From assembly GCF_008974285.1 (NCBI RefSeq), contig NZ_BKZV01000003.1:124001-188000 (forward strand): a stretch of DNA of 64,000 nucleotides, written 5' to 3'. Of this stretch, positions 1 to 64,000 are shown in pieces. Under the pieces are notes generated by a model that saw nothing but the letters and a program-made list of their open reading frames with translations, did not search any database and had not been told where the DNA came from. A program made the translations under genes and the position numbers. How positions within the stretch are numbered: position 1 is the first letter of the stretch; every line of letters starts with the position of its first letter. This stretch comes from Thermogemmatispora aurantia (GTDB lineage Bacteria > Chloroflexota > Ktedonobacteria > Ktedonobacterales > Ktedonobacteraceae).

Positions 1-269
1 CAGGCCCTCCCTTTCGGTATGTGCGCTGGTACACTGACCCTGACTAACCGTGGGGCACAGGCTCGTCGGCCCAGGGTCAGTCAATCCAGTCGGCTGCAGC
101 GGAACCGGACTCGCCGACTCGTGAATACACTCCTGACAGCCTCGCGTAGGGGTGGATTAGCTGTCTGGCCAATCAGGCTGATAGCGAGACCCAGAGAGCC
201 AGCGTTTCTCCTGGCGATATTGCAGGGGAGACAAGCTCAGGAGAACCGCGGGAGGGGAGGGAGAGCGCA
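1..269. other. Non-coding window edge
   Basis: I see no convincing gene, promoter or terminator here. Short open frames exist on both strands but lack a ribosome binding site and recognisable family features. The stretch is the downstream flank of the minus-strand HU-like gene and has no obvious hairpin followed by a T-run. Confidence 0.4.
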
Positions 270-635
270 CTAGTGGTGCCGCCGCTCTCCCTGCCGCTCG
301 CTCTCCCCATGCGCTCGTCCTTGCTGCCCCCTGGCCGCCTGGGCCAGGACAGCCCCCACGGAGAAGCCGACTCGTTTGCGCGCGGGAATAGTAATCTGCT
401 GCCCCCCACGGATGGATTTGACTTTGCGCGGAGCAACGGTGCGCAGGCTCCAGGTGCCGAAGCCCATCAGACGGACCTCGTGCCCACGAGCCAGTTCCTC
501 GCGCACGACTTCGGTGAAGGCATCGATCACTTTGCCCGTCTCCTTGAGGCTGAGGCCGGCCCTGGCCGCCGTCTGGTGAATCAGCTCGTCCTTGCCAATG
601 ACACTATGGTGCTTTTCAGACGAGACAGTGGTCAT
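270..635 (-). CDS. HU/IHF-family DNA-binding protein
   Basis: This 121-residue protein is a nucleoid-associated HU/IHF-type protein that should dimerise and bend DNA. It begins the fold with the usual IGKDELIHQTA helix and carries the GFGTW segment (residues 58-62) and IPARK (residues 83-87) that frame the DNA-binding arm. The arm tip, normally N-P-x-T-G, reads S-I-R-G-G (residues 74-78), so the proline that intercalates between base pairs in HU is absent. A basic and acidic tail of about 20 residues follows the fold. GGAGGG lies upstream of the ATG. The gene is divergent from the GntR regulator. Family assignment is secure; the mode of DNA bending is uncertain. Confidence 0.9.
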   Translation of the reverse strand: MTTVSSEKHHSVIGKDELIHQTAARAGLSLKETGKVIDAFTEVVREELARGHEVRLMGFGTWSLRTVAPRKVKSIRGGQQITIPARKRVGFSVGAVLAQAARGQQGRAHGESERQGERRHH

Positions 636-868
636 ATCGGTTATTCCCTCCTTGTGCTAACGAAATGGCGCTGCTGAAGGCCATTGCGCCGCTGGGCGCC
701 CCTTCACAACGCTTCTTGACGCAACACACGTTCCCGGTTTCGGTGAGCGTCTTGGGTCTCTCAGCGACTCACCATGCTGCCGCATTATGTATGGGAATGG
801 TGTTACCATCCATTTCCACTATACAGAGCCTCACCAAATACCGCAGGAGAAAGCTCCTAGCATTCCCC

Positions 869-918
869 TTGACATGCTAGACAGGGATGGTTAAACTTGT
901 CTACAAGATGTCTAGACA
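869..918 (+). promoter_or_regulatory. GntR gene promoter with HutC-type operator
   Basis: A -35 box TTGACA (869-874) and a -10 box TAAACT (892-897) are separated by exactly 17 bp. Overlapping and following them are CTAGACAG (877-884), TTGTCTACAA (897-906) and the perfect palindrome TGTCTAGACA (909-918). This matches the GT-n-TA-n-AC operator style of the HutC/UTRA branch of GntR regulators (DasR, NagR, PhnF), so autorepression is likely. The predicted transcription start, near 904, lies only a few bases before the ATG at 908. Confidence 0.7.
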
Positions 919-1642
919 GAATAGAGCCTATTTGCAAATCTGTGCTGCCCTTGAGGAAGAGATCCGCAGCGGACGCCTGCCAACGGGCCAGCGGCTACCG
1001 GGTGAGTACGAGCTAGCGCGGCGCTTTGGCGTCAGTCGCATGACCGTGCGGCAAGCGCTGGCGGAGTTAGCGCGCAAACAGCTTATTCAGACGCGGGCTG
1101 GCTCAGGCAGCTATATCACCTTTGATCATCGGCCTCTGGACTGGAGTCAGGGCTGGTCGCGAGCACTGATGCGTCAGGGGGCGCAGGTGACGACGCGCGT
1201 GCTCTACTTTGGGGCGGTGGTCGAACCCGAGCTGCGGGAGCGCCTGCAGGTAGAGGCGGAGCGTTTCATTGCCCTGGACCGCCTGCGCCTGCTAGAAGGG
1301 TGTGAGCCCATCTCGCTAGAGCGCAGCCGTATTCCGCTGACGGCGCAGACGAGTGCCCTCTTGGATATCGATTTCGCCCATGAGTCGCTGATGGAGGCGC
1401 TGACGGGGCGTCTAGGGCTAGTACCTGCGACTGGAGAAGAGTGGGTAGAGGTAACGCGCCTGCGCACGGAGGAGGCCCATCTTCTAGGGAAGGCGATTGG
1501 GGAGGCGTTCTTGCTGAGCCGGCGAGTAACACGTGATCACGAGGGGCTGGTGATCGAGCATGTTATCAGTTTGCTGGACCCGTCGCATTTCCGCCTCTAT
1601 ATGACCTTTGATCTGAACCAGAACGAGCGACCGCGGAGGTAG
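908..1642 (+). CDS. GntR-family regulator, HutC/UTRA type
   Basis: The protein is a transcriptional repressor with an N-terminal winged helix-turn-helix (about residues 5-70; LPGEYELARRFGVSRMTVRQAL is the recognition region) and a C-terminal UTRA effector domain of the kind that binds small sugars, nucleosides or amino acids. I chose ATG 908 because the upstream ATG at 887 lies between the -35 and -10 boxes and would not be transcribed; the mRNA would then be nearly leaderless. The gene ends 5 bp before an ADP-ribosylglycohydrolase gene and heads an apparent four-gene operon with a permease and a sugar kinase, the gene set of E. coli yegTUVW, where YegW is the equivalent regulator. The ligand is unknown. 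Confidence 0.9.
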   Translation: MSRQNRAYLQICAALEEEIRSGRLPTGQRLPGEYELARRFGVSRMTVRQALAELARKQLIQTRAGSGSYITFDHRPLDWSQGWSRALMRQGAQVTTRVLYFGAVVEPELRERLQVEAERFIALDRLRLLEGCEPISLERSRIPLTAQTSALLDIDFAHESLMEALTGRLGLVPATGEEWVEVTRLRTEEAHLLGKAIGEAFLLSRRVTRDHEGLVIEHVISLLDPSHFRLYMTFDLNQNERPRR

Positions 1643-1647
1643 CAGCC

Positions 1648-2700
1648 ATGCATGAAGCGCGCCAAGCAGCGCTACGCGACCAGCAAGAGATGATGCGCCG
1701 GGCGCAAGGGACCTTGCTGGGGCTGGCAATTGGTGATGCCCTGGGTATGCCAACGCAGATGCTGCCACGCCCGATGGTGGCCCAGCTTTTTCCGGTCCTG
1801 GAGGGGTTTGAGGCTGGCCCGCTGCAGAATGCCATCAGCGCTGGACAGCCGGCTGGTCGAGTGACCGATGATACGCAGCAAGCTCTGCTGGTGGCACGCC
1901 TGTTGGTGGAGGGCCAGGGCCATGTAGAGGGCGCGCGGTTCGTAGAGGAACTGCTCCGCTGGGCCGAGCAGGCGGAGGCCGATGGAAGTGAACAGCTTGG
2001 GCCATCGTCGCGGCGGGCCTTGGAGGCGGTACAGCGAGGAGCAGCTCCCGAGGAGGCCGGGCGGCGGGGCGATACCAATGGGGCGGCCATGCGCATTGCC
2101 CCTGTAGGGATCGCGGTGCCGCTAGAACCGGTTGAGCGCTTTCTGAAACGAGTTGAGGAGGCCTGTCGCCCAACTCACTTTACGGGTCTGGCGATCGCCG
2201 GGGCGGCGGCGGTGGCGGCGGTCATCAGCGCTGGTCTGGAGGGAGCAAGCTTTGTGGAGGCGGTCAACGAGGCGCGGCGTCTGGCACGTCTGGGGCAGGA
2301 ACGGGGGGCCTATGTGGCGGGGGCCTCGGTGGCGGAGCGACTGGTCTGGGCTGTGGACCTGGTGAGCCAGTTGGATGAGGAGAGCGCGCAGGATGCGATT
2401 GTGGATCTGATCGGAACGGGAGTTGCGACGCAGGAGGCGGTGCCGGCGGCCTTTGCCATTGCCCAGCGCTGGCAGGCTGATCCCTGGCGAGCCTGCCTGA
2501 TAGCGGCCCGCCTCGGCGGGGACAGCGATACGATCGCGGCTCTGGTGGGGGCTATGCTCGGCGCCTGCTCTGGTCTAGAGGTTTTCCCTGTCGAGGCACG
2601 CACCACGGTGGTGCAGGTCAATGCTTTGGACATCGACGGGTTGCTCAGCGAGCTATTGGCTTTGCGGACCCGCTTGCAACAAGAGGAGGTACGCCTGTGA
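1648..2700 (+). CDS. ADP-ribosylglycohydrolase family protein (YegU-like)
   Basis: This 350-residue protein belongs to the DraG/ARH all-helical hydrolase family, which uses two Mg ions to cleave N- or O-glycosidic bonds of ADP-ribose or related ribosides. The expected motifs are present: GLAIGDALGMP near residue 30, the metal-binding TDDT near residue 73, and GGDSDTIAALVGAMLGA near residue 290. It sits between the GntR regulator and an NCS1 permease and overlaps the permease start by 4 bases (GTGA). In the yeg-type context such enzymes are thought to split an imported nucleoside-like compound, feeding the ribosyl part to the PfkB kinase. That role is inferred; a protein de-ADP-ribosylation role is less likely here. 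Confidence 0.88.
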   Translation: MHEARQAALRDQQEMMRRAQGTLLGLAIGDALGMPTQMLPRPMVAQLFPVLEGFEAGPLQNAISAGQPAGRVTDDTQQALLVARLLVEGQGHVEGARFVEELLRWAEQAEADGSEQLGPSSRRALEAVQRGAAPEEAGRRGDTNGAAMRIAPVGIAVPLEPVERFLKRVEEACRPTHFTGLAIAGAAAVAAVISAGLEGASFVEAVNEARRLARLGQERGAYVAGASVAERLVWAVDLVSQLDEESAQDAIVDLIGTGVATQEAVPAAFAIAQRWQADPWRACLIAARLGGDSDTIAALVGAMLGACSGLEVFPVEARTTVVQVNALDIDGLLSELLALRTRLQQEEVRL

Positions 2701-4175
2701 GCGTGCAACAACAGCTACAGCCGGAAGCTGATCGTCCCTGGGCTATCGAGCTGCATGGCATCGAGCCAATTGGGGATGGTGAGCGTCACGGTGCGCCCAC
2801 TGAACTGTTTTGGGTCTGGTTTGCCGCCAACATTGGGATCTTAGGCATTGTTTACGGCGGTATTTTGACTGCTGCTGGTTTGAATCTCTGGCAGAGTCTG
2901 CTGGTCGCCGTGGTTGGCTCTGCCGGATCGTTCGTGCTCGTCGGTGTACTGAGTGTGGCTGGCAAGTGGGGGGGCGCGCCAATGTTGACGCTATCACGTG
3001 CCCCCTTCGGGACGCGCGGCAATTTGGGTCCGACGCTCATCAGCTGGGTCAGTCTGGTTGGATGGGAGACGATTACGGTGATTACGGCTGCCTATGCCCT
3101 GCTCGGATTGCTGGGTTTGCTGGGACTGCCGGCGACCCCTGTCTGGACACTGGTCAGCCTGGTGGGGGTAGCACTGCTGGTGGTGCTTTTTGGCCTGCTC
3201 GGTCATGCGACGCTGGTCTGGATTCAACAGGCGGCAACCTGGATCTTTGGTCTGCTGACACTGGTGGTAGTGCTGTTCTTGCTGACAAAAACGGACTGGG
3301 CAAAGGTGCTGGCGGCTCCGCCAGGCCCCTGGGATAGCGGAGTGCTGGCGACGTTGAGCATTGTGATTGCAGGGACAGGGATTGGCTGGGCCAATGCCGG
3401 AGCTGACTATACTCGCTATCTGCCGCGTGCGAGCAGCGGTCGGGCTATTGTCGGTTGGACGGTGCTGGGGGCCACGCTCCCGCTGGTGGTGCTGATCATG
3501 ACAGGGGTTTTTCTGTCGAGCCGCTTGCCCAACCTGACAAGCGCGACCAACCCGATTACGGCAATTGGCCAGGAGCTGCCGCCCTGGATGGCTGCCCCTT
3601 ATCTGCTGACGGCGGTAGGTGGCTTGATTGCTTCCGCTGATCTGTCGATCTATTCCTCGGGGCTGAATCTGCTGGCGCTCGGCGTGCGGCTGGAGCGCTA
3701 CAAGACGGTGCTTATTGATGGAGTGCTGATGGTGGCCGGGGCTGCCTATGTAATGCTGGTGGCACAGGATTTCTTCGGACCGTTTGAGAGCTTTTTGCAA
3801 CTGCTCTCGGATGGCCTGACTGCCTGGGCGGCGGTCTTTGTCGTGGATATGCTCCTGCGTCGCGGCTATGATGCGCGCGGTCTGATAGAGACGGGGCCGG
3901 GAAGCCGCTATTATTATCGAGCTGGAGTGAACTGGCGGGCGCTCATAGCCTGGCTGCTTGGCATTGTTATGGGCCTGCTCTTTACGGTCTCACCCTGGTT
4001 CACAGGTCCCCTGGCGCGAGGCATCTTCGCCTCTAGCAGCCTTGGTTATCTGTTGGGGTTCGTGGTGAGCGCGCTCGTGTACTGGCTGCTGATCTTGGCT
4101 GGTGGAAGGAGGGAAGTGCTGGAAGCCGCCGGCGGGCTGGCCTCGGGGGTGCCGGGGGGAGAGGGATCGGCATGA
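2697..4175 (+). CDS. NCS1-family nucleobase/nucleoside permease
   Basis: The 492-residue integral membrane protein has about 12 hydrophobic segments and the features of the nucleobase:cation symporter-1 family (CodB, Mhp1, PucI type): an N-terminal cytosolic stretch ending in ELFWVWFAANIG, then the PFGTRGNLGP loop after segment 2 and the VGWETI helix. Substrates of this family are purines, pyrimidines, hydantoins or thiamine precursors. It starts at a GTG overlapping the previous stop codon, with AAGAGGAGGT upstream, and its 3' end overlaps the kinase gene (ATGA). In E. coli yegTUVW the transporter is an MFS nucleoside permease, so this is a non-homologous replacement. The exact substrate cannot be read from sequence. 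Confidence 0.88.
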   Translation: MSVQQQLQPEADRPWAIELHGIEPIGDGERHGAPTELFWVWFAANIGILGIVYGGILTAAGLNLWQSLLVAVVGSAGSFVLVGVLSVAGKWGGAPMLTLSRAPFGTRGNLGPTLISWVSLVGWETITVITAAYALLGLLGLLGLPATPVWTLVSLVGVALLVVLFGLLGHATLVWIQQAATWIFGLLTLVVVLFLLTKTDWAKVLAAPPGPWDSGVLATLSIVIAGTGIGWANAGADYTRYLPRASSGRAIVGWTVLGATLPLVVLIMTGVFLSSRLPNLTSATNPITAIGQELPPWMAAPYLLTAVGGLIASADLSIYSSGLNLLALGVRLERYKTVLIDGVLMVAGAAYVMLVAQDFFGPFESFLQLLSDGLTAWAAVFVVDMLLRRGYDARGLIETGPGSRYYYRAGVNWRALIAWLLGIVMGLLFTVSPWFTGPLARGIFASSSLGYLLGFVVSALVYWLLILAGGRREVLEAAGGLASGVPGGEGSA

Positions 4176-5143
4176 GCCAGCTGCGATTGCGTCCCCGACG
4201 TCTGGTGCTGGTGGGGAGTGTGCTGGTGGATCTGCTGCTCTATGTGGAGCGCCTGCCCGAGCGCGGTGGTGATCTACTGGCAGAGCGTGCGCTGCAGGCG
4301 GTAGGAGGAGGCTTTAATGTCCTGATGGGAGCGCTGCGGCTGGGATTGCCAGCGGCCTATGCAGGGCGTATCGGGGATGGGCCGATGGGGTATCGGGTGC
4401 GCGCTGAGTTAGCGGCGGCGGGCATTCCGGTGCTGCTACCGCCGGTCGTAGGGAGGGACACGGGCTTTGATATCGGCCTGGTTGAGCCAGATGGCGAACG
4501 GACCTTTGTCACTGCCCCGGGTGTGGAGGCGGAGCTGAGCCTCCCTGAGCTGGAGGGGCTGGCCTTGCAAGAGGGAGATGCGGTCTACGTCTCGGGTTAC
4601 GATCTCTGTTATCCTCTCTCGGGTGCGGCTCTGGAGGCCTGGCTGCCGGGTTTAGCTCCAGGCTGCCTGCTCGTGCTGGACCCGGGGCCGCTGGTGGCAA
4701 CCATTCCGACGCAGCGACTGGAGCAGGTCTTGCGCCGCGTGGACGTGTTGAGCTTGAACGCGCGCGAGCTGCAGCTGCTGAGTGGCGAGGAGGAGCCGGC
4801 CCGTGGAGCTGCACGCCTGTGTTCGCAACTCGCTCCCCAGGGGGTTGTTGTTGCGAGGGTGGGGGCTGAGGGTTGCTGGCTGGTGAGCGCTGGGGGAGTA
4901 CCGTTGCGAGTTGCGCCCAGGCCGGCGCGAGTGGTGGTAGATACGACAGGGGCGGGCGACGCTCATGTGGCGGCCTTTCTGGCGGCGCTGGCGGGGGGAC
5001 GGAACCTTGAGGAGGCAGCCTATGAGGCCAATGTGGCTGCCTCGCTGGCGGTGGAGCGCGCCGGGCCGGCCACAACTCCAACGCGGGCCGAGCTGGAGAT
5101 GGCCCTGGCGGAGGGCAGAAAGGGAGGGGGAGAGTGGGAATAA
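4172..5143 (+). CDS. PfkB-family carbohydrate or nucleoside kinase (YegV-like)
   Basis: This 323-residue ribokinase-fold enzyme phosphorylates a sugar or nucleoside hydroxyl with ATP. The N-terminal glycine pair region (AVGGGFNV, residues 42-49) and the C-terminal PfkB signature DTTGAGDAHVAAF (about residues 257-269), containing the catalytic aspartate and the GAGD anion hole, are intact. It is translationally coupled to the permease by an ATGA overlap and ends the GntR-hydrolase-permease-kinase operon. The likely job is to phosphorylate the ribosyl product or the imported nucleoside. Whether it is a ribokinase, a nucleoside kinase or a pseudouridine kinase-like enzyme is not decidable here. 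Confidence 0.9.
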   Translation: MSQLRLRPRRLVLVGSVLVDLLLYVERLPERGGDLLAERALQAVGGGFNVLMGALRLGLPAAYAGRIGDGPMGYRVRAELAAAGIPVLLPPVVGRDTGFDIGLVEPDGERTFVTAPGVEAELSLPELEGLALQEGDAVYVSGYDLCYPLSGAALEAWLPGLAPGCLLVLDPGPLVATIPTQRLEQVLRRVDVLSLNARELQLLSGEEEPARGAARLCSQLAPQGVVVARVGAEGCWLVSAGGVPLRVAPRPARVVVDTTGAGDAHVAAFLAALAGGRNLEEAAYEANVAASLAVERAGPATTPTRAELEMALAEGRKGGGEWE

Positions 5144-5335
5144 ATTCCCTCTTGCGTGGGTTATCTCTGGGTGGAAACGGGAGAAAGGTAGCCGGTGAGG
5201 TGGGCGGCGCTCCCGTGGGAGAGGAAGCGCGCTGGTTCAGGCCGCGCGCTGAGGGGAGCGGCCTCGCCGGCGCTCAGGACAGTTGGTTACACGCCGTTCA
5301 GACTGTGATCATTTCTGCAGAAGGGGGTGAGCGCC

Positions 5336-5812
5336 ATGATGGTCATGACGCGCTTCGATCCGCTGCGCGAGATGATCAGCCTGCGCGAAGCGATGAACCG
5401 GCTGTTTGAGCAGAGCTTTGTCCGTCCGCTGTGGCGTCTGGATGGTGAGGCACGTCCGCAGCTGCCGCTGGATGTTTACGAGGAGGAGCAGGGATATATC
5501 GTCCGGGCGCTGGTTCCTGGGGTCAAGCCCGAGGATATCGGGCTGGAGGTGCAGGACCAGAGCCTGGTGATCCGCGTCAACTATCCGACGGCGGTGGAGG
5601 AAGGCCGACAGGTCAATTGGCTGCTGCATGAGATTGGCAGCGGCGCCTGCGAACGGGTGGTGACCTTCGAGCGTCCGATCGACGCTGAGAAGGTCGAGGC
5701 ACACTACGAGCACGGTGTGCTGACCATCACGGTGCCCGTGGCTGAGGGAAGCCGGCCCAGGCGGATTAGCATCACCGCTGCCGAGGCTGAGCGGCAGCCG
5801 GTGACGGCCTGA
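5336..5812 (+). CDS. Small heat-shock protein, Hsp20/alpha-crystallin
   Basis: This 158-residue holdase chaperone prevents aggregation of unfolded proteins. A short N-terminal arm (TRFDPLREMISLREAMNRLF) is followed by an alpha-crystallin domain running from LDVYEEEQGYIVRALVPGV to the HYEHGVLTITVPV strand, which carries the family's G-V-L-T-I-x-V-P motif. ATG 5336 is preferred over GTG 5327 because AAGGGGGTGA (5321-5330) is then a well-spaced ribosome binding site; with GTG 5327 that site would lie inside the coding region. About 190 bp separate it from the upstream kinase, so it is probably a separate unit. I see no CIRCE element. Confidence 0.93.
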   Translation: MMVMTRFDPLREMISLREAMNRLFEQSFVRPLWRLDGEARPQLPLDVYEEEQGYIVRALVPGVKPEDIGLEVQDQSLVIRVNYPTAVEEGRQVNWLLHEIGSGACERVVTFERPIDAEKVEAHYEHGVLTITVPVAEGSRPRRISITAAEAERQPVTA

Positions 5813-5815
5813 GAT

Positions 5816-5842
5816 CGGCCTCCTGCTCCTTCGCCCGGAGGC
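5816..5842 (+). terminator. Possible terminator hairpin after hsp20
   Basis: A 7-bp inverted repeat, GGCCTCC and GGAGGCC, begins within a few bases of the hsp20 stop codon. There is no T-run after it, so it is only a candidate terminator. Confidence 0.3.
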
Positions 5843-6001
5843 CCCAGTGCTGATCGCAGCCCGCTCTGGGTGAGCCGGCTGCGGTCTTCCTCGCTGTGCC
5901 TCCGGCAGGCACCCTGAAGTGCTCCAGGGTCCGCCACCCTCTTCCTCCCTCTTCGGACGCCCTCGCTTCCTGTGTCGCTGCCGGTACAGCTCGGTACTAG
6001 C

Positions 6002-6589
6002 TCACTCCAGGCGCTGCAGAATGAGCGAGAGCAGCCTCGTCGGGTTCCCTTCAAAAAGGACCGGCGAGGCTGTTTTTTTGCGCAATCGGGGGTACCAGGC
6101 GGGCAGCTCATCGGCCAGACCGCCGCTGCCGACAAGGACGCCGATAGGTTTGCCTTCGTAAATCAGGTTGGTGAATTCATTGAGGGTGCCCCAGCCGCCG
6201 CTGATGATGATGCCGGCGTCGCTGTTGACCGTCGAGATGACGTTACGGTATTTCAGACGAGCGCCCCAGTCCTGTTCTGCTGTAGCCGGGGTCAGGCCGA
6301 AAAGATCGTGGTAGCCGGGGGGTACATAGATCAAGCGGCGGTAGATGCCGATGTCGTCCTGGGGGTAGGCGCGGCGATGCTCATCAAGGTTGAGGGCCGG
6401 GGTGAAGCCCCAGACCTCGGCCCCGTGCTCGAAAGCGGTTTTGGCCACGGCGTAGGGCATACCGCTGCAGGCACCGGTGATGACGATGCAGCCATGTGCA
6501 GCCAGGGCCTGGCCCAGCTCGCGGGCCAGGCTGAGGGCGCGCTCGCTCTCGACGATGTTGGAGCCATAGACACCGATCTTGAAGGCCAT
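6002..6589 (-). CDS. LOG/TIGR00725-family nucleotide-binding protein
   Basis: This 195-residue Rossmann-fold protein resembles the LOG/YgdH family, in which some members are cytokinin-type phosphoribohydrolases cleaving nucleoside 5'-monophosphates and others are uncharacterised. Visible features are IGVYGSN at the N-terminus, TGACSGMPYAVA (about residues 39-50) and the phosphate-binding GGWGTLNEF near residue 132, a variant of the family's PGGxGTxxE motif that still ends with the glutamate or near-equivalent. AGGAGGAG lies 8 bases before the ATG. It is convergent with hsp20 and upstream of nothing obvious, so context does not refine the function. Confidence 0.8.
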   Translation of the reverse strand: MAFKIGVYGSNIVESERALSLARELGQALAAHGCIVITGACSGMPYAVAKTAFEHGAEVWGFTPALNLDEHRRAYPQDDIGIYRRLIYVPPGYHDLFGLTPATAEQDWGARLKYRNVISTVNSDAGIIISGGWGTLNEFTNLIYEGKPIGVLVGSGGLADELPAWYPRLRKKTASPVLFEGNPTRLLSLILQRLE

Positions 6590-6706
6590 GCTTTTCTCCT
6601 CCTCTGCTTTGCTGCGAATTGGGCCGCGCTCCCGACCGGGATAGGTGGGGGCAGTGCTTTGCCTGGTCGTTGCTATTGTAGCCTTCTTGCTCTTGCTCTG
6701 GTCAAG

Positions 6707-7870
6707 TCAAGGAAGAAGGCCCTCGTTGGCAATCTCGGAGGCCACGTAGTAGCGCAGTACCATTGCTGGCGAGTTCCAGCCGCCGGCTTGCTGGAGCTGG
6801 GCCAGGTTGCGCTGGTGGCTGGCGTGGTAGGTCGCCCAGTAATGGCGACAATCGTGGGGGGAGAGGTGATCGATGCCGAGCTGATCGCCGAGGTCTTTGA
6901 GCAGGTACTCAACGAGGCGCGTGCTGATGTGTCGGCCTTTGTAGCCTGGGAAGAGGTAGCGCTCGCCGGCGACGTCGGGTAAGTAGGCGCGTAGGGCCTG
7001 CAGACAGTCGGCAGACAGTCGATGCGTCTGCTCCCGGTCGACCTTTTCACGGTAGAAGCGCAGGAGACCGCGGCTGAGCTGGACGTCCTTGACCTGGAGC
7101 GCGACCAGCTCGCCGACGCGCAGTCCGAGATCGAGCAACAGGCAGAGGATGACGCGGGCACGCCGTCCCTGGGGTGTGTTGGGATCATGGCAGCGCTTGA
7201 GCCAGGCAACCTGCTCCTCGGTCAGGGGGTTCGGTTCGGCTTTTTTGGCGCCGCGCCGCGTGATGGGACGCTGGCGGTCAATGTGGCGCCCTTCCTTATG
7301 GCGATAGCCCTGGACACGGCTGATGCGATAGAGTTCTTCCTGACTGAGCACGCCGGCATCAGCAGCCAAACGGCAGTAGCGCTTGAGGGTGGAGAGACGC
7401 ACGTTCATGGTGTCGATGGCGTAGCCCTGGCGCTCCATCCAGCTGAGAAAAAGCTGGATCAGGCCGGCAGTAACAAAGCGCCAGGTCGAGGCCTCCAGAA
7501 AGAGGGCCTGGGTGAGAGTGGCGATGTCTGCTTGCAGGGCGACCCCCGTGGTACGGACACCAGCTTCGAGACAGAAGGTGGCAAAGGCTTTGAGATCCCA
7601 GAGCTGGCGAATGCGTGTGTTATGGGCCTGCCGCCGATGGTAGCGAGCAAAGATCTCGTGCTGAGCGTACAGGTCAGCGATGTCCGCGATGCTCCGCAGG
7701 AGGTCCAGGTCCTCGCCCGCCATGGTGTCCAGGCCCTTCCTCTCGTCTTCAGGAACACCGGGCTGTTCCTCTCGCTCGCGTACGATCCCTGTCAGCCTGG
7801 GCTGCGCCGGGGGGAGCAGGGCCGTACGCTGCTGCCTCGGAAGGCGGGAGGGTGGTTTCTTTTCGCTCAT
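6707..7870 (-). CDS. Tyrosine recombinase/integrase
   Basis: The 387-residue protein is a site-specific recombinase of the XerC/D-phage integrase family. About 60 low-complexity N-terminal residues precede a SAM-like core-binding domain (about residues 65-175), then the catalytic domain: Arg in LDLGLRVGEL, the SPHDCRHYWAT H-x-x-R box, a Trp in GGWNSP in place of the second His, and the nucleophilic Tyr in LRYYVAS near the C-terminus. All catalytic positions seem present, so it should be active. No tRNA, transposase or phage gene adjoins it, which suggests a domesticated or stand-alone recombinase rather than a live element. A strong promoter lies just upstream, and a palindrome with recombinase-site geometry lies 412 bp upstream. 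Confidence 0.9.
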   Translation of the reverse strand: MSEKKPPSRLPRQQRTALLPPAQPRLTGIVREREEQPGVPEDERKGLDTMAGEDLDLLRSIADIADLYAQHEIFARYHRRQAHNTRIRQLWDLKAFATFCLEAGVRTTGVALQADIATLTQALFLEASTWRFVTAGLIQLFLSWMERQGYAIDTMNVRLSTLKRYCRLAADAGVLSQEELYRISRVQGYRHKEGRHIDRQRPITRRGAKKAEPNPLTEEQVAWLKRCHDPNTPQGRRARVILCLLLDLGLRVGELVALQVKDVQLSRGLLRFYREKVDREQTHRLSADCLQALRAYLPDVAGERYLFPGYKGRHISTRLVEYLLKDLGDQLGIDHLSPHDCRHYWATYHASHQRNLAQLQQAGGWNSPAMVLRYYVASEIANEGLLP

Positions 7871-7914
7871 ATTGTTTCTCTATTCCACTAAAATATATAT
7901 TTGCTTTTATATGA

Positions 7915-7943
7915 AGTATAAAGGTGGAAGAGAAGGTTGTCAA
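7915..7943 (-). promoter_or_regulatory. Near-consensus promoter of the recombinase gene
   Basis: Read on the minus strand, TTGACA (7943-7938) is followed after exactly 17 bp by TATACT (7920-7915), a 6/6 and a 5/6 match to the sigma-70 type consensus. The predicted start near 7908 gives a leader of about 37 bases before the ATG at 7870. The AT-rich stretch 7870-7920 stands out from the GC-rich surroundings. Confidence 0.7.
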
Positions 7944-8605
7944 GGGGGGAGAGAGGAGCCAGCGGTCTGTCGAATCTGTCGTATCTTATAGTCTTGGTTC
8001 CTCACGCTGGCTGCCCCCTGGCCAGGTTTCTCCCTCCTCTCCCTCGCCAGCACCACCGGCAGCCGCCGCGACTCCGGTGGGGGGCCAGGCCCGGCGCTGG
8101 GCCAGATCCAGGGTGGTGAGCCAAGCAGCCCGGTTCGCGTACTCGTGCCCAGGAACAGCTGATCTGCTGAGGAGCACGGCCAGGCTCACCACGATCAGGC
8201 CACGATCACACAGGGAAACCCTGCTTCCGTTCCGTGTTAGAGCAACTAGCGTCAGGGATTGTGCGCTCTGGGGCCGGGACAAATTTCGTATTTGCCCGAC
8301 TAATACGAAATTATAGGAGGCCGCAAAAGAGCTGCCACTTCCGATTGCGGTCCTCCTGTGCCCTTTGTTCTGCCACCCCACACCCCAGCAAGCCCCGGCA
8401 GCCCGCTAGACCGCACTATCCGCGCGCAGCCTCCTGTTACAGAATCGGCCAAAGATCACCCAGGATCTGCCTACATCCTCTGCTTGTGGAAACGCTATAC
8501 TCTCTTGCAGAAAGCCACGGTTCCTGCCCTGACTCACACAGTACAGCAGACCTGGCGCTGCTCTTCTCAGTGAGGAAAACACAATATAGAGATTAGAGGT
8601 GAATC
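7944..8605. other. Long intergenic region upstream of recombinase
   Basis: About 660 bases without a supportable gene separate the recombinase promoter from the aldo/keto reductase. It contains the 11-bp-arm palindrome at 8282-8312 and a short direct repeat CCACGATCA near 8191-8210. Open frames on both strands here have no ribosome binding sites and resemble no family. Confidence 0.5.
8282..8312. repeat. Perfect 11-bp palindrome, possible recombination site
   Basis: AATTTCGTATT (8282-8292) and its exact complement AATACGAAATT (8302-8312) flank a 9-base spacer, TGCCCGACT. The AT-rich arms sit in GC-rich DNA, are not followed by a T-run, and have the arm length of dif, lox and other tyrosine-recombinase core sites. 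The right 13 bases match the loxP right arm at 11 of 13 positions by eye; the left arm matches less well. It could also be an operator. Confidence 0.5.
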
Positions 8606-9589
8606 GTGCAATATGTCAGATTAGGCAAAACCGGTCTGGAAGTCTCCCGTATCTGTCTTGGCTGCATGAGCTTTGGTGACCCCAGTCGCTGGATGCATCC
8701 CTGGGTTCTGGACGAAGAGCAGAGTCGGCAGATCATCAGGAAGGCCCTGGATCTGGGCATCAACTTCTTTGACACCGCCAATGTCTACTCACTGGGAGCC
8801 AGCGAAGAGATCCTCGGGCGCGCTCTGAAAGACTTCGTCAAGCGCGATGAGGTTGTCATCGCCACCAAGGTCTTCTTCCGCATGCGCGAAGGACCGAACG
8901 GGGCTGGTCTCTCGCGCAAAGCCATTCTCAGCGAGGTTGATCACAGCCTCCGGCGCCTTGGGACCGACTACATCGACCTCTATCAGATCCATCGCTGGGA
9001 CTACCAGACGCCGATTGAGGAAACAATGGAGGCTCTCAACGATCTGGTCCGGGCCGGCAAAGTTCGCTACCTTGGCGCCTCTGCCATGTACGCCTGGCAG
9101 TTCCAGAAAGCGCTCTTCGTTGCTGAGCGGCATGGCTGGACACGCTTTGTCTCCATGCAGAATCACCTCAACCTCATCTATCGCGAAGAAGAGCGCGAGA
9201 TGCTCCCGCTCTGTCGCGCCGAGGGCATTGGTGTCATTCCCTACAGCCCGCTGGCATCCGGCAGATTGGCGCGTGAGGCCTCGCAGCCGCCGACCAGGCG
9301 CGCCGAAACCGACCAGGTGGCCCGGCGCAAATACGACGCCACTGCTGCCGCCGATCAGGGAATCATCGATCGCGTCGGCGAGCTCGCTGGCAAATACGGC
9401 GTGTCCCGGGCGCAGATCGCCCTGGCCTGGCTGCTGCAGAAGGAGCCAGTGACTGCCCCCATTGTCGGCGTCACCCGGATCAGCCAGCTGGAAGAAGCCA
9501 TTGGGGCCCTTGACGTCCATCTGAGCGCTGAAGACATTGCCTATCTCGAAGAGCCATACGTCCCTCACCCAGTCGTCGGCCCCGAGTAA
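8606..9589 (+). CDS. Aldo/keto reductase
   Basis: This 327-residue (beta/alpha)8-barrel oxidoreductase uses NADPH to reduce carbonyl compounds. The catalytic tetrad of the superfamily is visible: Asp in FFDTANVYS, Tyr in the same segment, Lys in VVIATKVFF and His in LYQIHRWD. The NADP-binding C-terminal region is represented by IPYSPLASG and APIVGVTRISQLEEAI. It resembles the YhdN/Tas and L-glyceraldehyde-phosphate reductase group. The GTG at 8606 is preceded by AGAGGTGA at good spacing; the nearby ATG is out of frame. It stands alone, convergent with the next gene. The natural substrate is unknown. Confidence 0.92.
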   Translation: MQYVRLGKTGLEVSRICLGCMSFGDPSRWMHPWVLDEEQSRQIIRKALDLGINFFDTANVYSLGASEEILGRALKDFVKRDEVVIATKVFFRMREGPNGAGLSRKAILSEVDHSLRRLGTDYIDLYQIHRWDYQTPIEETMEALNDLVRAGKVRYLGASAMYAWQFQKALFVAERHGWTRFVSMQNHLNLIYREEEREMLPLCRAEGIGVIPYSPLASGRLAREASQPPTRRAETDQVARRKYDATAAADQGIIDRVGELAGKYGVSRAQIALAWLLQKEPVTAPIVGVTRISQLEEAIGALDVHLSAEDIAYLEEPYVPHPVVGPE

Positions 9590-9685
9590 GCCACCAACAC
9601 AGCTGTGGCCTGTCCGGCCCCCAAGACGATGAGACCGTATGAGAGCCATAGCCAGGGCACCGGAGGAGGCTGCCGCACCGTTTGC

Positions 9686-10831
9686 CTAACCGGTGGCGGC
9701 CTCCTCCCACAGCTCCGCCAGCCAGCGCCGCGCACGCCGCAGCCAACCCGGCCAGGCGCTGGCCCAGGCCAGGCACTCCAACAGCTCCTCGACCTGCTCC
9801 TGGCTTTCACTTGTGTTCAGCGCTGCCTCCTCGGCAAAGAAGAGATCCTCCAGCGGGCCGTTGATCGTCAGAATGGGCACCGTCAGCGTCAGGGCCTCCG
9901 CCAGGCAGGCCGCTTCCTGCCCCTGGGGAGGCGCGATCGCTCCATAGCCCCGCAAGAATGCCCGTGCTCGCTCCGGCTCCAGTCCTCGCGCCACCAGCGG
10001 GGGTGTCTGACCCGTCTCTGGCTGCCAGTCCAACGCACTGAAAGCAAAGAGCGCTGCCGCCACCTCCAGAACGCGCTTCTCCCAGCGCGACGCATAAAAG
10101 CCCGAGACTGCACATACTCCCTCAGCATTGAAGCGCAGATGCAGCGCCTGATAATCTCCATGAACGTGCAGCTCGGGCAATCCACGGGCCGCCCCCAGAG
10201 TCATCATAGCTGCTGGCAGCGCTGCCTCCCACTGCTCGACCCAGGTTTGTAGGGCACTGGCAATCGCTCCCACCTCGCAGCGCTCGGCACGCTCACGGGC
10301 TAGATTGAGCCAGCCCTGGACCAGCCCGCCCGCCTGCAGCTCCGAGGGCCAGCGGTGCTGCGGACCAGGGAAACGAAAAGACGCCTCATGCAGCTGGCCC
10401 AGCATTCTCCCTGCGGCCTCAACCCAACGCAGCCCGCGAGTCCCGGCGCTCGCGAAGTCCTCACCACCCAGCCACTGCTGCAGCTCGAAGCACTCCTCCC
10501 CCAGTGGCAGACAATAGGACCCCGCCGGCGTCTGGCGTAGCGCCGGCACCGGCAAACCGGCCAGGCGCAAGAAACGCTGAAAACGATAGCAATGTTCATG
10601 ATCCTCGCCGGCTGGTCCCTCCGGACGCGGGCGCAGCAGATAGCGCTCGCCCTCAACCTCCAGCAGCAGGCCCAATGGCTCAGGGCTGTAGGGGGACATC
10701 AACAGCTCCAGGGGCCGCCAGGACGAAGAAAGGCCGAAGCCCTCCATGATTCTTTGGAGATCAGGCCCGCTGATCCCCGGCCATCCCCCGCCCTTACCCC
10801 CCACAGAGTCAGAGGAGAAAAACCCCTCCAT
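9686..10831 (-). CDS. APH/choline-kinase-fold protein, probably inactive
   Basis: The 381-residue protein has the two-lobed layout of the aminoglycoside phosphotransferase superfamily: an N-lobe with RYLLRPRP, a FELQQWLGGEDF hinge and a C-lobe with LHVHGDYQALH. The Brenner motif H-G-D-x-x-x-x-N ends in His instead of Asn, and the Mg-binding aspartate of the following D-F-D position is Gly in AVSGFYAS. Loss of both metal ligands suggests a pseudokinase or a binding protein. ATG 10831 with GAGG about 8 bases upstream is preferred over GTG 10837. It lies 40 bp after the rhodanese gene, so it probably shares its mRNA. Confidence 0.7.
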   Translation of the reverse strand: MEGFFSSDSVGGKGGGWPGISGPDLQRIMEGFGLSSSWRPLELLMSPYSPEPLGLLLEVEGERYLLRPRPEGPAGEDHEHCYRFQRFLRLAGLPVPALRQTPAGSYCLPLGEECFELQQWLGGEDFASAGTRGLRWVEAAGRMLGQLHEASFRFPGPQHRWPSELQAGGLVQGWLNLARERAERCEVGAIASALQTWVEQWEAALPAAMMTLGAARGLPELHVHGDYQALHLRFNAEGVCAVSGFYASRWEKRVLEVAAALFAFSALDWQPETGQTPPLVARGLEPERARAFLRGYGAIAPPQGQEAACLAEALTLTVPILTINGPLEDLFFAEEAALNTSESQEQVEELLECLAWASAWPGWLRRARRWLAELWEEAATG

Positions 10832-10871
10832 CAGCACGCCTCACAGTCCAGCAAGCAGAGACAGAGCCCCA

Positions 10872-11756
10872 TTACACTTCTGCAGGCAGATCGGGGCGCA
10901 CGCCCCATTCATTCCAAGAACCATCATAATTTGTCAGATGAGGATAGCCCAGCAGAGCCAGGCTGAAGAGGACGACCGTCGCCGCCACTCCACCATTACA
11001 GTAGGCGATCACTCGCTCCTCCGGGCGCAGCCCGGCGCGTGCAAAGACCGCTGCCAGCTCCTCATTGCTGCGAAACTGGCCCGTCTGTGGATCAACCAGC
11101 TCCTCACGCGGGATATTGATGGCCCCCGGAATATGGCCAGGACGGCCAGGACGGCGCACTACCCGCCCGCTATACTGTCCGACATCGCGCGCATCGATCA
11201 CCTGAATACCCGCCTGTCCCAGTGCAGCCAGTACCTCCTCTGCCGTGGCCCGCAGTTCTGGCTGCACATGCGGAGTAAAGACCGCTGGTGGATACTGTGG
11301 CACTTCCGTCGTCACCGGTCGTCTTTCACGCAACCAGCGCGAGAAGCCTCCGTTCAAGACGCGTACCTCTTGATGACCATAGTAGGTCAGCGCCCACCAC
11401 AGGCGTGTCGCAAACTGCGAGGCCGGGTGCGCGTCATAGGCCACCACCACATGCTCATCGCCAATGCCTAATCGTCCCAGGACCTCGGCAAAGCGTTCCG
11501 GCGGAGCTATCTGCGCCTTTACCTCGCTGTCGGGATCAACAATATCGCTCGTCCAGTCAAGGTAGACCGCGCCAGGAATGTGGCTCTGCTCATACTCAGC
11601 ACGCGCACCTTCATACAGCGCCTCCTGCTCACCTGCTCCACGCTCCACCGTCCGCACATACCCACGCATATCCACAATGCGCAGCTGTGGATCATGCAGG
11701 TGCTCCTCCAGCCAGGCCGGCTCGACCAGCAAGCGGTCACGCTGCCCACTCGTCAT
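10872..11756 (-). CDS. Two-domain rhodanese sulfurtransferase
   Basis: This 294-residue enzyme resembles thiosulfate or 3-mercaptopyruvate sulfurtransferases, which move sulfane sulfur to cyanide, thiols or proteins. Two tandem rhodanese domains are visible: an N-terminal inactive one (residues about 8-135, with HIPGAVYLDW) and a C-terminal catalytic one (about 165-285) containing IDARD, HIPGAINIP and the active-site loop CNGGVAAT, whose Cys is the persulfide carrier. AAAGGAGG precedes the ATG. It is 24 bp downstream of the DUF6391-like gene and 40 bp upstream of the APH-fold gene. The substrate preference cannot be deduced from the loop. Confidence 0.9.
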   Translation of the reverse strand: MTSGQRDRLLVEPAWLEEHLHDPQLRIVDMRGYVRTVERGAGEQEALYEGARAEYEQSHIPGAVYLDWTSDIVDPDSEVKAQIAPPERFAEVLGRLGIGDEHVVVAYDAHPASQFATRLWWALTYYGHQEVRVLNGGFSRWLRERRPVTTEVPQYPPAVFTPHVQPELRATAEEVLAALGQAGIQVIDARDVGQYSGRVVRRPGRPGHIPGAINIPREELVDPQTGQFRSNEELAAVFARAGLRPEERVIAYCNGGVAATVVLFSLALLGYPHLTNYDGSWNEWGVRPDLPAEV

Positions 11757-11780
11757 TGCCGCAAAGCCTCCTTTCTCCCA

Positions 11781-12323
11781 TTACCAGGAGAACAACCGCT
11801 CCGCCTCCGGGTTCTCCGTGCTCACAAAGTGCGCCGGTGTCCCCAGCACCTCGAAGCGCCGCACCCCGGTGATACGCATTGATGGCGAAGGCGTCTGTGT
11901 CGTCAGGTAGCGCTGAACCGTCAACCCGAGAGGCCGCGCCAGTACCAGGGCCGCCGTGGTCGCCAGCACCACATTATTGAAGGTATTGAAGGGGCGCCGC
12001 ATGCGTGCCACCGTCATCGCCGACAGGCCGCTCAGCAAGCCTGCCACGGCCAAATTCGTGCCACAGCGCTCGTGGATCGCCAGCTCCGGCTGCGTCGTAC
12101 GCAGCAAGTGCAGCGCCTCTTCAGCCGCCGGCAGCACCTCCTCGGTTGGTACATTGCCAAAAACCACAAAGCCCAGCGCCGAAGAAACCCCCGAGAAACG
12201 CACCTCCGGGAACTTGCGGCTCAGCAGCACAATTGTTGCATGCTCCAGTGCATGATTTTGGCGTACAGCGCTGCCCAGCAGCAGCTGCTGCAGTGCCGCA
12301 TTGAGCGGATTCAACGAAACCAT
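11781..12323 (-). CDS. DUF6391-like membrane-associated protein
   Basis: This 180-residue protein carries an N-terminal QNHALEHATIVLL motif with two histidines and a glutamate, which I associate with the uncharacterised DUF6391 family, including cyanobacterial and chloroflexotal members. Two hydrophobic stretches follow (around residues 90-105 and 118-132), so it may be membrane anchored. A metal-binding role for the H-x-x-E-H cluster is a guess from its spacing. It lies 113 bp downstream of the FHA-kinase gene and just upstream of the rhodanese gene in the same direction. No reaction can be assigned. Confidence 0.6.
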   Translation of the reverse strand: MVSLNPLNAALQQLLLGSAVRQNHALEHATIVLLSRKFPEVRFSGVSSALGFVVFGNVPTEEVLPAAEEALHLLRTTQPELAIHERCGTNLAVAGLLSGLSAMTVARMRRPFNTFNNVVLATTAALVLARPLGLTVQRYLTTQTPSPSMRITGVRRFEVLGTPAHFVSTENPEAERLFSW

Positions 12324-12436
12324 CGCTCGTTACCCTTTCCGGGCAAGGAACAGACTAGCCTGAACAGTGACGTAATCAGCTAGCCAGACAGTTCTGTCAG
12401 CCTTGCCTGCTAGGAACAACAGCTACTCTTGTCCTA

Positions 12437-13987
12437 CTATTTATAAACTATATGAAAGATCAAGCGTTCATCGCCGAACTGGATCAGATCGCCATCGCGC
12501 AGCACCGTCTGCTGAATGCGCTCGCCGTTCACCAGGGTACCGTTGGCGCTCTGCAGATCCTCCAGGTACCAGAGGCCATTATCGAACCAGAGTCGAGCGT
12601 GGCGGCGCGAGACCGTGCGACCGGCAATAATAAAATCGTTGCCGTTGGTGCGCCCAATCGTCGTCACGTCCTGGTGGAAGCGGAAAGAGCGACCGGCGAG
12701 CGGCCCACTCTGCAGCGTCAAGCTGGCCAGCACCACCCGTCCCTGAGCATCAACGTAGTGATCCTTTGCGGCCTTGCGATCGGCCAGCTCATAGCCGCAG
12801 GTCGTGCAGAACAGGCGCGTGCTTGGGTTAGGTGTACCGCAGCGGAAGCACGAGAGCGTCACCGTCGGGAAAGGGGTGCTCGAAGGGGGACGGGATAGGA
12901 ACGCTTCTCCCGGACCCTGACCAGGAGTTGACCCGCTGGTAACGCCAGGGGCTGCGGGCAGTCCATAGGAAGGAGCGGACTGCGCTCTGCCTCCAGGAGA
13001 AGCCGGCCATGCCCCTGGCTGCGCCGAGAGCAGCGTAGCCGCAGACCCGCTGCTCTCGGAGAGGGAAGGAGGCATGGCCGACAACCGCCATGCGCGCGGC
13101 ATGGGTAGACGGGCAGCATTCAGCGCAGCCACCAGGGCCTCCGCCATCTCCTCAATGGACTGGTAGCGATCGGCGGGCGCCTTGGCAGTCATCTTCACAA
13201 CGACCTGCTCGACCACTGCCGGCACCCCTGCCTGGCGCAGCGGATCGACTGGCAGGGGCTCCTGCAAGTGCTTCAGCGTCACACTGACCGGATTCTCCGC
13301 CGTGAAAGGCACCCGTCCTGTCAGGCATTCGAAAAAGACGATCCCCAGGGAGTAGATATCGCTGCGCTGATCGACGGCCTGGCCTGTACTCTGCTCTGGC
13401 GACATATACTGTGGCGTCCCGATGCCCACCCCAGCGCGCGTCAGGTGCGTCGTCCCCTCCAGGATTTTGGCAATTCCAAAATCAGAGAGCAGTAGATGCC
13501 CATCGCGGCGCAAGAGCATATTGCTCGGCTTCACGTCACGGTGTACAATATTGTGGCTATGAGCACAACGCAATCCCTCCGCTGCCTGCAGCAGAAAGTC
13601 GACAGCCTCCACCAGCGAGAGCGAGCGGCCCTTCAGGCGGTCCCGTAAAGTTCCGCCGTCGACATACTCCATGACAATGTAGGTAATCTTATCCTGCTCG
13701 CCAAAGTCGTGGATCTGCACAATATGGGGATTCACCAGCTTAGCGACCGAGCGTGCCTCCTGCTCAAAGCGCTTGACAAAGACTGGATCATGAGCGTAGC
13801 GTGCCGGAAGCACCTTGACGGCCACATAGCGATCGAGCGAGGGTTGATAGGCTTTGAAGACCGCGGCCATTCCGCCCGCCCCAAGCGGCTCTACAATACG
13901 GAATTGACCCAGGGACCGCCCAACGAGGGCCTGGAGATCATCGGCGCGCCCCTTCTGCCGAGCATAGGGATTCTCTGGTGGTTGCAT
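12437..13987 (-). CDS. Ser/Thr protein kinase with zinc ribbon and FHA domain
   Basis: This 516-residue soluble protein joins three domains. A Hanks-type kinase (about residues 27-285) shows GAGGMAAVFKA, the VAVKVL lysine, HRDVKPSN and DFG, all intact, with an activation segment containing several Thr residues. A Pro/Ser-rich linker leads to a CxxC-x10-CxxC zinc ribbon (about residues 380-400), and the C-terminus is an FHA domain (about 425-510; TIGRTNGNDF, SRRHARL, SANGTLVNG) that binds phosphothreonine. No transmembrane segment is seen, unlike PknB receptors. The kinase may recruit its own phosphorylated targets through the FHA domain. A strong promoter precedes it; the downstream genes may be cotranscribed. 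Confidence 0.93.
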   Translation of the reverse strand: MQPPENPYARQKGRADDLQALVGRSLGQFRIVEPLGAGGMAAVFKAYQPSLDRYVAVKVLPARYAHDPVFVKRFEQEARSVAKLVNPHIVQIHDFGEQDKITYIVMEYVDGGTLRDRLKGRSLSLVEAVDFLLQAAEGLRCAHSHNIVHRDVKPSNMLLRRDGHLLLSDFGIAKILEGTTHLTRAGVGIGTPQYMSPEQSTGQAVDQRSDIYSLGIVFFECLTGRVPFTAENPVSVTLKHLQEPLPVDPLRQAGVPAVVEQVVVKMTAKAPADRYQSIEEMAEALVAALNAARLPMPRAWRLSAMPPSLSESSGSAATLLSAQPGAWPASPGGRAQSAPSYGLPAAPGVTSGSTPGQGPGEAFLSRPPSSTPFPTVTLSCFRCGTPNPSTRLFCTTCGYELADRKAAKDHYVDAQGRVVLASLTLQSGPLAGRSFRFHQDVTTIGRTNGNDFIIAGRTVSRRHARLWFDNGLWYLEDLQSANGTLVNGERIQQTVLRDGDLIQFGDERLIFHIVYK

Positions 13988-14313
13988 AGCCGGCTCATTT
14001 CCTCGATTCCTGCCATCGGTCGAACGACTCCAGAGCGCTCCCTCCCCCTTTTCCCCTCCCCAGCCAGCCAGGCCTGCCCGCTCCTGCCTCGCTTACGCTG
14101 ACAGAACGCTCGCGAAGCACGGTTCCTCTCCCTCCCCCTGGCAAGGAGGGCGGGCCGGGCGCGGACAGCACAGCTTTGATTATCTCCTAACAGGCCGTCC
14201 CTGTCAATCGAAGCAAACACCCTGTCTACGATCCTGAGCTATCTGCAGCCTTCCTCTGTCGGCGACCGTTGACCCGCCATCTACCTCGCCTGTCACGACA
14301 GACCGCCTGCCGA
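13988..14313. other. Intergenic region with kinase leader
   Basis: This region between the kinase start and the sucB stop holds the kinase promoter at 14179-14207 and a pyrimidine-rich stretch (14040-14080 on the plus strand) that becomes a purine-rich leader in the kinase mRNA. I see no gene and no clear terminator for sucB. Confidence 0.5.
14179..14207 (-). promoter_or_regulatory. Promoter of the FHA-kinase gene
   Basis: On the minus strand, TTGACA (14207-14202), a 17-bp spacer and GATAAT (14184-14179) form a strong sigma-70 type promoter (6/6 and 5/6). The predicted start near 14172 leaves a leader of about 185 bases before the ATG at 13987. Confidence 0.7.
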
Positions 14314-15702
14314 CTAGCCTTCCAACAACAGCCGCTCTGGATCTTCCAGCAGCTCCTTAACACGGACCAGGAACTGCACCGCCTCGCGGCCATCGACCAC
14401 GCGATGGTCATAGGAGAGCGCCACATACATCATGGGGCGCACCACCACCTGTCCGTCCACCACAACAGCACGCTCCTGGACCTTGTGCATTCCCAGGATG
14501 CCTACCTGGGGGCCGTTGAGAATCGGCGTCGAAAGCAGCGAGCCGAAGACCCCACCATTGGTAATAGTAAAGGTCCCTCCCTGCAGGTCTGTCAGCGTTA
14601 GCTCATTATTCCGGGCCCGCCGCGCCAGCTCCGCGATCTCCCGCTCGATTTCCGCAAAGCTCTTGCGGTCGGCATCGCGCACTACGGGCACGACCAGCCC
14701 TTCATCTGTGCTGACGGCGATGCCAATGTCGTAGTAGTGCTTGACCAGGAGCTCGCGCCCCTGTAGCTCCGCATTCAGATAAGGGAAAGCCTTGAGTGCT
14801 CCCACAACTGCCTTCGTGAAGAAGGACATAAAGCCCAGCGAGATGCCATAGCGCTGCTTGAACTCCTCGCGGTGGCGCGCCCGCACCGCCAGAATAGCGC
14901 TCATGTCGACCTCATTAAAGGTGGTCAACATCGCAGCCGTGTGCTGGGCCTCGACCAGGCGCTGGGCAATGGTCAGGCGCCGGCGCGAGAGCCGGATGCG
15001 CTCCTCTCGCCGCGGCTCCGAGATCAGCAGCGGTGGCGGCTCCAAGGCTGGCCCTGCCGCTGCTGTGCGCTCGCCTGCTGCGGGTACCGCTGGGGTCGCC
15101 GTCGCCGTTGTTCCATCCCCTCGACTCGGAGCAGTAGCCGCGGATTGCGCTGACTGCGGTTGCCCCTGGGGCTGGCCCTGGCCTTGCTGGAGCGCCTGCT
15201 GCTGCTCCAGATACTGCAGGACATCGTCCTTAGTCACTCGCCCGTGTGGGCTGCTGCTCCTGACCTGCGAGAGATCAATGTTGTACTCAGCGGCAATGCG
15301 ACGCGCCAGTGGCGAAGGAGGCCGCTGCCCATCGGCAAGACGCGAACTCGACGCTGCGCTCCCCGGCTGGATTGCTGGCTGCTCCTGCCGGGCCTGAGCC
15401 GGTACCTCACGCGAGGTCGGCGCCTCGCCAGCCGCGGACGCTGCGCTCATCCCCTCTCCCACAGCTGCCTCGGCGAGACGAGCCAAAACCTCCCCAACGG
15501 CTACATCCTCCCCCTCGCGCTTCAGAATCTCTGCCAGTACACCGTCATGCTCCGCGGTCACCTCAACGCTTACCTTGTCGGTCTCCAGCTCCGCCAGCAC
15601 TTCGCCCTGACGGACCTGCTCCCCCTCGTGTTTGTACCAGCGCGCCACCGTGGCCTCGACCACCGATTCGCCCAGGGTCGGAACACGAATATCTATCGCC
15701 AT
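14314..15702 (-). CDS. sucB: 2-Oxoglutarate dehydrogenase E2, succinyltransferase
   Basis: The enzyme transfers the succinyl group from lipoamide to CoA in the 2-oxoglutarate dehydrogenase complex. An N-terminal lipoyl domain (residues 1-78, lipoylated Lys in ETDKVSVEV), a Pro/Ala/Gln-rich linker, a peripheral-subunit-binding domain ([15 protein letters not shown] to [11 protein letters not shown]) and a C-terminal catalytic domain ending with [13 protein letters not shown], which holds the catalytic His and Asp, are all present. The frame stays open upstream to 15978, but the protein clearly begins at ATG 15702 ([13 protein letters not shown]), with a GGAAGGAAAGG stretch upstream. It lies 217 bp after sucA. 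No E3 gene is in the window. Confidence 0.95.
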
Positions 15703-15795
15703 CTTCTCGTTCTGCCTTTCCTTCCTGCTGCAGTGCTGACTGTTGCTTCTGATGAGTGCCGAACCTTTCTCAGAGGCCGAAGGATGCCAAAGGCG

Positions 15796-15850
15796 AGCCA
15801 GCGCGCTCGAAGAGGGCCAGCGCGCTGGCTTCTCCTGGCCTATTATAGCA
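15796..15850 (-). promoter_or_regulatory. Possible internal promoter and hairpin before sucB
   Basis: On the minus strand an extended -10 element, TGCTATAAT (15850-15842), is followed just downstream by an 11-bp stem (AGCCAGCGCGC at 15830-15820 with its complement at 15806-15796). The hairpin would lie in the sucB leader. It has no T-run, so attenuation is speculative; the -10 box suggests sucB may be transcribed separately from sucA. Confidence 0.45.
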
Positions 15851-15919
15851 TCGCCATGCATGGCCTGCCCGTTCGCTCTGGCCCTGGCCTGGCTTGCTCC
15901 GCCGCTGCCAGTGCCAACG

Positions 15920-18775
<2,856 letters not shown>

Positions 18776-19204
18776 CGGTTTCCTTTATGCGGCTTGACAC
18801 AGAGTGATGAATATGGCATACTCAACGCGGTAGCCTCTATCCACCGAGAGCGAACACAAGCACAGTCCAGACAGATGCGAAGAGGGAGCCAGTAGGCCGC
18901 TTCCCTGGTGACAGAGAGTCCGGGCAAGGTGAGAGCCGGATGCTAAGGAGCAGGCCGAAGATCACTCCTGAGCAGCTAGCAGAACGCGCAAGCGAGTAGA
19001 GCTAGCCGGCGCCTCTCCGTTACCAGAGAGGGCCGCCTGTCTCAACCTCTCGATGATCCCGCCTCCGTGCCGAAGCGCGGCAACGGTCTTCAGTCGAGTC
19101 GGGCATTGCGCCTGAGCTGAGAGACGCAAGAGACAAGCAGAACAAGCTCATGCGTGCCACGCTGGCCCGATCAGGCTGAGGGCGGGGGACCGACAAATAG
19201 TATA
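18776..19204. other. Divergent intergenic region, sucA to T-box
   Basis: No gene is supportable here. The region contains the upstream parts of the sucA promoter (minus strand) and of the T-box transcription unit (plus strand). The AT-rich stretch AATAGTATATCA near 19197-19208 is a plausible -10 region for the T-box RNA, but I find no convincing -35 box. Confidence 0.4.
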
Positions 19205-19436
19205 TCACATCGAGGGAGACGGCGGCATGGAGCGAGTCGCGGCGAGTGCCAGATGGGCCAGGCCGGCTCGATGAGCAGCCCCGCGCCTGAGCGCGCGCAC
19301 AGGGACGAGTCGAGCTGGAGCTATCTCTTCCCTTCCCCGGGAGAGGCTCGTGAGGGGCGCCCAGTCGTGACTAATGCGGGTGGTACCACGGGAAGTCCTC
19401 TCGTCCTGCGCGGATGAGAGGTTTTTTTTCATACGG
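19205..19436 (+). promoter_or_regulatory. T-box riboswitch upstream of alaX
   Basis: The leader carries the hallmark T-box sequence GGGTGGTACCACGG (19378-19391), inside an antiterminator closed by GACT and AGTC, followed by an intrinsic terminator: CCTCTCGTCC and GGATGAGAGG with a 5-base loop, then eight T residues ending near 19430. A 5' stem made by CATCGAG (19207-19213) and CTCGATG (19267-19273) is a candidate Stem I. Binding of an uncharged tRNA should stabilise the antiterminator and switch on transcription. The UGGU bulge predicts a tRNA with A at position 73. I could not fix the specifier codon; GCC (Ala) near 19257 is a candidate. Confidence 0.88.
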
Positions 19437-19453
19437 AGATCGGAGCTTGCAGG

Positions 19454-20209
19454 ATGAAGACGAAGCTGATCTACCTGGAGAATAGCTATACCTTTGAATG
19501 CAGCGCCAAAGTCGTTGCCGCGGAGGGCGATGAGTTGGCCCTCGATGCCACCGTCTTCTATCCCGGCGGCGGAGGCCAGATGGCCGACCGCGGTACGCTC
19601 TCCTGGGATCACGGGCGCCAGCAGGCCAGTGTCATTGCCCTGCGCAAGCAGGGAGAGGTGGTCTGGCACCTGCTCGACAGTCCTCCCCCTCCCGTGGGCA
19701 CCGAGGTAACGGCGCGCATCGACTGGGATTTCCGCTATCGCATGATGCGCACGCATACGGCTCTACACCTGCTCTGCGGTGTGATCTGGCAGGAGTTCCG
19801 CGTCCCAGTGACTGGAGGTCAGATGTACCCCGATCGGGCACGCATGGACTTCGCCATGGAGGGCCTGACCAGAGAGCGCCTGGCCTTTATTGAGCAGCGC
19901 GTCAATGAGGCCATCGAGGCCGATCTGCCTATCCGGGTCTATAACCTGCCGCGCGAGAAAGCCTTTGCCATCCCCGACCTGATCCGTACGCGCACCAACC
20001 TCTTGCCCCCAGACCTGGAGGAAGTGCGGATCGTGGAGATCGTTGGCCTCGATCTCCAGGCCGACGGTGGAACCCATGTCCGCCATACCAGGGAGGTCGG
20101 TGGCATTCGCATTGTCCGGGCCGAGAACAAGGGGCGGCTCAATAAGCGCCTGGAAATCCAGCTGGTTGATGAGCTACCAGGCTCCAATCCCAACGCTGCT
20201 CTGCCATGA
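19454..20209 (+). CDS. alaX: AlaX-type alanyl-tRNA editing protein
   Basis: This 251-residue free-standing editing domain hydrolyses mischarged Ser- or Gly-tRNA(Ala). It resembles the AlaRS editing domain: an N-terminal beta-barrel with TVFYPGGGGQMAD, the zinc-binding H-x-x-x-H (THTALHLL, about residues 100-107) and the C-terminal ADGGTHVRHTREVG motif, where the third ligand position is Asp rather than the usual Cys of CGGTHV. The zinc-site His pair is retained. It lies directly behind the T-box leader, so its expression should respond to tRNA charging. ileS follows after about 310 bp and may be cotranscribed. Confidence 0.9.
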   Translation: MKTKLIYLENSYTFECSAKVVAAEGDELALDATVFYPGGGGQMADRGTLSWDHGRQQASVIALRKQGEVVWHLLDSPPPPVGTEVTARIDWDFRYRMMRTHTALHLLCGVIWQEFRVPVTGGQMYPDRARMDFAMEGLTRERLAFIEQRVNEAIEADLPIRVYNLPREKAFAIPDLIRTRTNLLPPDLEEVRIVEIVGLDLQADGGTHVRHTREVGGIRIVRAENKGRLNKRLEIQLVDELPGSNPNAALP

Positions 20210-20521
20210 GACCGCCGGGCGGGCGGCCCCCGGTCCGCCTCCCGCTCTCCGCCCTGCTCTCACGAGCAGCTTCACCGATCTGAGTAGGTCATTGTCCGCG
20301 TGAGGGCACGCTGCCACCGCGCTGGCTGTCGCCCCACCGGAGAACAGTCAGCCAGCGTTGAGGCTCAGCGATTGGCCAGCCGAGCAGCGGAGCGGGTGAT
20401 GCACATACATCAGGCAGTGTAGAAACAAGGAAGCAGCAACAAAGCCAGACTTGGCTGAGCCAGGTCCAGCCGATGCCAGATAAGGCAAGGCAATCTGTCA
20501 GTGAGCGAGGAGGAAGCTGAC
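20210..20521 (+). other. alaX-ileS intergenic region with hairpin
   Basis: This 312-base spacer has no gene. It contains one clear hairpin, CGCTGGCTG (20320-20328) with CAGCCAGCG (20349-20357), without a T-run. The ribosome binding site for ileS, GAGGAGGA, lies at 20507-20514. Whether ileS is read through from the T-box unit or has its own promoter is not evident; I found no good promoter. Confidence 0.45.
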
Positions 20522-23500
20522 GTGTCAGGTGAAGCAAGTGTCTTTCGGCCAGTAATCGCGGCTGACCGTGTCGACTATCCAGCGCTGGAGCACGAGATTC
20601 AGCGCTGGTGGGATGAGAACGGCGTGCTCCAGCGCTACGTGCACCGCAACGATCAGAGCGACAAGCAATATTCTTTTCTCGATGGCCCGATGACTGCCAA
20701 CAACCCGATGGGCGTCCATCATGCCTGGGGCCGTACCTATAAGGATCTCTTCCAGCGTTTCAAGACCATGCAGGGCTACCGGCAGCGCTACCAGAACGGC
20801 TTTGACTGCCAGGGCTTGTGGGTGGAGGTCAATGTCGAGCAGGAGCTGGGCCTGAAGAACAAGCGAGAAATCGAACAGTTTGGCATCGCGCGCTTTGTCG
20901 AGCTGTGCAAGGAGCGCGTCTTCCGCTTCGCCCGCCGTATCACCGAGCAGTCGATCCGGCTGGGCTATTGGATGGATTGGGGCAACGACTACTACACGCT
21001 TTCCGATGAAAATAACTATACGATCTGGCACTTCTTGAAGCGCTGCTACGAGCGTGGCCTGATCTACAAAGGGCACGATGTCATGACCTGGTGCCCTCGC
21101 TGCGGTACCGGCATCTCCAATATGGAGACCCTCTCGGAGGACTGGCATGAGGTCAGCCATCTGAGCCTGTATGTGCTCTTCCCGCTGGTCGAGCGCCCGG
21201 GGGAGTTCCTGCTGGTCTGGACAACTACCCCCTGGACACTGGCCGCCAACGTGGCCGCTGCGGTCCATCCCGAATTGACCTACGTCAAAGTCGAGCAGGA
21301 TGGGCAGATCTTCTATCTGGCGGAGGAGCGTCTGAATCTGCTGCGGGAGCTGCGCGGACGCGATAAGGGTGAGTATCGTATTCTGGAACGTCTCAAGGGC
21401 GAGCAGCTGGTGGGCTGGAGCTACCGCGGTCCTTTCGATGAGCTGCCCGCCGCTCAGGGCGTGAGCCATCGCGTTATCCCCTGGAAGGAGGTCAGCGCCA
21501 GCGAGGGAACGGGCATCGTCCATATCGCTCCAGGCTGTGGTCGTGAGGACTTCGCCCTCTCGAAGGAGTTCGATCTGGCGGTTCTGGCCCCAGTCGATGA
21601 ATTTGGGGTCTATGTCGAGGGCTACGATTGGCTCACCGGCCAGTCGGTCTCGGAAGTGGCACGGCCTGTCGCCGAGAATCTGGCCCAGAAGGGTCTCCTC
21701 TATCGCTCGCAGAACTATCGCCACCGCTATCCGGTCTGCTGGCGCTGCAAGACCGAGCTGATCTTCCGCCTGGTCGACGAGTGGTATATCTCGATGGAGC
21801 AGCTGCGCTACGAGATCATGGAGGTCGCTCGCCAGGTCACCTGGATTCCGGCCTTTGGCCTGGAGCGCGAGCTGGACTGGCTGCGCAACATGGACGACTG
21901 GATGATCTCGAAAAAGCGCTATTGGGGGCTGGCGCTGCCGATCTATGAGTGCCAGCAGTGTGGTACTTTCGAGGTCATTGGCAGTAAGGAGGAGCTGCGC
22001 GAGCGCGCTGTCGAGGGCTGGGAGGAGTTCGAAGGCCATTCTCCGCATCGTCCCTGGATCGATGCCGTCAAGATCCGTTGCCGGCAATGCGGGGCCCTGG
22101 TCTCGCGCATCAAGGACGTGGGCAATCCCTGGCTGGATGCCGGCATCGTGCCTTTCTCAACGCTGGACTACCGCCACAATCGCGACTACTGGCGCCAGTG
22201 GTTCCCGGCAGACTTCGTGACGGAGTCCTTCCCGGGCCAGTTCAAGAACTGGTTCTATGCTCTCCTGGTGATGAGCACGGTTCTGGAGAGGACGACGCCC
22301 TTTAAAACCTTGCTCGGGTACGCGACTGTCCTCGATGAGGATGGCGAGATTATGCACAAGTCGAAGGGCAACGCTATCGACTTCGACGATGCCGCCGAGC
22401 GCGTGGGCGCCGATACGATGCGCTGGCTCTATACCAGTCAGGACCCCGAGCAGAACCTGCGCTTCCCGCGTATCCCTAGTCAGGAAGACGTCGAACGAGC
22501 CGCCCGCGAGGGCGTTCCGGTGCGCCTGAGCGAGAAGTGGATGCTGGTGCGTCGCGCCCTCGATAAGGTCTGGAACATCTACTGGTTCTTTGTGACCTAT
22601 GCCAATATCGACAGCTTCGATCCGACGCGCTATCAGCTGGCTGTGGAGCGGCGCAGCAATCTGGATCGCTGGATTCTCTCGGAGCTGCAGCAGACGATTC
22701 TGGAGGTAACCGCCAGCCTGGAACGCTACGATAGCGCCCATGCCACGGAGTCTCTCCAAAACTTCATCGAGCATCTGTCGAACTGGTATCTACGCCGCAG
22801 CCGTGAGCGCATCTGGAAGTCGGAGCTCGATGACGATAAACTCGGCGCCTATCTGACGCTCTACGAGTGCCTGACAACATTGGTGACGCTGCTGGCTCCT
22901 TTTGTGCCGTTCTTCTCAGAGAGCCTCTATCAGAACCTGGTGCGCAGCGTTCAACAGGAGGCTCCTCTCAGTGTGCATCTGTGCGATTGGCCCCAGGCCC
23001 GCCAGGAGCTGATCGATGAGGCCCTGACACAGGATACGCACCTGGTGATGCGCGTGGTTGGCCTGGGGCGCGCTGCCCGCGAGAAGGCGCAGATCCGCGT
23101 GCGCCAGCCGCTCAATACGCTCTATGTGCGTCTGCCATCGCAGGCCGATCAGGAGGCGGTGCTGCGTCTGAAGGATCAGGTGCTGGAAGAGCTGAATATC
23201 AAGCGCCTGGAGTTGCTCAGCGACGATAGCGAGATGCTGGCCTATACCCTGCGTGCCCAGGCTCGGGTCCTGGGACCGAAGTATGGACCGCTGGTGCAGA
23301 AGATTCTGGCGATGTTGAAGAGTCTGGATGCGCACGCTGCCAGCGAAGCCGCCCGCCAGCTGCGTGAGCAGGGCGTCTTGACGCTGACGGTCGAGGGCCG
23401 CGAGATTACCTTGACGCCAGAGGAGGTGGAGGTCATCGCTACTGCCCGCCCCGGCTACGTCACCGCTGAGGAGCGTGGCGCGGTGGTGGTCCTGGAGACG

Positions 23501-23836
23501 ACGATTACGCCCGAATTGCGCGAGGAGGGGCTGATCCGCGATCTGACGCACTATATCCAGGACATGCGCAAGCGGGCCAATCTGAAGATCGAGGACCATA
23601 TCCAGCTGACCCTCTGCGCCGATGAGGAGCTGGCGGCAATGGTCCAGCGCCATGCCGCTGAGCTGCAGGAGGAGACGCTCGCCGATAGTTTGCACGTTGA
23701 GACAACGCCACTCGCTGAGCCACTGCCTGGCGAACTCTATCGAGAGACGCTTTCCCCTACCTCGCCGCGCAAGCTGGAGGGCTACACGGTCCAGGTGATC
23801 ATCGCGGCCTCGCCATCCTCCGCTGTCAGGCACTAG
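20522..23836 (+). CDS. ileS: Isoleucyl-tRNA synthetase
   Basis: The 1104-residue class I synthetase charges tRNA(Ile). The HIGH-equivalent reads MGVH within ANNPMGVHHAWGRTYKD, a variant seen in one IleRS subtype, and the KMSKS equivalent reads HKSKGN within DGEIMHKSKGNAIDF. The CP1 editing domain is recognisable by the TTTPWTLAAN segment, and CxxC pairs (CPRC, CWRC, CQQC, CRQC) suggest zinc sites. A tRNA-binding helical domain and a C-terminal extension follow. GTG 20522 is preferred over GTG 20501 because GAGGAGGA at 20507 then acts as its ribosome binding site. The subtype is often less sensitive to mupirocin, but that is inference. Confidence 0.95.
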   Translation: MSGEASVFRPVIAADRVDYPALEHEIQRWWDENGVLQRYVHRNDQSDKQYSFLDGPMTANNPMGVHHAWGRTYKDLFQRFKTMQGYRQRYQNGFDCQGLWVEVNVEQELGLKNKREIEQFGIARFVELCKERVFRFARRITEQSIRLGYWMDWGNDYYTLSDENNYTIWHFLKRCYERGLIYKGHDVMTWCPRCGTGISNMETLSEDWHEVSHLSLYVLFPLVERPGEFLLVWTTTPWTLAANVAAAVHPELTYVKVEQDGQIFYLAEERLNLLRELRGRDKGEYRILERLKGEQLVGWSYRGPFDELPAAQGVSHRVIPWKEVSASEGTGIVHIAPGCGREDFALSKEFDLAVLAPVDEFGVYVEGYDWLTGQSVSEVARPVAENLAQKGLLYRSQNYRHRYPVCWRCKTELIFRLVDEWYISMEQLRYEIMEVARQVTWIPAFGLERELDWLRNMDDWMISKKRYWGLALPIYECQQCGTFEVIGSKEELRERAVEGWEEFEGHSPHRPWIDAVKIRCRQCGALVSRIKDVGNPWLDAGIVPFSTLDYRHNRDYWRQWFPADFVTESFPGQFKNWFYALLVMSTVLERTTPFKTLLGYATVLDEDGEIMHKSKGNAIDFDDAAERVGADTMRWLYTSQDPEQNLRFPRIPSQEDVERAAREGVPVRLSEKWMLVRRALDKVWNIYWFFVTYANIDSFDPTRYQLAVERRSNLDRWILSELQQTILEVTASLERYDSAHATESLQNFIEHLSNWYLRRSRERIWKSELDDDKLGAYLTLYECLTTLVTLLAPFVPFFSESLYQNLVRSVQQEAPLSVHLCDWPQARQELIDEALTQDTHLVMRVVGLGRAAREKAQIRVRQPLNTLYVRLPSQADQEAVLRLKDQVLEELNIKRLELLSDDSEMLAYTLRAQARVLGPKYGPLVQKILAMLKSLDAHAASEAARQLREQGVLTLTVEGREITLTPEEVEVIATARPGYVTAEERGAVVVLETTITPELREEGLIRDLTHYIQDMRKRANLKIEDHIQLTLCADEELAAMVQRHAAELQEETLADSLHVETTPLAEPLPGELYRETLSPTSPRKLEGYTVQVIIAASPSSAVRH

Positions 23837-23869
23837 CTCGGCTGCTCCTCCTGAACAGCTGGCTGCTTG

Positions 23870-23912
23870 CTGGCCTGGTAGGCTCGCTGAGCTACTGAGC
23901 CTGCCGGGCCAG
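23870..23912 (+). terminator. Hairpin after ileS, possible terminator
   Basis: A 16-bp imperfect stem (CTGGCCTGGTAGGCTC with GAGCCTGCCGGGCCAG, two G-U pairs) and an 11-base loop lie 34 bp after the ileS stop. There is no T-run, so this is a terminator candidate only. Confidence 0.4.
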
Positions 23913-24042
23913 GATCGCTCACAGCACGAGTCGGTATAGCCTGATCGGTTCAGCTCAGTACCAGACCGCTTCCTCAACCGTTCCTAAGCAACGGTGAGCC
24001 AAGCTCAACTGTGAAATATTGATATGGTCTGGGAACATTGCG

Positions 24043-25266
24043 ATGGGTACGCTGCGATCTGCGTGGAAAGAGGCGGCTTGGGTCTTTGGACTCAGCCGTC
24101 TCTTGCTTCTCTTGATCACCTATGTGGGGGGAGTCCTGATCCGCCCCAAAAATATGGCCTCGATCCCTTGTGCGAACAGCGGGCTGCGCTTCTGCCTGCT
24201 CGGCTGGTACCACTGGGACGCTGATGCCTTCGGGCGCATTGCTCACGTGGGCTATCGCTCCGTGGCCGATGTGGCCTTTTTCCCGCTCTGGCCCTGGCTG
24301 ATCCGCCTCGGCGCCGCTGCGCTGGGAGACCATTTCCCGCTGTCGTTCTTACTGTCGGAACTCCTGCTTTCGAATCTCTTCTTCTTCGTGTCCCTCATTC
24401 TGCTCTATGTTCTGGTCCGAGAGAGTCTGGATTTCGATCCGGTCCAGGCCCGCAAGACGCTCTGGTACCTGACCTTCTACGCCTATGCGATCTTTTTCTT
24501 CGCCGGCTACAGCGAATCTCTCTTCCTGCTGCTCACCCTGGCGATCTTCCTTCTGCTGCAGGGTAAGGCGCTGTGGCGCTGGTGGCTGGCGGGCCTGCTG
24601 GGGGGCGTTGCTGCTCTAACCCGCTCGACGGCGATCGTCTTGCTGGTACCCTTCTTGTTCTTCTATGTGGAACACTTCTGGCTCGCTCTCCCACTGTCGG
24701 CAGGCGCGGGCGAGACTACGGTGCCTCAGCCGTGGCGTCTCTGGCTGCGACGTTTGCTGGCCGCTCTGCCAGCCCTCGTCATTCCAGCGGCTCTGGCGGC
24801 CTACATGCTCTATCTTGGAGTGCGCTTCGGCGACCCGTTCATCTACAGCCGTATGGAGCGCACGGTCTGGGGGCGACAGTTTGAACTGCCCTGGGAGGCC
24901 TTCGGGCCAGCTCTGGGGGCCTTACTGACTGGTCCCTTGCATACTGAGATGGCGGTGCGCAATCTCATGGATCTGCTCTTTACCCTGTTCCCGCTGGGAG
25001 TGCTGGTGGTCGGCTGGCGCCAGCTCCCTATGGCGTACCGTTTCTTCTCGTTAGGATTGGTGCTTTTTGCTCTCTGCTTCCCGCTGAACAGCGGGGAGAC
25101 GCTGGCTTCGCAGCCACGCTATATGATGATGGCCTTCCCGCTCTTCCTGGTGCTGGTGCGCTGGAGCAAGCGCTTTCCCAGCTGCGACCTGATCTACGGG
25201 GGCTTCTGCGCCCCTCTGTTTGCGTTGAATGCCCTGCTCTTTACCTTGCATTATTGGGTTGCCTGA
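24043..25266 (+). CDS. PIG-V-like membrane mannosyltransferase
   Basis: The protein has about 407 residues and 8-10 hydrophobic segments, and resembles the PIG-V/GT-C glycosyltransferases that use lipid-linked mannose on the outer face of the membrane. The first extracytoplasmic loop carries WYHWDADAFGRIAHVGY, matching the family's conserved W-D-x-x-x-Y/F-x-x-I-A-x-x-G-Y box with its catalytic-type Asp, and FFPLWPWLIRL follows as in relatives. A TTG at 24019 is in frame, but the ATG at 24043 with GGGAAC upstream seems more natural. It is a lone gene between ileS and the HD hydrolase. The acceptor is unknown; a glycolipid or cell-surface glycan is plausible. Confidence 0.75.
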   Translation: MGTLRSAWKEAAWVFGLSRLLLLLITYVGGVLIRPKNMASIPCANSGLRFCLLGWYHWDADAFGRIAHVGYRSVADVAFFPLWPWLIRLGAAALGDHFPLSFLLSELLLSNLFFFVSLILLYVLVRESLDFDPVQARKTLWYLTFYAYAIFFFAGYSESLFLLLTLAIFLLLQGKALWRWWLAGLLGGVAALTRSTAIVLLVPFLFFYVEHFWLALPLSAGAGETTVPQPWRLWLRRLLAALPALVIPAALAAYMLYLGVRFGDPFIYSRMERTVWGRQFELPWEAFGPALGALLTGPLHTEMAVRNLMDLLFTLFPLGVLVVGWRQLPMAYRFFSLGLVLFALCFPLNSGETLASQPRYMMMAFPLFLVLVRWSKRFPSCDLIYGGFCAPLFALNALLFTLHYWVA

Positions 25267-25521
25267 GTCGACTCCTTCAGTGGATGGAAGCCCAGCGGCT
25301 TCTCCGTCTTGGCCACTGCTGGCAAGGTTGCCTTTGCTAGCCTGGCAAAGAGAGAGGTGAGGTGCTATAGTTAACAATACCCCTGTTCTCTTGCCAGCTT
25401 CCCGGCCTGCCCAAGGGGGGAGGACAGGAGTGGGTTCCAGCGACGGGCAGGTTGCTGGAGACGGAGAAGGGAGGCTTGAGGCAAGAGCGAGCGGCGCAAG
25501 CGCGGAAGGAGCAGATAGAGC

Positions 25522-26514
25522 GTGGCAGAAGAGCTGGTCCGTGATCCGTTACTGGGTGAGCAGCGGCTCAGCGAGCCTGTGCTACTGGCGGTGCTTGGCT
25601 CAGCGGCGTTGCAGCGTTTGAAAGGGGTCCATCAGGCTGGGGCCTCTTATCTGGTGCGCGAGGGGCGTGATACAACGCGCTATGAGCACTCCGTGGGGGT
25701 GATGCTGCTGATTCGCCTCCTCGGGGGCAGCCTGGAAGAGCAGCTGGCTGGCCTGTTACATGACGTCTCTCATACCGCCTTCTCCCATGTCGCAGACTAT
25801 TTGTTTGCCTGCTACGATGAGGACTATCATGAGCAACACCTGCGCCAGGTGATCGAGCGTTCGGATCTCCCCGCGCTTCTGCATTCCTCCGGGCTGGACC
25901 TGAAGCGGATTCTCGCTTTTGAGCGCTGGCCGCTTTTGGAGCAACCAGCACCTGAGCTGTGCGCCGATCGGGTGGATTATACGCTGCGCGATCTGTGGCA
26001 TGCGGGCTATCTGACGCAGGTTGACGTGAAGCGCTTTCTGCAGACACTCCGCGTGCGGGAGGGGCGCATGGTCGTGGCTGGGCGCGAGGCGGCCATCTGG
26101 TTTGTACGCCAGTATGTGCGTCTGGTGACGGAGCTGTTTATGCATCCGTTGGAGATGTTTGCCGACTATCAACTGGCACGGGCCTTGCGCCTGGCTTTGA
26201 ATGAGGGCCTGCTGCGCGAGGAGGATCTGTTCACCGAGGATGCAGACCTGTTAGCCCGGCTCCGTCAGATGGCTCACCCGGAGATCGCACGCTGCCTGAG
26301 CTTGCTGCGGCCTGGTCTGGAGGTGATGGAGGTCTCGGCAGACCAGCTTTTCGATGTCTATGCTCGTGTGAAGCCGCGTATGGTTGATCCGCTGGTGCTG
26401 TTGGAGGATGGCAGTCTGGTCCGCTGCTCGGCGCTCGATGGGGAGCTGGCGGCACTACAGCAGGCTGTGTTGCACAAGGCCCAACGAGGTAGTTATCTGC
26501 GCCTGCGCGGCTAA
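25522..26514 (+). CDS. HD-domain phosphohydrolase
   Basis: This 330-residue metal-dependent phosphohydrolase is related to SAMHD1/dGTPase-type HD proteins. The H...HD...D ligands are seen: His in RYEHSVGVM (residue about 56), His-Asp in GLLHDVSHTAFSH (about 79-80) and Asp in CADRVDYTLRD (about 150). The HTAFSHVAD sequence is typical of the YdhJ/SAMHD1 branch. GGAAGGAG lies about 10 bases before the GTG start. Possible substrates are dNTPs or other nucleotides, but no allosteric-site residues can be judged by eye. It converges on the his operon, with 80 bp between the stop codons. Confidence 0.88.
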   Translation: MAEELVRDPLLGEQRLSEPVLLAVLGSAALQRLKGVHQAGASYLVREGRDTTRYEHSVGVMLLIRLLGGSLEEQLAGLLHDVSHTAFSHVADYLFACYDEDYHEQHLRQVIERSDLPALLHSSGLDLKRILAFERWPLLEQPAPELCADRVDYTLRDLWHAGYLTQVDVKRFLQTLRVREGRMVVAGREAAIWFVRQYVRLVTELFMHPLEMFADYQLARALRLALNEGLLREEDLFTEDADLLARLRQMAHPEIARCLSLLRPGLEVMEVSADQLFDVYARVKPRMVDPLVLLEDGSLVRCSALDGELAALQQAVLHKAQRGSYLRLRG

Positions 26515-26593
26515 GCCGATGTCTGATCCTCAGCCGCTTTTGCTCGCCTTCCCCCATCAAGCGCTGAGTAGCCTGGCGCTGAGCCGTCTCGGC

Positions 26594-27589
26594 TTAGGAG
26601 ACCAGACCTTTGCGGCGCATTTGCTCCAGGTCGTCGCGCGCTGGCTCCAGAGGGCTGAGACCAGCCAGAGCACAGGCCCGTCCGATGAGAGCAAAGCCGA
26701 GCCGCAGGCCCTCGACGAGACGGGGAGGCTCGGCGGTCGCCAGCGCACTCAAGCAGGCTTGCTGCTGCTCAACGGCCTGCTCCTCGCCAACGGCCTGCTG
26801 GTAGCCTGCCAGCAGGGCCTGATGAGGCAGGAACTCCTCGTACGGCAATCGGTGGGTAGTAGCCAGCAGCAGCAGCCAGTAGCCGACCTGACTGCCCTCC
26901 AGGATGGTATCGGCCTGCAGATCCCGATGACGATGCGTTCCCTGGAGCACGCCCATCAGCTCCTGCAGCTCATCGGCCAGCCGCCCGAGGAGGTAGGTTG
27001 GACTGTGCTCCTGAAGCAGGCGCGAGGTGTGTGACTGCTCGCTCAGATCGTGGTCGCGCAGATACTGGTAAGCCGTGTAGAGCTGGCGCAGCAGCGTCTC
27101 CAGTTGCCTGCTTACGGCTTCGTCTGCCCCGGCCTTCCCTCCTCTACTCACCTCCTCCGGCGAGGCTTCCTGTTGGCTCTGCTGCAGGTCCGTCACCGGC
27201 TGCCTCTGCGGGGTAGAATGACCATAGACTGCCACCGGATCGAAGACCCGGCTCGCAACCACCTCGTAGCGATCGTCAGGAAGCAGACGGCGGTAGTAGC
27301 AGCTGCGATAGCCTTCATGGCAGGCTGCCCCACCCTCTTGGACGACGCGGATGAGCAGGCTATTCTCTTCGCAATTGACAAAGATGGCGCGCACCTGCTG
27401 CCTGTGCCCAGAGTGCTCGCCCTTGCGCCAGATCTTCTGGCGTGAGCGGCTATAGAAGTGGGTGTAGCCGGTTTCGCGCGTCAGGCGCAGAGCCTCCTCA
27501 TTCATGAAGGCCACCATCAGCACCTCATTGCTCTCATCATCCTGGATGACCGCTGGCATCAATCCCTGGCGGTCAAACCTGAGCGTCAT
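26594..27589 (-). CDS. hisI: HisI phosphoribosyl-AMP cyclohydrolase with divergent C-terminal domain
   Basis: The N-terminal 110 residues are PRA-cyclohydrolase (third step of histidine synthesis): [16 protein letters not shown], the Cys ligands C73, C90 and C97 ([10 protein letters not shown]), and VNCEEN (71-76) in place of the common DCDxD Mg motif. After a charged linker, residues about 155-290 form an all-helical domain with [14 protein letters not shown] and [14 protein letters not shown], which is reminiscent of the HisE/MazG fold but with an altered E-x-x-D signature. So it may be a HisIE bifunctional enzyme with a diverged pyrophosphatase half; that half is inference. It overlaps hisF by 4 bases (ATGA) and ends the operon. 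Confidence 0.85.
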
Positions 27590-28380
27590 TGCGCTTCTCC
27601 TCCTCTGCCTGCTTCATCCCAGCGCACAGCCACCCCGCGCTCGCGCAGGTAGCGCTTGGCATCGGCGATGCGGTACTGGCCAAAGTGAAAAATCGAAGCA
27701 GCGAGCACGGCATCGGCGCCCCCACTGATCAGCCCCTCATAGAGATGCTCAAGCGTTCCAACGCCGCCCGAAGCGATCACTGGTACGTTGACGGCCTGCG
27801 TGATGCGGGCTGTCAGGGTGAGATCATACCCCTGCTGCGTCCCATCGCGGTCCATGCTGGTCAGCAGGATCTCGCCCGCGCCCAGCTCGACGCCACGGCG
27901 GGCCCAATCGATAGCATCGAGGCCCGTTGGTGTACGGCCTCCATGAATGTAGACCTCGTAACCACTGGGCATGGCTGGATTGCTGCGGGCATCGATAGCG
28001 AGCACAATGCATTGGGAACCAAACTGTTCGGCTCCCTCGCGCAGCAGCTCGGGCTGCTGTACTGCCGCGGTATTCAGCGAGGTCTTATCAGCCCCCGCCC
28101 CCAGGGTGGCGCGAATGTCCTCCACGCTGCGGATGCCTCCGCCGACTGTCACCGGAATAAAGACCTGCTCAGCTGTTCGGGCGACCACATCGAGCATGGT
28201 CTTGCGTTGCTCATAGGAGGCCGTGATGTCGAGAAAGACCAGCTCATCTGCTCCCTCGGCGTTGTAGAAAGCCGCCAGCTCGACCGGGTCGCCGGCGTCG
28301 CGCAGGTTGAGGAAGTTCACCCCCTTTACGACGCGCCCCGCGGCTACATCCAGGCAGGGAATGATGCGTTTCGTTAACAT
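27586..28380 (-). CDS. hisF: Imidazole glycerol phosphate synthase, cyclase subunit
   Basis: HisF is the (beta/alpha)8 cyclase that takes ammonia from HisH and converts PRFAR to IGP and AICAR. Catalytic Asp residues are visible in [16 protein letters not shown] (Asp11) and in VLAIDARSN (about Asp130), and two phosphate-binding loops end in VTVGGGIRS and IASGGVGT. The 264-residue length is slightly longer than the usual 250-256. Its 3' end overlaps the hisI start, and hisA lies 40 bp upstream, so it belongs to the minus-strand his operon. Confidence 0.96.
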
Positions 28381-28420
28381 CGCTATCCCTTCCTTATATA
28401 CTCAGCTCCACTCGGTGTGA

Positions 28421-29179
28421 TCAGGCCCCGGACTCCGTCATCGGCTCGCAAGACGCGGCGCAGGCCAGGGCCGCCGTCAGGTCCACATCTCCCGTATAGA
28501 GGGCCTTCCCGATAATGACCCCCTCGACTCCCAGGCGAGCCAACGAGCGGATATCTTCCAATGAGCGCACTCCCCCGGAGGCGATCAAAGCCCGCGCGGG
28601 CCGGGCCTGTCTCACCACCTGCTGCATAGCCTGCAGCGCCTCCAGATTCGGCCCGCCCAGCGTTCCATCGCGTGCGATATCGGTGTAGATAAAGCGGGCC
28701 ACACCCAGCGCGCACAACTGGGCGGCCAGCTCCACGGCGGCAATGCGCTCCGTTTGCTGCCAGCCGGCCACCGCCACCAGGCCAGCTCGGGCATCCAATC
28801 CCACAGCGATACGCTCGCCCCAGCGCTGCAGCGCCTCAGCCAGCAAAGCAGGCTGCCGTACGGCGCTGGTCCCCAGCACCACGCGCTCAATACCAAGAGA
28901 GAGCACGTGCTCGATGCTGGTCAGATCGCGCAGGCCGCCGCCCAGCTCAATCTGTAGCGTGGTAGCGGCCCGAATCCGCTCGACAGTAGCCAGATTAACC
29001 GGCTGGCCCTGGGCCGCACCGTCCAGATCAACCAGATGCAGCCAGCGCGCCCCGGCCTCCTGCCAGCGCTGGGCCACCGCCACTGGGTCGTGGCTATAGA
29101 CCGTAGTCTGGCGGTAATCACCCTGGTAGAGACGGACGCAGCGCCCCTCGCGCAAATCAATGGCGGGCAAGACGATCAT
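28421..29179 (-). CDS. hisA: ProFAR isomerase
   Basis: HisA isomerises ProFAR to PRFAR. The (beta/alpha)8 sequence begins at ATG 29179 (MIVLPAIDLREGRCVRLYQGD), with the general base Asp in PAIDL and the second catalytic Asp in FIYTDIARDGTLGG. The start codon overlaps the hisH stop codon (ATGA), which fixes it despite an open frame running further upstream. The 252-residue length is typical. Confidence 0.96.
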   Translation of the reverse strand: MIVLPAIDLREGRCVRLYQGDYRQTTVYSHDPVAVAQRWQEAGARWLHLVDLDGAAQGQPVNLATVERIRAATTLQIELGGGLRDLTSIEHVLSLGIERVVLGTSAVRQPALLAEALQRWGERIAVGLDARAGLVAVAGWQQTERIAAVELAAQLCALGVARFIYTDIARDGTLGGPNLEALQAMQQVVRQARPARALIASGGVRSLEDIRSLARLGVEGVIIGKALYTGDVDLTAALACAASCEPMTESGA

Positions 29180-29793
29180 GGAACACGCTCCCCCACCCAG
29201 CGTACGAAGTTCGCCAGCAGGCGTAGCCCCATCGCTCCACTCTTCTCGGGATGGAACTGCGTTCCCCACAGGTGGTCACTGACAATGACGCTGCAATAGG
29301 GCGTGCCATAGTCGGTGACGGCAGCCACGCCAGAGGGATCACGCGGCTCAACATAATAAGAGTGAGCGAAGTAGAAGAAGGCCCCGGCAGGTATGCCTTT
29401 AAATAGAGGCAGGTCCGGGCGGAGGGGCTGGACCTGGTTCCAACCCATGTGTGGGATCTTCGGCCCCTGGGGAATACGCCGGACCTCACCGGCGAAGAGG
29501 CCTAAGCCCTCAACCTCGCCTTCCGCATGGTGTTCGGCCAGCAGTTGCATCCCGAGGCAGATGCCCAGGAACGGTCGCCCGCGGGCCGTAGCCTCCCGAA
29601 TAGCTTCATCGAGGCCGGTGGCCTTCAAACGCTGCATAGCGGCCCCGCCGGAGCCAACCCCTGGCAGCACCACTGCCCGCGCGCGTGCCACTGTGGCCGG
29701 ATCTGCAGTCACCGTGGCCTGCGCGCCGACATGCTCCAGGGCCTTCTGAATACTGCGGAGATTGCCAGCCCCGTAGTCAATAATAGCGATCAT
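29176..29793 (-). CDS. hisH: Imidazole glycerol phosphate synthase, glutaminase subunit
   Basis: HisH is the class I glutamine amidotransferase that feeds ammonia to HisF. The nucleophilic Cys is in FLGICLGMQLL, and the His-Glu pair is in GTQFHPEKSG. The oxyanion region GVGSGGAAM is conserved. The gene lies 76 bp after the HAD-APH fusion and is coupled to hisA by an ATGA overlap. The 205-residue length is normal. Confidence 0.96.
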   Translation of the reverse strand: MIAIIDYGAGNLRSIQKALEHVGAQATVTADPATVARARAVVLPGVGSGGAAMQRLKATGLDEAIREATARGRPFLGICLGMQLLAEHHAEGEVEGLGLFAGEVRRIPQGPKIPHMGWNQVQPLRPDLPLFKGIPAGAFFYFAHSYYVEPRDPSGVAAVTDYGTPYCSVIVSDHLWGTQFHPEKSGAMGLRLLANFVRWVGERVP

Positions 29794-29869
29794 AGTCGTC
29801 GCTCTTCCTCTTCTCTCTCCTCAAACTGTCCAGACGCTCTGCTCAAGATCTCACACGGCGCTCTCTTCT

Positions 29870-32248
29870 TCAACCGCCGTCTACCAGGAGCTCATGCCAG
29901 GGCAGCAGGCCGAGATTGCCCAGTGTCACCGCCTGTGTCAGCCCCAGCCAGCAGACCGTTGCTGGGATGCGCCCGCGATCCAGGAGATTGATAGTCAGCA
30001 GCGGGCAGCAGAGCAGGGCCAGAGCCAGCCGGCGCTCCCAGTCGGCGGGCAAGGCCCCCTCATCCCTGAGCCAGGTGAGTAGGGGACGCAGCAAAGTGCG
30101 GAGCTTCGTTGTCAGAATCGCCTGACGGATGGGCGCTGGCTGATAGGTATGCGTGACCTCAAGCCGCTCGCCATCCCTGCCACGGCGCAGGGCTACGCTC
30201 AGCGTCAGGGCCTGAGCCGTCTCCCGAGGAAAGTACATCCAGCTGGCGAAAACATTGTGGTAGAGCGGCTTGACCACATCCAGCAGCGCTGCATGCCGAC
30301 CCGCAAAAGCCGGATCAAAGTAGAGATAGTCGCGTTCGTCCTCCAGGAAGACATTGCCGAAGTGGGCATCTCCGTGCCCGATGACTGTCAGCGCCGCCTG
30401 TCGCGGGTGGAGTCGGTTCTGGGCTTCCTCCAGCAGCTCCCCCAGCGTGCGCGAGAGCGCTTCCCCATTGACCACCCAGCGGCACCTGAGCAGATCCTCA
30501 AAGCGAATTTCTTCCTGATCAGAGCCGCCAGATCCTGGCAGCGGGATGGCCTGACCACGGTAGAAGCTGCTGAGACGCCCGCCGGTCAGTCGATGCCAGA
30601 AGAGCTGATGAACCGGCGCGGTGGCATGCTCATCCGCGCTGCTGAGACGCCCAGTGGCGCGGTAAATCTCCAGCAGGCGCTCACAGGCGCGGCGTTCGGC
30701 GGCCACCAGGGTCTGTGCTGGGACTGGGGAGGGTGCCCCCGTCTCGACAGCGCGCATCAAATCGAACATCACCGGCCAGCGCACCAGTGGATAAATGACC
30801 ATCTGGCGCCCCTCCTGGCGGACCACACGCAGAGGCAGCACCATGTTGTAGCCTGCCTCGTGCAGCAGCTCGGCATGGTAATACTCGGAGAGCGCACTTT
30901 GCTCCTCCACATGTGTCTTGAAAAAGTAGCGCTCGCCGTCCTGCTCGTAGGTACCGTTAAACGAATTCAGCGAGACAGGGCGCGGCGTCAGTGTCACCTG
31001 CCCGGTCAGCAGATCGAGCTGACGGGCGAACCACAGGCGCAGCAGACGCTCCGCCTTGTCGCGAGCCTCAAACTGCAGATGCTGGATCGTCTCCAGTCGC
31101 TCCACCTTGGCCAGCAGCGCAGGCAGCTGACGCACATCCTCAATCACAAAATCTGGCTCACAGGCCAGCAGGCGCCGCCGCGCCTCCTCACTGCGTGCTC
31201 CGCTGAGCGTCGCCACGGTCAAGGCGCCAGCGGCACGCCCGCCAAGCATATCCCCTGACGAATCGCCAACCACGATGAATGGAGGCTTGCTGCGCGCCAG
31301 CTCCTCGGCAGTGGGGCCGCGATGATCAAGGGCATAGAGAAACTGGAAGGGGTGGGGTTTGCTCAGCAAGGTGGTATCGCCCTGGCGCCGCAGCCCGGCC
31401 TCTGCCATCTCGACTGCATCATAGGTACAGATGTGTTCAGCCTCGAAGCACGAAAGCAGATCATAGGCTTGCAGCGGCAGCGCGGCCTCCTGATAGACTC
31501 GACCCGTAGCCAGACCCAGCTCATAGCCCGACCTCCGCAGGCTATCCAACGTCTCCCTGAGTGCCTCGGGAGGCAGCAATGGGCGCTCGAAATGGATACA
31601 GCCCGGTTTGCCCGTCTGAGCAGGAGGGTGGCCATAGGTACGGCTGTAGAGCGCCTCCCCAAGGTACCATTCCTGGAAAAGCGAGCGGCAGAAATCCCAA
31701 AAAGGGCTGAGGCGCGAAAATACTCCTTCGATGGGCAGACCCAACCTGGCGCTCGCGTAGGCATCGTAGCGATTGAGCAGATCCAGCCCCATGACGCCGG
31801 CGAAGAGCGTCTCAGCGAAGGGGGGTCCACTGGCCGTCAGGAGCACCGGCTCCTGGTCGGAAGCAGCGCGCCGGGCGGTCAGCGCCTGGCGCAGGCGGGC
31901 CAGCCAGACCTCTTCCCAGGGCTGCAGTGGCAGGAGCGGCTCGCGGTCGGCAGGAGACAGCTGCCCCAGCAGGGCAATCAGACGCCAGCAGACTGCCGCA
32001 TAGCAGGTGTCCCAGTTCGAGTTGATCGCCAGGGCCTTGTAGAGAAGAATCTCCTCCTCCGGCAGCGTGGCCCGGCTCAGGCGACGACTCTCCTCGGGGT
32101 CGGTCACCGGCGCGTAGTCGCCCTGACCTGTCACATTCCAGTAGCGGGGGCTGTAGAGTAGCTCATGCAAGGTCAGACCCGCCGCGTCCCAGTAGGCCTC
32201 TTCGCTGGTAATGACTCCATCTAAATCAAAGACAATCAGCGTCTTCAC
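29870..32248 (-). CDS. HAD phosphatase-APH kinase fusion in the his operon
   Basis: The 792-residue protein joins two phosphoryl-transfer folds. Residues 1-400 are a HAD hydrolase: DLDGVIT (D8 and D10), LATGR near 245, the motif III Lys in SKPHPFQFL, and GDSSGDMLGG near 330, with a very large insertion between motifs I and II. Residues about 430-760 are an APH/choline-kinase-like domain with VIGHGDAHFGNVF (His625, Asp627, Asn632) and FDPAFAG (Asp645), so both active sites look intact. The GTG start overlaps the hisG stop codon (GTGA), and hisH follows after 76 bp. No hisB or hisN gene is seen in the window, so the HAD half could dephosphorylate histidinol phosphate; the kinase substrate is unknown. 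Confidence 0.85.
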   Translation of the reverse strand: MKTLIVFDLDGVITSEEAYWDAAGLTLHELLYSPRYWNVTGQGDYAPVTDPEESRRLSRATLPEEEILLYKALAINSNWDTCYAAVCWRLIALLGQLSPADREPLLPLQPWEEVWLARLRQALTARRAASDQEPVLLTASGPPFAETLFAGVMGLDLLNRYDAYASARLGLPIEGVFSRLSPFWDFCRSLFQEWYLGEALYSRTYGHPPAQTGKPGCIHFERPLLPPEALRETLDSLRRSGYELGLATGRVYQEAALPLQAYDLLSCFEAEHICTYDAVEMAEAGLRRQGDTTLLSKPHPFQFLYALDHRGPTAEELARSKPPFIVVGDSSGDMLGGRAAGALTVATLSGARSEEARRRLLACEPDFVIEDVRQLPALLAKVERLETIQHLQFEARDKAERLLRLWFARQLDLLTGQVTLTPRPVSLNSFNGTYEQDGERYFFKTHVEEQSALSEYYHAELLHEAGYNMVLPLRVVRQEGRQMVIYPLVRWPVMFDLMRAVETGAPSPVPAQTLVAAERRACERLLEIYRATGRLSSADEHATAPVHQLFWHRLTGGRLSSFYRGQAIPLPGSGGSDQEEIRFEDLLRCRWVVNGEALSRTLGELLEEAQNRLHPRQAALTVIGHGDAHFGNVFLEDERDYLYFDPAFAGRHAALLDVVKPLYHNVFASWMYFPRETAQALTLSVALRRGRDGERLEVTHTYQPAPIRQAILTTKLRTLLRPLLTWLRDEGALPADWERRLALALLCCPLLTINLLDRGRIPATVCWLGLTQAVTLGNLGLLPWHELLVDGG

Positions 32249-33336
32249 CGTCGTCGCGCCATCCTCTCGCTCAACTGCCGCAGGCTGGCCGGTTCCTGGC
32301 CGAAACGGTACGCCAGCGGCGTCACGTCGATCTGCTCGGCCCCCACGCTGCGCAGAGCGGTGATGATCTCCAGCAAGTCCGCCACGGCCTCACCCATGCG
32401 AATCACCCCCGAGACGCGGCAGCGCTGGGCCTGTGGATCGTCCGTCGACTCCGAGCTGCCAATATGGTACTCGAATCCTGGGACTAACCGCTTGAGGTGC
32501 ATGCTCAACAATGAACTGACCTCTTCACCACTTCCCGGCACATAGGCCGTCAGCAGAACGCGGTTGCGCGCCTGCAGGCGGGCGGTGATCAGTTCCAAAA
32601 GCAGGCGGGCGACCTTGAGAGCCTGGGGATGCTCGGCCAGCAGGCGCACGTTGCCGATCAGACACGCCTGGGAGCGCAGTACAATACCGTCTTCAAGCAG
32701 TTTCAGATGGTTTTCACGCAAGGTCGTGCCCGTTTCCGTCAGGTCGACGATCAAATCGGCGACCCCCGTCAGGGGTGCGGCCTCCAAGGCCCCGTGTGGC
32801 ATCACGATCCGGCAGTGAGAAATGCCGTAGCGGCGTAGAAAGCGCCGCGTCAAAGCCGGGTACTTGGTGGCGATGCGTAGCCCCCGGCCCTTCTGGGCCT
32901 GATAGTAGCCCGCCAGATGCCAGAGATCAGCGCACGTATTGACATCGATCCAGGTCTCGGGCACCGCCACCACCAGTCGGCAGGAGCCGTAACCGAGATC
33001 ACGCTCCAACACCATCAGATCGTCATCGCTCTCCTCATTTTCCTCCGCCTCTTCATCGGTCCCGCGGTACTCGGCGAAGAGGTCGTAGCCCGTGATCCCG
33101 AGAATGGCGTCCCCATCGTGCACCAGGGCTGGGATGTCTGCGGCACGCTGAAAGACCACCTCCAGCTCCGGTAGGCTGCTGATGCGCGCCAGATACTGAC
33201 GCGGATTGCTGCGCTGGACCTTGAGACCACACTCGGCGAGAAAGGTTAGCGTGGCCGCCTCCAGCGTTCCCTTCCCAGGCAAGGCCAGGCGCAGCTGGGG
33301 CAATTCTGGGGCCGGAGCCATTCGCGACGCGCTCAT
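32245..33336 (-). CDS. hisG: ATP phosphoribosyltransferase, long form
   Basis: HisG catalyses the first step of histidine synthesis from ATP and PRPP. The catalytic domains show LRLALPGKGTL, DAILGITGYDLFAEY, DLGYGSCRLVVAVP and the PRPP loop DLTETGTTLREN. A C-terminal portion of about 75 residues (LLTAYVPGSGEEVSS to GAEQIDVTPLAYRFG) resembles the ACT-like regulatory domain of long HisG, which binds histidine, so no HisZ partner should be needed. An acidic insert, DEEAEENEESDD, sits near residue 100 and is unusual. It is translationally coupled to hisS upstream and to the HAD-APH gene downstream. Confidence 0.94.
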   Translation of the reverse strand: MSASRMAPAPELPQLRLALPGKGTLEAATLTFLAECGLKVQRSNPRQYLARISSLPELEVVFQRAADIPALVHDGDAILGITGYDLFAEYRGTDEEAEENEESDDDLMVLERDLGYGSCRLVVAVPETWIDVNTCADLWHLAGYYQAQKGRGLRIATKYPALTRRFLRRYGISHCRIVMPHGALEAAPLTGVADLIVDLTETGTTLRENHLKLLEDGIVLRSQACLIGNVRLLAEHPQALKVARLLLELITARLQARNRVLLTAYVPGSGEEVSSLLSMHLKRLVPGFEYHIGSSESTDDPQAQRCRVSGVIRMGEAVADLLEIITALRSVGAEQIDVTPLAYRFGQEPASLRQLSERMARRR

Positions 33337-34871
33337 GCTCGATCCCCTCCTTCCCGTAGGGCCACGGCCAGGTCACGGTAAGTAACCAGGCGTTCCTTCC
33401 CCGAGAGCAGATCATGCAGCCTGATCGTGTTGGCCTGGCGTTCCTCCTCACCGACGATCAGAGCCAGCCGGAAGCCGCGCTGGGAAGCCTGGCGCAGAGC
33501 ATTACTGACTCCACGGGCGTTCACATCTAGCTCTGCGATGATGCCGCCCTCGCTGCGGGCCAGGCGCGCCACATGGCAGGCATAGGCCAGATCATGCTTG
33601 CCAACCGGGATCACCAGTGCCTGCGTCCGCCCAGGCTGATGCCACTGGCTGGCAGGCATCGAAGAGATGAGTCGCTCCAGGCCAAAGGCGAAACCGCACG
33701 CGCGCACTCCGCGCGTCCCCCCGACTGCCTCGACGAGATGGTCATAGCGTCCTCCGCCGCACAACTGCAGGTCGAGGCCCTCCTCATCGCTGGCATGGAT
33801 CTCGAAGAGCAAGCCCGTATAGTAACTCACCCCGCGCCCCAGGGCCAGATTGAGCGTAATCTGCCGGCGGTCAACCCCTGTCACCTCCATCAGCGTGGTC
33901 ACCAATTGCTCTAGCTCCTCCAGCGGGTCGTCATCAAGCTGATAGCTTTGGAGCAATTGGCGCAGCTCCTGAAAAACTTCGGGCGGTGGGCCGGCCAGCG
34001 CCCGCAGCCGGCGCAGAAACTCCAGCGCGCTAAAGACCAGCGCCCGCTGCTCACTGCGCCCAATCTTCCAGAGAAAGCGCTCGACAATCTCACGGCGGCT
34101 GTCCTCGTCGCCGAATGGCAGGCTGAAGCTGTTCAGGAGTGCTGCCACCAGCTGGTTCGAACCATCGGAGCTGGCCAGGCGCCGCCCTCGAGCGGCCTCA
34201 GCTGCCGGCAGCGAGGGAGTGAGCGACCGCTCGGGATAGAGCGCCTCCAGACGGGCCTGTGCCGCCTGCTCTCCCTCTGGGGAACGACTGATCTGCTCCA
34301 TCAGGCTCAGGAGCAGACGTGCTGTCTGAACATCCAGATGCAGGCGCTCGATAAAGCCGCTGGCGACCCCGACATGGCCCAGCTCAAGACGGTAACGGGT
34401 GATGCCCAGTTCATGCAAAATATCGCAAGCCAGCTGCACGATTTCGCCATCGGCGCGCAGCGGTTGGCCGCCAAAGAGCTCGACCCCCAGCTGCGTGTGC
34501 TGCCGGTAGCGTCCCCGTCCCGGCGCCTCGTAGCGGAAGACTGGTCCGACGTACTGAAAGCGCAACGGCAGCGGGGACTGCTGATAATGTTCTAAATAGA
34601 GACGGCAGATTGAGGCGGTATATTCCGGTCTTAGACACAATTCGCGTTGGTGGAGCTGGAAGGCATAGAGGTTCTGCCAGGCCTCTTGACCGAAGCTCGC
34701 CTGGAAGAGGTCGCTGCGCTCCAGCGCCGGCGTATCCACCGGATCGTAGCCGGCCTTCTCCAACAGAGCGCGCACGCGATCCACCACCTGCGACTGCCGA
34801 CGGTAGGCCTCGGGCAGCACATCATGCATCCCGCGCAGGCGCTCGATACGCTTCTTCATAGCAACTCTCAT
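33333..34871 (-). CDS. hisS: Histidyl-tRNA synthetase
   Basis: This class II synthetase-fold protein has 512 residues. Motif 2 (GPVFRYEAPGRGRYRQHTQLGVE), the HisRS-specific GRGVSYYTGLLFE, the GGGRYDHL loop and motif 3 (GFAFGLERLI) are present. A C-terminal anticodon-binding domain (about residues 415-505, ALVIPVGKHDLAYAC onward) argues for a true HisRS rather than the HisZ regulatory subunit, which lacks it. About 80 residues longer than bacterial HisRS, it has an expanded middle insertion (about 200-320). It is coupled to hisG by ATGA. ATG 34859 (MKKRIERLRGMHD) is an alternative start. Confidence 0.88.
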   Translation of the reverse strand: MRVAMKKRIERLRGMHDVLPEAYRRQSQVVDRVRALLEKAGYDPVDTPALERSDLFQASFGQEAWQNLYAFQLHQRELCLRPEYTASICRLYLEHYQQSPLPLRFQYVGPVFRYEAPGRGRYRQHTQLGVELFGGQPLRADGEIVQLACDILHELGITRYRLELGHVGVASGFIERLHLDVQTARLLLSLMEQISRSPEGEQAAQARLEALYPERSLTPSLPAAEAARGRRLASSDGSNQLVAALLNSFSLPFGDEDSRREIVERFLWKIGRSEQRALVFSALEFLRRLRALAGPPPEVFQELRQLLQSYQLDDDPLEELEQLVTTLMEVTGVDRRQITLNLALGRGVSYYTGLLFEIHASDEEGLDLQLCGGGRYDHLVEAVGGTRGVRACGFAFGLERLISSMPASQWHQPGRTQALVIPVGKHDLAYACHVARLARSEGGIIAELDVNARGVSNALRQASQRGFRLALIVGEEERQANTIRLHDLLSGKERLVTYRDLAVALREGGDRA

Positions 34872-35122
34872 TCCCCCACTAGAGTCATGCCCGGTCCCCC
34901 GTAACCAGTCTGCCAGGCGGACCGCTGCAGGCCCGGGGTGCGCCGCGCCAGGGAGAGCACAAGCAAGGCGCCACTTTCATACGTCCTTCCCTGGACCTGC
35001 GGCCCGGATGCGCGCCTGGGCAGATAGATGGGTGCGCCATTTCTCCTCTCTCCTGGTACTCGTCCGGCGCACCCATTCGAAGCTCCGCTCCGATAGGCCA
35101 GGGCAGGAAAGCACCGGTCGCG

Positions 35123-36013
35123 CTAGGCCGATGGCTGGCGTGTTCCTCGCACAATCATCGTTCCCGCCCCTTGATCGGTGAACAGCTCACGCAGCAGCAC
35201 ATGAGGCTCGCGGCCATCGACGATATGCACGCGGGGCACAGAGCGCAGGGCGTCCAGGCATGCTGCGACCTTGGGGATCATGCCGCCCTGGATCACGCCC
35301 TCGTCGATCAAACGCAGCGCCTCCTCTTCTGTCAGCTCCGAGATGAGGCTGCCATCGGGGCGACAGATTCCCACCACGTTACTCAAGAAAATCAGCTTCT
35401 CGGCATTGAGGGCGCCCGCCAGGTGGGCCGCTACAACATCCGCGTTGATATTGAGGCAGGTGCCGTCAGGCCCCTGACCAAGGGGCGCAATAATTGGAAT
35501 ATACCCCTGCTCGACCAGCACCTGCACCAGTGTGGGATCAACCTCCTCGACCTCGCCGACAAAGCCCAGACGTTCATCCGCGATCCGCGCGCGTACCAGA
35601 CCAGCATCGGTCCCACACAGGCCAATGGCTTTACCGCCCATCTGCGAAGCCATCAGGACCAGCCCCTGATTGACTTGCCCCAACAGCACCATGCGCACCA
35701 CTTCCAGCGTCTGGGCATCGGTCACCCGCAGACCATTTTCGAAGCGGGTGGGGATCTGCAAGCGCTTGAGCCACTCATTAATATAGGGGCCGCCACCATG
35801 CACCAGGACCGGCCTGGCGCCGAGGGCGCTGAGCCAGATAATATCCTGTAAGACCACCTGCTGGTGCTCCAGCGTGCTCCCCCCCAATTTTATCACAAGG
35901 ATTTTCCCCTTGAGGTAATCGATATATGGAAGCGCCTCGCGTAAAACCTCGGCGATGAGATGATGATCACTAATGATATCTCCATCAGGTGTCCTAGAAA
36001 ACGCAATAGCCAT
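35123..36013 (-). CDS. argB: Acetylglutamate kinase
   Basis: ArgB phosphorylates N-acetylglutamate in arginine synthesis. Characteristic amino-acid-kinase features are visible: ILVIKLGGSTLE (ATP-binding Lys and glycines), LVHGGGPYINEWLKRL, FENGLRVTDAQTLEVVRMVL and NINADVVAAHLAGAL. The 296-residue length is typical. It lies about 200 bp after argC in the same direction and about 250 bp before hisS; the link to the his genes may be a larger transcription unit, though the gaps leave room for separate promoters. Confidence 0.95.
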   Translation of the reverse strand: MAIAFSRTPDGDIISDHHLIAEVLREALPYIDYLKGKILVIKLGGSTLEHQQVVLQDIIWLSALGARPVLVHGGGPYINEWLKRLQIPTRFENGLRVTDAQTLEVVRMVLLGQVNQGLVLMASQMGGKAIGLCGTDAGLVRARIADERLGFVGEVEEVDPTLVQVLVEQGYIPIIAPLGQGPDGTCLNINADVVAAHLAGALNAEKLIFLSNVVGICRPDGSLISELTEEEALRLIDEGVIQGGMIPKVAACLDALRSVPRVHIVDGREPHVLLRELFTDQGAGTMIVRGTRQPSA

Positions 36014-36212
36014 CTCTCTGCTAACTCCTCGTCAGACCGTCGTCAAACACATTTCAGCCGGCGCCGGCAGGACTGTAACGTTGTTGCCCTTTCTTTCAAC
36101 GCGGGTGGGTTGCTTCCTGCGCTTGCCCAGTCAGATCAGGTGCTGGCCTTCTGCCGCCTGAGTCAGCGGTGGACCGGGGAGCGAAGGAGCGTTCCACTCG
36201 CATATAAGCGTG

Positions 36213-37301
36213 TCAAGGATAGATTGCTCCCCCCTGCAGGCCACAGCGCTCATCGAAGCCAAACATGCAGTTGGCATTTTGCAGTGCCTGCCCGGAGGCA
36301 CCCTTGACCAGATTGTCGAGGCAGGAGAGCACCAGCAGCCGCCCGCTGCGCTCATCCACTGTGGCATACAGCAGGCAATGGTTACTGCCATAGGTCCACT
36401 TCGTATGTGGCGGTTGATCAACAACGTGAACAAACGGCTCGCCAGCATAATAGTCACGGTAGAGCGCCTGGACCTGGGAGCTGGTTGGCAGGCGGCCAGA
36501 GCCATCGGGCTGCAGCTCCGCATAGCAGGTAGCCAGGATGCCACGCGTCATAGGTGTCAAGTGGGGGACAAAGGTCAGGCGCAGGCCCGACTCATAGGTC
36601 TGGCCGGCGGCGCGGGCCGCCGTTTCTAGCTCTTGCACAATCTCGGGCCAGTGGCGGTGCCCCCCGAGGCTATAGGCGCTCAAATCCTCATTGGCCTCGG
36701 CATAGTGGGTATCCAGGCGCAGGCCGCGCCCGGCCCCGCTTACTCCTGACTTCGCATCGACGATCAGGTCCCGGCTGACGAGGCCCGCCGACAGAGCTGG
36801 CAGCAGGGCCAGAATGATCGCCGTCGCATAGCAGCCAGGGTTAGCCACCAGCGCCGTTGTGCGGATACGCTCGCGATAGCGCTCACACAATCCATAGACG
36901 GCCTGCTCCAACAAGGCAGGAGCCGGATGCGTATGCTTGTACCACTCCTGATAGAGGGAAGGATTGCGCAGGCGGAAATCAGCGGAGAGGTCCACCACCC
37001 GCGTGCCGCGCTGGAGCAGAGCCTGGACCGCCTCGGCGGCAGCGGCGTGGGGGAGACAGACAAAAGCCAGCTCTGTTGCCTCTGGCTCCTCCATAATCTC
37101 CAACTCGGCCAGGTGGCGTGCCTCCTCCTGGCAGGCGCCACCGGCCAATGCGTACAACTGGGGAAAGACCTGACCCAGGCGCTGGCCAGCAGCGCTGCGC
37201 CCTGTCACCGAAGTGACGCGAAAGTGAGGGTGATTGGCCAGCAGCCTCAGCAGCTCCAGACCGGTATAGCTGGTAACATTGAGAATCGAAACGCTCACCA
37301 T
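36213..37301 (-). CDS. argC: N-acetyl-gamma-glutamyl-phosphate reductase
   Basis: ArgC makes N-acetylglutamate semialdehyde with NADPH. SILNVTSYTGLELLRLLANHP is the nucleotide-binding start, the active-site Cys lies in VANPGCYATAIILAL, and the C-terminal half carries FVPHLTPMTRGI and a conserved His-bearing loop. ATG 37301 (MVSVSILN) is chosen over an upstream in-frame start at 37352, since the family begins right at the Rossmann strand and AGGAG lies about 10 bases upstream. It is the first gene behind a T-box leader on the minus strand. Confidence 0.95.
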   Translation of the reverse strand: MVSVSILNVTSYTGLELLRLLANHPHFRVTSVTGRSAAGQRLGQVFPQLYALAGGACQEEARHLAELEIMEEPEATELAFVCLPHAAAAEAVQALLQRGTRVVDLSADFRLRNPSLYQEWYKHTHPAPALLEQAVYGLCERYRERIRTTALVANPGCYATAIILALLPALSAGLVSRDLIVDAKSGVSGAGRGLRLDTHYAEANEDLSAYSLGGHRHWPEIVQELETAARAAGQTYESGLRLTFVPHLTPMTRGILATCYAELQPDGSGRLPTSSQVQALYRDYYAGEPFVHVVDQPPHTKWTYGSNHCLLYATVDERSGRLLVLSCLDNLVKGASGQALQNANCMFGFDERCGLQGGAIYP

Positions 37302-37449
37302 TGACAACACGCTCCTGAACTCCTGGGCTGTAGCGAGGAACGAGGGCTGCATACGCGCTGGCCGACTGGCCTGACGGTGGCCGCCATCTCGACATGGCGG
37401 CGCAACTGCCCGCCAGCCCTCCGAGAAGCCAGCCGGTCAGAGAAACCAA

Positions 37450-37830
37450 ATAAAAACGCCCTCGTCCCTGACCACCATGCATCGAAGGGACGAGAGCCGA
37501 CAGAAACGCTCCCGCGGTACCACCCTGCTTGTCACCACCTGCAGCGCAGCCTCGGCCTGGCAGCGCAGTGGTCTGCAGCTCCGCTCTACTCAGGCGACAG
37601 CAGAGCGCTCATCCACCGTCTTGCTCGCTGTCTGGTTCTACCCACCCCCAACGTCCCGCCTGTTGTTGCCGCCTGCTGAGCCGATCCAACGTAGCCAGCT
37701 CGCTTCCCCCAGGCCCTCCGTCAGTCGACCACGCCACCAACGGGCCAGCGCTGCAGTCTGCTCATGCCAGCACCCGAGATTCCTCACCTCATCGTGACGA
37801 ACTGTGCTGTGACCACTCTTGCTGGTTATA
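37450..37830 (-). promoter_or_regulatory. T-box riboswitch upstream of argC
   Basis: On the minus strand the leader contains GCAGGGTGGTACCGCGGG (37528-37511), a classical T-box, followed by a terminator: CTCGTCCCT (37494-37486) and AGGGACGAG (37469-37461), then GGCG and a run of five T at 37456-37452. argC starts 150 bp further on, so arginine-synthesis genes should be switched on by an uncharged tRNA. The UGGU bulge predicts a discriminator base A. I could not identify Stem I or the specifier codon with certainty, so Arg specificity is inferred only from the downstream gene. The 5' end is an estimate. Confidence 0.85.
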
Positions 37831-38287
37831 CTGCTGCGTGGGGACCACCCACCTGGCCTACTTGCCCACAGCCGACCGTCTCTCTCTTGCGGCGAGCAAG
37901 AGAAAACGCGGCAACCTGGACTTTCTTCGGCCAGCCGCTCACGAACGGGTTCTGAGCCGACGGGTCCCTGCCGAACTCTCACCGCTCTTCGGCTCGCTGT
38001 TGGTCGTCGGACTCATACTGGTTTCGCTCAACGCGGGACAGACTTGTATGCACTTGTTATTGTTCTAAAGGATAGCAGCAGTGGCTTGCGTTGTCAACCA
38101 CTGGATGAAAGAGCTGCGGTTTTCCTTCCTTTCCTGCCCTTTTCTACTGAGCCGACAATCGGGTATATTACTGGGGGTGTGCTGCCTGGCGGCAGCGGCG
38201 AGCGGCCAAAAGCACCCGCCGTGGCCGGCCACCCACCCATCTCCATTATGAGCACTGACTGACAGATGAGGATGAGGAACGAAGCGT
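37831..38287. other. Intergenic region between argC leader and CDF gene
   Basis: Between the minus-strand T-box unit and the plus-strand CDF gene I see no gene. TATATT at 38164 could be a -10 box for the CDF gene, but no good -35 accompanies it. GAGGATGAGGAA before 38288 acts as its ribosome binding site. Confidence 0.4.
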
Positions 38288-39796
38288 ATGTTCGCAGCAC
38301 GAGAGGCACATCGGGAGAAGATGCTTGTCGCGCTCTCCTCGGTGGGGGCGGCGGTTGGGCTGACCGCCCTCAAGCTCGTAGCTGGTTTGCTCAGCGGCAG
38401 CCTGGGAATCCTGGCTGAGGCGGCCCACTCCGGCCTGGACCTGGCGGCGGCTCTGATGACCTTCCTGGCGGTCCGGGTCGCTGACCGGCCCGCCGATGCC
38501 ACCCATAATTATGGCCATGCCAAGATCGAGAACCTCTCAGCGCTCTTCGAGGCCATCCTGCTGCTGGCTACTGCTCTCTGGATCATCTATGAAGCCCTGC
38601 GCCGCCTGATTCTAGGGGAAGGCCATGTCGAGGCAAGCATCCTGGCGCTCCTGGTAATGACCATCTCGATTGCTGTCGACATTACTCGCTCGCGTGCCCT
38701 GCTGCGCGTGGCACGTCGTCTAGGCAGCCAGGCCCTGGAGGCCGATGCCCTCCACTTCAGCACCGATATCTGGAGTTCTGCCATTGTCATTGCGGGCCTG
38801 CTGGTCCTGCGCCTGGCCGAGCTCTGGCATCTGCCATCCTGGGTCAAGCAAGCTGACGCCATTGCCGCGCTTGGGGTCTCGCTGATCGTGATCTACGTAG
38901 CGCTGCGCCTGACGCGCGAGACGGTTGACGCCTTGCTCGATCGTGCCCCCGAGAAGCTGCTGCAGCACCTGGAGGCAGCCATCCGGCAAGTTGAGGGAGT
39001 CAGAGAGCTGCGGCGGATACGCGTGCGCCGCGCTGGCAATAAGATCTTCGCCGATGTGGTGGTGGCCGCCCCACGCTCTTTCACGTTCGAGGAGACGCAT
39101 GCTCTCAGCGAGCGCGTCGAGCAGGCCGCTATCGCTGGGGTACATGCTCACGCTCCCCAGGCGGAGGCTGATGTGGTCGTTCATCTGGAGCCGGTGGCCA
39201 GCGCCGAGGAGACAGTGCGGGAGCAGATCCACTATCTGGCCCAACAGCAGGGGATTCGGGCCCACGATATTCGCGTGCGCGAGGTAGGGGGCAAGCTGGA
39301 GGCAGACTTTGACATCGAAGTGGAGGCCGATATGGACCTGGCCAGCGCGCATGCGGCGGCCACGCGTCTTGAAGAGGCGGTCTTGCGTGGCAATGCCCAG
39401 TTGCAGCGTGTCACCACGCACCTGGAAGCGCCAACCGCGACGATCGAGCGACGCCAGGATGTAACAAGCGACTATCCTGAGATGGTCCAGCACATTCGCC
39501 AGCTTGCCGATGCCGTGGCCGGCCCAGGGAGCGCTCACGACATTCACCTCTACCGCTCCTGCCGGGCAGAGGAGCGAGCCACCGGGGCTGAGCCTTGCAA
39601 GGGGCGGCGACAAGGCGAAAGGCTGGCAAGCGCAAACGGGCGCGAGGATGAGCTGGATCTTGTCCTCCATATCACCTGTGCCCCCGAGATACCGCTGAGC
39701 CAGGCCCATCTCAAAGCCGAGGAGGTGCAGCGCGCCCTGCGTCAAGAGTATCCCCGCCTCGGCTCGGTCGCTATCCATACGGAGCCGCCGGAGTGA
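38288..39796 (+). CDS. Cation diffusion facilitator with three C-terminal domains
   Basis: The 502-residue protein has an N-terminal transporter unit with about six transmembrane segments. Metal-site motifs are HSGLD (helix 2), HNYGHAKIEN between helices and HFSTD (helix 5), the H-x-x-x-D pair of zinc/iron/manganese exporters. The cytoplasmic part is far longer than the usual 80-100 residues: after the first CTD (about 215-300) come a second ferredoxin-like repeat (about 305-385) and a third (about 400-500), each with a beta-rich core followed by an AH-containing helix. Efflux of Zn, Fe or Mn is likely; which one cannot be read. It may be a lone gene. Confidence 0.92.
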   Translation: MFAAREAHREKMLVALSSVGAAVGLTALKLVAGLLSGSLGILAEAAHSGLDLAAALMTFLAVRVADRPADATHNYGHAKIENLSALFEAILLLATALWIIYEALRRLILGEGHVEASILALLVMTISIAVDITRSRALLRVARRLGSQALEADALHFSTDIWSSAIVIAGLLVLRLAELWHLPSWVKQADAIAALGVSLIVIYVALRLTRETVDALLDRAPEKLLQHLEAAIRQVEGVRELRRIRVRRAGNKIFADVVVAAPRSFTFEETHALSERVEQAAIAGVHAHAPQAEADVVVHLEPVASAEETVREQIHYLAQQQGIRAHDIRVREVGGKLEADFDIEVEADMDLASAHAAATRLEEAVLRGNAQLQRVTTHLEAPTATIERRQDVTSDYPEMVQHIRQLADAVAGPGSAHDIHLYRSCRAEERATGAEPCKGRRQGERLASANGREDELDLVLHITCAPEIPLSQAHLKAEEVQRALRQEYPRLGSVAIHTEPPE

Positions 39797-39928
39797 TCGC
39801 CGGATCCCCTCTTCCTTCCAGGCCAGACCGCCACGCCGCCTCACTACGCTCCGTCTGACTGCGAGCGGGGAACGGAACGGTGGCCGGCCACCGTCTGTGG
39901 CAGGTCCCTCTCAAGCAAGCGGAAGAGA

Positions 39929-40633
39929 TCAGCGCTGTTTGCTGGCCCGCAAGGCGTCGACCCGCTGGAGGAGTTCCTCCAGAGAGAGCGCGCTCAAAGT
40001 CTCCAGTTGCAAATCGGGCGTGGCTTCATCGGAGAAGGGAGCATGGCGGGTGAGCACACTGGGGATGGCCACACAGAAGATGCCCGCCCGCCGTGCCGCA
40101 CGCACCCCATTGGGCGAATCCTCCAAAGCGATGGCCTCCTCAGCCCTGACTCCCAGGCAGCTCAAGACCGCCAGATAGACCGCCGGGTCAGGTTTGGTCA
40201 CCTGGACATCGTCGCCACAGCAGATACACTGGAAGCGTGAGTGGAGGCCGAGACGTTCTAGATGGCCCACAACCCAGCGCCGCGATGAGGAGGAGGCCAC
40301 TCCCAGACGCAGACCAAGCCGCTGAGCCGTCTCCAGGTAGTCCAGCACCCCCTCGGCTACGGGCTGCCCTTCTAGGAGCTGGCGGCAGCGCTCTCGCCGG
40401 CTTAGCCGCAGCGACTCGCGCTCCTCCAGAGAGAAAGAACGCCCCAGGCGACGCTCTAGCTCGCGTAGGGGATCAAAGGGGTTGGAAGTGGGACCAATGC
40501 CGATGTAGGGGAGCCAGGCTTCCAGTTCGAAGCGCTGGCCGTAGCGCTCGTAAATCTCCTGCCAGGCCAAAAACTCCGGCACCTCTGTTTCGAGAATGAG
40601 ACCATCGAAGTCGAAAATCAGGGCAGTAATCAT
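39929..40633 (-). CDS. HAD-superfamily hydrolase, phosphoglucomutase-like subfamily
   Basis: This 234-residue soluble HAD enzyme has the D-x-D nucleophile in IFDFDGLILETE, a four-helix cap (residues 15-80), the motif II Ser in GVASSSSRRWV, motif III KPDPAVYLAVL and motif IV ALEDSPNGVRAARRAG. The VTKPDPAVY and EDSxxG features place it with beta-phosphoglucomutase and sugar-phosphatase relatives. It lies on the minus strand, convergent with the CDF gene and downstream of ribY by about 280 bp. The substrate is unknown. Confidence 0.9.
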   Translation of the reverse strand: MITALIFDFDGLILETEVPEFLAWQEIYERYGQRFELEAWLPYIGIGPTSNPFDPLRELERRLGRSFSLEERESLRLSRRERCRQLLEGQPVAEGVLDYLETAQRLGLRLGVASSSSRRWVVGHLERLGLHSRFQCICCGDDVQVTKPDPAVYLAVLSCLGVRAEEAIALEDSPNGVRAARRAGIFCVAIPSVLTRHAPFSDEATPDLQLETLSALSLEELLQRVDALRASKQR

Positions 40634-40824
40634 GTCCTCCTTGGCCGGGCAGCGCTCCCGAGTCAGGCGTGGTCACGAGCAGGCGTGAAGCCGCCCTCCG
40701 CAGGAGCGTTGCCCAATCACAGGCAAAAATAGGCCGCGCCGACCTGCTGCACCCCTGAGCCGGGGCCGGATCGCGCAGGGTCGGGTGAGGCTGATAGCTC
40801 TGCCTTAAGCATACCACATCAAGC

Positions 40825-40841
40825 GGGCAGTCTGTCTGCCC
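40825..40841 (-). terminator. Short hairpin after ribY
   Basis: GGGCAG and CTGCCC with a 5-base loop lie about 75 bp beyond the ribY stop. No T-run follows on either strand, so terminator function is uncertain. The surrounding 40634-40916 holds no gene. Confidence 0.3.
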
Positions 40842-40916
40842 TGGCTCTGACGCTGTCTGCTTCAGACGTCCACGCTCCTCGCTCTTCAGACCAGGTCCAG
40901 GGGCGAGCTTTCTTCG

Positions 40917-41918
40917 CTAGGCTACAAACTGGTTGCTATAGGCGGCACTGACATCGGGCACAGCCGGAATCAGCTTCAGGGCGGCCATAAAGGTGGCCGT
41001 GGCCTGCCAGGTGGCAGGATCATTGTAGCCAAGGTGGCCAGTGCCACGCCAGATAGGGATCGTCGCTTGCAGCACGTCCCTGGCCCTGGCAAGGTCCATG
41101 CCGGGCACATAGCTCTTGCTCAGCTGCAGGGCCTCCTCGGGATTGGCAATGACCTCGCGCAGCCCCCGCAGCGTTGCCTGCACGAAGGCCCGCACCATTT
41201 GTGGCTGCTGACGCAAGGTGGTCTGCAAGGTCACGATGCCGTTCGAAACCAGCGGCTGGTAGTCCGAGACCTCAAAGGTGCGCACGGGAAAGCCCTGACG
41301 GCGCAGCTGCAGTGGCTCATTATTCGAATAGCCCATCACAGCGTCGACCTTATGGCCAAGCAAGGCGGCAACCTGAGTGAAGCCAATGGACTGCAGGTGA
41401 ATGTCGTTGACGCTCAGGTGCTCGTGGTAGAGTAGCGCCAGCAGCCCGACATAGGTCGCGCCATAGGGGCCAGGCACCCCGACGCTGTGGCCTTTTAGGT
41501 CAGCCAGCGTGCGGATCGGCGAGTCTGCCGGCACGATCAGACAGACCGGATAGCGCTGGAAGATGGTGGCCACGTTGACGGCTGGCACTCCCTTGCTGCG
41601 AGCCGTCAGCTCCTCATCGCCGCTGGCGAAGACAAAGGTGTTGCGTCCCGCCACCATCGACCCGACAAGATCGGTGACGATTCCATGATTGAAGGTCACG
41701 TTCAGCCCTGCCTGGCTGTAGTAGCCTTTGGCTTGGGCGACGTAGAAGGGCGCGAACTGAATATCCGGGATGTAGCCCAGACCGATGGTGACATCCGTCA
41801 GCGTCTTTTCCCCATTGGATGCGGACGAGCCTTGCCCTGCCGACTGGCCACAGGCACCGAGCAAGAGGAAAAATACAAGCAGGCAACTAACAAACACAAA
41901 ATGCGTGATCTTCCGCAT
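40917..41918 (-). CDS. ribY: ABC substrate-binding lipoprotein, probable riboflavin carrier
   Basis: This 333-residue extracytoplasmic binding protein of the NMT1/ThiY/SsuA fold begins with a lipoprotein signal (MRKITHFVFVSCLLVFFLLLGAC), the Cys being lipidated. GYIPDIQFAPFYVAQAKGYY is the typical ligand-cleft segment. ATG 41918 is chosen because the signal peptide starts there. It follows the permease gene by about 135 bp, and both lie downstream of an FMN riboswitch. That context matches the predicted RibXY riboflavin importer of Chloroflexota, so riboflavin rather than a thiamine precursor is the likely ligand. No ATPase gene adjoins it. Confidence 0.85.
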   Translation of the reverse strand: MRKITHFVFVSCLLVFFLLLGACGQSAGQGSSASNGEKTLTDVTIGLGYIPDIQFAPFYVAQAKGYYSQAGLNVTFNHGIVTDLVGSMVAGRNTFVFASGDEELTARSKGVPAVNVATIFQRYPVCLIVPADSPIRTLADLKGHSVGVPGPYGATYVGLLALLYHEHLSVNDIHLQSIGFTQVAALLGHKVDAVMGYSNNEPLQLRRQGFPVRTFEVSDYQPLVSNGIVTLQTTLRQQPQMVRAFVQATLRGLREVIANPEEALQLSKSYVPGMDLARARDVLQATIPIWRGTGHLGYNDPATWQATATFMAALKLIPAVPDVSAAYSNQFVA

Positions 41919-42053
41919 AAGGCACAAAATCCCCCATACATACAACACAACAGAGCTTGCTTGTCGTGGGTGAGCGACTGACTGGGCATAGGAGCGGCAC
42001 GCTGGCTGGCCAGCGGCGCCGAGCAGTGTGGTAGGGAGGCCGAAGCGGGACCT

Positions 42054-42947
42054 TTAATAGACGGCTTCGGCCAGTTTGCTCAGCAGCCAGGCAAGACCGT
42101 AGTAGACTGCCGCCAGCGCGGCGAGCAACGCCAGTGTTGCGAACATAAACGGTGTATCATATTGATGCTGTCCTTGCAAGATGAGGCCCCCTAGCCCCTG
42201 ATTGCCGCCGGCGACAAACTCGCCCACCAGGGCGCCGGTGATCGAGAGCGTCAGCCCAGTGCGCACCGCTGCCAGGATGGCTGGCAGCGCCAGGGGAAAC
42301 TCGATTGCGGTCAGCAATGACCAGCCGGCGGCCCCGTCAACGCGCGCCGCATCCACAATGGAGCGATCGATGGTGCGCACACCCAGTGCTGTGGTGATCA
42401 CCATTGGAAAGAGCACTACCAGCATACACAGAATGACCGTCGGAAGCAAGGTATAGCCCAGCCAGAGCACGAGGAAAGGGGCGATGACGATAGCCGGGAT
42501 GGCCTGTCCGGCAGCCAGGTAGGGCTGGATGGTAGCGGCGATCAGGCGTGATTTGGCCAGGCCATAGCCCAGCGGCAGCCCGATGAGGACCGCCAGTAGG
42601 AAACCCAGGAGACTTTCTTCAATGGTGGCCAGGGCGTTGGCCTCGAAGAGGCCGGAGCTGAAGCCGTCCAGCAGGCGCTGCCAGACGTCGGCAGGGGACG
42701 GTAAGAAGAGTGGATTGATATGCCCGTAGGCACTGCCGAAGTACCACAGGCCCAGCAGCACGATTGCCACCAACAGGGGGGGTACCAGGGCCAGGGCTGT
42801 AGCCTGTCGACGGCGGGCCTTCTGGACGTTGGTGGCCTGCGTGCTCATGAGACCTGTCTGCTCCGCGGCCTCTCTCTGCAGGCCCTGGCGAGGCAGATCG
42901 AGAGAGAGCTGCTTTCTGGCTGAGGTAGAAGTGTCGATACCCATCAT
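42054..42947 (-). CDS. ribX: ABC transporter permease, probable riboflavin importer
   Basis: This membrane protein of the SsuC/TauC/ThiX family has about 297 residues and six or seven transmembrane segments, and carries the EAA loop region (DAARVDGAAGWSLLTAIEFPLALPAILAAVRTGL) that docks the ATPase. ATG 42947 (MMGIDTSTSARK) is preferred with CGAGGG about 7 bases upstream; a longer frame to 43049 has no support. It is the first gene behind the FMN riboswitch, which is why I call it RibX rather than a sulfonate or thiamine permease. A separate, shared ATPase must exist elsewhere. Confidence 0.85.
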   Translation of the reverse strand: MMGIDTSTSARKQLSLDLPRQGLQREAAEQTGLMSTQATNVQKARRRQATALALVPPLLVAIVLLGLWYFGSAYGHINPLFLPSPADVWQRLLDGFSSGLFEANALATIEESLLGFLLAVLIGLPLGYGLAKSRLIAATIQPYLAAGQAIPAIVIAPFLVLWLGYTLLPTVILCMLVVLFPMVITTALGVRTIDRSIVDAARVDGAAGWSLLTAIEFPLALPAILAAVRTGLTLSITGALVGEFVAGGNQGLGGLILQGQHQYDTPFMFATLALLAALAAVYYGLAWLLSKLAEAVY

Positions 42948-43200
42948 GGCCCTCGGTGATCCGTTCTCGTGACAGCGCCGCAGCTGCTCCCGCGGCGGAC
43001 CGCAGTACACACGGACCTGCACGGTCACGTCCAGGGAAACAACAGTCACACTGTCAGTTCAACCGACCCGGGGAGCATGTGAGGGAGACGCAGGAAAGCG
43101 CTGACGGAGAGCGTGACCAGTCTGACCGGTCGGCTGCGCTGCTCCAGTCGCCTGCTGCTGGTAGCAAGCGGAGGATCAACTCGTCCGTTTCGCGAGATAC

Positions 43201-43465
43201 CAAGCCTTCTCCCATCCGGACTGTTACCGTCGGCTTCGGCCTCTCACCGAATCCATCGCTGGCGCCGGTCACCGGTAGCCTGTTGGCCATCAGGGTGGTT
43301 CGTCCTGACGGCCAGTCTGGCCACTCTCAACGACGCGCAGCGAGTCGCGGGCTCGGCAGCTCACACGCGGCTGTGGCATAGTAGGGAACACGCAGGTGTG
43401 TTAGCCTGCTGGCGTGTAGCCGCCATACCGCCGGTCGGGAATTGCACCCTGCCCCGAAGGTCTTG
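43201..43465 (-). promoter_or_regulatory. FMN riboswitch (RFN element)
   Basis: Read on the minus strand, the 5' half has CCTTCGGGGCAGGGTG (from about 43460) and TTCCCGACCGGCGGT. The 3' half has GGTGAGAGGCCGAAGCC, then GACGGTAACAGTCCGGA and TGGGAGAAGG (ending near 43204), the highly conserved core of the FMN aptamer. P1 pairs CAAG-x-CCTTC with GAAGG-x-CTTG. The variable P3 arm between them is expanded, making the aptamer about 265 bases instead of the usual 130-170. ribX starts about 250 bases downstream. I see no clear intrinsic terminator, so the expression platform is unresolved. Confidence 0.92.
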
Positions 43466-43619
43466 TTTTCGTCTTTGTCGATATTATGACACAGAGCGCA
43501 GGAGCGGTGCAAGAGGGCGTGTGTGGATGGCCAGCAAGCCGTCACGTCAGCGCGACCCGCCTGGAGCGGGAGCCGTCCTCTTCTTGGCCACTCCCAGACG
43601 AGTGCCTGCGCTGCTGGGC

Positions 43620-44012
43620 TTAGCCTTGGGCGCCGGTCTGTGCCGCCTTCGCCCCACTTTCTTCGAGCAGCACGAGCAGCAGGCCCCCCATCAGCCCCAG
43701 ATTCTTGAAAAACTGCGTCTGCTGAGCCTGATGGGTCTGGGGATCACGCTCCTGCCAGAACGGGTGGCCGACGATGGTCGTAGGGACCAACGAGGCGAGC
43801 AGGACGGCGGCGGCCAGACGCGGAAACCAACCCAGAGCGAGGGCACTGCCAGCAACCACCATCGTGGCGCCGTTGAGCACGACGGCACGCTCTGGCTGAG
43901 GAACGCCAAAGCGTGCGACCCGCGCCGGGCGGCCTCCGGGATTAAGAAAGGCGTCTGCTCCCCCTTTGATGAAGATCACTGCCAACAGTGAACGTGCCAG
44001 TGCTCGGATCAT
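43620..44012 (-). CDS. DoxX-family membrane protein
   Basis: This 130-residue protein has about four hydrophobic segments and the DoxX-type start RSLLAVIFIKGGADAF, followed by ATMVVAGSALALG. DoxX relatives include the small subunit of thiosulfate:quinone oxidoreductase and many uncharacterised respiratory or oxidative-stress membrane proteins. It is divergent from the cofE gene and sits about 155 bp before the 5' end of the FMN riboswitch on the same strand, with no riboflavin link that I can show. Function unknown. Confidence 0.8.
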   Translation of the reverse strand: MIRALARSLLAVIFIKGGADAFLNPGGRPARVARFGVPQPERAVVLNGATMVVAGSALALGWFPRLAAAVLLASLVPTTIVGHPFWQERDPQTHQAQQTQFFKNLGLMGGLLLVLLEESGAKAAQTGAQG

Positions 44013-44227
44013 AGGTGTATTTCATCTCCTCTCTCTCGCGCTAGCGTGCGCAGTGGGTGTATGCATGCAGCAAGGGCCAGGGGCTGTCAAGCCCGCTCGC
44101 CCCGCTCTCTTCTTTCATTGTAGTCCGTTGGCTCACGGCGCTGCCAGTCCAGGCCCTGGACTGGTAGCGGACGGCTCATTTGCAGAAGGAGCGAGTTGCG
44201 AAATATAATACTCACCCAGGAGGATGT

Positions 44228-45022
44228 ATGGGCGCGGAACTACGGATCATCCCCGTCACAGGTATTGGCGACATCACCCCAGGGAGTGACCTGGGGGTTC
44301 TCATCTCTGCGGCCCTGCAGGCCCAGGGGGTGACGCTGGCCAATGGCGATATCCTGGTGGTCACCCAAAAGATTGTCTCGAAAGCTGAAGGGCGACTGGT
44401 CCAGCTGGAGGAGGTGACCCCCTCAGCTTTCGCTCTGACAATCGCGCGTGAGACTGGCAAGGACCCCCGCCATGTGGAGGTGATTCTGCAGGAGACGCGG
44501 CGGCTGGTGCGCATGGATCGCGGTGTACTCATCTGTGAGACGCACCACGGCTTTGTCTGTGCCAATGCCGGTGTGGATGAGTCCAATCTCTCTGGCCAGC
44601 ACCAGGTGAGCCTCTTGCCGCGCGATCCCGACCATTCGGCGCGGACGCTGCGGGAACGTCTGTTGGCCCTGGCGGCTTCGGCGGCCTCTCACCGGTCGTC
44701 AGAAGGCGAGCCGCTGGAGGAGCTGGCGGTCATCATCTCCGACACCTGGGGGCGGCCTTGGCGCAATGGCCAGGTGAACATGGCTATCGGTGTGGCCGGG
44801 CTGGAGCCGATCAGAGACTATCGCGGCGAGCCTGATGCCTATGGCCGCGAGCTGCGCGTCAGCGCCATTGCTGTCGCCGATGAGCTCGCAGCGGCTGCTG
44901 AGCTGGTGATGGGGAAGAGTGCTGGCGTGCCTGTCGCGCTGATCCGCGGCTACACCTATATCCCCACGGAGGGTGGGGTTGGACCGCTGCTGCGCGATGC
45001 GGCCAGCGATCTGTTTCGTTAG
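44228..45022 (+). CDS. cofE: F420-0:gamma-glutamyl ligase
   Basis: CofE adds gamma-linked glutamates to F420-0 (or its dehydro form) with GTP. The 264-residue protein contains GDILVVTQKIVSKAEGR, CANAGVDESN, VIISDTWGRPWRNGQ and VNMAIGVAGL, all CofE hallmarks. The ATG at 44228 follows AGGAGG by 4 bases; the longer frame from 44180 has no such site. It opens a plus-strand block of F420 genes. It is the single-domain ligase only: the nitroreductase half found fused in mycobacterial FbiB is a separate downstream gene here. Confidence 0.95.
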   Translation: MGAELRIIPVTGIGDITPGSDLGVLISAALQAQGVTLANGDILVVTQKIVSKAEGRLVQLEEVTPSAFALTIARETGKDPRHVEVILQETRRLVRMDRGVLICETHHGFVCANAGVDESNLSGQHQVSLLPRDPDHSARTLRERLLALAASAASHRSSEGEPLEELAVIISDTWGRPWRNGQVNMAIGVAGLEPIRDYRGEPDAYGRELRVSAIAVADELAAAAELVMGKSAGVPVALIRGYTYIPTEGGVGPLLRDAASDLFR

Positions 45023-45207
45023 CCTTCTGCCAGACCTGACCAGGCGACCATTAGGAGATAGATCTCCAGCGTGCCTTGTTTCCTGCCCTTCGTGGCGATC
45101 AAGCTGGCCGGGATAGGCGGAGCCTCCATCGCTGACTCGCGCTGGCTCCGCCGCCGGGTCCGCCGGGTCGTCTTGCTGACAAACAGAGAAGGTAGAGCGA
45201 ACGAGCC

Positions 45208-45885
45208 GTGACAACTGCTTGTGAACGAGCTGTGACCGTCTCCCAGCGTGCCGGCGACCTGCTGACGCTCTTGCGGAGCCGACGCAGTGTGCGCGCCCTC
45301 CAGGAGCGCCCGGTTCCCGAGGCTCTGCTGGAGCAGATCTTAGAGGCTGCTCGCTGGGCCCCCTCGCCGCATGGCCGCCAGCCCTGGCGCTTCGTTGTCT
45401 TCAGCGGACGGGAGCGCAAAGAGCGGCTGATTGAGCGAATGAGTGCAGCCTGGGAGGCCCAGCTACGGCTAGATCAGCAGCCGGAGGAGGTCATCGCTGT
45501 ACGGCTGGAGAAATCGCGCCAACGTATCCGACAGGCTCCGGTGCTGATTCTTCCTTGCCTGTATCTGGAGGACCTGGATCGCTATCCTGATGCCGAGCGC
45601 CAGGAGAGTGAGCGCATCATGGCGATTCAGAGTCTGGGCGCTGCCGTACAGAATATGCTCTTGATGGCCTACGAGTTGGGCCTTGATACAGGCTGGATGT
45701 GTGCCCCCCTCTTCTGCCCCGCCGTCGTCTGTGAGGCGCTCGATCTGGATCGGCGCCTGCAGCCCCAGGCGCTCATCACTCTGGGCTATGCTGCTGCCGA
45801 CCCCAAACGACGGCCTCGTTTGCCCCTGGAGACTCTCGTGATTCGTCTCGATAGTCAGAGCGACGGCGAGCAGCCAGGACAGTGA
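45208..45885 (+). CDS. Nitroreductase-fold protein, probable FbiB C-domain counterpart
   Basis: This 225-residue FMN-dependent nitroreductase family protein shows the FMN phosphate-binding RSRRSVRALQERPV and PSPHGRQPWRFVV, with AIQSLGAAVQNMLLMAYELGLDTGWMC and ITLGYAA at the second FMN site. In mycobacteria the C-terminal nitroreductase domain of FbiB reduces dehydro-F420 to F420; a stand-alone gene next to cofE, cofD and cofC suggests the same job here. That function is inferred from context. GTG 45208 is the assumed start; GTG 45232 is an in-frame alternative. Confidence 0.8.
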   Translation: MTTACERAVTVSQRAGDLLTLLRSRRSVRALQERPVPEALLEQILEAARWAPSPHGRQPWRFVVFSGRERKERLIERMSAAWEAQLRLDQQPEEVIAVRLEKSRQRIRQAPVLILPCLYLEDLDRYPDAERQESERIMAIQSLGAAVQNMLLMAYELGLDTGWMCAPLFCPAVVCEALDLDRRLQPQALITLGYAAADPKRRPRLPLETLVIRLDSQSDGEQPGQ

Positions 45886-45982
45886 GAGCGGTGGGAACGG
45901 CAGGCATAAGCAGGCAGCCAGTGATGCAACGGCATTTTGAGGCAGCCAGAGCAAGAGAAGAGAAGGGAGTAGCGAGAGAGCC

Positions 45983-46915
45983 ATGATTGTTGTGCTCGCC
46001 GGTGGCGTTGGGGGAGCGCGCTTTCTACAGGGCGTCGTCCAGGTGGTTCCGCCTGCGGAGGTCACCGCCATCGTCAACACGGGCGATGATCGCCAGTTCT
46101 ATGGACTGCATGTCTCGCCCGATATCGATATTGTGATCTATACGCTGGCCGGCGTCGTGGACGAGCGCCACGGCTGGGGCATTCGCGACGACACCTATCA
46201 TGTCATGCAGCAGCTCACCCGCTATGGCCACGAAGACTGGTTTCTGCTTGGAGATCGCGATCTGGCGACGCATATCCATCGCAGCCTGCGCCTGCGCCAG
46301 GGACGCACGCCCAGCGAGGTGACCGATGAGCTGCGCCGCCTCTTTGGGCTGACGCTGCGTATTCTGCCCATGAGCGATGACCCAGTGGCGACGCATATTC
46401 AGACCCCCGTCGGCCTGCTCCATTTTCAAGAGTACATGGTCAAGCGACGCTGTATGGATGAGGTGCAGGGCGTCGTTTTTGTCGGCCTCGAGCAAGCCAG
46501 ACCAGCCCCAGGCGTGCTTGAGGCGCTGCGCCAGGCCGAGGCGGTGCTGCTTGCCCCAAGCAACCCTATTGTGAGCATCGGCAGCATTCTGGCCCTGCCC
46601 GGCGTGCGCGAAACGCTGCAGGAGACCTCCGCCACCGTGGCCGCCATCAGTCCCATCGTCGGCGGCGCTCCTCTCAAAGGGCCGGCGGATAAGCTCATGC
46701 GCGGCCTCGGATGCGAGGTCTCCGCCTTGGGTGTGGCCCGCTGCTACGCCGACTTTCTGGATGTCATGGTCATCGACCAGCAAGACGCAGCCCTGGCTCC
46801 GGCCATAGAGGCCCTTGGCCCGCGTGTGCTGGTCACTGACACCATCATGCGCGATAACGAGGCCAAGATTCATCTGGCGCGCGAGGTGCTGCACAGCTGT
46901 GCACGTGCCGTCTAG
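45983..46915 (+). CDS. cofD: 2-Phospho-L-lactate transferase (CofD/FbiA)
   Basis: CofD transfers a lactyl- or enolpyruvyl-phospho group to the Fo chromophore. The 310-residue protein shows VVLAGGVGGARFLQGV, the NTGDD-containing nucleotide site (VNTGDDRQFYGLHVSPDIDIV), LGDRDLATHIHR and ISPIVGGAPLKGPADK, all family signatures. GGAGTAGCGAGAGAG precedes the ATG. It follows the nitroreductase by 97 bp and is followed by cofC. Whether the donor is LPPG or EPPG (phosphoenolpyruvate-derived) cannot be read from sequence. Confidence 0.95.
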   Translation: MIVVLAGGVGGARFLQGVVQVVPPAEVTAIVNTGDDRQFYGLHVSPDIDIVIYTLAGVVDERHGWGIRDDTYHVMQQLTRYGHEDWFLLGDRDLATHIHRSLRLRQGRTPSEVTDELRRLFGLTLRILPMSDDPVATHIQTPVGLLHFQEYMVKRRCMDEVQGVVFVGLEQARPAPGVLEALRQAEAVLLAPSNPIVSIGSILALPGVRETLQETSATVAAISPIVGGAPLKGPADKLMRGLGCEVSALGVARCYADFLDVMVIDQQDAALAPAIEALGPRVLVTDTIMRDNEAKIHLAREVLHSCARAV

Positions 46916-46988
46916 TCCGGGAACAAACGGTTCGGGAGTGGCGACTACCGTGGTGGCTCAACAGGAAGAAGAGCAAGGGAGAGAACAG

Positions 46989-47672
46989 GTGGCGGCCTTT
47001 TCATCTCGCTGCAGCGCGCTCATCCCTGTGAAAGGGTTGGCGGCGGCGAAGAGCCGGCTGGCGGGCTACTTACCACCTGCCCAGCGTGCCCAGCTGGTGC
47101 TGACCATGCTCCACCACGTTGTGGCCACACTGCAGGCCAGCGGCCAGCTCTCCAGAATTGTGATCGTGAGCGCCGACGAGCGCGTGCGCGCCTGTGCTGT
47201 CAGCTGGGGAGCAGAGGGATGGCCCGAGGAGCAACCAGGGCACAACGCAGCGCTGGAGGCCGCGGCCCGGCGCCTGCGGACCGAAGGGGTGGCGACGCTA
47301 CTCACCATTTCCGCCGATCTCCCGCTGCTCAAGAGCGAGGAGGTCGCAGCGCTGCTGGCGCAAGGCCGGCGCTATCCGGTAGTGCTGGCGCCAGCCCACG
47401 ACGGTCAGGGCACGAATGCCCTGCTGCTGCGACCTCCCTTAGTGCTGCCCTATCTGTTCGGGGAAGAGAGCTTCCGACGCTACTGCGAGGCTTCCCAGCG
47501 TCGCCACCTCGCCTATAGCCGCTATGAGAGTCCGGGGCTGGCTCTCGACATCGATACTCCGGAGGACCTTCAGCGCTCGGGTCTGGTCGAGCGCTGGCTG
47601 ACCGCCAGGTCCTCCTCGCATTGTCTCAGGGAGATGACACCATGCCAGTCGTTGGATATTCCGCAGCCTTAG
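46989..47672 (+). CDS. cofC: 2-Phospho-L-lactate/PEP guanylyltransferase (CofC/FbiD)
   Basis: CofC activates phospholactate or phosphoenolpyruvate with GTP to form the F420 side-chain precursor. ALIPVKGLAAAKSRLAGYL is the N-terminal nucleotide-binding segment, TLLTISADLPLLKSEEV the DLP metal site, and DIDTPEDLQ the C-terminal acidic motif. An open frame runs back into cofD, but GTG 46989 with AGGGAGAG upstream best fits the family start. The 3' end overlaps the LLM oxidoreductase gene by 31 bases. The Cys/Ser-rich tail after the DIDTP motif is of unknown use. Confidence 0.9.
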   Translation: MAAFSSRCSALIPVKGLAAAKSRLAGYLPPAQRAQLVLTMLHHVVATLQASGQLSRIVIVSADERVRACAVSWGAEGWPEEQPGHNAALEAAARRLRTEGVATLLTISADLPLLKSEEVAALLAQGRRYPVVLAPAHDGQGTNALLLRPPLVLPYLFGEESFRRYCEASQRRHLAYSRYESPGLALDIDTPEDLQRSGLVERWLTARSSSHCLREMTPCQSLDIPQP

Positions 47673-48661
47673 AGCAATTCCATCCTAGCGACCTCCTGCG
47701 TTGGTGCCGGGAGGCCGAGGAAGCTGGCTTCGGTGGCGTCATGGCCGCTGATCACTTCCATCCCTGGACGCCGACCCAGGGGCAGAGTCCCTTTGTCTGG
47801 TCCTGGATGGGCGCCCTCGGGCTGGCCACGCAGAAGCTGACCTTCGGCCCAGGCGTCACCTGCGCCTCCTATCGCTACCATCCGGCCATCATTGCCCAGG
47901 CCGCAGCGACCCTGGCAGCCATGTACCCCGGGCGCTTCTGGCTGGGAATCGGCACCGGCGAAGCGCTGAACGAGCACGTCGTCGGTGGTGAGTGGCCCGA
48001 GGCGCCGATCCGTCTGGAGCGCATGATCGAGTCAATCGAGATCATCAAACTGCTCTTCAGCGGCAAAAAGGTCCGCTACAGCGGTAAGCACCTGCGCATG
48101 GAGAGTGCTCGCCTCTACACGCGCCCGGAGACGCCACCGCCAATCCTGGTAGCGGCCTCCGGTCCTAAAGCGGCAGAGACTGCTGGACGCCTGGGCGATG
48201 GCCTGATCACGCCGGCTGCGCCGCCTGAAAAGCTCAAAATGCTGTTGGAGCGCTTTGAGAAGGGAGCGCGCGAGGCCGGCAAGGACCCGAGCACGATGCC
48301 GCGCCTGCTCCAGCTGCACGTCTCCTGGGCACCGACCCACGAAGAGGCCGTCAACAACGCCCTTAAGGAGTGGCCCAACGGGGGCATCAAGGCCCCGAAG
48401 CAAGATATTCGCTCGCCGGAGGACTTTGAAGCCTTTGCCCAGCTGGTGCGCCCCGAGGACTTCCAGGGCCGCGTCTTGATCTCGCCTGACCTGGAAGAGC
48501 ACCGACGTCATATCCAGAGCTTCTTTGATCTCGGCTTCGACGAGGTCCATGTCCATAACGTAGGACGGGACCAGAGCAGTTTTATCCGAGCCTACGGCGA
48601 AGCCGTTATTCCAGCTCTACGCCAGCCGGCAACAACCTCGCGGCAGGCTCCTACCTCCTGA
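47642..48661 (+). CDS. LLM-class F420-dependent oxidoreductase
   Basis: This 339-residue TIM-barrel flavin-type oxidoreductase of the luciferase-like family resembles F420-dependent glucose-6-phosphate dehydrogenases (the TIGR03557-like group). VVGYSAALEQFHPSDLLRWCREAEEAGFGGVMAADHFHPW, RFWLGIGTGEALNEHV and LVAASGPKAAETAGRLGDGLIT are the family's F420-binding regions; the His in ADHFHPW is typical of FGD-type enzymes. ATG 47642 is chosen with GGGAG 8 bases upstream. It directly overlaps cofC, so it is likely coexpressed with F420 synthesis. The substrate alcohol or sugar phosphate is unknown. Confidence 0.9.
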   Translation: MPVVGYSAALEQFHPSDLLRWCREAEEAGFGGVMAADHFHPWTPTQGQSPFVWSWMGALGLATQKLTFGPGVTCASYRYHPAIIAQAAATLAAMYPGRFWLGIGTGEALNEHVVGGEWPEAPIRLERMIESIEIIKLLFSGKKVRYSGKHLRMESARLYTRPETPPPILVAASGPKAAETAGRLGDGLITPAAPPEKLKMLLERFEKGAREAGKDPSTMPRLLQLHVSWAPTHEEAVNNALKEWPNGGIKAPKQDIRSPEDFEAFAQLVRPEDFQGRVLISPDLEEHRRHIQSFFDLGFDEVHVHNVGRDQSSFIRAYGEAVIPALRQPATTSRQAPTS

Positions 48662-48715
48662 GAAGGTGGGTTGCCTCTACTGACTCAGCCAGCGAACGGG
48701 TGAACACCTACCTGA

Positions 48716-48770
48716 CAAGCCCCCAATTCCTGGCCACGGTCGGAATTGGCCGCCAGGGGCTGGGGGCTTG
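48716..48770. repeat. Nested inverted repeats between F420 enzyme genes
   Basis: An outer repeat CAAGCCCCC (48716-48724) with GGGGGCTTG (48762-48770) encloses an inner CCAATTCC (48723-48730) with GGAATTGG (48742-48749). No T-run follows. It may be an mRNA structure or a weak terminator for the upstream gene; function unknown. Confidence 0.45.
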
Positions 48771-48818
48771 CGCGACCAGCATCTGTCAGCACAATAGGAT
48801 GAAGGAGGCAGACAATCG

Positions 48819-49220
48819 ATGGCTGCGCTCTCAGAGCGCGCACGCGCCTTTCTACAAGAGAAGCCGCGCTTTGGCGTCCTTGGTACAGTGAACGCCGACG
48901 GCTCCCCTCACCTGACCACCATGTGGTTTCTGCTCGATGGAGACGAGATCCTTATGAATACGAAGGTGGGACGGGTGAAGGAGCGAAACATGCGCCGAGA
49001 CCCGCGGGTCTCCCTATGCGTTGAGGATGGCTATCGCTATGTCACGATCAGCGGTCGGGTGCGCCTCATCGATGACCCGACGGTGGCTCAGGCCGATATC
49101 TATCGCCTGGCGCGCTACTACGATGGCGAAGAAAAGGCACGCCAGCAGATGGAACACTTCAGCAGGGAGCAGCGAGTGACCGTGCGGCTCGCTTGCGAGC
49201 AGGTCCTCGAACACTTCTAA
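48819..49220 (+). CDS. PPOX/FDOR-family F420-dependent protein
   Basis: This 133-residue split-barrel protein is related to pyridoxamine-phosphate oxidase and to F420-binding FDOR-B enzymes. RFGVLGTVNADGSPHLTTMWF is the conserved first half of the barrel, and LMNTKVGRVKERNMRRDPRVSLCVED is the region that contacts the cofactor's phosphates. Its position at the end of an F420 synthesis block supports F420 rather than FMN as cofactor, but this is context-based. AAGGAGG precedes the ATG. Its reductant target is unknown. Confidence 0.85.
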   Translation: MAALSERARAFLQEKPRFGVLGTVNADGSPHLTTMWFLLDGDEILMNTKVGRVKERNMRRDPRVSLCVEDGYRYVTISGRVRLIDDPTVAQADIYRLARYYDGEEKARQQMEHFSREQRVTVRLACEQVLEHF

Positions 49221-49313
49221 GGGTTAGGCCCCCGGTGAGGTCGCTAAGGCAGGCTGGCGGAGAAGGATGTCTGATCTGAAGGGAAAGCGGGGCAGGCCAG
49301 GTCAGGCCAACAG

Positions 49314-49367
49314 ACGGGGAGAAGCCAGAGCAATGGGACCTGTTCCCACTCTCTGGCCTCCCCCCGT
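49314..49367. terminator. Convergent hairpin between FDOR and FTR1 genes
   Basis: A long interrupted inverted repeat pairs ACGGGGAG, GCCAGAG and TGGGA with TCCCA, CTCTGGC and CCCCCGT around a 6-base loop. It lies between two convergent genes, as bidirectional terminators do, though T-runs are lacking. Confidence 0.5.
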
Positions 49368-49429
49368 GGCATGGTAGGGTGGTGGTGAAGTTGTGGCTTT
49401 CAGGTCAGGCTGCTACCGTCAACAGCCCC

Positions 49430-50476
49430 TTATGAGGAGGAGACCTCCGTAGCCGGGGCAGCAGCCTCGACAGCCGGAGGGGCCTCGGGGCGTACGGCAG
49501 GACGCTCGCCGAGCCGGCGCGGGCGCCAGACACGGACATACTCGGCCAGGAAGTAGGACCCAATGACCAGGATGGCCGCCAGAGCCTGAGCCACCAGCCC
49601 CTCAACGTTGGGGAAGACCGCGAACCAGAGACCCATCCAGTCAGGAATGGGCAAAGGAACAGGGGTAGTACCAAGCCAGCCCGCCAGCTGCATTTCCTGA
49701 ATGCTCTCCCCCACCATCACGATCAGCACTACGCCCAGCAACACGCCCGTCAGGATCAACATCTTCTTGTAGGGCAGCCGATGGTGAGCCACGAATGTCA
49801 GCGCTCCGACGCTGGCTGTGAAGGCCAGGCCAATCAAGACGCCAATGAGAACAATACCTGAACCAACCTGCATGCGCAGATTCTGCAGGAAGAGCACGAC
49901 CTCGAAGCCTTCTCGATAGACCGAGGTGAAGCCCAGGACGACCATGCCCCAGACAATACGCGCTTCTTCATCTTCGCCCAGGCTCAGCAGGCTGCGCCGC
50001 CGACGATTATGGAAGGAAATCCAGCCGGTCCAGTAGACACGGTGGAAGAACCAGTTCATGATAATGAGGAGGACAATAACTGCCAGCAGACCTGTAGCAG
50101 CCTGGATATGCAGCTCAGGAGCGTTTACCCGGCTGAGAATACCGACCACTACAAACCAGGTGACCAGGCTCGCCAGAAGAGCTAGCCCGGCTCCAGTCGC
50201 AATCGGACGGCGATATTTGTCGTGCTTTCCCATCATGCTGGCCGTAATCGCCGCCAGCACAAGGATGGTCTCAAGCCCCTCCCGAAACACCAGCAAACCA
50301 GTATCCAAAATAGCCGCGCCCGGACTCAGATGCGGTACAGTGGGGTCGGGATTGCCCTGGGCCGTAATGCCTTGCCAGACAAGAGCCGCGACAATCACCA
50401 ATCCAGCCAGCAGCAGTACTGCGCGGATGATACGCTGTAGAAGACTCCCGGTAAAGTAGGCTTGTAAGTACCTCAC
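49430..50476 (-). CDS. FTR1-family iron permease
   Basis: The protein has about 348 residues and seven or more transmembrane segments and belongs to the FTR1/EfeU high-affinity iron permease family. Two iron-binding R-E-x-x-E helices are visible: FREGLETIL and YREGFEVVL. A small Ala/Pro tail of about 40 residues ends it. I chose GTG 50476 with AAAGGA 9 bases upstream; an in-frame TTG at 50563 lies inside the operator next to the promoter. No EfeO, EfeB or multicopper oxidase gene is adjacent, so how ferrous iron is delivered is unclear. Confidence 0.9.
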   Translation of the reverse strand: MRYLQAYFTGSLLQRIIRAVLLLAGLVIVAALVWQGITAQGNPDPTVPHLSPGAAILDTGLLVFREGLETILVLAAITASMMGKHDKYRRPIATGAGLALLASLVTWFVVVGILSRVNAPELHIQAATGLLAVIVLLIIMNWFFHRVYWTGWISFHNRRRRSLLSLGEDEEARIVWGMVVLGFTSVYREGFEVVLFLQNLRMQVGSGIVLIGVLIGLAFTASVGALTFVAHHRLPYKKMLILTGVLLGVVLIVMVGESIQEMQLAGWLGTTPVPLPIPDWMGLWFAVFPNVEGLVAQALAAILVIGSYFLAEYVRVWRPRRLGERPAVRPEAPPAVEAAAPATEVSSS

Positions 50477-50562
50477 TCCAGCAAGTCCTTTCGTCTCTTC
50501 CTTCTTCTCTCTACCCGGTTGTGACGTGTCTCGCTTCGCTGATCCGCTTGCTGCCCTCTCCA

Positions 50563-50629
50563 ATATTAGGACAGGCTAATATCTTAGTGATGCACTCGGA
50601 TATTAGCATTTCCTAATCGATTTTGTCAA
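50563..50629 (-). promoter_or_regulatory. FTR1 promoter with two palindromic operators
   Basis: On the minus strand TTGACA (50629-50624) and TAATAT (50605-50600) with an 18-bp spacer form the promoter. An ATTAG-N6-CTAAT palindrome (50602-50617) occupies the spacer, and a longer copy, ATATTAG-N6-CTAATAT (50563-50582), lies just downstream of the expected start near 50593. TTAGG and GGCTAA in the second copy recall DtxR/IdeR iron boxes, so iron-dependent repression is likely. A Fur or MntR protein is an alternative. Confidence 0.65.
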
Positions 50630-50843
50630 GGGGCAGACCGGCTTTCTGAAGACTCCTCCGCATCATTACCGGGGCGTGCATTAAAAATGCGTTAAAATTG
50701 TAGGCCACGCACTATCTCTATATATCTGAATTGACATATCCATCTCCTCTTTCCTAAACTGAGAAGTGTTGTGAGCCAGAGCCGTGCATTCTCCCAGCCG
50801 AGTGGAGGGGCACGCTGGAAAGAAAGGAGTAAGAGAGGAAAAC

Positions 50844-51785
50844 ATGCGCTGGTGGTTCTTCCGACGCAAACCCGCTGCAGCGCCGGCAGCTTCTCCCCTC
50901 ACCGAGAGCAGCCCACAGTCGGTGCGCCCACGCACATGGGCAGGCGAAGTGACCTTGCCGCATCTGGGTGATAGCGATGGACGACGCTATCTGGATGAGC
51001 AGCCATATGTCCTGCCCAAGGATCTCCAGGAGATCAATCGGCTCGACTTTCAGCATTATGTGCTGCGAGCCATCTTGAAAAGGAACTATCTGGCCCCGCT
51101 TCGTCAGCCACGCCAGATTCTTGATGTAGGCTGCGGTACGGGGCAATGGGCCTACGAGCTGGCGCGGGAATACCCCCAGGCCACCGTTGTCGGGTTAGAC
51201 GTCGAAGCGGCCAAGAACTCGACCGCCCCTCCACCGAACTATCGCTTTGTCTCAGGCGATATCCTCAAGGGCCTTCCCTTCGCTGATCACAGTTTCGACT
51301 TTGTTCATCAGCGGCTACTTCACTCGGCCCTACCGCTGACCGCCTGGCCAGGAGCTGTGAAGGAACTGGCACGAGTGACGGCCCCCGGCGGCTGGGTCGA
51401 GTTGCTGGAGCTTAATCCAGAAGTGATCCCTTCGGGGCCTGCGGGTCAGCAGCTGCGGCAGATTATCTTGCAACTGGTAGCTCTGCGAGGATTGGATGCT
51501 GAGGGAGTAGTGGCACGTTCTCTGGATCTCTATCTGGCTGAGGCTGGCCTGGTCGAGGTTGAGCGCCATGTGGTGGAGGTGCCGCTGGGAGACTGGGGAG
51601 GGCGTCTTGGCTCTCTGCTGGCACTCGACTTCCGCGAGGTGGCGCTGGCTATGTGTGGACCGGTGACAGCGCGTTTTGGGCTATCGCGTGAAGACTATCT
51701 TGCACTGCTTGAGACGACCATGAAGGAATGGAACGAGCTGAAATCCTGCCATCATTTTATCGTCGCCTACGGGCGCAAGCCCTGA
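50844..51785 (+). CDS. SAM-dependent methyltransferase (first WWFF paralogue)
   Basis: The 313-residue class I methyltransferase starts MRWWFFRRKP, has about 65 low-complexity residues, then ILDVGCGTGQWAYELA (motif I, SAM binding), LDVE, SGDILKGLPFADHSFDFVHQR (motifs II-III) and a C-terminal cap with FHxIVAYGRK-like ending (HHFIVAYGRKP). ATG 50844 with AGAGAGGAAAA upstream fits. It is divergent from FTR1 and is followed by a paralogue of the same layout. The substrate is not recognisable; UbiE/COQ5-like small-molecule methylation is the general class. Confidence 0.88.
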   Translation: MRWWFFRRKPAAAPAASPLTESSPQSVRPRTWAGEVTLPHLGDSDGRRYLDEQPYVLPKDLQEINRLDFQHYVLRAILKRNYLAPLRQPRQILDVGCGTGQWAYELAREYPQATVVGLDVEAAKNSTAPPPNYRFVSGDILKGLPFADHSFDFVHQRLLHSALPLTAWPGAVKELARVTAPGGWVELLELNPEVIPSGPAGQQLRQIILQLVALRGLDAEGVVARSLDLYLAEAGLVEVERHVVEVPLGDWGGRLGSLLALDFREVALAMCGPVTARFGLSREDYLALLETTMKEWNELKSCHHFIVAYGRKP

Positions 51786-52163
51786 GCAGTCCAGCAGGGC
51801 TGAGGCCCCCTACTCACTGCACCTGCTCTCGCCGGGAAGGAGGAGGAAACTCTTGAAGGGAGGTCTCCGGCGAGCCAGCTGTGCAGCTTCTTCACCCCTG
51901 AGAAGGGAAAGAGAGAAACAAGAGCCTGCCCTCGAGGGCGTCCGCTGGTATCTTATCCCCTATGTGTCGCTCTTGCCCGTCGAGACGGGCCATAGGCGGG
52001 TGAGAGCGACACTGCAGCAGCGGACCGGACGTAGCCGCTGGCGATCGCTTTCGCTTCGTAGGAAGAAGGAAGGACAAGTCATGATGTCAACCAGGTGTGG
52101 CCCAACAGATGCGCTGCAAGTGAGTTCTCTGGTCTTAGAGAGAGAGGTGAAAAAGGAGGAACC
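51786..52163 (+). ncRNA. Structured intergenic region between paralogous methyltransferases
   Basis: Three hairpin-forming blocks are visible: CTCGCCGG (51828-51835) with CCGGCGAG (51867-51874); GTGTCGCTCT (51964-51973) with AGAGCGACAC (52003-52012); and inside that, GCCCGTC-GA-GACGGGC (51975-51990), so 51964-52012 folds into a two-tier structure. No gene is credible here: the 132-codon frame at 51853 runs into the downstream methyltransferase and has no family match. A leader RNA, attenuator or small RNA is possible; I cannot tell which. Confidence 0.4.
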
Positions 52164-53084
52164 ATGCCCTGGTGGTTCTTTAAGCACGGTGGGGGGAGCG
52201 AAGCCGAACCGACGGAGGGCGAGCCGGCCCCAGGAGAAGGACGGCTACTAAGCAGTCTCCCCGGAGAAAGAGGCCATGCTGCTGAGTTCAGCCAGCCTTC
52301 TCTCCAATCCCTCCCCAAGGACCTGCGAGAGATTGACCGTCTTGACCTCCAGCACTATGCCCTGCGAGTGGTTCTGCAGGCCAACTATCTGGCCCCCGTG
52401 GGCCTGCCGCGCCGCATTCTCGACACAGGTTGCGGAACAGGGCAGTGGGCCTATGACCTCTGTCAAGAATTCCCCCAGGCAACCGTTGTCGGCCTGGACA
52501 TTGAGCCAATCAAGCAGACTACCAATCTGCCATCGAATTTTCGCTTTGTGCGAGCCAACCTCCTGGATGGCCTCCCCTTTGCCGACGACAGCTTTGACTT
52601 CGTTCACCAGCGTCTCCTGGCGCTCTCCCTGCCCGTCACCTGCTGGCCAGTTCTCGTCAAAGACCTCGCACGGGTGACAGCCCCCGGCGGCTGGGTCGAG
52701 CTGATCGAAGGCAGCGCGGAGGTCGCTCCCGCCGGCCCGGCGACACAAGAGGTCTTCTCTCTCATTGGGCAGTACCTGCTGGCTCGTGGCCTTGATGGCC
52801 AGGGGAACGTTGCCCGCTCCCTGGTGCGTTACCTTGAAGAGGCGGGTCTGAGCGCCATCCAGCAGCGCACTGTCGCTGTCCCAGTTGGCGAGTGGGGTGG
52901 CCCAATCGGTCACCTGATCGCCCTGGACTTCCGCGAAACATTCCTAGCGCTCAGCGAACGCGTTGCCCAGCGTTTCCAGCTTCCGACCGAGGCCCTGGTG
53001 GCCCTGCTCCAGAGCATGCGGCGCGAGTGCAACGACCTGCACACCTGCTATTCCTTTATTGTGGCCTACGGGCAGAAGCGCTGA
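52164..53084 (+). CDS. SAM-dependent methyltransferase (second WWFF paralogue)
   Basis: The 306-residue paralogue of the upstream gene starts MPWWFFKHGGG and shares the linker, ILDTGCGTGQWAYDL, LDIE, ANLLDGLPFADDSFDFVHQR, VTAPGGWVEL and FIVAYGQKR. The two proteins look like a tandem duplication that has diverged to different lengths and linkers. Their common N-terminal W-W-F-F and matching C-termini argue for a shared partner or membrane-surface role. AAAAAGGAGGA precedes ATG 52164. The last 29 bases overlap the convergent gene at 53056. Confidence 0.88.
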   Translation: MPWWFFKHGGGSEAEPTEGEPAPGEGRLLSSLPGERGHAAEFSQPSLQSLPKDLREIDRLDLQHYALRVVLQANYLAPVGLPRRILDTGCGTGQWAYDLCQEFPQATVVGLDIEPIKQTTNLPSNFRFVRANLLDGLPFADDSFDFVHQRLLALSLPVTCWPVLVKDLARVTAPGGWVELIEGSAEVAPAGPATQEVFSLIGQYLLARGLDGQGNVARSLVRYLEEAGLSAIQQRTVAVPVGEWGGPIGHLIALDFRETFLALSERVAQRFQLPTEALVALLQSMRRECNDLHTCYSFIVAYGQKR

Positions 53085-54045
53085 AACCGCTGCTAGACGG
53101 TAGATCGGCTAATGCCGAAGCCGAGCCGGGGTCGGGTTCCAGCTCCTGAAGCCAGCGGTTCCTAGCCAGCCCGGCGTCCTCTCGGCCACGAGGGCGGGGT
53201 GCAAGCGCCGTCGGCTGGGCGCTATAGCTAATCCAGAGGCCGTTGGTCGTGGTCCAGGTCGCTACAGCACAATAGTGAAAACCAGCGGGTAGACCCGCCG
53301 GAGCAGGTTGCTGGCTCAACTGCTGATTCAAATGCTCTTCGAACATCGCAGCCAGACCGGTTACTGACAGTCCTCCCAGATCGGCATGCAACACATGCAC
53401 CTGAAGGTGACAGGTTACGATCACAGGCTGAACCCGCAGGAAGAACGGGCGTGTCAACGCCAGGCCGAAGAGTGTCAGCGTCTCCTGACCTGTGACCTCG
53501 ATCAGATCCCGTGGCTGGAGCGTGACGCGCACCTGGCTCACCTGACCGGGCAGGCCGGCCCGAGGGAGATTGCGCGTCACGAGTGCCGTCAGGTAGGCTG
53601 GAGACAGCTGGAGCACCAGATCGCTCTCGCCAGAGGCAGGGGATGGCGAAGGGAGAGGAGAGTGATCCGGGCCGAGGAAGAGCAGCGCCACCAGCCAGAG
53701 GGCCAGCACGCCGCTGAGCAGTCCCAACAGGAACGTTCCCACTGGAAGCCAGCGTCTTCGACGCTGGCGAGCCGGGGCAGAGGAGAGTTGTGGCGGCCCT
53801 GCTTCGGTATCGGGCAGTGGGCCGGATAGCCGCCGGGTCGGACGCGCTCCCCGAGCTGAGGAGAACTGGGTCTCGCTCAGTTCCCAGGTCAGAGGGTCAT
53901 CAGGCAGATAGCTGGCCTCCGTAGGCTCAACAAGGTCACGGTCAGAGAGGTTAGCAGCGCTCTCGAAGACAGGGGAAGGGGCGACCTCAGAAGCTGAGTC
54001 GGCCTCATCATCGCCGTCGGTGCTGGCGTTAGCGAACCAGGACAT
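53056..54045 (-). CDS. Hypothetical single-pass membrane protein
   Basis: I do not recognise a family. The protein has about 329 residues: a long acidic, Pro/Ser-rich cytosolic N-terminal region (about 1-100), an Arg/Pro cluster, one transmembrane helix (about 110-135, LPVGTFLLGLLSGVLALWLVALL) and an extracytoplasmic part of about 180 residues (VLQLSPAYLTALVTRNLP onward) of mixed strands. ATG 54045 is preferred because AAAGGAGTG lies upstream. It is convergent with the second methyltransferase, overlapping it by 29 bases, and divergent from glnA. The outer domain could bind a lipid or regulator, but nothing proves it. Confidence 0.7.
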   Translation of the reverse strand: MSWFANASTDGDDEADSASEVAPSPVFESAANLSDRDLVEPTEASYLPDDPLTWELSETQFSSARGARPTRRLSGPLPDTEAGPPQLSSAPARQRRRRWLPVGTFLLGLLSGVLALWLVALLFLGPDHSPLPSPSPASGESDLVLQLSPAYLTALVTRNLPRAGLPGQVSQVRVTLQPRDLIEVTGQETLTLFGLALTRPFFLRVQPVIVTCHLQVHVLHADLGGLSVTGLAAMFEEHLNQQLSQQPAPAGLPAGFHYCAVATWTTTNGLWISYSAQPTALAPRPRGREDAGLARNRWLQELEPDPGSASALADLPSSSGFSASARRPQ

Positions 54046-54456
54046 AGCTGGCGACACTCCTTTAGCAAGCAAACCTGCACTGTATCATAGCCGCTTGGCC
54101 CCAGCTCCGCAAGAGGCGCTCTCTTTTGGGCATATTGCCCAAAAGAGAGCGCCTTGCTTTCAGACAAAGTGCCCGTAGTCTCTGCAGCAAGGGGGACGTA
54201 TCATAAAAGCAAGTAGGGGAGCTGGCCTCGACTGAAAGCAGGGCAAGCCCATTCAGGGATTGGGAGAGAGGCAGAGGAGGCAGCTGTCCTGGATGGCGTT
54301 GCTGAGCACCAGCGCGTCGATTGCCATCAGTTCAGCAGGATAGAGATAGCGAGCGACGAACAGTCAGAAGTCAAGAGCACGGAGTGGCGACGAGAGCCGA
54401 AGGCGTGTCCGGCAAAGAGGCTGGGGAGAGACCAGTAAAGAGGAGAGTTCGACGGC
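54046..54456. other. Divergent intergenic region upstream of glnA
   Basis: This 411-base region has no gene. It holds the perfect 17-bp inverted repeat at 54115-54153 and a possible -10 box TATCAT (54199-54204) for glnA without a good -35. The ribosome binding site AGGAG lies about 12 bases before the glnA start. Confidence 0.5.
54115..54153. repeat. Perfect 17-bp inverted repeat upstream of glnA
   Basis: GGCGCTCTCTTTTGGGC (54115-54131) and GCCCAAAAGAGAGCGCC (54137-54153) are exact complements around the 5-base loop ATATT. TTGCTTT follows on the plus strand. It lies between divergently transcribed genes, so it is not an ordinary terminator of either; it could be a regulatory site, attenuator or relic terminator. 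Confidence 0.6.
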
Positions 54457-55887
54457 ATGACACCTGAAGAAGTTTTGCAATTTGCCAAGGAGCGCGGTGC
54501 CAAGATGGTAGACTTCAAATTTGTTGATCTACCGGGCACCTGGCAGCATTTTAGTGTTCCCTTGCACGAGCTGGACGAAGAGACGTTCGTCGAGGGGAAG
54601 TATTTTGACGGGTCAAGCATCCGTGGCTTCCAGACCATCGACGACAGCGACATGCTGGTAATCCCCGATCCAGATACGGCGTTCATGGACCCCTTTACCA
54701 GCATCCCCACGTTGAGCCTCATCTGTACTGTTGCCCACCCAGGGCCGGGCGCGCATAAGCAGCCCTATAGCCGCGACCCGCGGACGATTGCGCGCAAGGC
54801 GGAGGCATACCTGCGCTCGTCTGGGATCGCCGATGTGAGCTACTTTGGCCCCGAGGCTGAGTTCTTCGTGTTTGACAACGTGCGCTTCTCCTCGACCCAG
54901 AATGTCCAGTACGCCGAGGTCGATTCGGATGAGGCGCACTGGAATAATGGTCGCAATGGCGGCGTCAATCTGGGCCATCGCCTGCGCCCGAAGGAGGGCT
55001 ACTTCCCGGTTCCACCCAGCGACACGCTGCAGGATCTGCGCAGCGAAATGGTTCTGACGCTGGAGGAGCTGGGCGTTCCAGTCGAGGCCCAGCATCACGA
55101 GGTTGGCGGTGCCGGCCAGTGCGAAATCGATATTCGCTACAACACGCTGGTCAAGACCGCCGATAACCTGATGATCTACAAGTATGTGGTGAAGAACACT
55201 GCGCGCAAACATGGGAAGACGGCCACCTTCATGCCGAAGCCGATTTTCGGCGACAATGGTTCCGGCATGCACGTGCACCAGAGCCTGTGGAAGGATGAGC
55301 GCCCGCTCTTCTACGACGCTGAGGGCTATGCCGGCCTCTCCCAGACGGCGCGCTATTATATCGGCGGCCTGCTGATGCACGCTCCTGCGCTGCTGGCCAT
55401 CGCCGCCTCGACGACCAATAGCTACAAGCGGCTGGTGCCCGGCTTCGAGGCCCCGGTCAACCTGGTCTTCTCGAAGGCCAATCGCAGCGCCGCTGTGCGT
55501 ATTCCCAATACCGACTGCCCATCGGCGAAGCGCATTGAGTTCCGTCCGCCTGATCCAACGGCCAATCCCTATCTGACCTTCGCTGCTTTGCTGATGGCAG
55601 GCCTCGATGGCATCCGCCGCAAGATCGAGCCCAGCGAGCACGGTTTCGGGCCAGTTGATCGCGACCTGTATCACCTCTCCCCGGAGGAGCTGCGCGAGAT
55701 CGGCTCGGTTCCGGGCTCGCTGGAGGAGGCTCTCAGGGCTCTGGAGGATGATCACGCGTTCCTGTTGGAGGGCGACGTTTTCACGACTGACGTGCTCGAA
55801 CACTATATTGAACTGAAGCGCGCTCAGGTCAATGAGGTGCGCATGCGCCCCGTGCCGATTGAATTCGCCCTCTACTACGACGCCTGA
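54457..55887 (+). CDS. glnA: Glutamine synthetase type I
   Basis: GlnA makes glutamine from glutamate, ammonia and ATP. The 476-residue enzyme shows the GSI grasp and metal regions: [32 protein letters not shown], the ATP site (NRSAAVRIP) and [15 protein letters not shown], ending with [16 protein letters not shown]. The C-terminal [12 protein letters not shown] corresponds to the adenylylation loop, with its Tyr present, so GlnE-type control is possible. The length suits the beta subgroup. An intrinsic terminator follows the gene. Confidence 0.97.
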
Positions 55888-55917
55888 TCCTTCTGAGCTG
55901 ATCGTACGCACAAGCAA

Positions 55918-55962
55918 GCGGACTTGGGATGCTGAGCCAGCATCCCAAGTCCGCTCTTTTTT
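55918..55962 (+). terminator. Intrinsic terminator after glnA
   Basis: GCGGACTTGGGATGCTG and CAGCATCCCAAGTCCGC form a perfect 17-bp stem with loop AGC, followed by TCTTTTTTC. This is a textbook rho-independent terminator 31 bp after the stop codon. Confidence 0.92.
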
Positions 55963-56059
55963 CTGTCTCTGGGTCGCTTCCCGGCGCCCAGGATGGAACC
56001 CCAGGGAGCGCCGACCCAGCTGGGTGACCTTGGCTGACTGGCCGGCTTTGCTCCAGCTG

Positions 56060-56068
56060 TGATATAAT
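56060..56068 (+). promoter_or_regulatory. Extended -10 promoter of moaA
   Basis: TATAAT (56063-56068) is immediately preceded by TGA, giving an extended -10 element. The predicted start near 56075 leaves a leader of about 55 bases before the moaA ATG. Confidence 0.5.
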
Positions 56069-56129
56069 TACGTGTCTATCCTACCCACACGGTACGATGT
56101 CATCCTCGCTCTGTCTGGAGAGGCGCTCT

Positions 56130-57122
56130 ATGGACCCGCTTGTTGATAGCTATGGCCGACGCATCCGCAACCTGCGCATTTCCATCACCGATAAGTGCAA
56201 TTTCCGCTGTACGTATTGCATGCCCGCTGAGGGGCTGCCGTGGCTAAAGAAGGCCGAGATTCTGACCTACGAGGAGATTGAGCGGCTGGCCCGCCTGGCG
56301 GTCCGTATGGGCATTGAACAGATCCGTCTGACCGGCGGTGAGCCGCTGGTGCGCCGCGACGTCCCTGAGCTGGTGCGCCGGCTGCGCCAGATCGAGGGCC
56401 TGCACAGCCTCAGTCTGACGACCAATGGGGTGCTGCTCAAGCAACTGGCCCGTCCACTGGCGGAGGCCGGCCTGACGCGTATTAATGTCAGCCTCGATTC
56501 GCTGGTGCGTGAGAAGTTTGCCCGTCTGACACGCCGTGATCAGCTCGACCGCGTGCTTGAGGGATTGGAGGAGCTGGAGAAGTATCCCACCATTCGCCCC
56601 ATCAAGATTAATGCGGTGGCGATGCGCGGTTTCACAGAGGAGGAGGTGCTCGATTTTGTCCGCCTGGCCCGGCGCAAAGGCTATGTGATGCGCTGGATCG
56701 AGTTCATGCCGCTCGATGCCGATCAGATCTGGCGCAAGGAGGATATCCTGACCGGCGCCGAGATTAAGGCCATCATCGAAGCCGAGTATGGGCCGCTGGT
56801 GCCCATCCAGGGTGATCCTGCGGAGACAGCTCGCCGCTACACCTTCAGCGATGGCATCGGCGAGGTGGGCTTTATTAACCCTGTCAGCGAACCGTTCTGC
56901 TCAACCTGCGATCGTATCCGTCTGACCGCCGATGGCCAGCTGCGCACTTGCCTCTTTGCGACCGAGGAAACCGATCTGCGGACGCCGCTGCGCTCAGGCG
57001 CTTCCGATGAGGAGCTGATGGCGATTATCCGCCACGCTGTCTGGCACAAGGAGCTGAAACACTATATTGGCGATAAGCGCTTCAGACGGGCGAATCGCAC
57101 GATGTCCATGATTGGTGGATAA
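56130..57122 (+). CDS. moaA: GTP 3',8-cyclase
   Basis: MoaA is the radical-SAM enzyme that starts molybdenum cofactor synthesis from GTP. The first [4Fe-4S] motif is CNFRCTYC (CX3CX2C), SAM binding includes TGGEPLVR, and the second cluster uses CSTCDRIRLTADGQLRTC near the end. The chain ends with a Gly-Gly, as required for MoaA activity with MoaC. ATG 56130 (MDPLVDSYGRRI) is preferred, with GGAGAGG upstream; the earlier in-frame start at 56097 adds an unlikely 11 residues. The rest of the Moco pathway is not in the window. Confidence 0.96.
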   Translation: MDPLVDSYGRRIRNLRISITDKCNFRCTYCMPAEGLPWLKKAEILTYEEIERLARLAVRMGIEQIRLTGGEPLVRRDVPELVRRLRQIEGLHSLSLTTNGVLLKQLARPLAEAGLTRINVSLDSLVREKFARLTRRDQLDRVLEGLEELEKYPTIRPIKINAVAMRGFTEEEVLDFVRLARRKGYVMRWIEFMPLDADQIWRKEDILTGAEIKAIIEAEYGPLVPIQGDPAETARRYTFSDGIGEVGFINPVSEPFCSTCDRIRLTADGQLRTCLFATEETDLRTPLRSGASDEELMAIIRHAVWHKELKHYIGDKRFRRANRTMSMIGG

Positions 57123-57289
57123 GTGCCCCTGTTCACGTTTATCAACTGGTCCTCTGATCACACGCCCTTCGCGTGTTACCTCAGAGGAAGATGTTCGTCT
57201 CTCTCAATGCATAGACAAATAGACACGGTATACCTTCGAGTGTCATTGAGGCGAGGCTGGTCCAGCGGGTCGCCTGTCAACGTTGGGTC

Positions 57290-57316
57290 CCTGACACTGG
57301 CCGGAGTGGTGTCAGG
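57290..57316 (+). repeat. Inverted repeat in moaA-HTH gap
   Basis: CCTGACAC (57290-57297) and GTGTCAGG (57309-57316) form an 8-bp stem with an 11-base loop, about 70 bp before the small HTH gene. TTTT appears further downstream but not adjacent. Operator or weak terminator; undecided. Confidence 0.35.
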
Positions 57317-57380
57317 TAGGGTAGTTTTCCTGCCTCGAAGAGGCAAGGCCTTCGGAGCGACCGACCAGGAAGGAGATGCT

Positions 57381-57599
57381 GTGGAATACGAAGCGCTCGA
57401 TTTGCTGACTGTACGCGAGGTGGCTCGCCAGCTGCGGGTAGACGATACGACGGTACGACGCTGGATTAAGATGGGAATGCTGGAGGCCGTTACCCTTCCG
57501 CATCGCGGCAGACGCCAGGCCTACCGCATCCGCCGCTCAACGCTTGAGGCGCTGCTGAAAGCTCAGACGGCTCCTACCCCGGCCCCCGCGCGCGAGTGA
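57381..57599 (+). CDS. Small excisionase-type helix-turn-helix protein
   Basis: This 72-residue DNA-binding protein contains a MerR/excisionase-like fold: LLTVREVARQLRVDDTTVRRWIKMGMLEAV is the helix-turn-helix plus wing, followed by RRQAYRIRRSTLEALLKA. The GTG at 57381 is preceded by AGGAAGGAG at suitable spacing; an in-frame extension back to the moaA stop has no ribosome binding site or similarity and is dismissed. It lies between moaA and thyX. Such stand-alone domains may regulate a neighbour or serve as excisionases; nothing here shows which. No integrase is close by. Confidence 0.75.
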   Translation: MEYEALDLLTVREVARQLRVDDTTVRRWIKMGMLEAVTLPHRGRRQAYRIRRSTLEALLKAQTAPTPAPARE

Positions 57600-57731
57600 G
57601 CTGGCCGTGTTCCGCGGCCAGCCTGCCCCTGCCCCCTCCTGGGCATTCTGACTGCTGCCTCTTCCTTCCCGAATGTGGTAGACTGTTGGCGCCTGCTGCC
57701 TGTGGCCGCGGGCAGAGAGGCACCCAACAAA

Positions 57732-57760
57732 AGGTGACGGGTGCTTATCACCTGTCACCT
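57732..57760 (+). repeat. Perfect-type hairpin in the thyX leader
   Basis: AGGTGACGGGTG (57732-57743) and CACCTGTCACCT (57749-57760) pair over 12 positions (one G-U) around CTTAT, just before the thyX ribosome binding site. This may be an operator or a translational control element. Confidence 0.45.
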
Positions 57761-57792
57761 CGCGCACGAGTGACCAGAGGAGGAGAGAGCAC

Positions 57793-58713
57793 ATGGCACA
57801 GCGATCCGCCGAAGAGTTGTTTCACGAGCTGCAAGGCGAGACCCACGCCGGCTTTGTGGCTATTCATGTCCCGGTTCAGCATTCCCCGGCTGGCGTTCCC
57901 TATCTGACTGCTCCGGGGGTCGTGCTGTTGGCGCGTCCTCAGACGAGCCTGCAGGGCCTGGCTACTTTTTTGGAGGGCTTCGATCCGTCCTATCACTTCG
58001 ATGAATATGTTGCTGATCCGACAGCCTTGCCCGACGGGGCTCAGCTCTGCAAGGTGGCAGGACAGACCTGTTATCTGAGCTTCGGGCCGAGGCGCACACC
58101 GAACGCCCAGGCCAGGCGTTATTTCGATCATCTGAAAGCATCGCGACACGGCTCGGTACTGGAGCACGCGACCTTCAGCTTCTTTGTCTATGGCATCTCC
58201 CGCAGCCTGACTCACGAACTGATTCGCCACCGCGCCGGCTTCAGCTATTCACAGACCAGCCAGCGTTTTGTCGATGGGCGCACCCTCCGCTTTGTTGAGC
58301 GTCCCGAGTATCGCCAGGATGAGCAGCTCCATCGTCTCTTTTTGCAGCGCATCGAGCGGGCCGCAGCTGAGTACGCGGAACTGAGCGAGTATCTGCTGGC
58401 CCGCCAGCAGGCCGGTGATCCACTCTTGAGCGCGGAGGCACGCACCGATCTGCGCAAGCGCGTGCAGCAGTGCTCACGCTCGCTCCTGCCTAATGAGACA
58501 GAGGCGCCGCTGGTAGTGACGGCCAATGCGCGGGCCTGGCGCCATGTGATTGAGGAGCGGACCGCGCCTCATGCCGAGATCGAGATCCGCGAGCTCCTGG
58601 TCCGCATCTTTGTCTGTCTGGCCCTGGTCGATCCCGTCCTCTTTGGGGACTATACGCTGGAGCGCCTGCCGGACGGTACTTATAGCGTGCGCACCCCATA
58701 TGAGAAGGTATGA
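57793..58713 (+). CDS. thyX: Flavin-dependent thymidylate synthase
   Basis: ThyX makes dTMP with FAD and methylenetetrahydrofolate. The family signature RHRx7S is visible as RHRAGFSYSQTSQRF (about residues 144-158), and the surrounding HATFSFFVYGISR and LLPNETEAPLVVTANARAWRHVIEERTAPHAEIEIRELL contain the conserved His, Arg and Glu residues of the FAD and dUMP sites. AGGAGGAG precedes the ATG. The 306-residue length is longer than the common 220-250, mainly through N-terminal sequence. It is convergent with the GNAT gene. Confidence 0.92.
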   Translation: MAQRSAEELFHELQGETHAGFVAIHVPVQHSPAGVPYLTAPGVVLLARPQTSLQGLATFLEGFDPSYHFDEYVADPTALPDGAQLCKVAGQTCYLSFGPRRTPNAQARRYFDHLKASRHGSVLEHATFSFFVYGISRSLTHELIRHRAGFSYSQTSQRFVDGRTLRFVERPEYRQDEQLHRLFLQRIERAAAEYAELSEYLLARQQAGDPLLSAEARTDLRKRVQQCSRSLLPNETEAPLVVTANARAWRHVIEERTAPHAEIEIRELLVRIFVCLALVDPVLFGDYTLERLPDGTYSVRTPYEKV

Positions 58714-58749
58714 GCGGATGGACGGACGGGGCCGACTGCTGGCCAGGGG

Positions 58750-59310
58750 CTAGAGCAGCGGACGGCGATAGAGGCGAAAGCCATCGTCGGCGGCCCGCTG
58801 GCCCGCGCAGGTGACGTCAGCGACGGCCTCCAGCTCACAGCGAGCTGCGAGCCGCTCCGAAGCCAGGTCGCGGCGCGGGAGCAGAACCTCGAACCAGAGT
58901 GGCAGCCCTTGCTGCTGACCCTCGTCCTCTAGCTCTGTCCCCCAGAGCCGGGCTCGATTGAGGGCGCAGATCAGCAGCGCTCTCCCGCCACCGCGCCGGC
59001 GATGAGCCGGGTGGACTGTGCCCTCACAGCGCAGGTGGTACCCTTCTCTATCGCGTATCAGATGCAGCAGGGTATAGCCGATGATCTCGCCCTCTACCCC
59101 CTCCAGCGTCCCCCCCTGTCCCCAGGTGTTCAGCTCATCGTCGTCGTCCAGCAACACGAAGAGTGAAGGACCTGGCTCACCGAGGTCAGAGCTGGTCAGC
59201 CAGTCCTCCCAGACAGCTTGCGAAAACAGGCAGCCATCTACTCGCTGGGCCTGCTGCTGGAGATCCCTGAGTTGCTCCAGGTCTCCTGGTCGTGCCTCGC
59301 GAACGCGCAC
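58750..59310 (-). CDS. GNAT-family acetyltransferase
   Basis: This 186-residue protein of the GNAT fold begins REARPGDLEQLRDL, has the acetyl-CoA binding segment CEGTVHPAHRRRGGGRALL (Q/R-x-x-G-x-G/A motif, with an unusually Gly/Arg-rich loop) and ends with a DGFRLYRRPLL strand. The acceptor substrate is not recognisable. It is convergent with thyX and divergent from the class V aminotransferase gene. Confidence 0.8.
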   Translation of the reverse strand: MRVREARPGDLEQLRDLQQQAQRVDGCLFSQAVWEDWLTSSDLGEPGPSLFVLLDDDDELNTWGQGGTLEGVEGEIIGYTLLHLIRDREGYHLRCEGTVHPAHRRRGGGRALLICALNRARLWGTELEDEGQQQGLPLWFEVLLPRRDLASERLAARCELEAVADVTCAGQRAADDGFRLYRRPLL

Positions 59311-59618
59311 GTGCTTTCCCTCCCTTGCTGCTGAGGATAAGTGAGTGAGGGGTGCGGCGCGCCCGCCAGGCCCGCGTAGAGCGCCTTCAAGAGCGGCGAG
59401 CCGCAGGGAGAGACCGCACCTCTCCTATGATAACGCGTTTCCGCTTCGCCGGGCAATGCAGCCTTTGCCGGGCTTCCCTCCGCCGCCGGCTGGCTGTCAT
59501 ATAATGTGAAGTGCCTGCGCTCTCATCAATAGATGGATTTCAATGCATGTGGCAAGAGAGGGAGGGAGAGAGTGAGAGGGGGCACGACCAATCACCATCA
59601 TCAAGCGAGCAAAGGAGT
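59311..59618. other. Divergent GNAT-aminotransferase intergenic region
   Basis: This 308-base gap has no gene. TATAAT at 59500-59505 is a possible -10 box for the aminotransferase (start near 59512), without a clear -35. The minus strand shows a weaker TATCAT near 59427 for the GNAT gene. Confidence 0.4.
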
Positions 59619-60794
59619 ATGGTCTTGCGCGATTCTGCTGCTGCTCAGAGACTCCAGGCGATCCGGGAAGCCATGCCGGCGACGACCGCGCACACCTATC
59701 TGAACACTGGAACCTTCGGGCCGTTGCCGCGCTGCGTGATTGAGGCCATGCAAGAGCGGCTGCAAGAGGAATGGCGGGAGGGGCGTCTTGGGGCGGAGGC
59801 GCATGCCGCCTTGCTGAGCCATTATCGAGAGGCCAGGCAGCGCTGTGCCGAACTGTTTCATGCCGACATAGAGGAGATTGCTCTGACAGACAACACCGGT
59901 GAGGGGCTAAACATCATTGCCTTTGGCCTCAACTGGCGGGAAGGCGGTGAAGTGATTACGACGAACCACGAGCATATCAGTGCCCTGGCTCCACTCTACC
60001 AGTTGCGCGAGCGCTACGGTATACGCCTACGCATCGCCGACCTGGGCGAGCGTGGAGAGCGTCCAGCGGAAGAGGAGATCGCCAGGCTCATCACCCCGCG
60101 GACGCGCCTGATTGTGCTCTCGCACGTCTCTTTTATGACCGGGGCGCGCTTCGATGTCAGCGCGGTGACGGCCCTTGGGCGGCGCCACGGGCTGCCGGTG
60201 CTGGTCGATGGGGCCCAGGCCGCGGGGGCGATCGCCGTCGATGTGCAGGAGCTGGATGTCGACTTCTACGCCTTCCCGATGCAGAAGTGGCTCTGTGGTC
60301 CTGATGGGACAGGAGGTCTTTATGTCCGGCGCACGGCGCTGGGGCAGGTGCAATCGACCTACGTTGGCTATTATTCGCTCAAGCATGAGCACAGCGGTGT
60401 CTGGGAGCTTCAGGAGACGGCGCAGCGCTTTGAACTGGGGGGGAGACAAACAGCGGCTCTCGTGGGACAGAGTCGGGCCTTGCGTTGGCTGGCCGAGGAG
60501 GTTGGCCATCGCTGGCTGCAGGAGCGCATTGCGAGCCTCAACCGCTATGCTGCCGAACTGCTCAGCGAGGTGCCGGGGGTCAAGATTCTGACGCCACAGC
60601 CGGGGGCAAGTGGGCTGCTCTCGTTCACCTTTGCGCGGGCGGAGCCGGAAGCGGTCGTCCGGCGTCTGGCGGAGGAGCACAATGTCCTGATTCGGAGCAT
60701 TCACGAGCGCCAGGCGCTGCGTCTCTCGACAGGATTTTACAATACCGAAGAAGAGCTGGAACGAGTGGCGGCGATTCTGCGGTCCTGGCCCTAG
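59619..60794 (+). CDS. Class V aminotransferase, cysteine-desulfurase-like
   Basis: This 391-residue PLP enzyme of fold type I (NifS/SufS/isopenicillin-N-epimerase branch) shows TYLNTGTFGPLPRCV near the N-terminus, ALTDNTGEGLNIIAFGL, the PLP-pocket LVDGAQAAGAIAVD and the PLP lysine in FPMQKWLCGPDGTGGLYV. No conserved Cys loop typical of desulfurases is evident near the C-terminus, so a cysteine desulfurase role is unproven; other class V reactions (aminotransfer, epimerisation, lyase) remain possible. ATG 59619 has AAAGGAG very close (1 base spacing), so the true start could be the ATG at 59547. Confidence 0.85.
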   Translation: MVLRDSAAAQRLQAIREAMPATTAHTYLNTGTFGPLPRCVIEAMQERLQEEWREGRLGAEAHAALLSHYREARQRCAELFHADIEEIALTDNTGEGLNIIAFGLNWREGGEVITTNHEHISALAPLYQLRERYGIRLRIADLGERGERPAEEEIARLITPRTRLIVLSHVSFMTGARFDVSAVTALGRRHGLPVLVDGAQAAGAIAVDVQELDVDFYAFPMQKWLCGPDGTGGLYVRRTALGQVQSTYVGYYSLKHEHSGVWELQETAQRFELGGRQTAALVGQSRALRWLAEEVGHRWLQERIASLNRYAAELLSEVPGVKILTPQPGASGLLSFTFARAEPEAVVRRLAEEHNVLIRSIHERQALRLSTGFYNTEEELERVAAILRSWP

Positions 60795-60888
60795 GAAGTC
60801 AAGCAGGCGGGGCGAGGGGGCACTGGTTGGAAAGGGAGGGGCCCGCCCGGGGCTGCCAGGTTGGGGCCAGGGGGGCAGACAACGACGA

Positions 60889-61044
<156 letters not shown>

Positions 61045-61062
61045 CTGCGCTTGACGTGGAGT

Positions 61063-61092
61063 ATAGTAGCATAGGGTGGCCGATCCTGTCAA
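61063..61092 (-). promoter_or_regulatory. Promoter of the solitary 5S rRNA gene
   Basis: TTGACA (61092-61087) and TACTAT (61068-61063) on the minus strand, 18 bp apart, precede the 5S gene with a predicted start near 61056. This supports independent transcription of the 5S RNA. Confidence 0.6.
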
Positions 61093-61220
61093 GAGGGAGA
61101 TTCAGAGAGAGGAAAAAATGGGAGGGAGGGCAAGGAGAGGAGAGGGCCGGAGCCGGGTTGTCTTGCCAGGAAGGAAGCTGCTCCGGCCCATCTCGGCAGA
61201 GAGAGGAGTGAGGGGGCTGC

Positions 61221-64000
61221 TCAGCCTGAGCGCTGGCGAGCCACCACGGCCTCCGCCTCGCTTAGCCGCAGCGAGGCCAGACGAGAGACGCTATCGCTGC
61301 CCATTGAGACGCCGTAGATGGCCTGAGCGGCGGTCATTGTCACGCGGTTATGGGTGATGACGATGAACTGAGTGCGCTCGGCCAGGCGCTTGAGAATATC
61401 GCAGAAGCGCGAGACATTGGACTCATCGAGGGCCGCGTCAACCTCGTCCAGGAGACAGAAAGGTGGCGGATTGATTTCCAGGAGCGAGAAGAGCAGGGCC
61501 GCGGAGACCAGGGCGCGCTCACCGCCAGAGAGCAAGGAGAGATCCTGTACCTTCTTGCCGGGGGGCTGGACAATGACCTCGACCCCGAAGGGGAGGCCGC
61601 TGCGGGCTGTGCTGACAGCTTCCTCTGGGGTGGCTGCCTCCTCGTCCGCCTCAGCGCCGTGGCCGTTGCGGGCCGCGTGGCCGTGCCCCCGCTCGCGTAG
61701 TCCTCCTGGGGAACTGCTGGCAGAGGAGCGCTCTGTTGATCCCTCTCGCTCTCCTCCTTTGCTGACCACCAGCTCCAGGCGAGCCTGGCCGCCGTTGAAG
61801 AGGGTACGAAAGTGCTCTCGGAAGCGAGCGTTGACGGCCTCAAAGGTGGTCTCGAACTGGCGCGTCATGGTGGCGTCGAGCTGGCTAATAATGGTGTGGA
61901 GCTGTTGAGCGGCCTGTTCCATATCCGCGATCTGGGCACTGAGGAACTCAAAGCGCTGGCGCTCCTCCTCATACTGGCGAGGGGCATCGGGATCGCAGCC
62001 TCCGAGGGCCTTGAGGCGACTGCGCGCCTGCTCGATCTGACGACGGAGGCGACGCAACGTGGCCTCCTCGTCCCCCTCCTGGCCCATGCTCTCGGCTTCC
62101 CCTGGCCCGGCCTGGGGGATAAGGTGGATCAGTTCTTGCGGATGGCTGAGACCCAGGTCCTCCTGCAGCTGGCTCTGCAGGGCTTCGAGCGAATCGCGGG
62201 CTCGCTGGCTGTCCAACAGGCAGCGCCGATAGAGAATCTCGCACTGAGCGTGCTCCTGGCGGAGCGTGGCCAGCTCCTGCTCACTGGTTGTAAGGCGTTG
62301 CTCTAGTTCGCGCAGGGCCTGCTCGCGCTGCTGGACGAGGAGGCCCGCCTGTCTGGCCTGTTCGCGGGCCTGCTCCAGTTCGCTCCGTTGACGCGCGATA
62401 TTCTCATGGAGGCGTTGCTGTTGCTCCTCTGCCTGGCGCAGGCGCTGCTGCTGCTGCTCAAGCTGGGAACGCAGCTCCTGCTGCTGCTCCTGAGCTTCGG
62501 AGACCTGGCGCTCCAGAGTCTTGGCCTCCTGGCGTTTGACGGCCATTTGGGTGCGCAGGCGCCCCAGCTCCTCCTGCTGGCGGCGATAGGCGGTGGCGCG
62601 CTCCTCAACCTGGGCCTGCAGCTCCTCAACCAGCCCCTGCAGCTCTTGCTGGGCCCGCTCATGGGCCTGGACTCGCTCGCGGGTTGCCTGGACCTCCTGC
62701 TCCAGACCGACGATTTCTGCCGCCAGCTGCTGCTCGACTGAGGTAGCCAGCTTCAGCTCGGTCTGGAGACGTTCCTGCTCCCGCTCGCTGTTGGCCAGCG
62801 CACGGCCCAGTTCCTGCAGACGGGCTGCGTTCTTCTGGATCTCACGTTCAAGAGCGGCCTGCTCGGCGCGTCGTCCTTCCTGGACCCGCTGGATCTCGCT
62901 CATCAGGGTATTGAGGTGATCGATGTGGGTCTTCTGTTCTTCCAGCTGGGCCGGCAGCTCGCGTAGCTCGCGCTCATAGTGGAGGAGACCACCGTTTTGC
63001 TCTCCCTGGGCGTCGCCACCGCTCAGCCAGCCCGACTGCAGTGAGAGTATCTCGCCCTTGCGGGTCACCAGGGCACGCAGGGGCCGACCGGCGTGGTCGG
63101 CGAAGGCCCGAGCCTGAGTCTGAAGCTGGAAGGCGGCAGTCAAATCTTCCACGAGCAGGACGCCGGACAGCAAACGGTAGCACAGTGGCTGGTACTGGTC
63201 TTCACACTCGACAAGCTGCCAGGCCAGACCCAGCACTGCCGGGCGCAGGGCAGGCGACTGGGTGAGGAGCTGCTCCAGGGCGGCCCGCTCTTGCTCGGCC
63301 TGGGAGGGAAAGGCCGGGGGAACAGGAACGCTGCCAGAGGGGTCCGCTTCCTCCTGCAGCCAGAGAAGCAGGGCTCGTCCGGCGCGGCTGCGCTCCAGGT
63401 AGGCCAGGCAGCGCTCAGCCTCGGCCCGTGTTGTCACCACGACGCCTTGTAGAGCCTCACCCAGAGCGGCCTCAATGGCGCGCTCTAGTCCCGCTGGAGC
63501 CAGGACGAGGCGCGGCAGGGGGGCGAGCAAACCGGGCATCTGCTCGCGCGGCGCCCGGAGGAGTGCGCGAACCCCCTCGCTATAGCCGCTGAGATTGCGT
63601 TGCCAGGTACGCAACATGGCCAGGCGATCGGCCAGCGAGCGACGCGCCCGCTCGGCCTCGGCCAGCAGCCCCTTGAGGCGCTCCAGCTCCTGCTGGGCCT
63701 CTTGGAGGCTGCGCTGGAGCGCTTGCTTCCGCTGCGTCAGCTGCTGTTCTTCGTCGCGGGCCACTTGCAGCTGTGAGCGCTGCTCTGCCAGGCGCGTCTC
63801 CAGGGAGCGCAGGGCCTGCTGAGCCTGGGCCAGCGCCTCGCGGCGTGCCGCCAGGGCCCGATTGCGCTCACCCAGGTGCTTCTGCTGACGCCCCAGCTCA
63901 GTCTGAGTGGACCCCAGGCGTGCCTGCGTCTGGATGAGATCATTCTGAGCGGCGCGCAAGCGGCGCTCGTCCAGTTCGTAGTCCTTCTGAACGCGAGCGA
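61221..64000 (-). CDS. smc: SMC chromosome-segregation ATPase, 3' part
   Basis: The frame stays open beyond the window edge, so the N-terminal Walker A head is missing; at least 926 residues are present. Visible parts are an antiparallel coiled coil, the hinge (around residues 140-310 from the first residue seen, with LPRLVLAPAGLERAIEAALG), a second long coiled coil rich in Gln, Glu and Arg, and the C-terminal head with signature LSLLSGGERALVSAALLFSLL, Walker B FCLLDEVDAALDE and the THNRVTM switch. A Gly/Ser/Ala-rich insert lies before the signature region. SMC, with ScpAB, organises and separates chromosomes. The proximal 5S gene is unrelated. Confidence 0.95.
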   Translation of the reverse strand, partial: ARVQKDYELDERRLRAAQNDLIQTQARLGSTQTELGRQQKHLGERNRALAARREALAQAQQALRSLETRLAEQRSQLQVARDEEQQLTQRKQALQRSLQEAQQELERLKGLLAEAERARRSLADRLAMLRTWQRNLSGYSEGVRALLRAPREQMPGLLAPLPRLVLAPAGLERAIEAALGEALQGVVVTTRAEAERCLAYLERSRAGRALLLWLQEEADPSGSVPVPPAFPSQAEQERAALEQLLTQSPALRPAVLGLAWQLVECEDQYQPLCYRLLSGVLLVEDLTAAFQLQTQARAFADHAGRPLRALVTRKGEILSLQSGWLSGGDAQGEQNGGLLHYERELRELPAQLEEQKTHIDHLNTLMSEIQRVQEGRRAEQAALEREIQKNAARLQELGRALANSEREQERLQTELKLATSVEQQLAAEIVGLEQEVQATRERVQAHERAQQELQGLVEELQAQVEERATAYRRQQEELGRLRTQMAVKRQEAKTLERQVSEAQEQQQELRSQLEQQQQRLRQAEEQQQRLHENIARQRSELEQAREQARQAGLLVQQREQALRELEQRLTTSEQELATLRQEHAQCEILYRRCLLDSQRARDSLEALQSQLQEDLGLSHPQELIHLIPQAGPGEAESMGQEGDEEATLRRLRRQIEQARSRLKALGGCDPDAPRQYEEERQRFEFLSAQIADMEQAAQQLHTIISQLDATMTRQFETTFEAVNARFREHFRTLFNGGQARLELVVSKGGEREGSTERSSASSSPGGLRERGHGHAARNGHGAEADEEAATPEEAVSTARSGLPFGVEVIVQPPGKKVQDLSLLSGGERALVSAALLFSLLEINPPPFCLLDEVDAALDESNVSRFCDILKRLAERTQFIVITHNRVTMTAAQAIYGVSMGSDSVSRLASLRLSEAEAVVARQRSG

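Follow-up and report, generated by a model that had tools for sequence, protein, structure and literature searches.

A HAD-APH fusion gene occupies the place of hisB in Ktedonobacteraceae and may replace it in histidine biosynthesis

Results

A HAD-APH fusion gene within the his operon

We have analysed a 64,000-nucleotide stretch of the Thermogemmatispora aurantia genome (genome G000, 5.6 Mb; contig NZ_BKZV01000003.1, positions 124,001 to 188,000), referred to here as the window. It carries a his operon on the reverse strand with the gene order argC, argB, hisZ-like, hisG, HAD-APH, hisH, hisA, hisF and hisI-like, as assigned from Pfam and NCBIfam matches and comparison with relatives; the identities of argC and argB in the window were taken from their own sequences. 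The features are as follows.

33333..34871, reverse strand: hisZ-like (HisRS-like) gene, from Pfam and NCBIfam
32245..33336, reverse strand: hisG (PF01634, E 2.4e-40; TIGR00070)
32245..32248, reverse strand: GTGA shared by the hisG stop and the start codon of the fusion, from the sequence
29870..32248, reverse strand: HAD-APH fusion gene, 792 aa; proposed HisB replacement
31103..32248, reverse strand: HAD half (residues 1-382) with a large cap domain, from PF00702 and the 1qyi profile and fold; proposed histidinol-phosphate phosphatase
29870..31102, reverse strand: APH kinase half (residues 383-792), from fold, invariant kinase residues and stand-alone homologues; proposed ATP-dependent IGP dehydratase replacement
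29176..29793, reverse strand: hisH (PF00117, E 7.4e-24), adjoining the fusion in 25 of 27 genomes
28421..29191, reverse strand: hisA (PF00977, E 8.4e-79)
27586..28380, reverse strand: hisF (TIGR00735, E 1.6e-115)
26594..27589, reverse strand: hisI (PF01502, E 6.3e-30) with an unusual C-terminal domain where HisE is expected, PRA-PH being unmatched

The fusion open reading frame begins with a GTG codon within the GTGA that it shares with the hisG stop, and its own stop codon is separated from the hisH ATG by 76 bp, in agreement with an initial annotation of this locus made from the sequence alone. A scan for promoters and terminators gave no signal above chance. The reading frame is not a chance one, because homologues with 52-96% identity are present in 27 of the 29 Ktedonobacteraceae genomes (family f1) and dN/dS within the genus is 0.10-0.16 for the HAD half and the APH half alike; the protein is under strong purifying selection.

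Fold and catalytic residues of the two halves

The initial annotation recommended that the halves be searched separately, and these searches lead to PF00702 and 1qyi for the HAD half and, by fold, to APH kinases for the other. The HAD half matches PF00702 (E 1e-10) and has the fold and the motifs of the HAD superfamily (the DxD of motif I, Thr/Ser of motif II, Lys of motif III and the acidic pair of motif IV), with D8, D10, T248, K297, D329 and D333 invariant in 20 proteins of the fusion family. It matches the Staphylococcus aureus HAD protein 1qyi (Q8NW41) over its full length, with a profile E-value of 3.7e-56 and a TM-score of 0.78 on the target for the AlphaFold model, although the S. aureus protein stands alone and has no assigned function. 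NCBIfam returns only HAD-IA-type families, all below cut-off, with the HisB model absent among the matches, and judged by such profiles the HAD half is not a HisB-type N-terminal histidinol-phosphatase domain. Nor does the protein belong to the HisN (inositol-monophosphatase) type, as it consists of HAD and APH parts and the PF00459 fold is absent.

The APH half is recognised mainly by structure. Its Pfam match is below threshold (E 0.017), with one homologue from the Chloroflexota family f70 passing the cut-off, and an APH-profile search of PDB sequences found no match, but a Foldseek search of the whole-protein AlphaFold model (mean pLDDT 86.5) places it with the APH(3') and APH(9) aminoglycoside kinases. 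The kinase fold is accompanied by the ATP lysine (K444), the HGDxHxxN loop (H625, D627, H629 and N632) and the metal-binding aspartate (D645), all invariant in the Ktedonobacteraceae fusions. R553, R558, R708 and K715 of this half are invariant as well and are candidates for holding the substrate. The initial annotation described two seemingly intact active sites, and the invariance of all HAD and APH catalytic residues in the family bears this out. Pfam searches of the protein found neither an IGPD domain (PF00475) nor an acyl-CoA dehydrogenase domain, and nothing follows the APH half in the protein.

Loss of hisB in Ktedonobacteraceae

None of the 29 Ktedonobacteraceae genomes has a credible PF00475 match (best E-values 0.1-0.8), and a control search was positive in 13 of 14 reference genomes. 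An assembly artefact or a hidden hisB was considered and rejected, as six-frame searches of T. aurantia and its relatives, of which several are near-complete or in a single contig, gave no IGPD match. In the same family 28 of 29 genomes retain hisD, and the curated cut-off for hisC is exceeded in T. aurantia and in most of the genomes tested. As read from gene content, the steps on either side of IGP dehydration are retained and the known dehydratase is lost. The initial annotation, which focused on a missing histidinol phosphatase, overlooked this larger gap: the dehydratase HisB is missing genome-wide, and the fusion sits in its operon slot.

Two genomic findings that this annotation took as telling against its reading, a canonical hisB elsewhere and relatives in which the fusion is separated from his genes, did not appear: no hisB is present anywhere in the genome, and across the family the fusion adjoins his genes. 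In 25 of the 27 genomes hisH follows it directly, including those of genera g7, g10 and g12, where argB rather than hisG is upstream and the hisH link is kept. Genus g3 is different: in its two genomes the fusion comes after hisG, and hisH is absent from the downstream stretch seen. Contig ends truncate one of the 27 genes, and in Dictyobacter kobayashii the fusion is present as two adjacent open reading frames, reflecting either a natural split or a frameshift. Both fusion-less genomes (G010 and G015) also lack hisA, and hisF is missing in G010 and a remnant in G015, so that the fate of the fusion tracks that of the pathway. At the G015 locus (L176:9593-11900), hisI and hisD lie beside the truncated hisF in what has the form of a decaying his operon, with hisA, intact hisF and the fusion lost.

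No fusion homologues were found in other families of the order. Among 18 genomes of these families (G029-G046), neither hisB nor hisD is present in 16, which are probably histidine auxotrophs. The other two, G030 and G036, have both genes, in operons arranged as hisG-[hisD-hisB fusion]-hisH-hisA-hisF-hisI and hisG-[hisD-hisC fusion]-hisB-hisH-hisA-hisF-hisI. As hisB stands directly before hisH in these order-mates, just as the HAD-APH gene does in Ktedonobacteraceae, the latter occupies the hisB slot.

The phosphatase step was considered in the same genomes. Histidinol phosphatase is the commonest gap in automated annotation (PMC7311316). PF00459, which covers the HisN/inositol-phosphatase superfamily, has no match in three Thermogemmatispora genomes. 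For this genus, the case made in the initial annotation for the HAD half as the missing histidinol phosphatase is thus strengthened, although other Ktedonobacteraceae genera do have PF00459 proteins, and the HAD half is probably a histidinol-phosphate phosphatase.

A second hisB-less lineage

A scan of 84,980 species together with a phylum sample revealed stand-alone APH homologues, 41-46% identical to the APH half, in family f70 with the related records OLB13 and J038, and in a single Nocardia. The Chloroflexota genes lie directly after hisD, with a 4 bp ATGA overlap in two f70 genomes, and converge on hisG-hisZ in three of the four loci read. The PF00475 search found no hisB in the f70-group genomes that carry them. 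In contrast to Thermogemmatispora, these genomes, in which the APH is not joined to a HAD half, have HisN-like proteins scoring below the NCBIfam cut-offs. Searching f70 and Nocardia for relatives of that half gave weak, generic HAD matches, none of them close.

In a sample of 400 Chloroflexota genomes with completeness of at least 85%, hisB is present in 294 (typically E 1e-50 or better) and the APH gene in 26, with an overlap of zero. Among the 331 genomes with hisD, APH is found in 26 of 40 that lack hisB versus none of 291 that have it, a pattern that represents a contrast of two lineages and not 26 independent events, so that no weight is given to a Fisher test on these counts. The 14 genomes with hisD and neither hisB nor APH speak against the replacement; two are explained by loss of hisA/hisF and the others are mostly drafts. 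In G058, a genome in which both hisB and APH are missing, hisD is less than 1 kb from a contig end, and a hidden hisB is possible. The relative in Nocardia colli (L139:5962-9035) overlaps a HAD-HisC fusion, and we treat it as context only because it has no ATP-binding lysine and the genome carries its own hisB.

More distant APH relatives linked to HisD

Plasmids of Sinorhizobium, Rhizobium, Shinella, Klebsiella, Pantoea and others encode more distant relatives that are 34-38% identical to the APH half and have the same kinase motifs. A HisD-family gene is in the same cluster at all seven loci read (L207-L213, from rhizobia, Klebsiella, Pantoea and Paroceanicella), together with alcohol dehydrogenases (Zn-ADH), SDR proteins, transporters and HutC-type regulators, and these clusters probably encode a catabolic pathway. 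The arrangement recalls the HpsNOP set for dihydroxypropanesulfonate (PMC11131964). In the APH tree the Ktedonobacteraceae, f70 and Nocardia proteins group together with support of 0.99, whereas the plasmid relatives form a separate branch. Since phyla that possess hisB carry these homologues in clusters of catabolic appearance, the family is not confined to histidine. It seems instead to be tied to HisD-type metabolism generally, which weakens an exclusive claim on IGP and would fit kinases acting on short polyols.

Discussion

Comparative sequence evidence of four kinds (the absence of hisB, the shared operon slot, the co-loss with the pathway and the second lineage) makes replacement of hisB by the fusion gene a well supported interpretation. 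hisB has been lost across Ktedonobacteraceae, a family of soil and hot-spring bacteria, and the fusion in its place may do the same job by a new, ATP-driven chemistry. The bifunctional HisB of Escherichia coli and Salmonella consists of a HAD histidinol phosphatase and an IGP dehydratase. The fusion resembles it in combining an N-terminal HAD phosphatase with a second enzyme in a his operon, and the same two steps are those missing here, but its HAD half is of another subfamily (HAD-IA-like, with a large cap) and an APH kinase stands where E. coli HisB has its IGPD domain. We consider the chances evenly balanced that HAD-APH is the Ktedonobacteraceae counterpart of bifunctional HisB assembled from unrelated parts, with the HAD half responsible for step 8 and the APH half for an ATP-driven step 6. 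More tentatively, the APH kinase could be the first non-homologous IGP dehydratase, acting by phosphorylation and elimination in place of a HisB that is otherwise universal, fused to HAD in Ktedonobacteraceae and standing alone in a second Chloroflexota family, and constituting one branch of a wider group of HisD-associated kinases whose substrates may be vicinal diols. The initial annotation proposed that the APH half could phosphorylate a small alcohol or act as a regulator; the half is better read as an IGP dehydratase replacement because the dehydratase HisB is absent genome-wide and the fusion takes its slot. A generic regulator or passenger gene was rejected as a first choice on account of the conserved slot, the co-loss and the purifying selection.

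In the known pathway HisB dehydrates imidazole-glycerol phosphate (IGP) and the resulting enol ketonises without an enzyme (PMC3896937). In the proposed mechanism the APH half would, with ATP, phosphorylate IGP on the hydroxyl adjacent to its imidazole ring, and ring-assisted expulsion of that phosphate followed by loss of a proton would give the enol. The enol would then yield imidazole-acetol phosphate, completing step 6 by an ATP-driven elimination instead of the usual dehydration, with the elimination either carried out by the kinase site, which would perform both steps, or occurring spontaneously. The HAD half would subsequently dephosphorylate histidinol phosphate in step 8. We infer phosphorylation and elimination at IGP from chemistry; there is precedent in LvaA/LvaC and ACAD10/11, in which an APH-type kinase phosphorylates a hydroxyl and the phosphate is then eliminated (PMC11342911, PMC12440821). 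The elimination in those systems is performed by an acyl-CoA dehydrogenase (PMC11342911, PMC12440821), and it counts against the proposed mechanism that the kinase-elimination systems known so far rely on a lyase domain of their own, no counterpart of which is seen here. In the part of the literature that our search covered, HisB is treated as the sole enzyme of step 6, no alternative, non-orthologous or missing IGPD is described, and nothing relevant was found on hisB with Ktedonobacter.

There are several other explanations to consider. It is conceivable, although unlikely, that the HAD half acts as histidinol phosphatase and the APH half regulates or otherwise primes the pathway, with step 6 performed by an enzyme encoded elsewhere. 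The full catalytic set of the HAD half and the lack of HisN in Thermogemmatispora agree with this, as do the want of a known lyase partner for APH and the distant relatives in clusters that do not look like histidine clusters. It does not account well for f70, where a stand-alone APH gene overlaps hisD and is likewise restricted to genomes without hisB, or for the fact that the operon slot of the fusion is that of hisB, and no further unassigned gene is seen in the Ktedonobacteraceae operon. A different proposal draws on ACAD10 (HAD-APH-ACAD), which has the same order of a HAD followed by an APH-type kinase and whose HAD restrains the kinase (PMC11342911), the likeness being at the level of shared fold; by analogy, the HAD half would restrain the kinase or remove its product, and the protein would handle a side metabolite of the pathway and catalyse neither missing step. 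This is improbable, as the ACAD10 HAD lacks one aspartate of the DxD, whereas both are invariant in the fusion, and the absence of hisB would be left unexplained. The fusion also differs from ACAD10 in having no acyl-CoA dehydrogenase domain and in its his operon setting. The least probable of these explanations is that there is no gap at all, either through these bacteria not making histidine or through a very divergent IGPD having been missed. Profile searches can miss extreme divergence, and a search of part of the literature found no evidence on histidine prototrophy of Ktedonobacteria. However, PF00475 readily detects IGPD in the Chloroflexota sample, the his operon is intact with its fusion under purifying selection, and no other family of the order is seen to have given up hisB alone, these having lost hisB and hisD together.

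If HAD-APH does replace HisB, a textbook reaction would have a new, kinase-based solution. The replacement would also account for the gap in histidine synthesis across an entire bacterial family, and a kinase family now annotated as 'hypothetical' would gain a function.

Two other genes of the operon have features worth describing. The protein at the hisZ position (33333-34871, reverse strand) has an NCBIfam score above the hisS cut-off and just below that for hisZ, and may be either HisZ or a functional HisRS. The hisI product (26594-27589, reverse strand) has a C-terminal extension of about 200 aa in which a Pfam search found no PRA-PH (HisE) match and whose AlphaFold model weakly resembles dimeric dUTPases. 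This domain may represent a second replaced step, that of HisE, and it is present also in the hisB-bearing order-mates.
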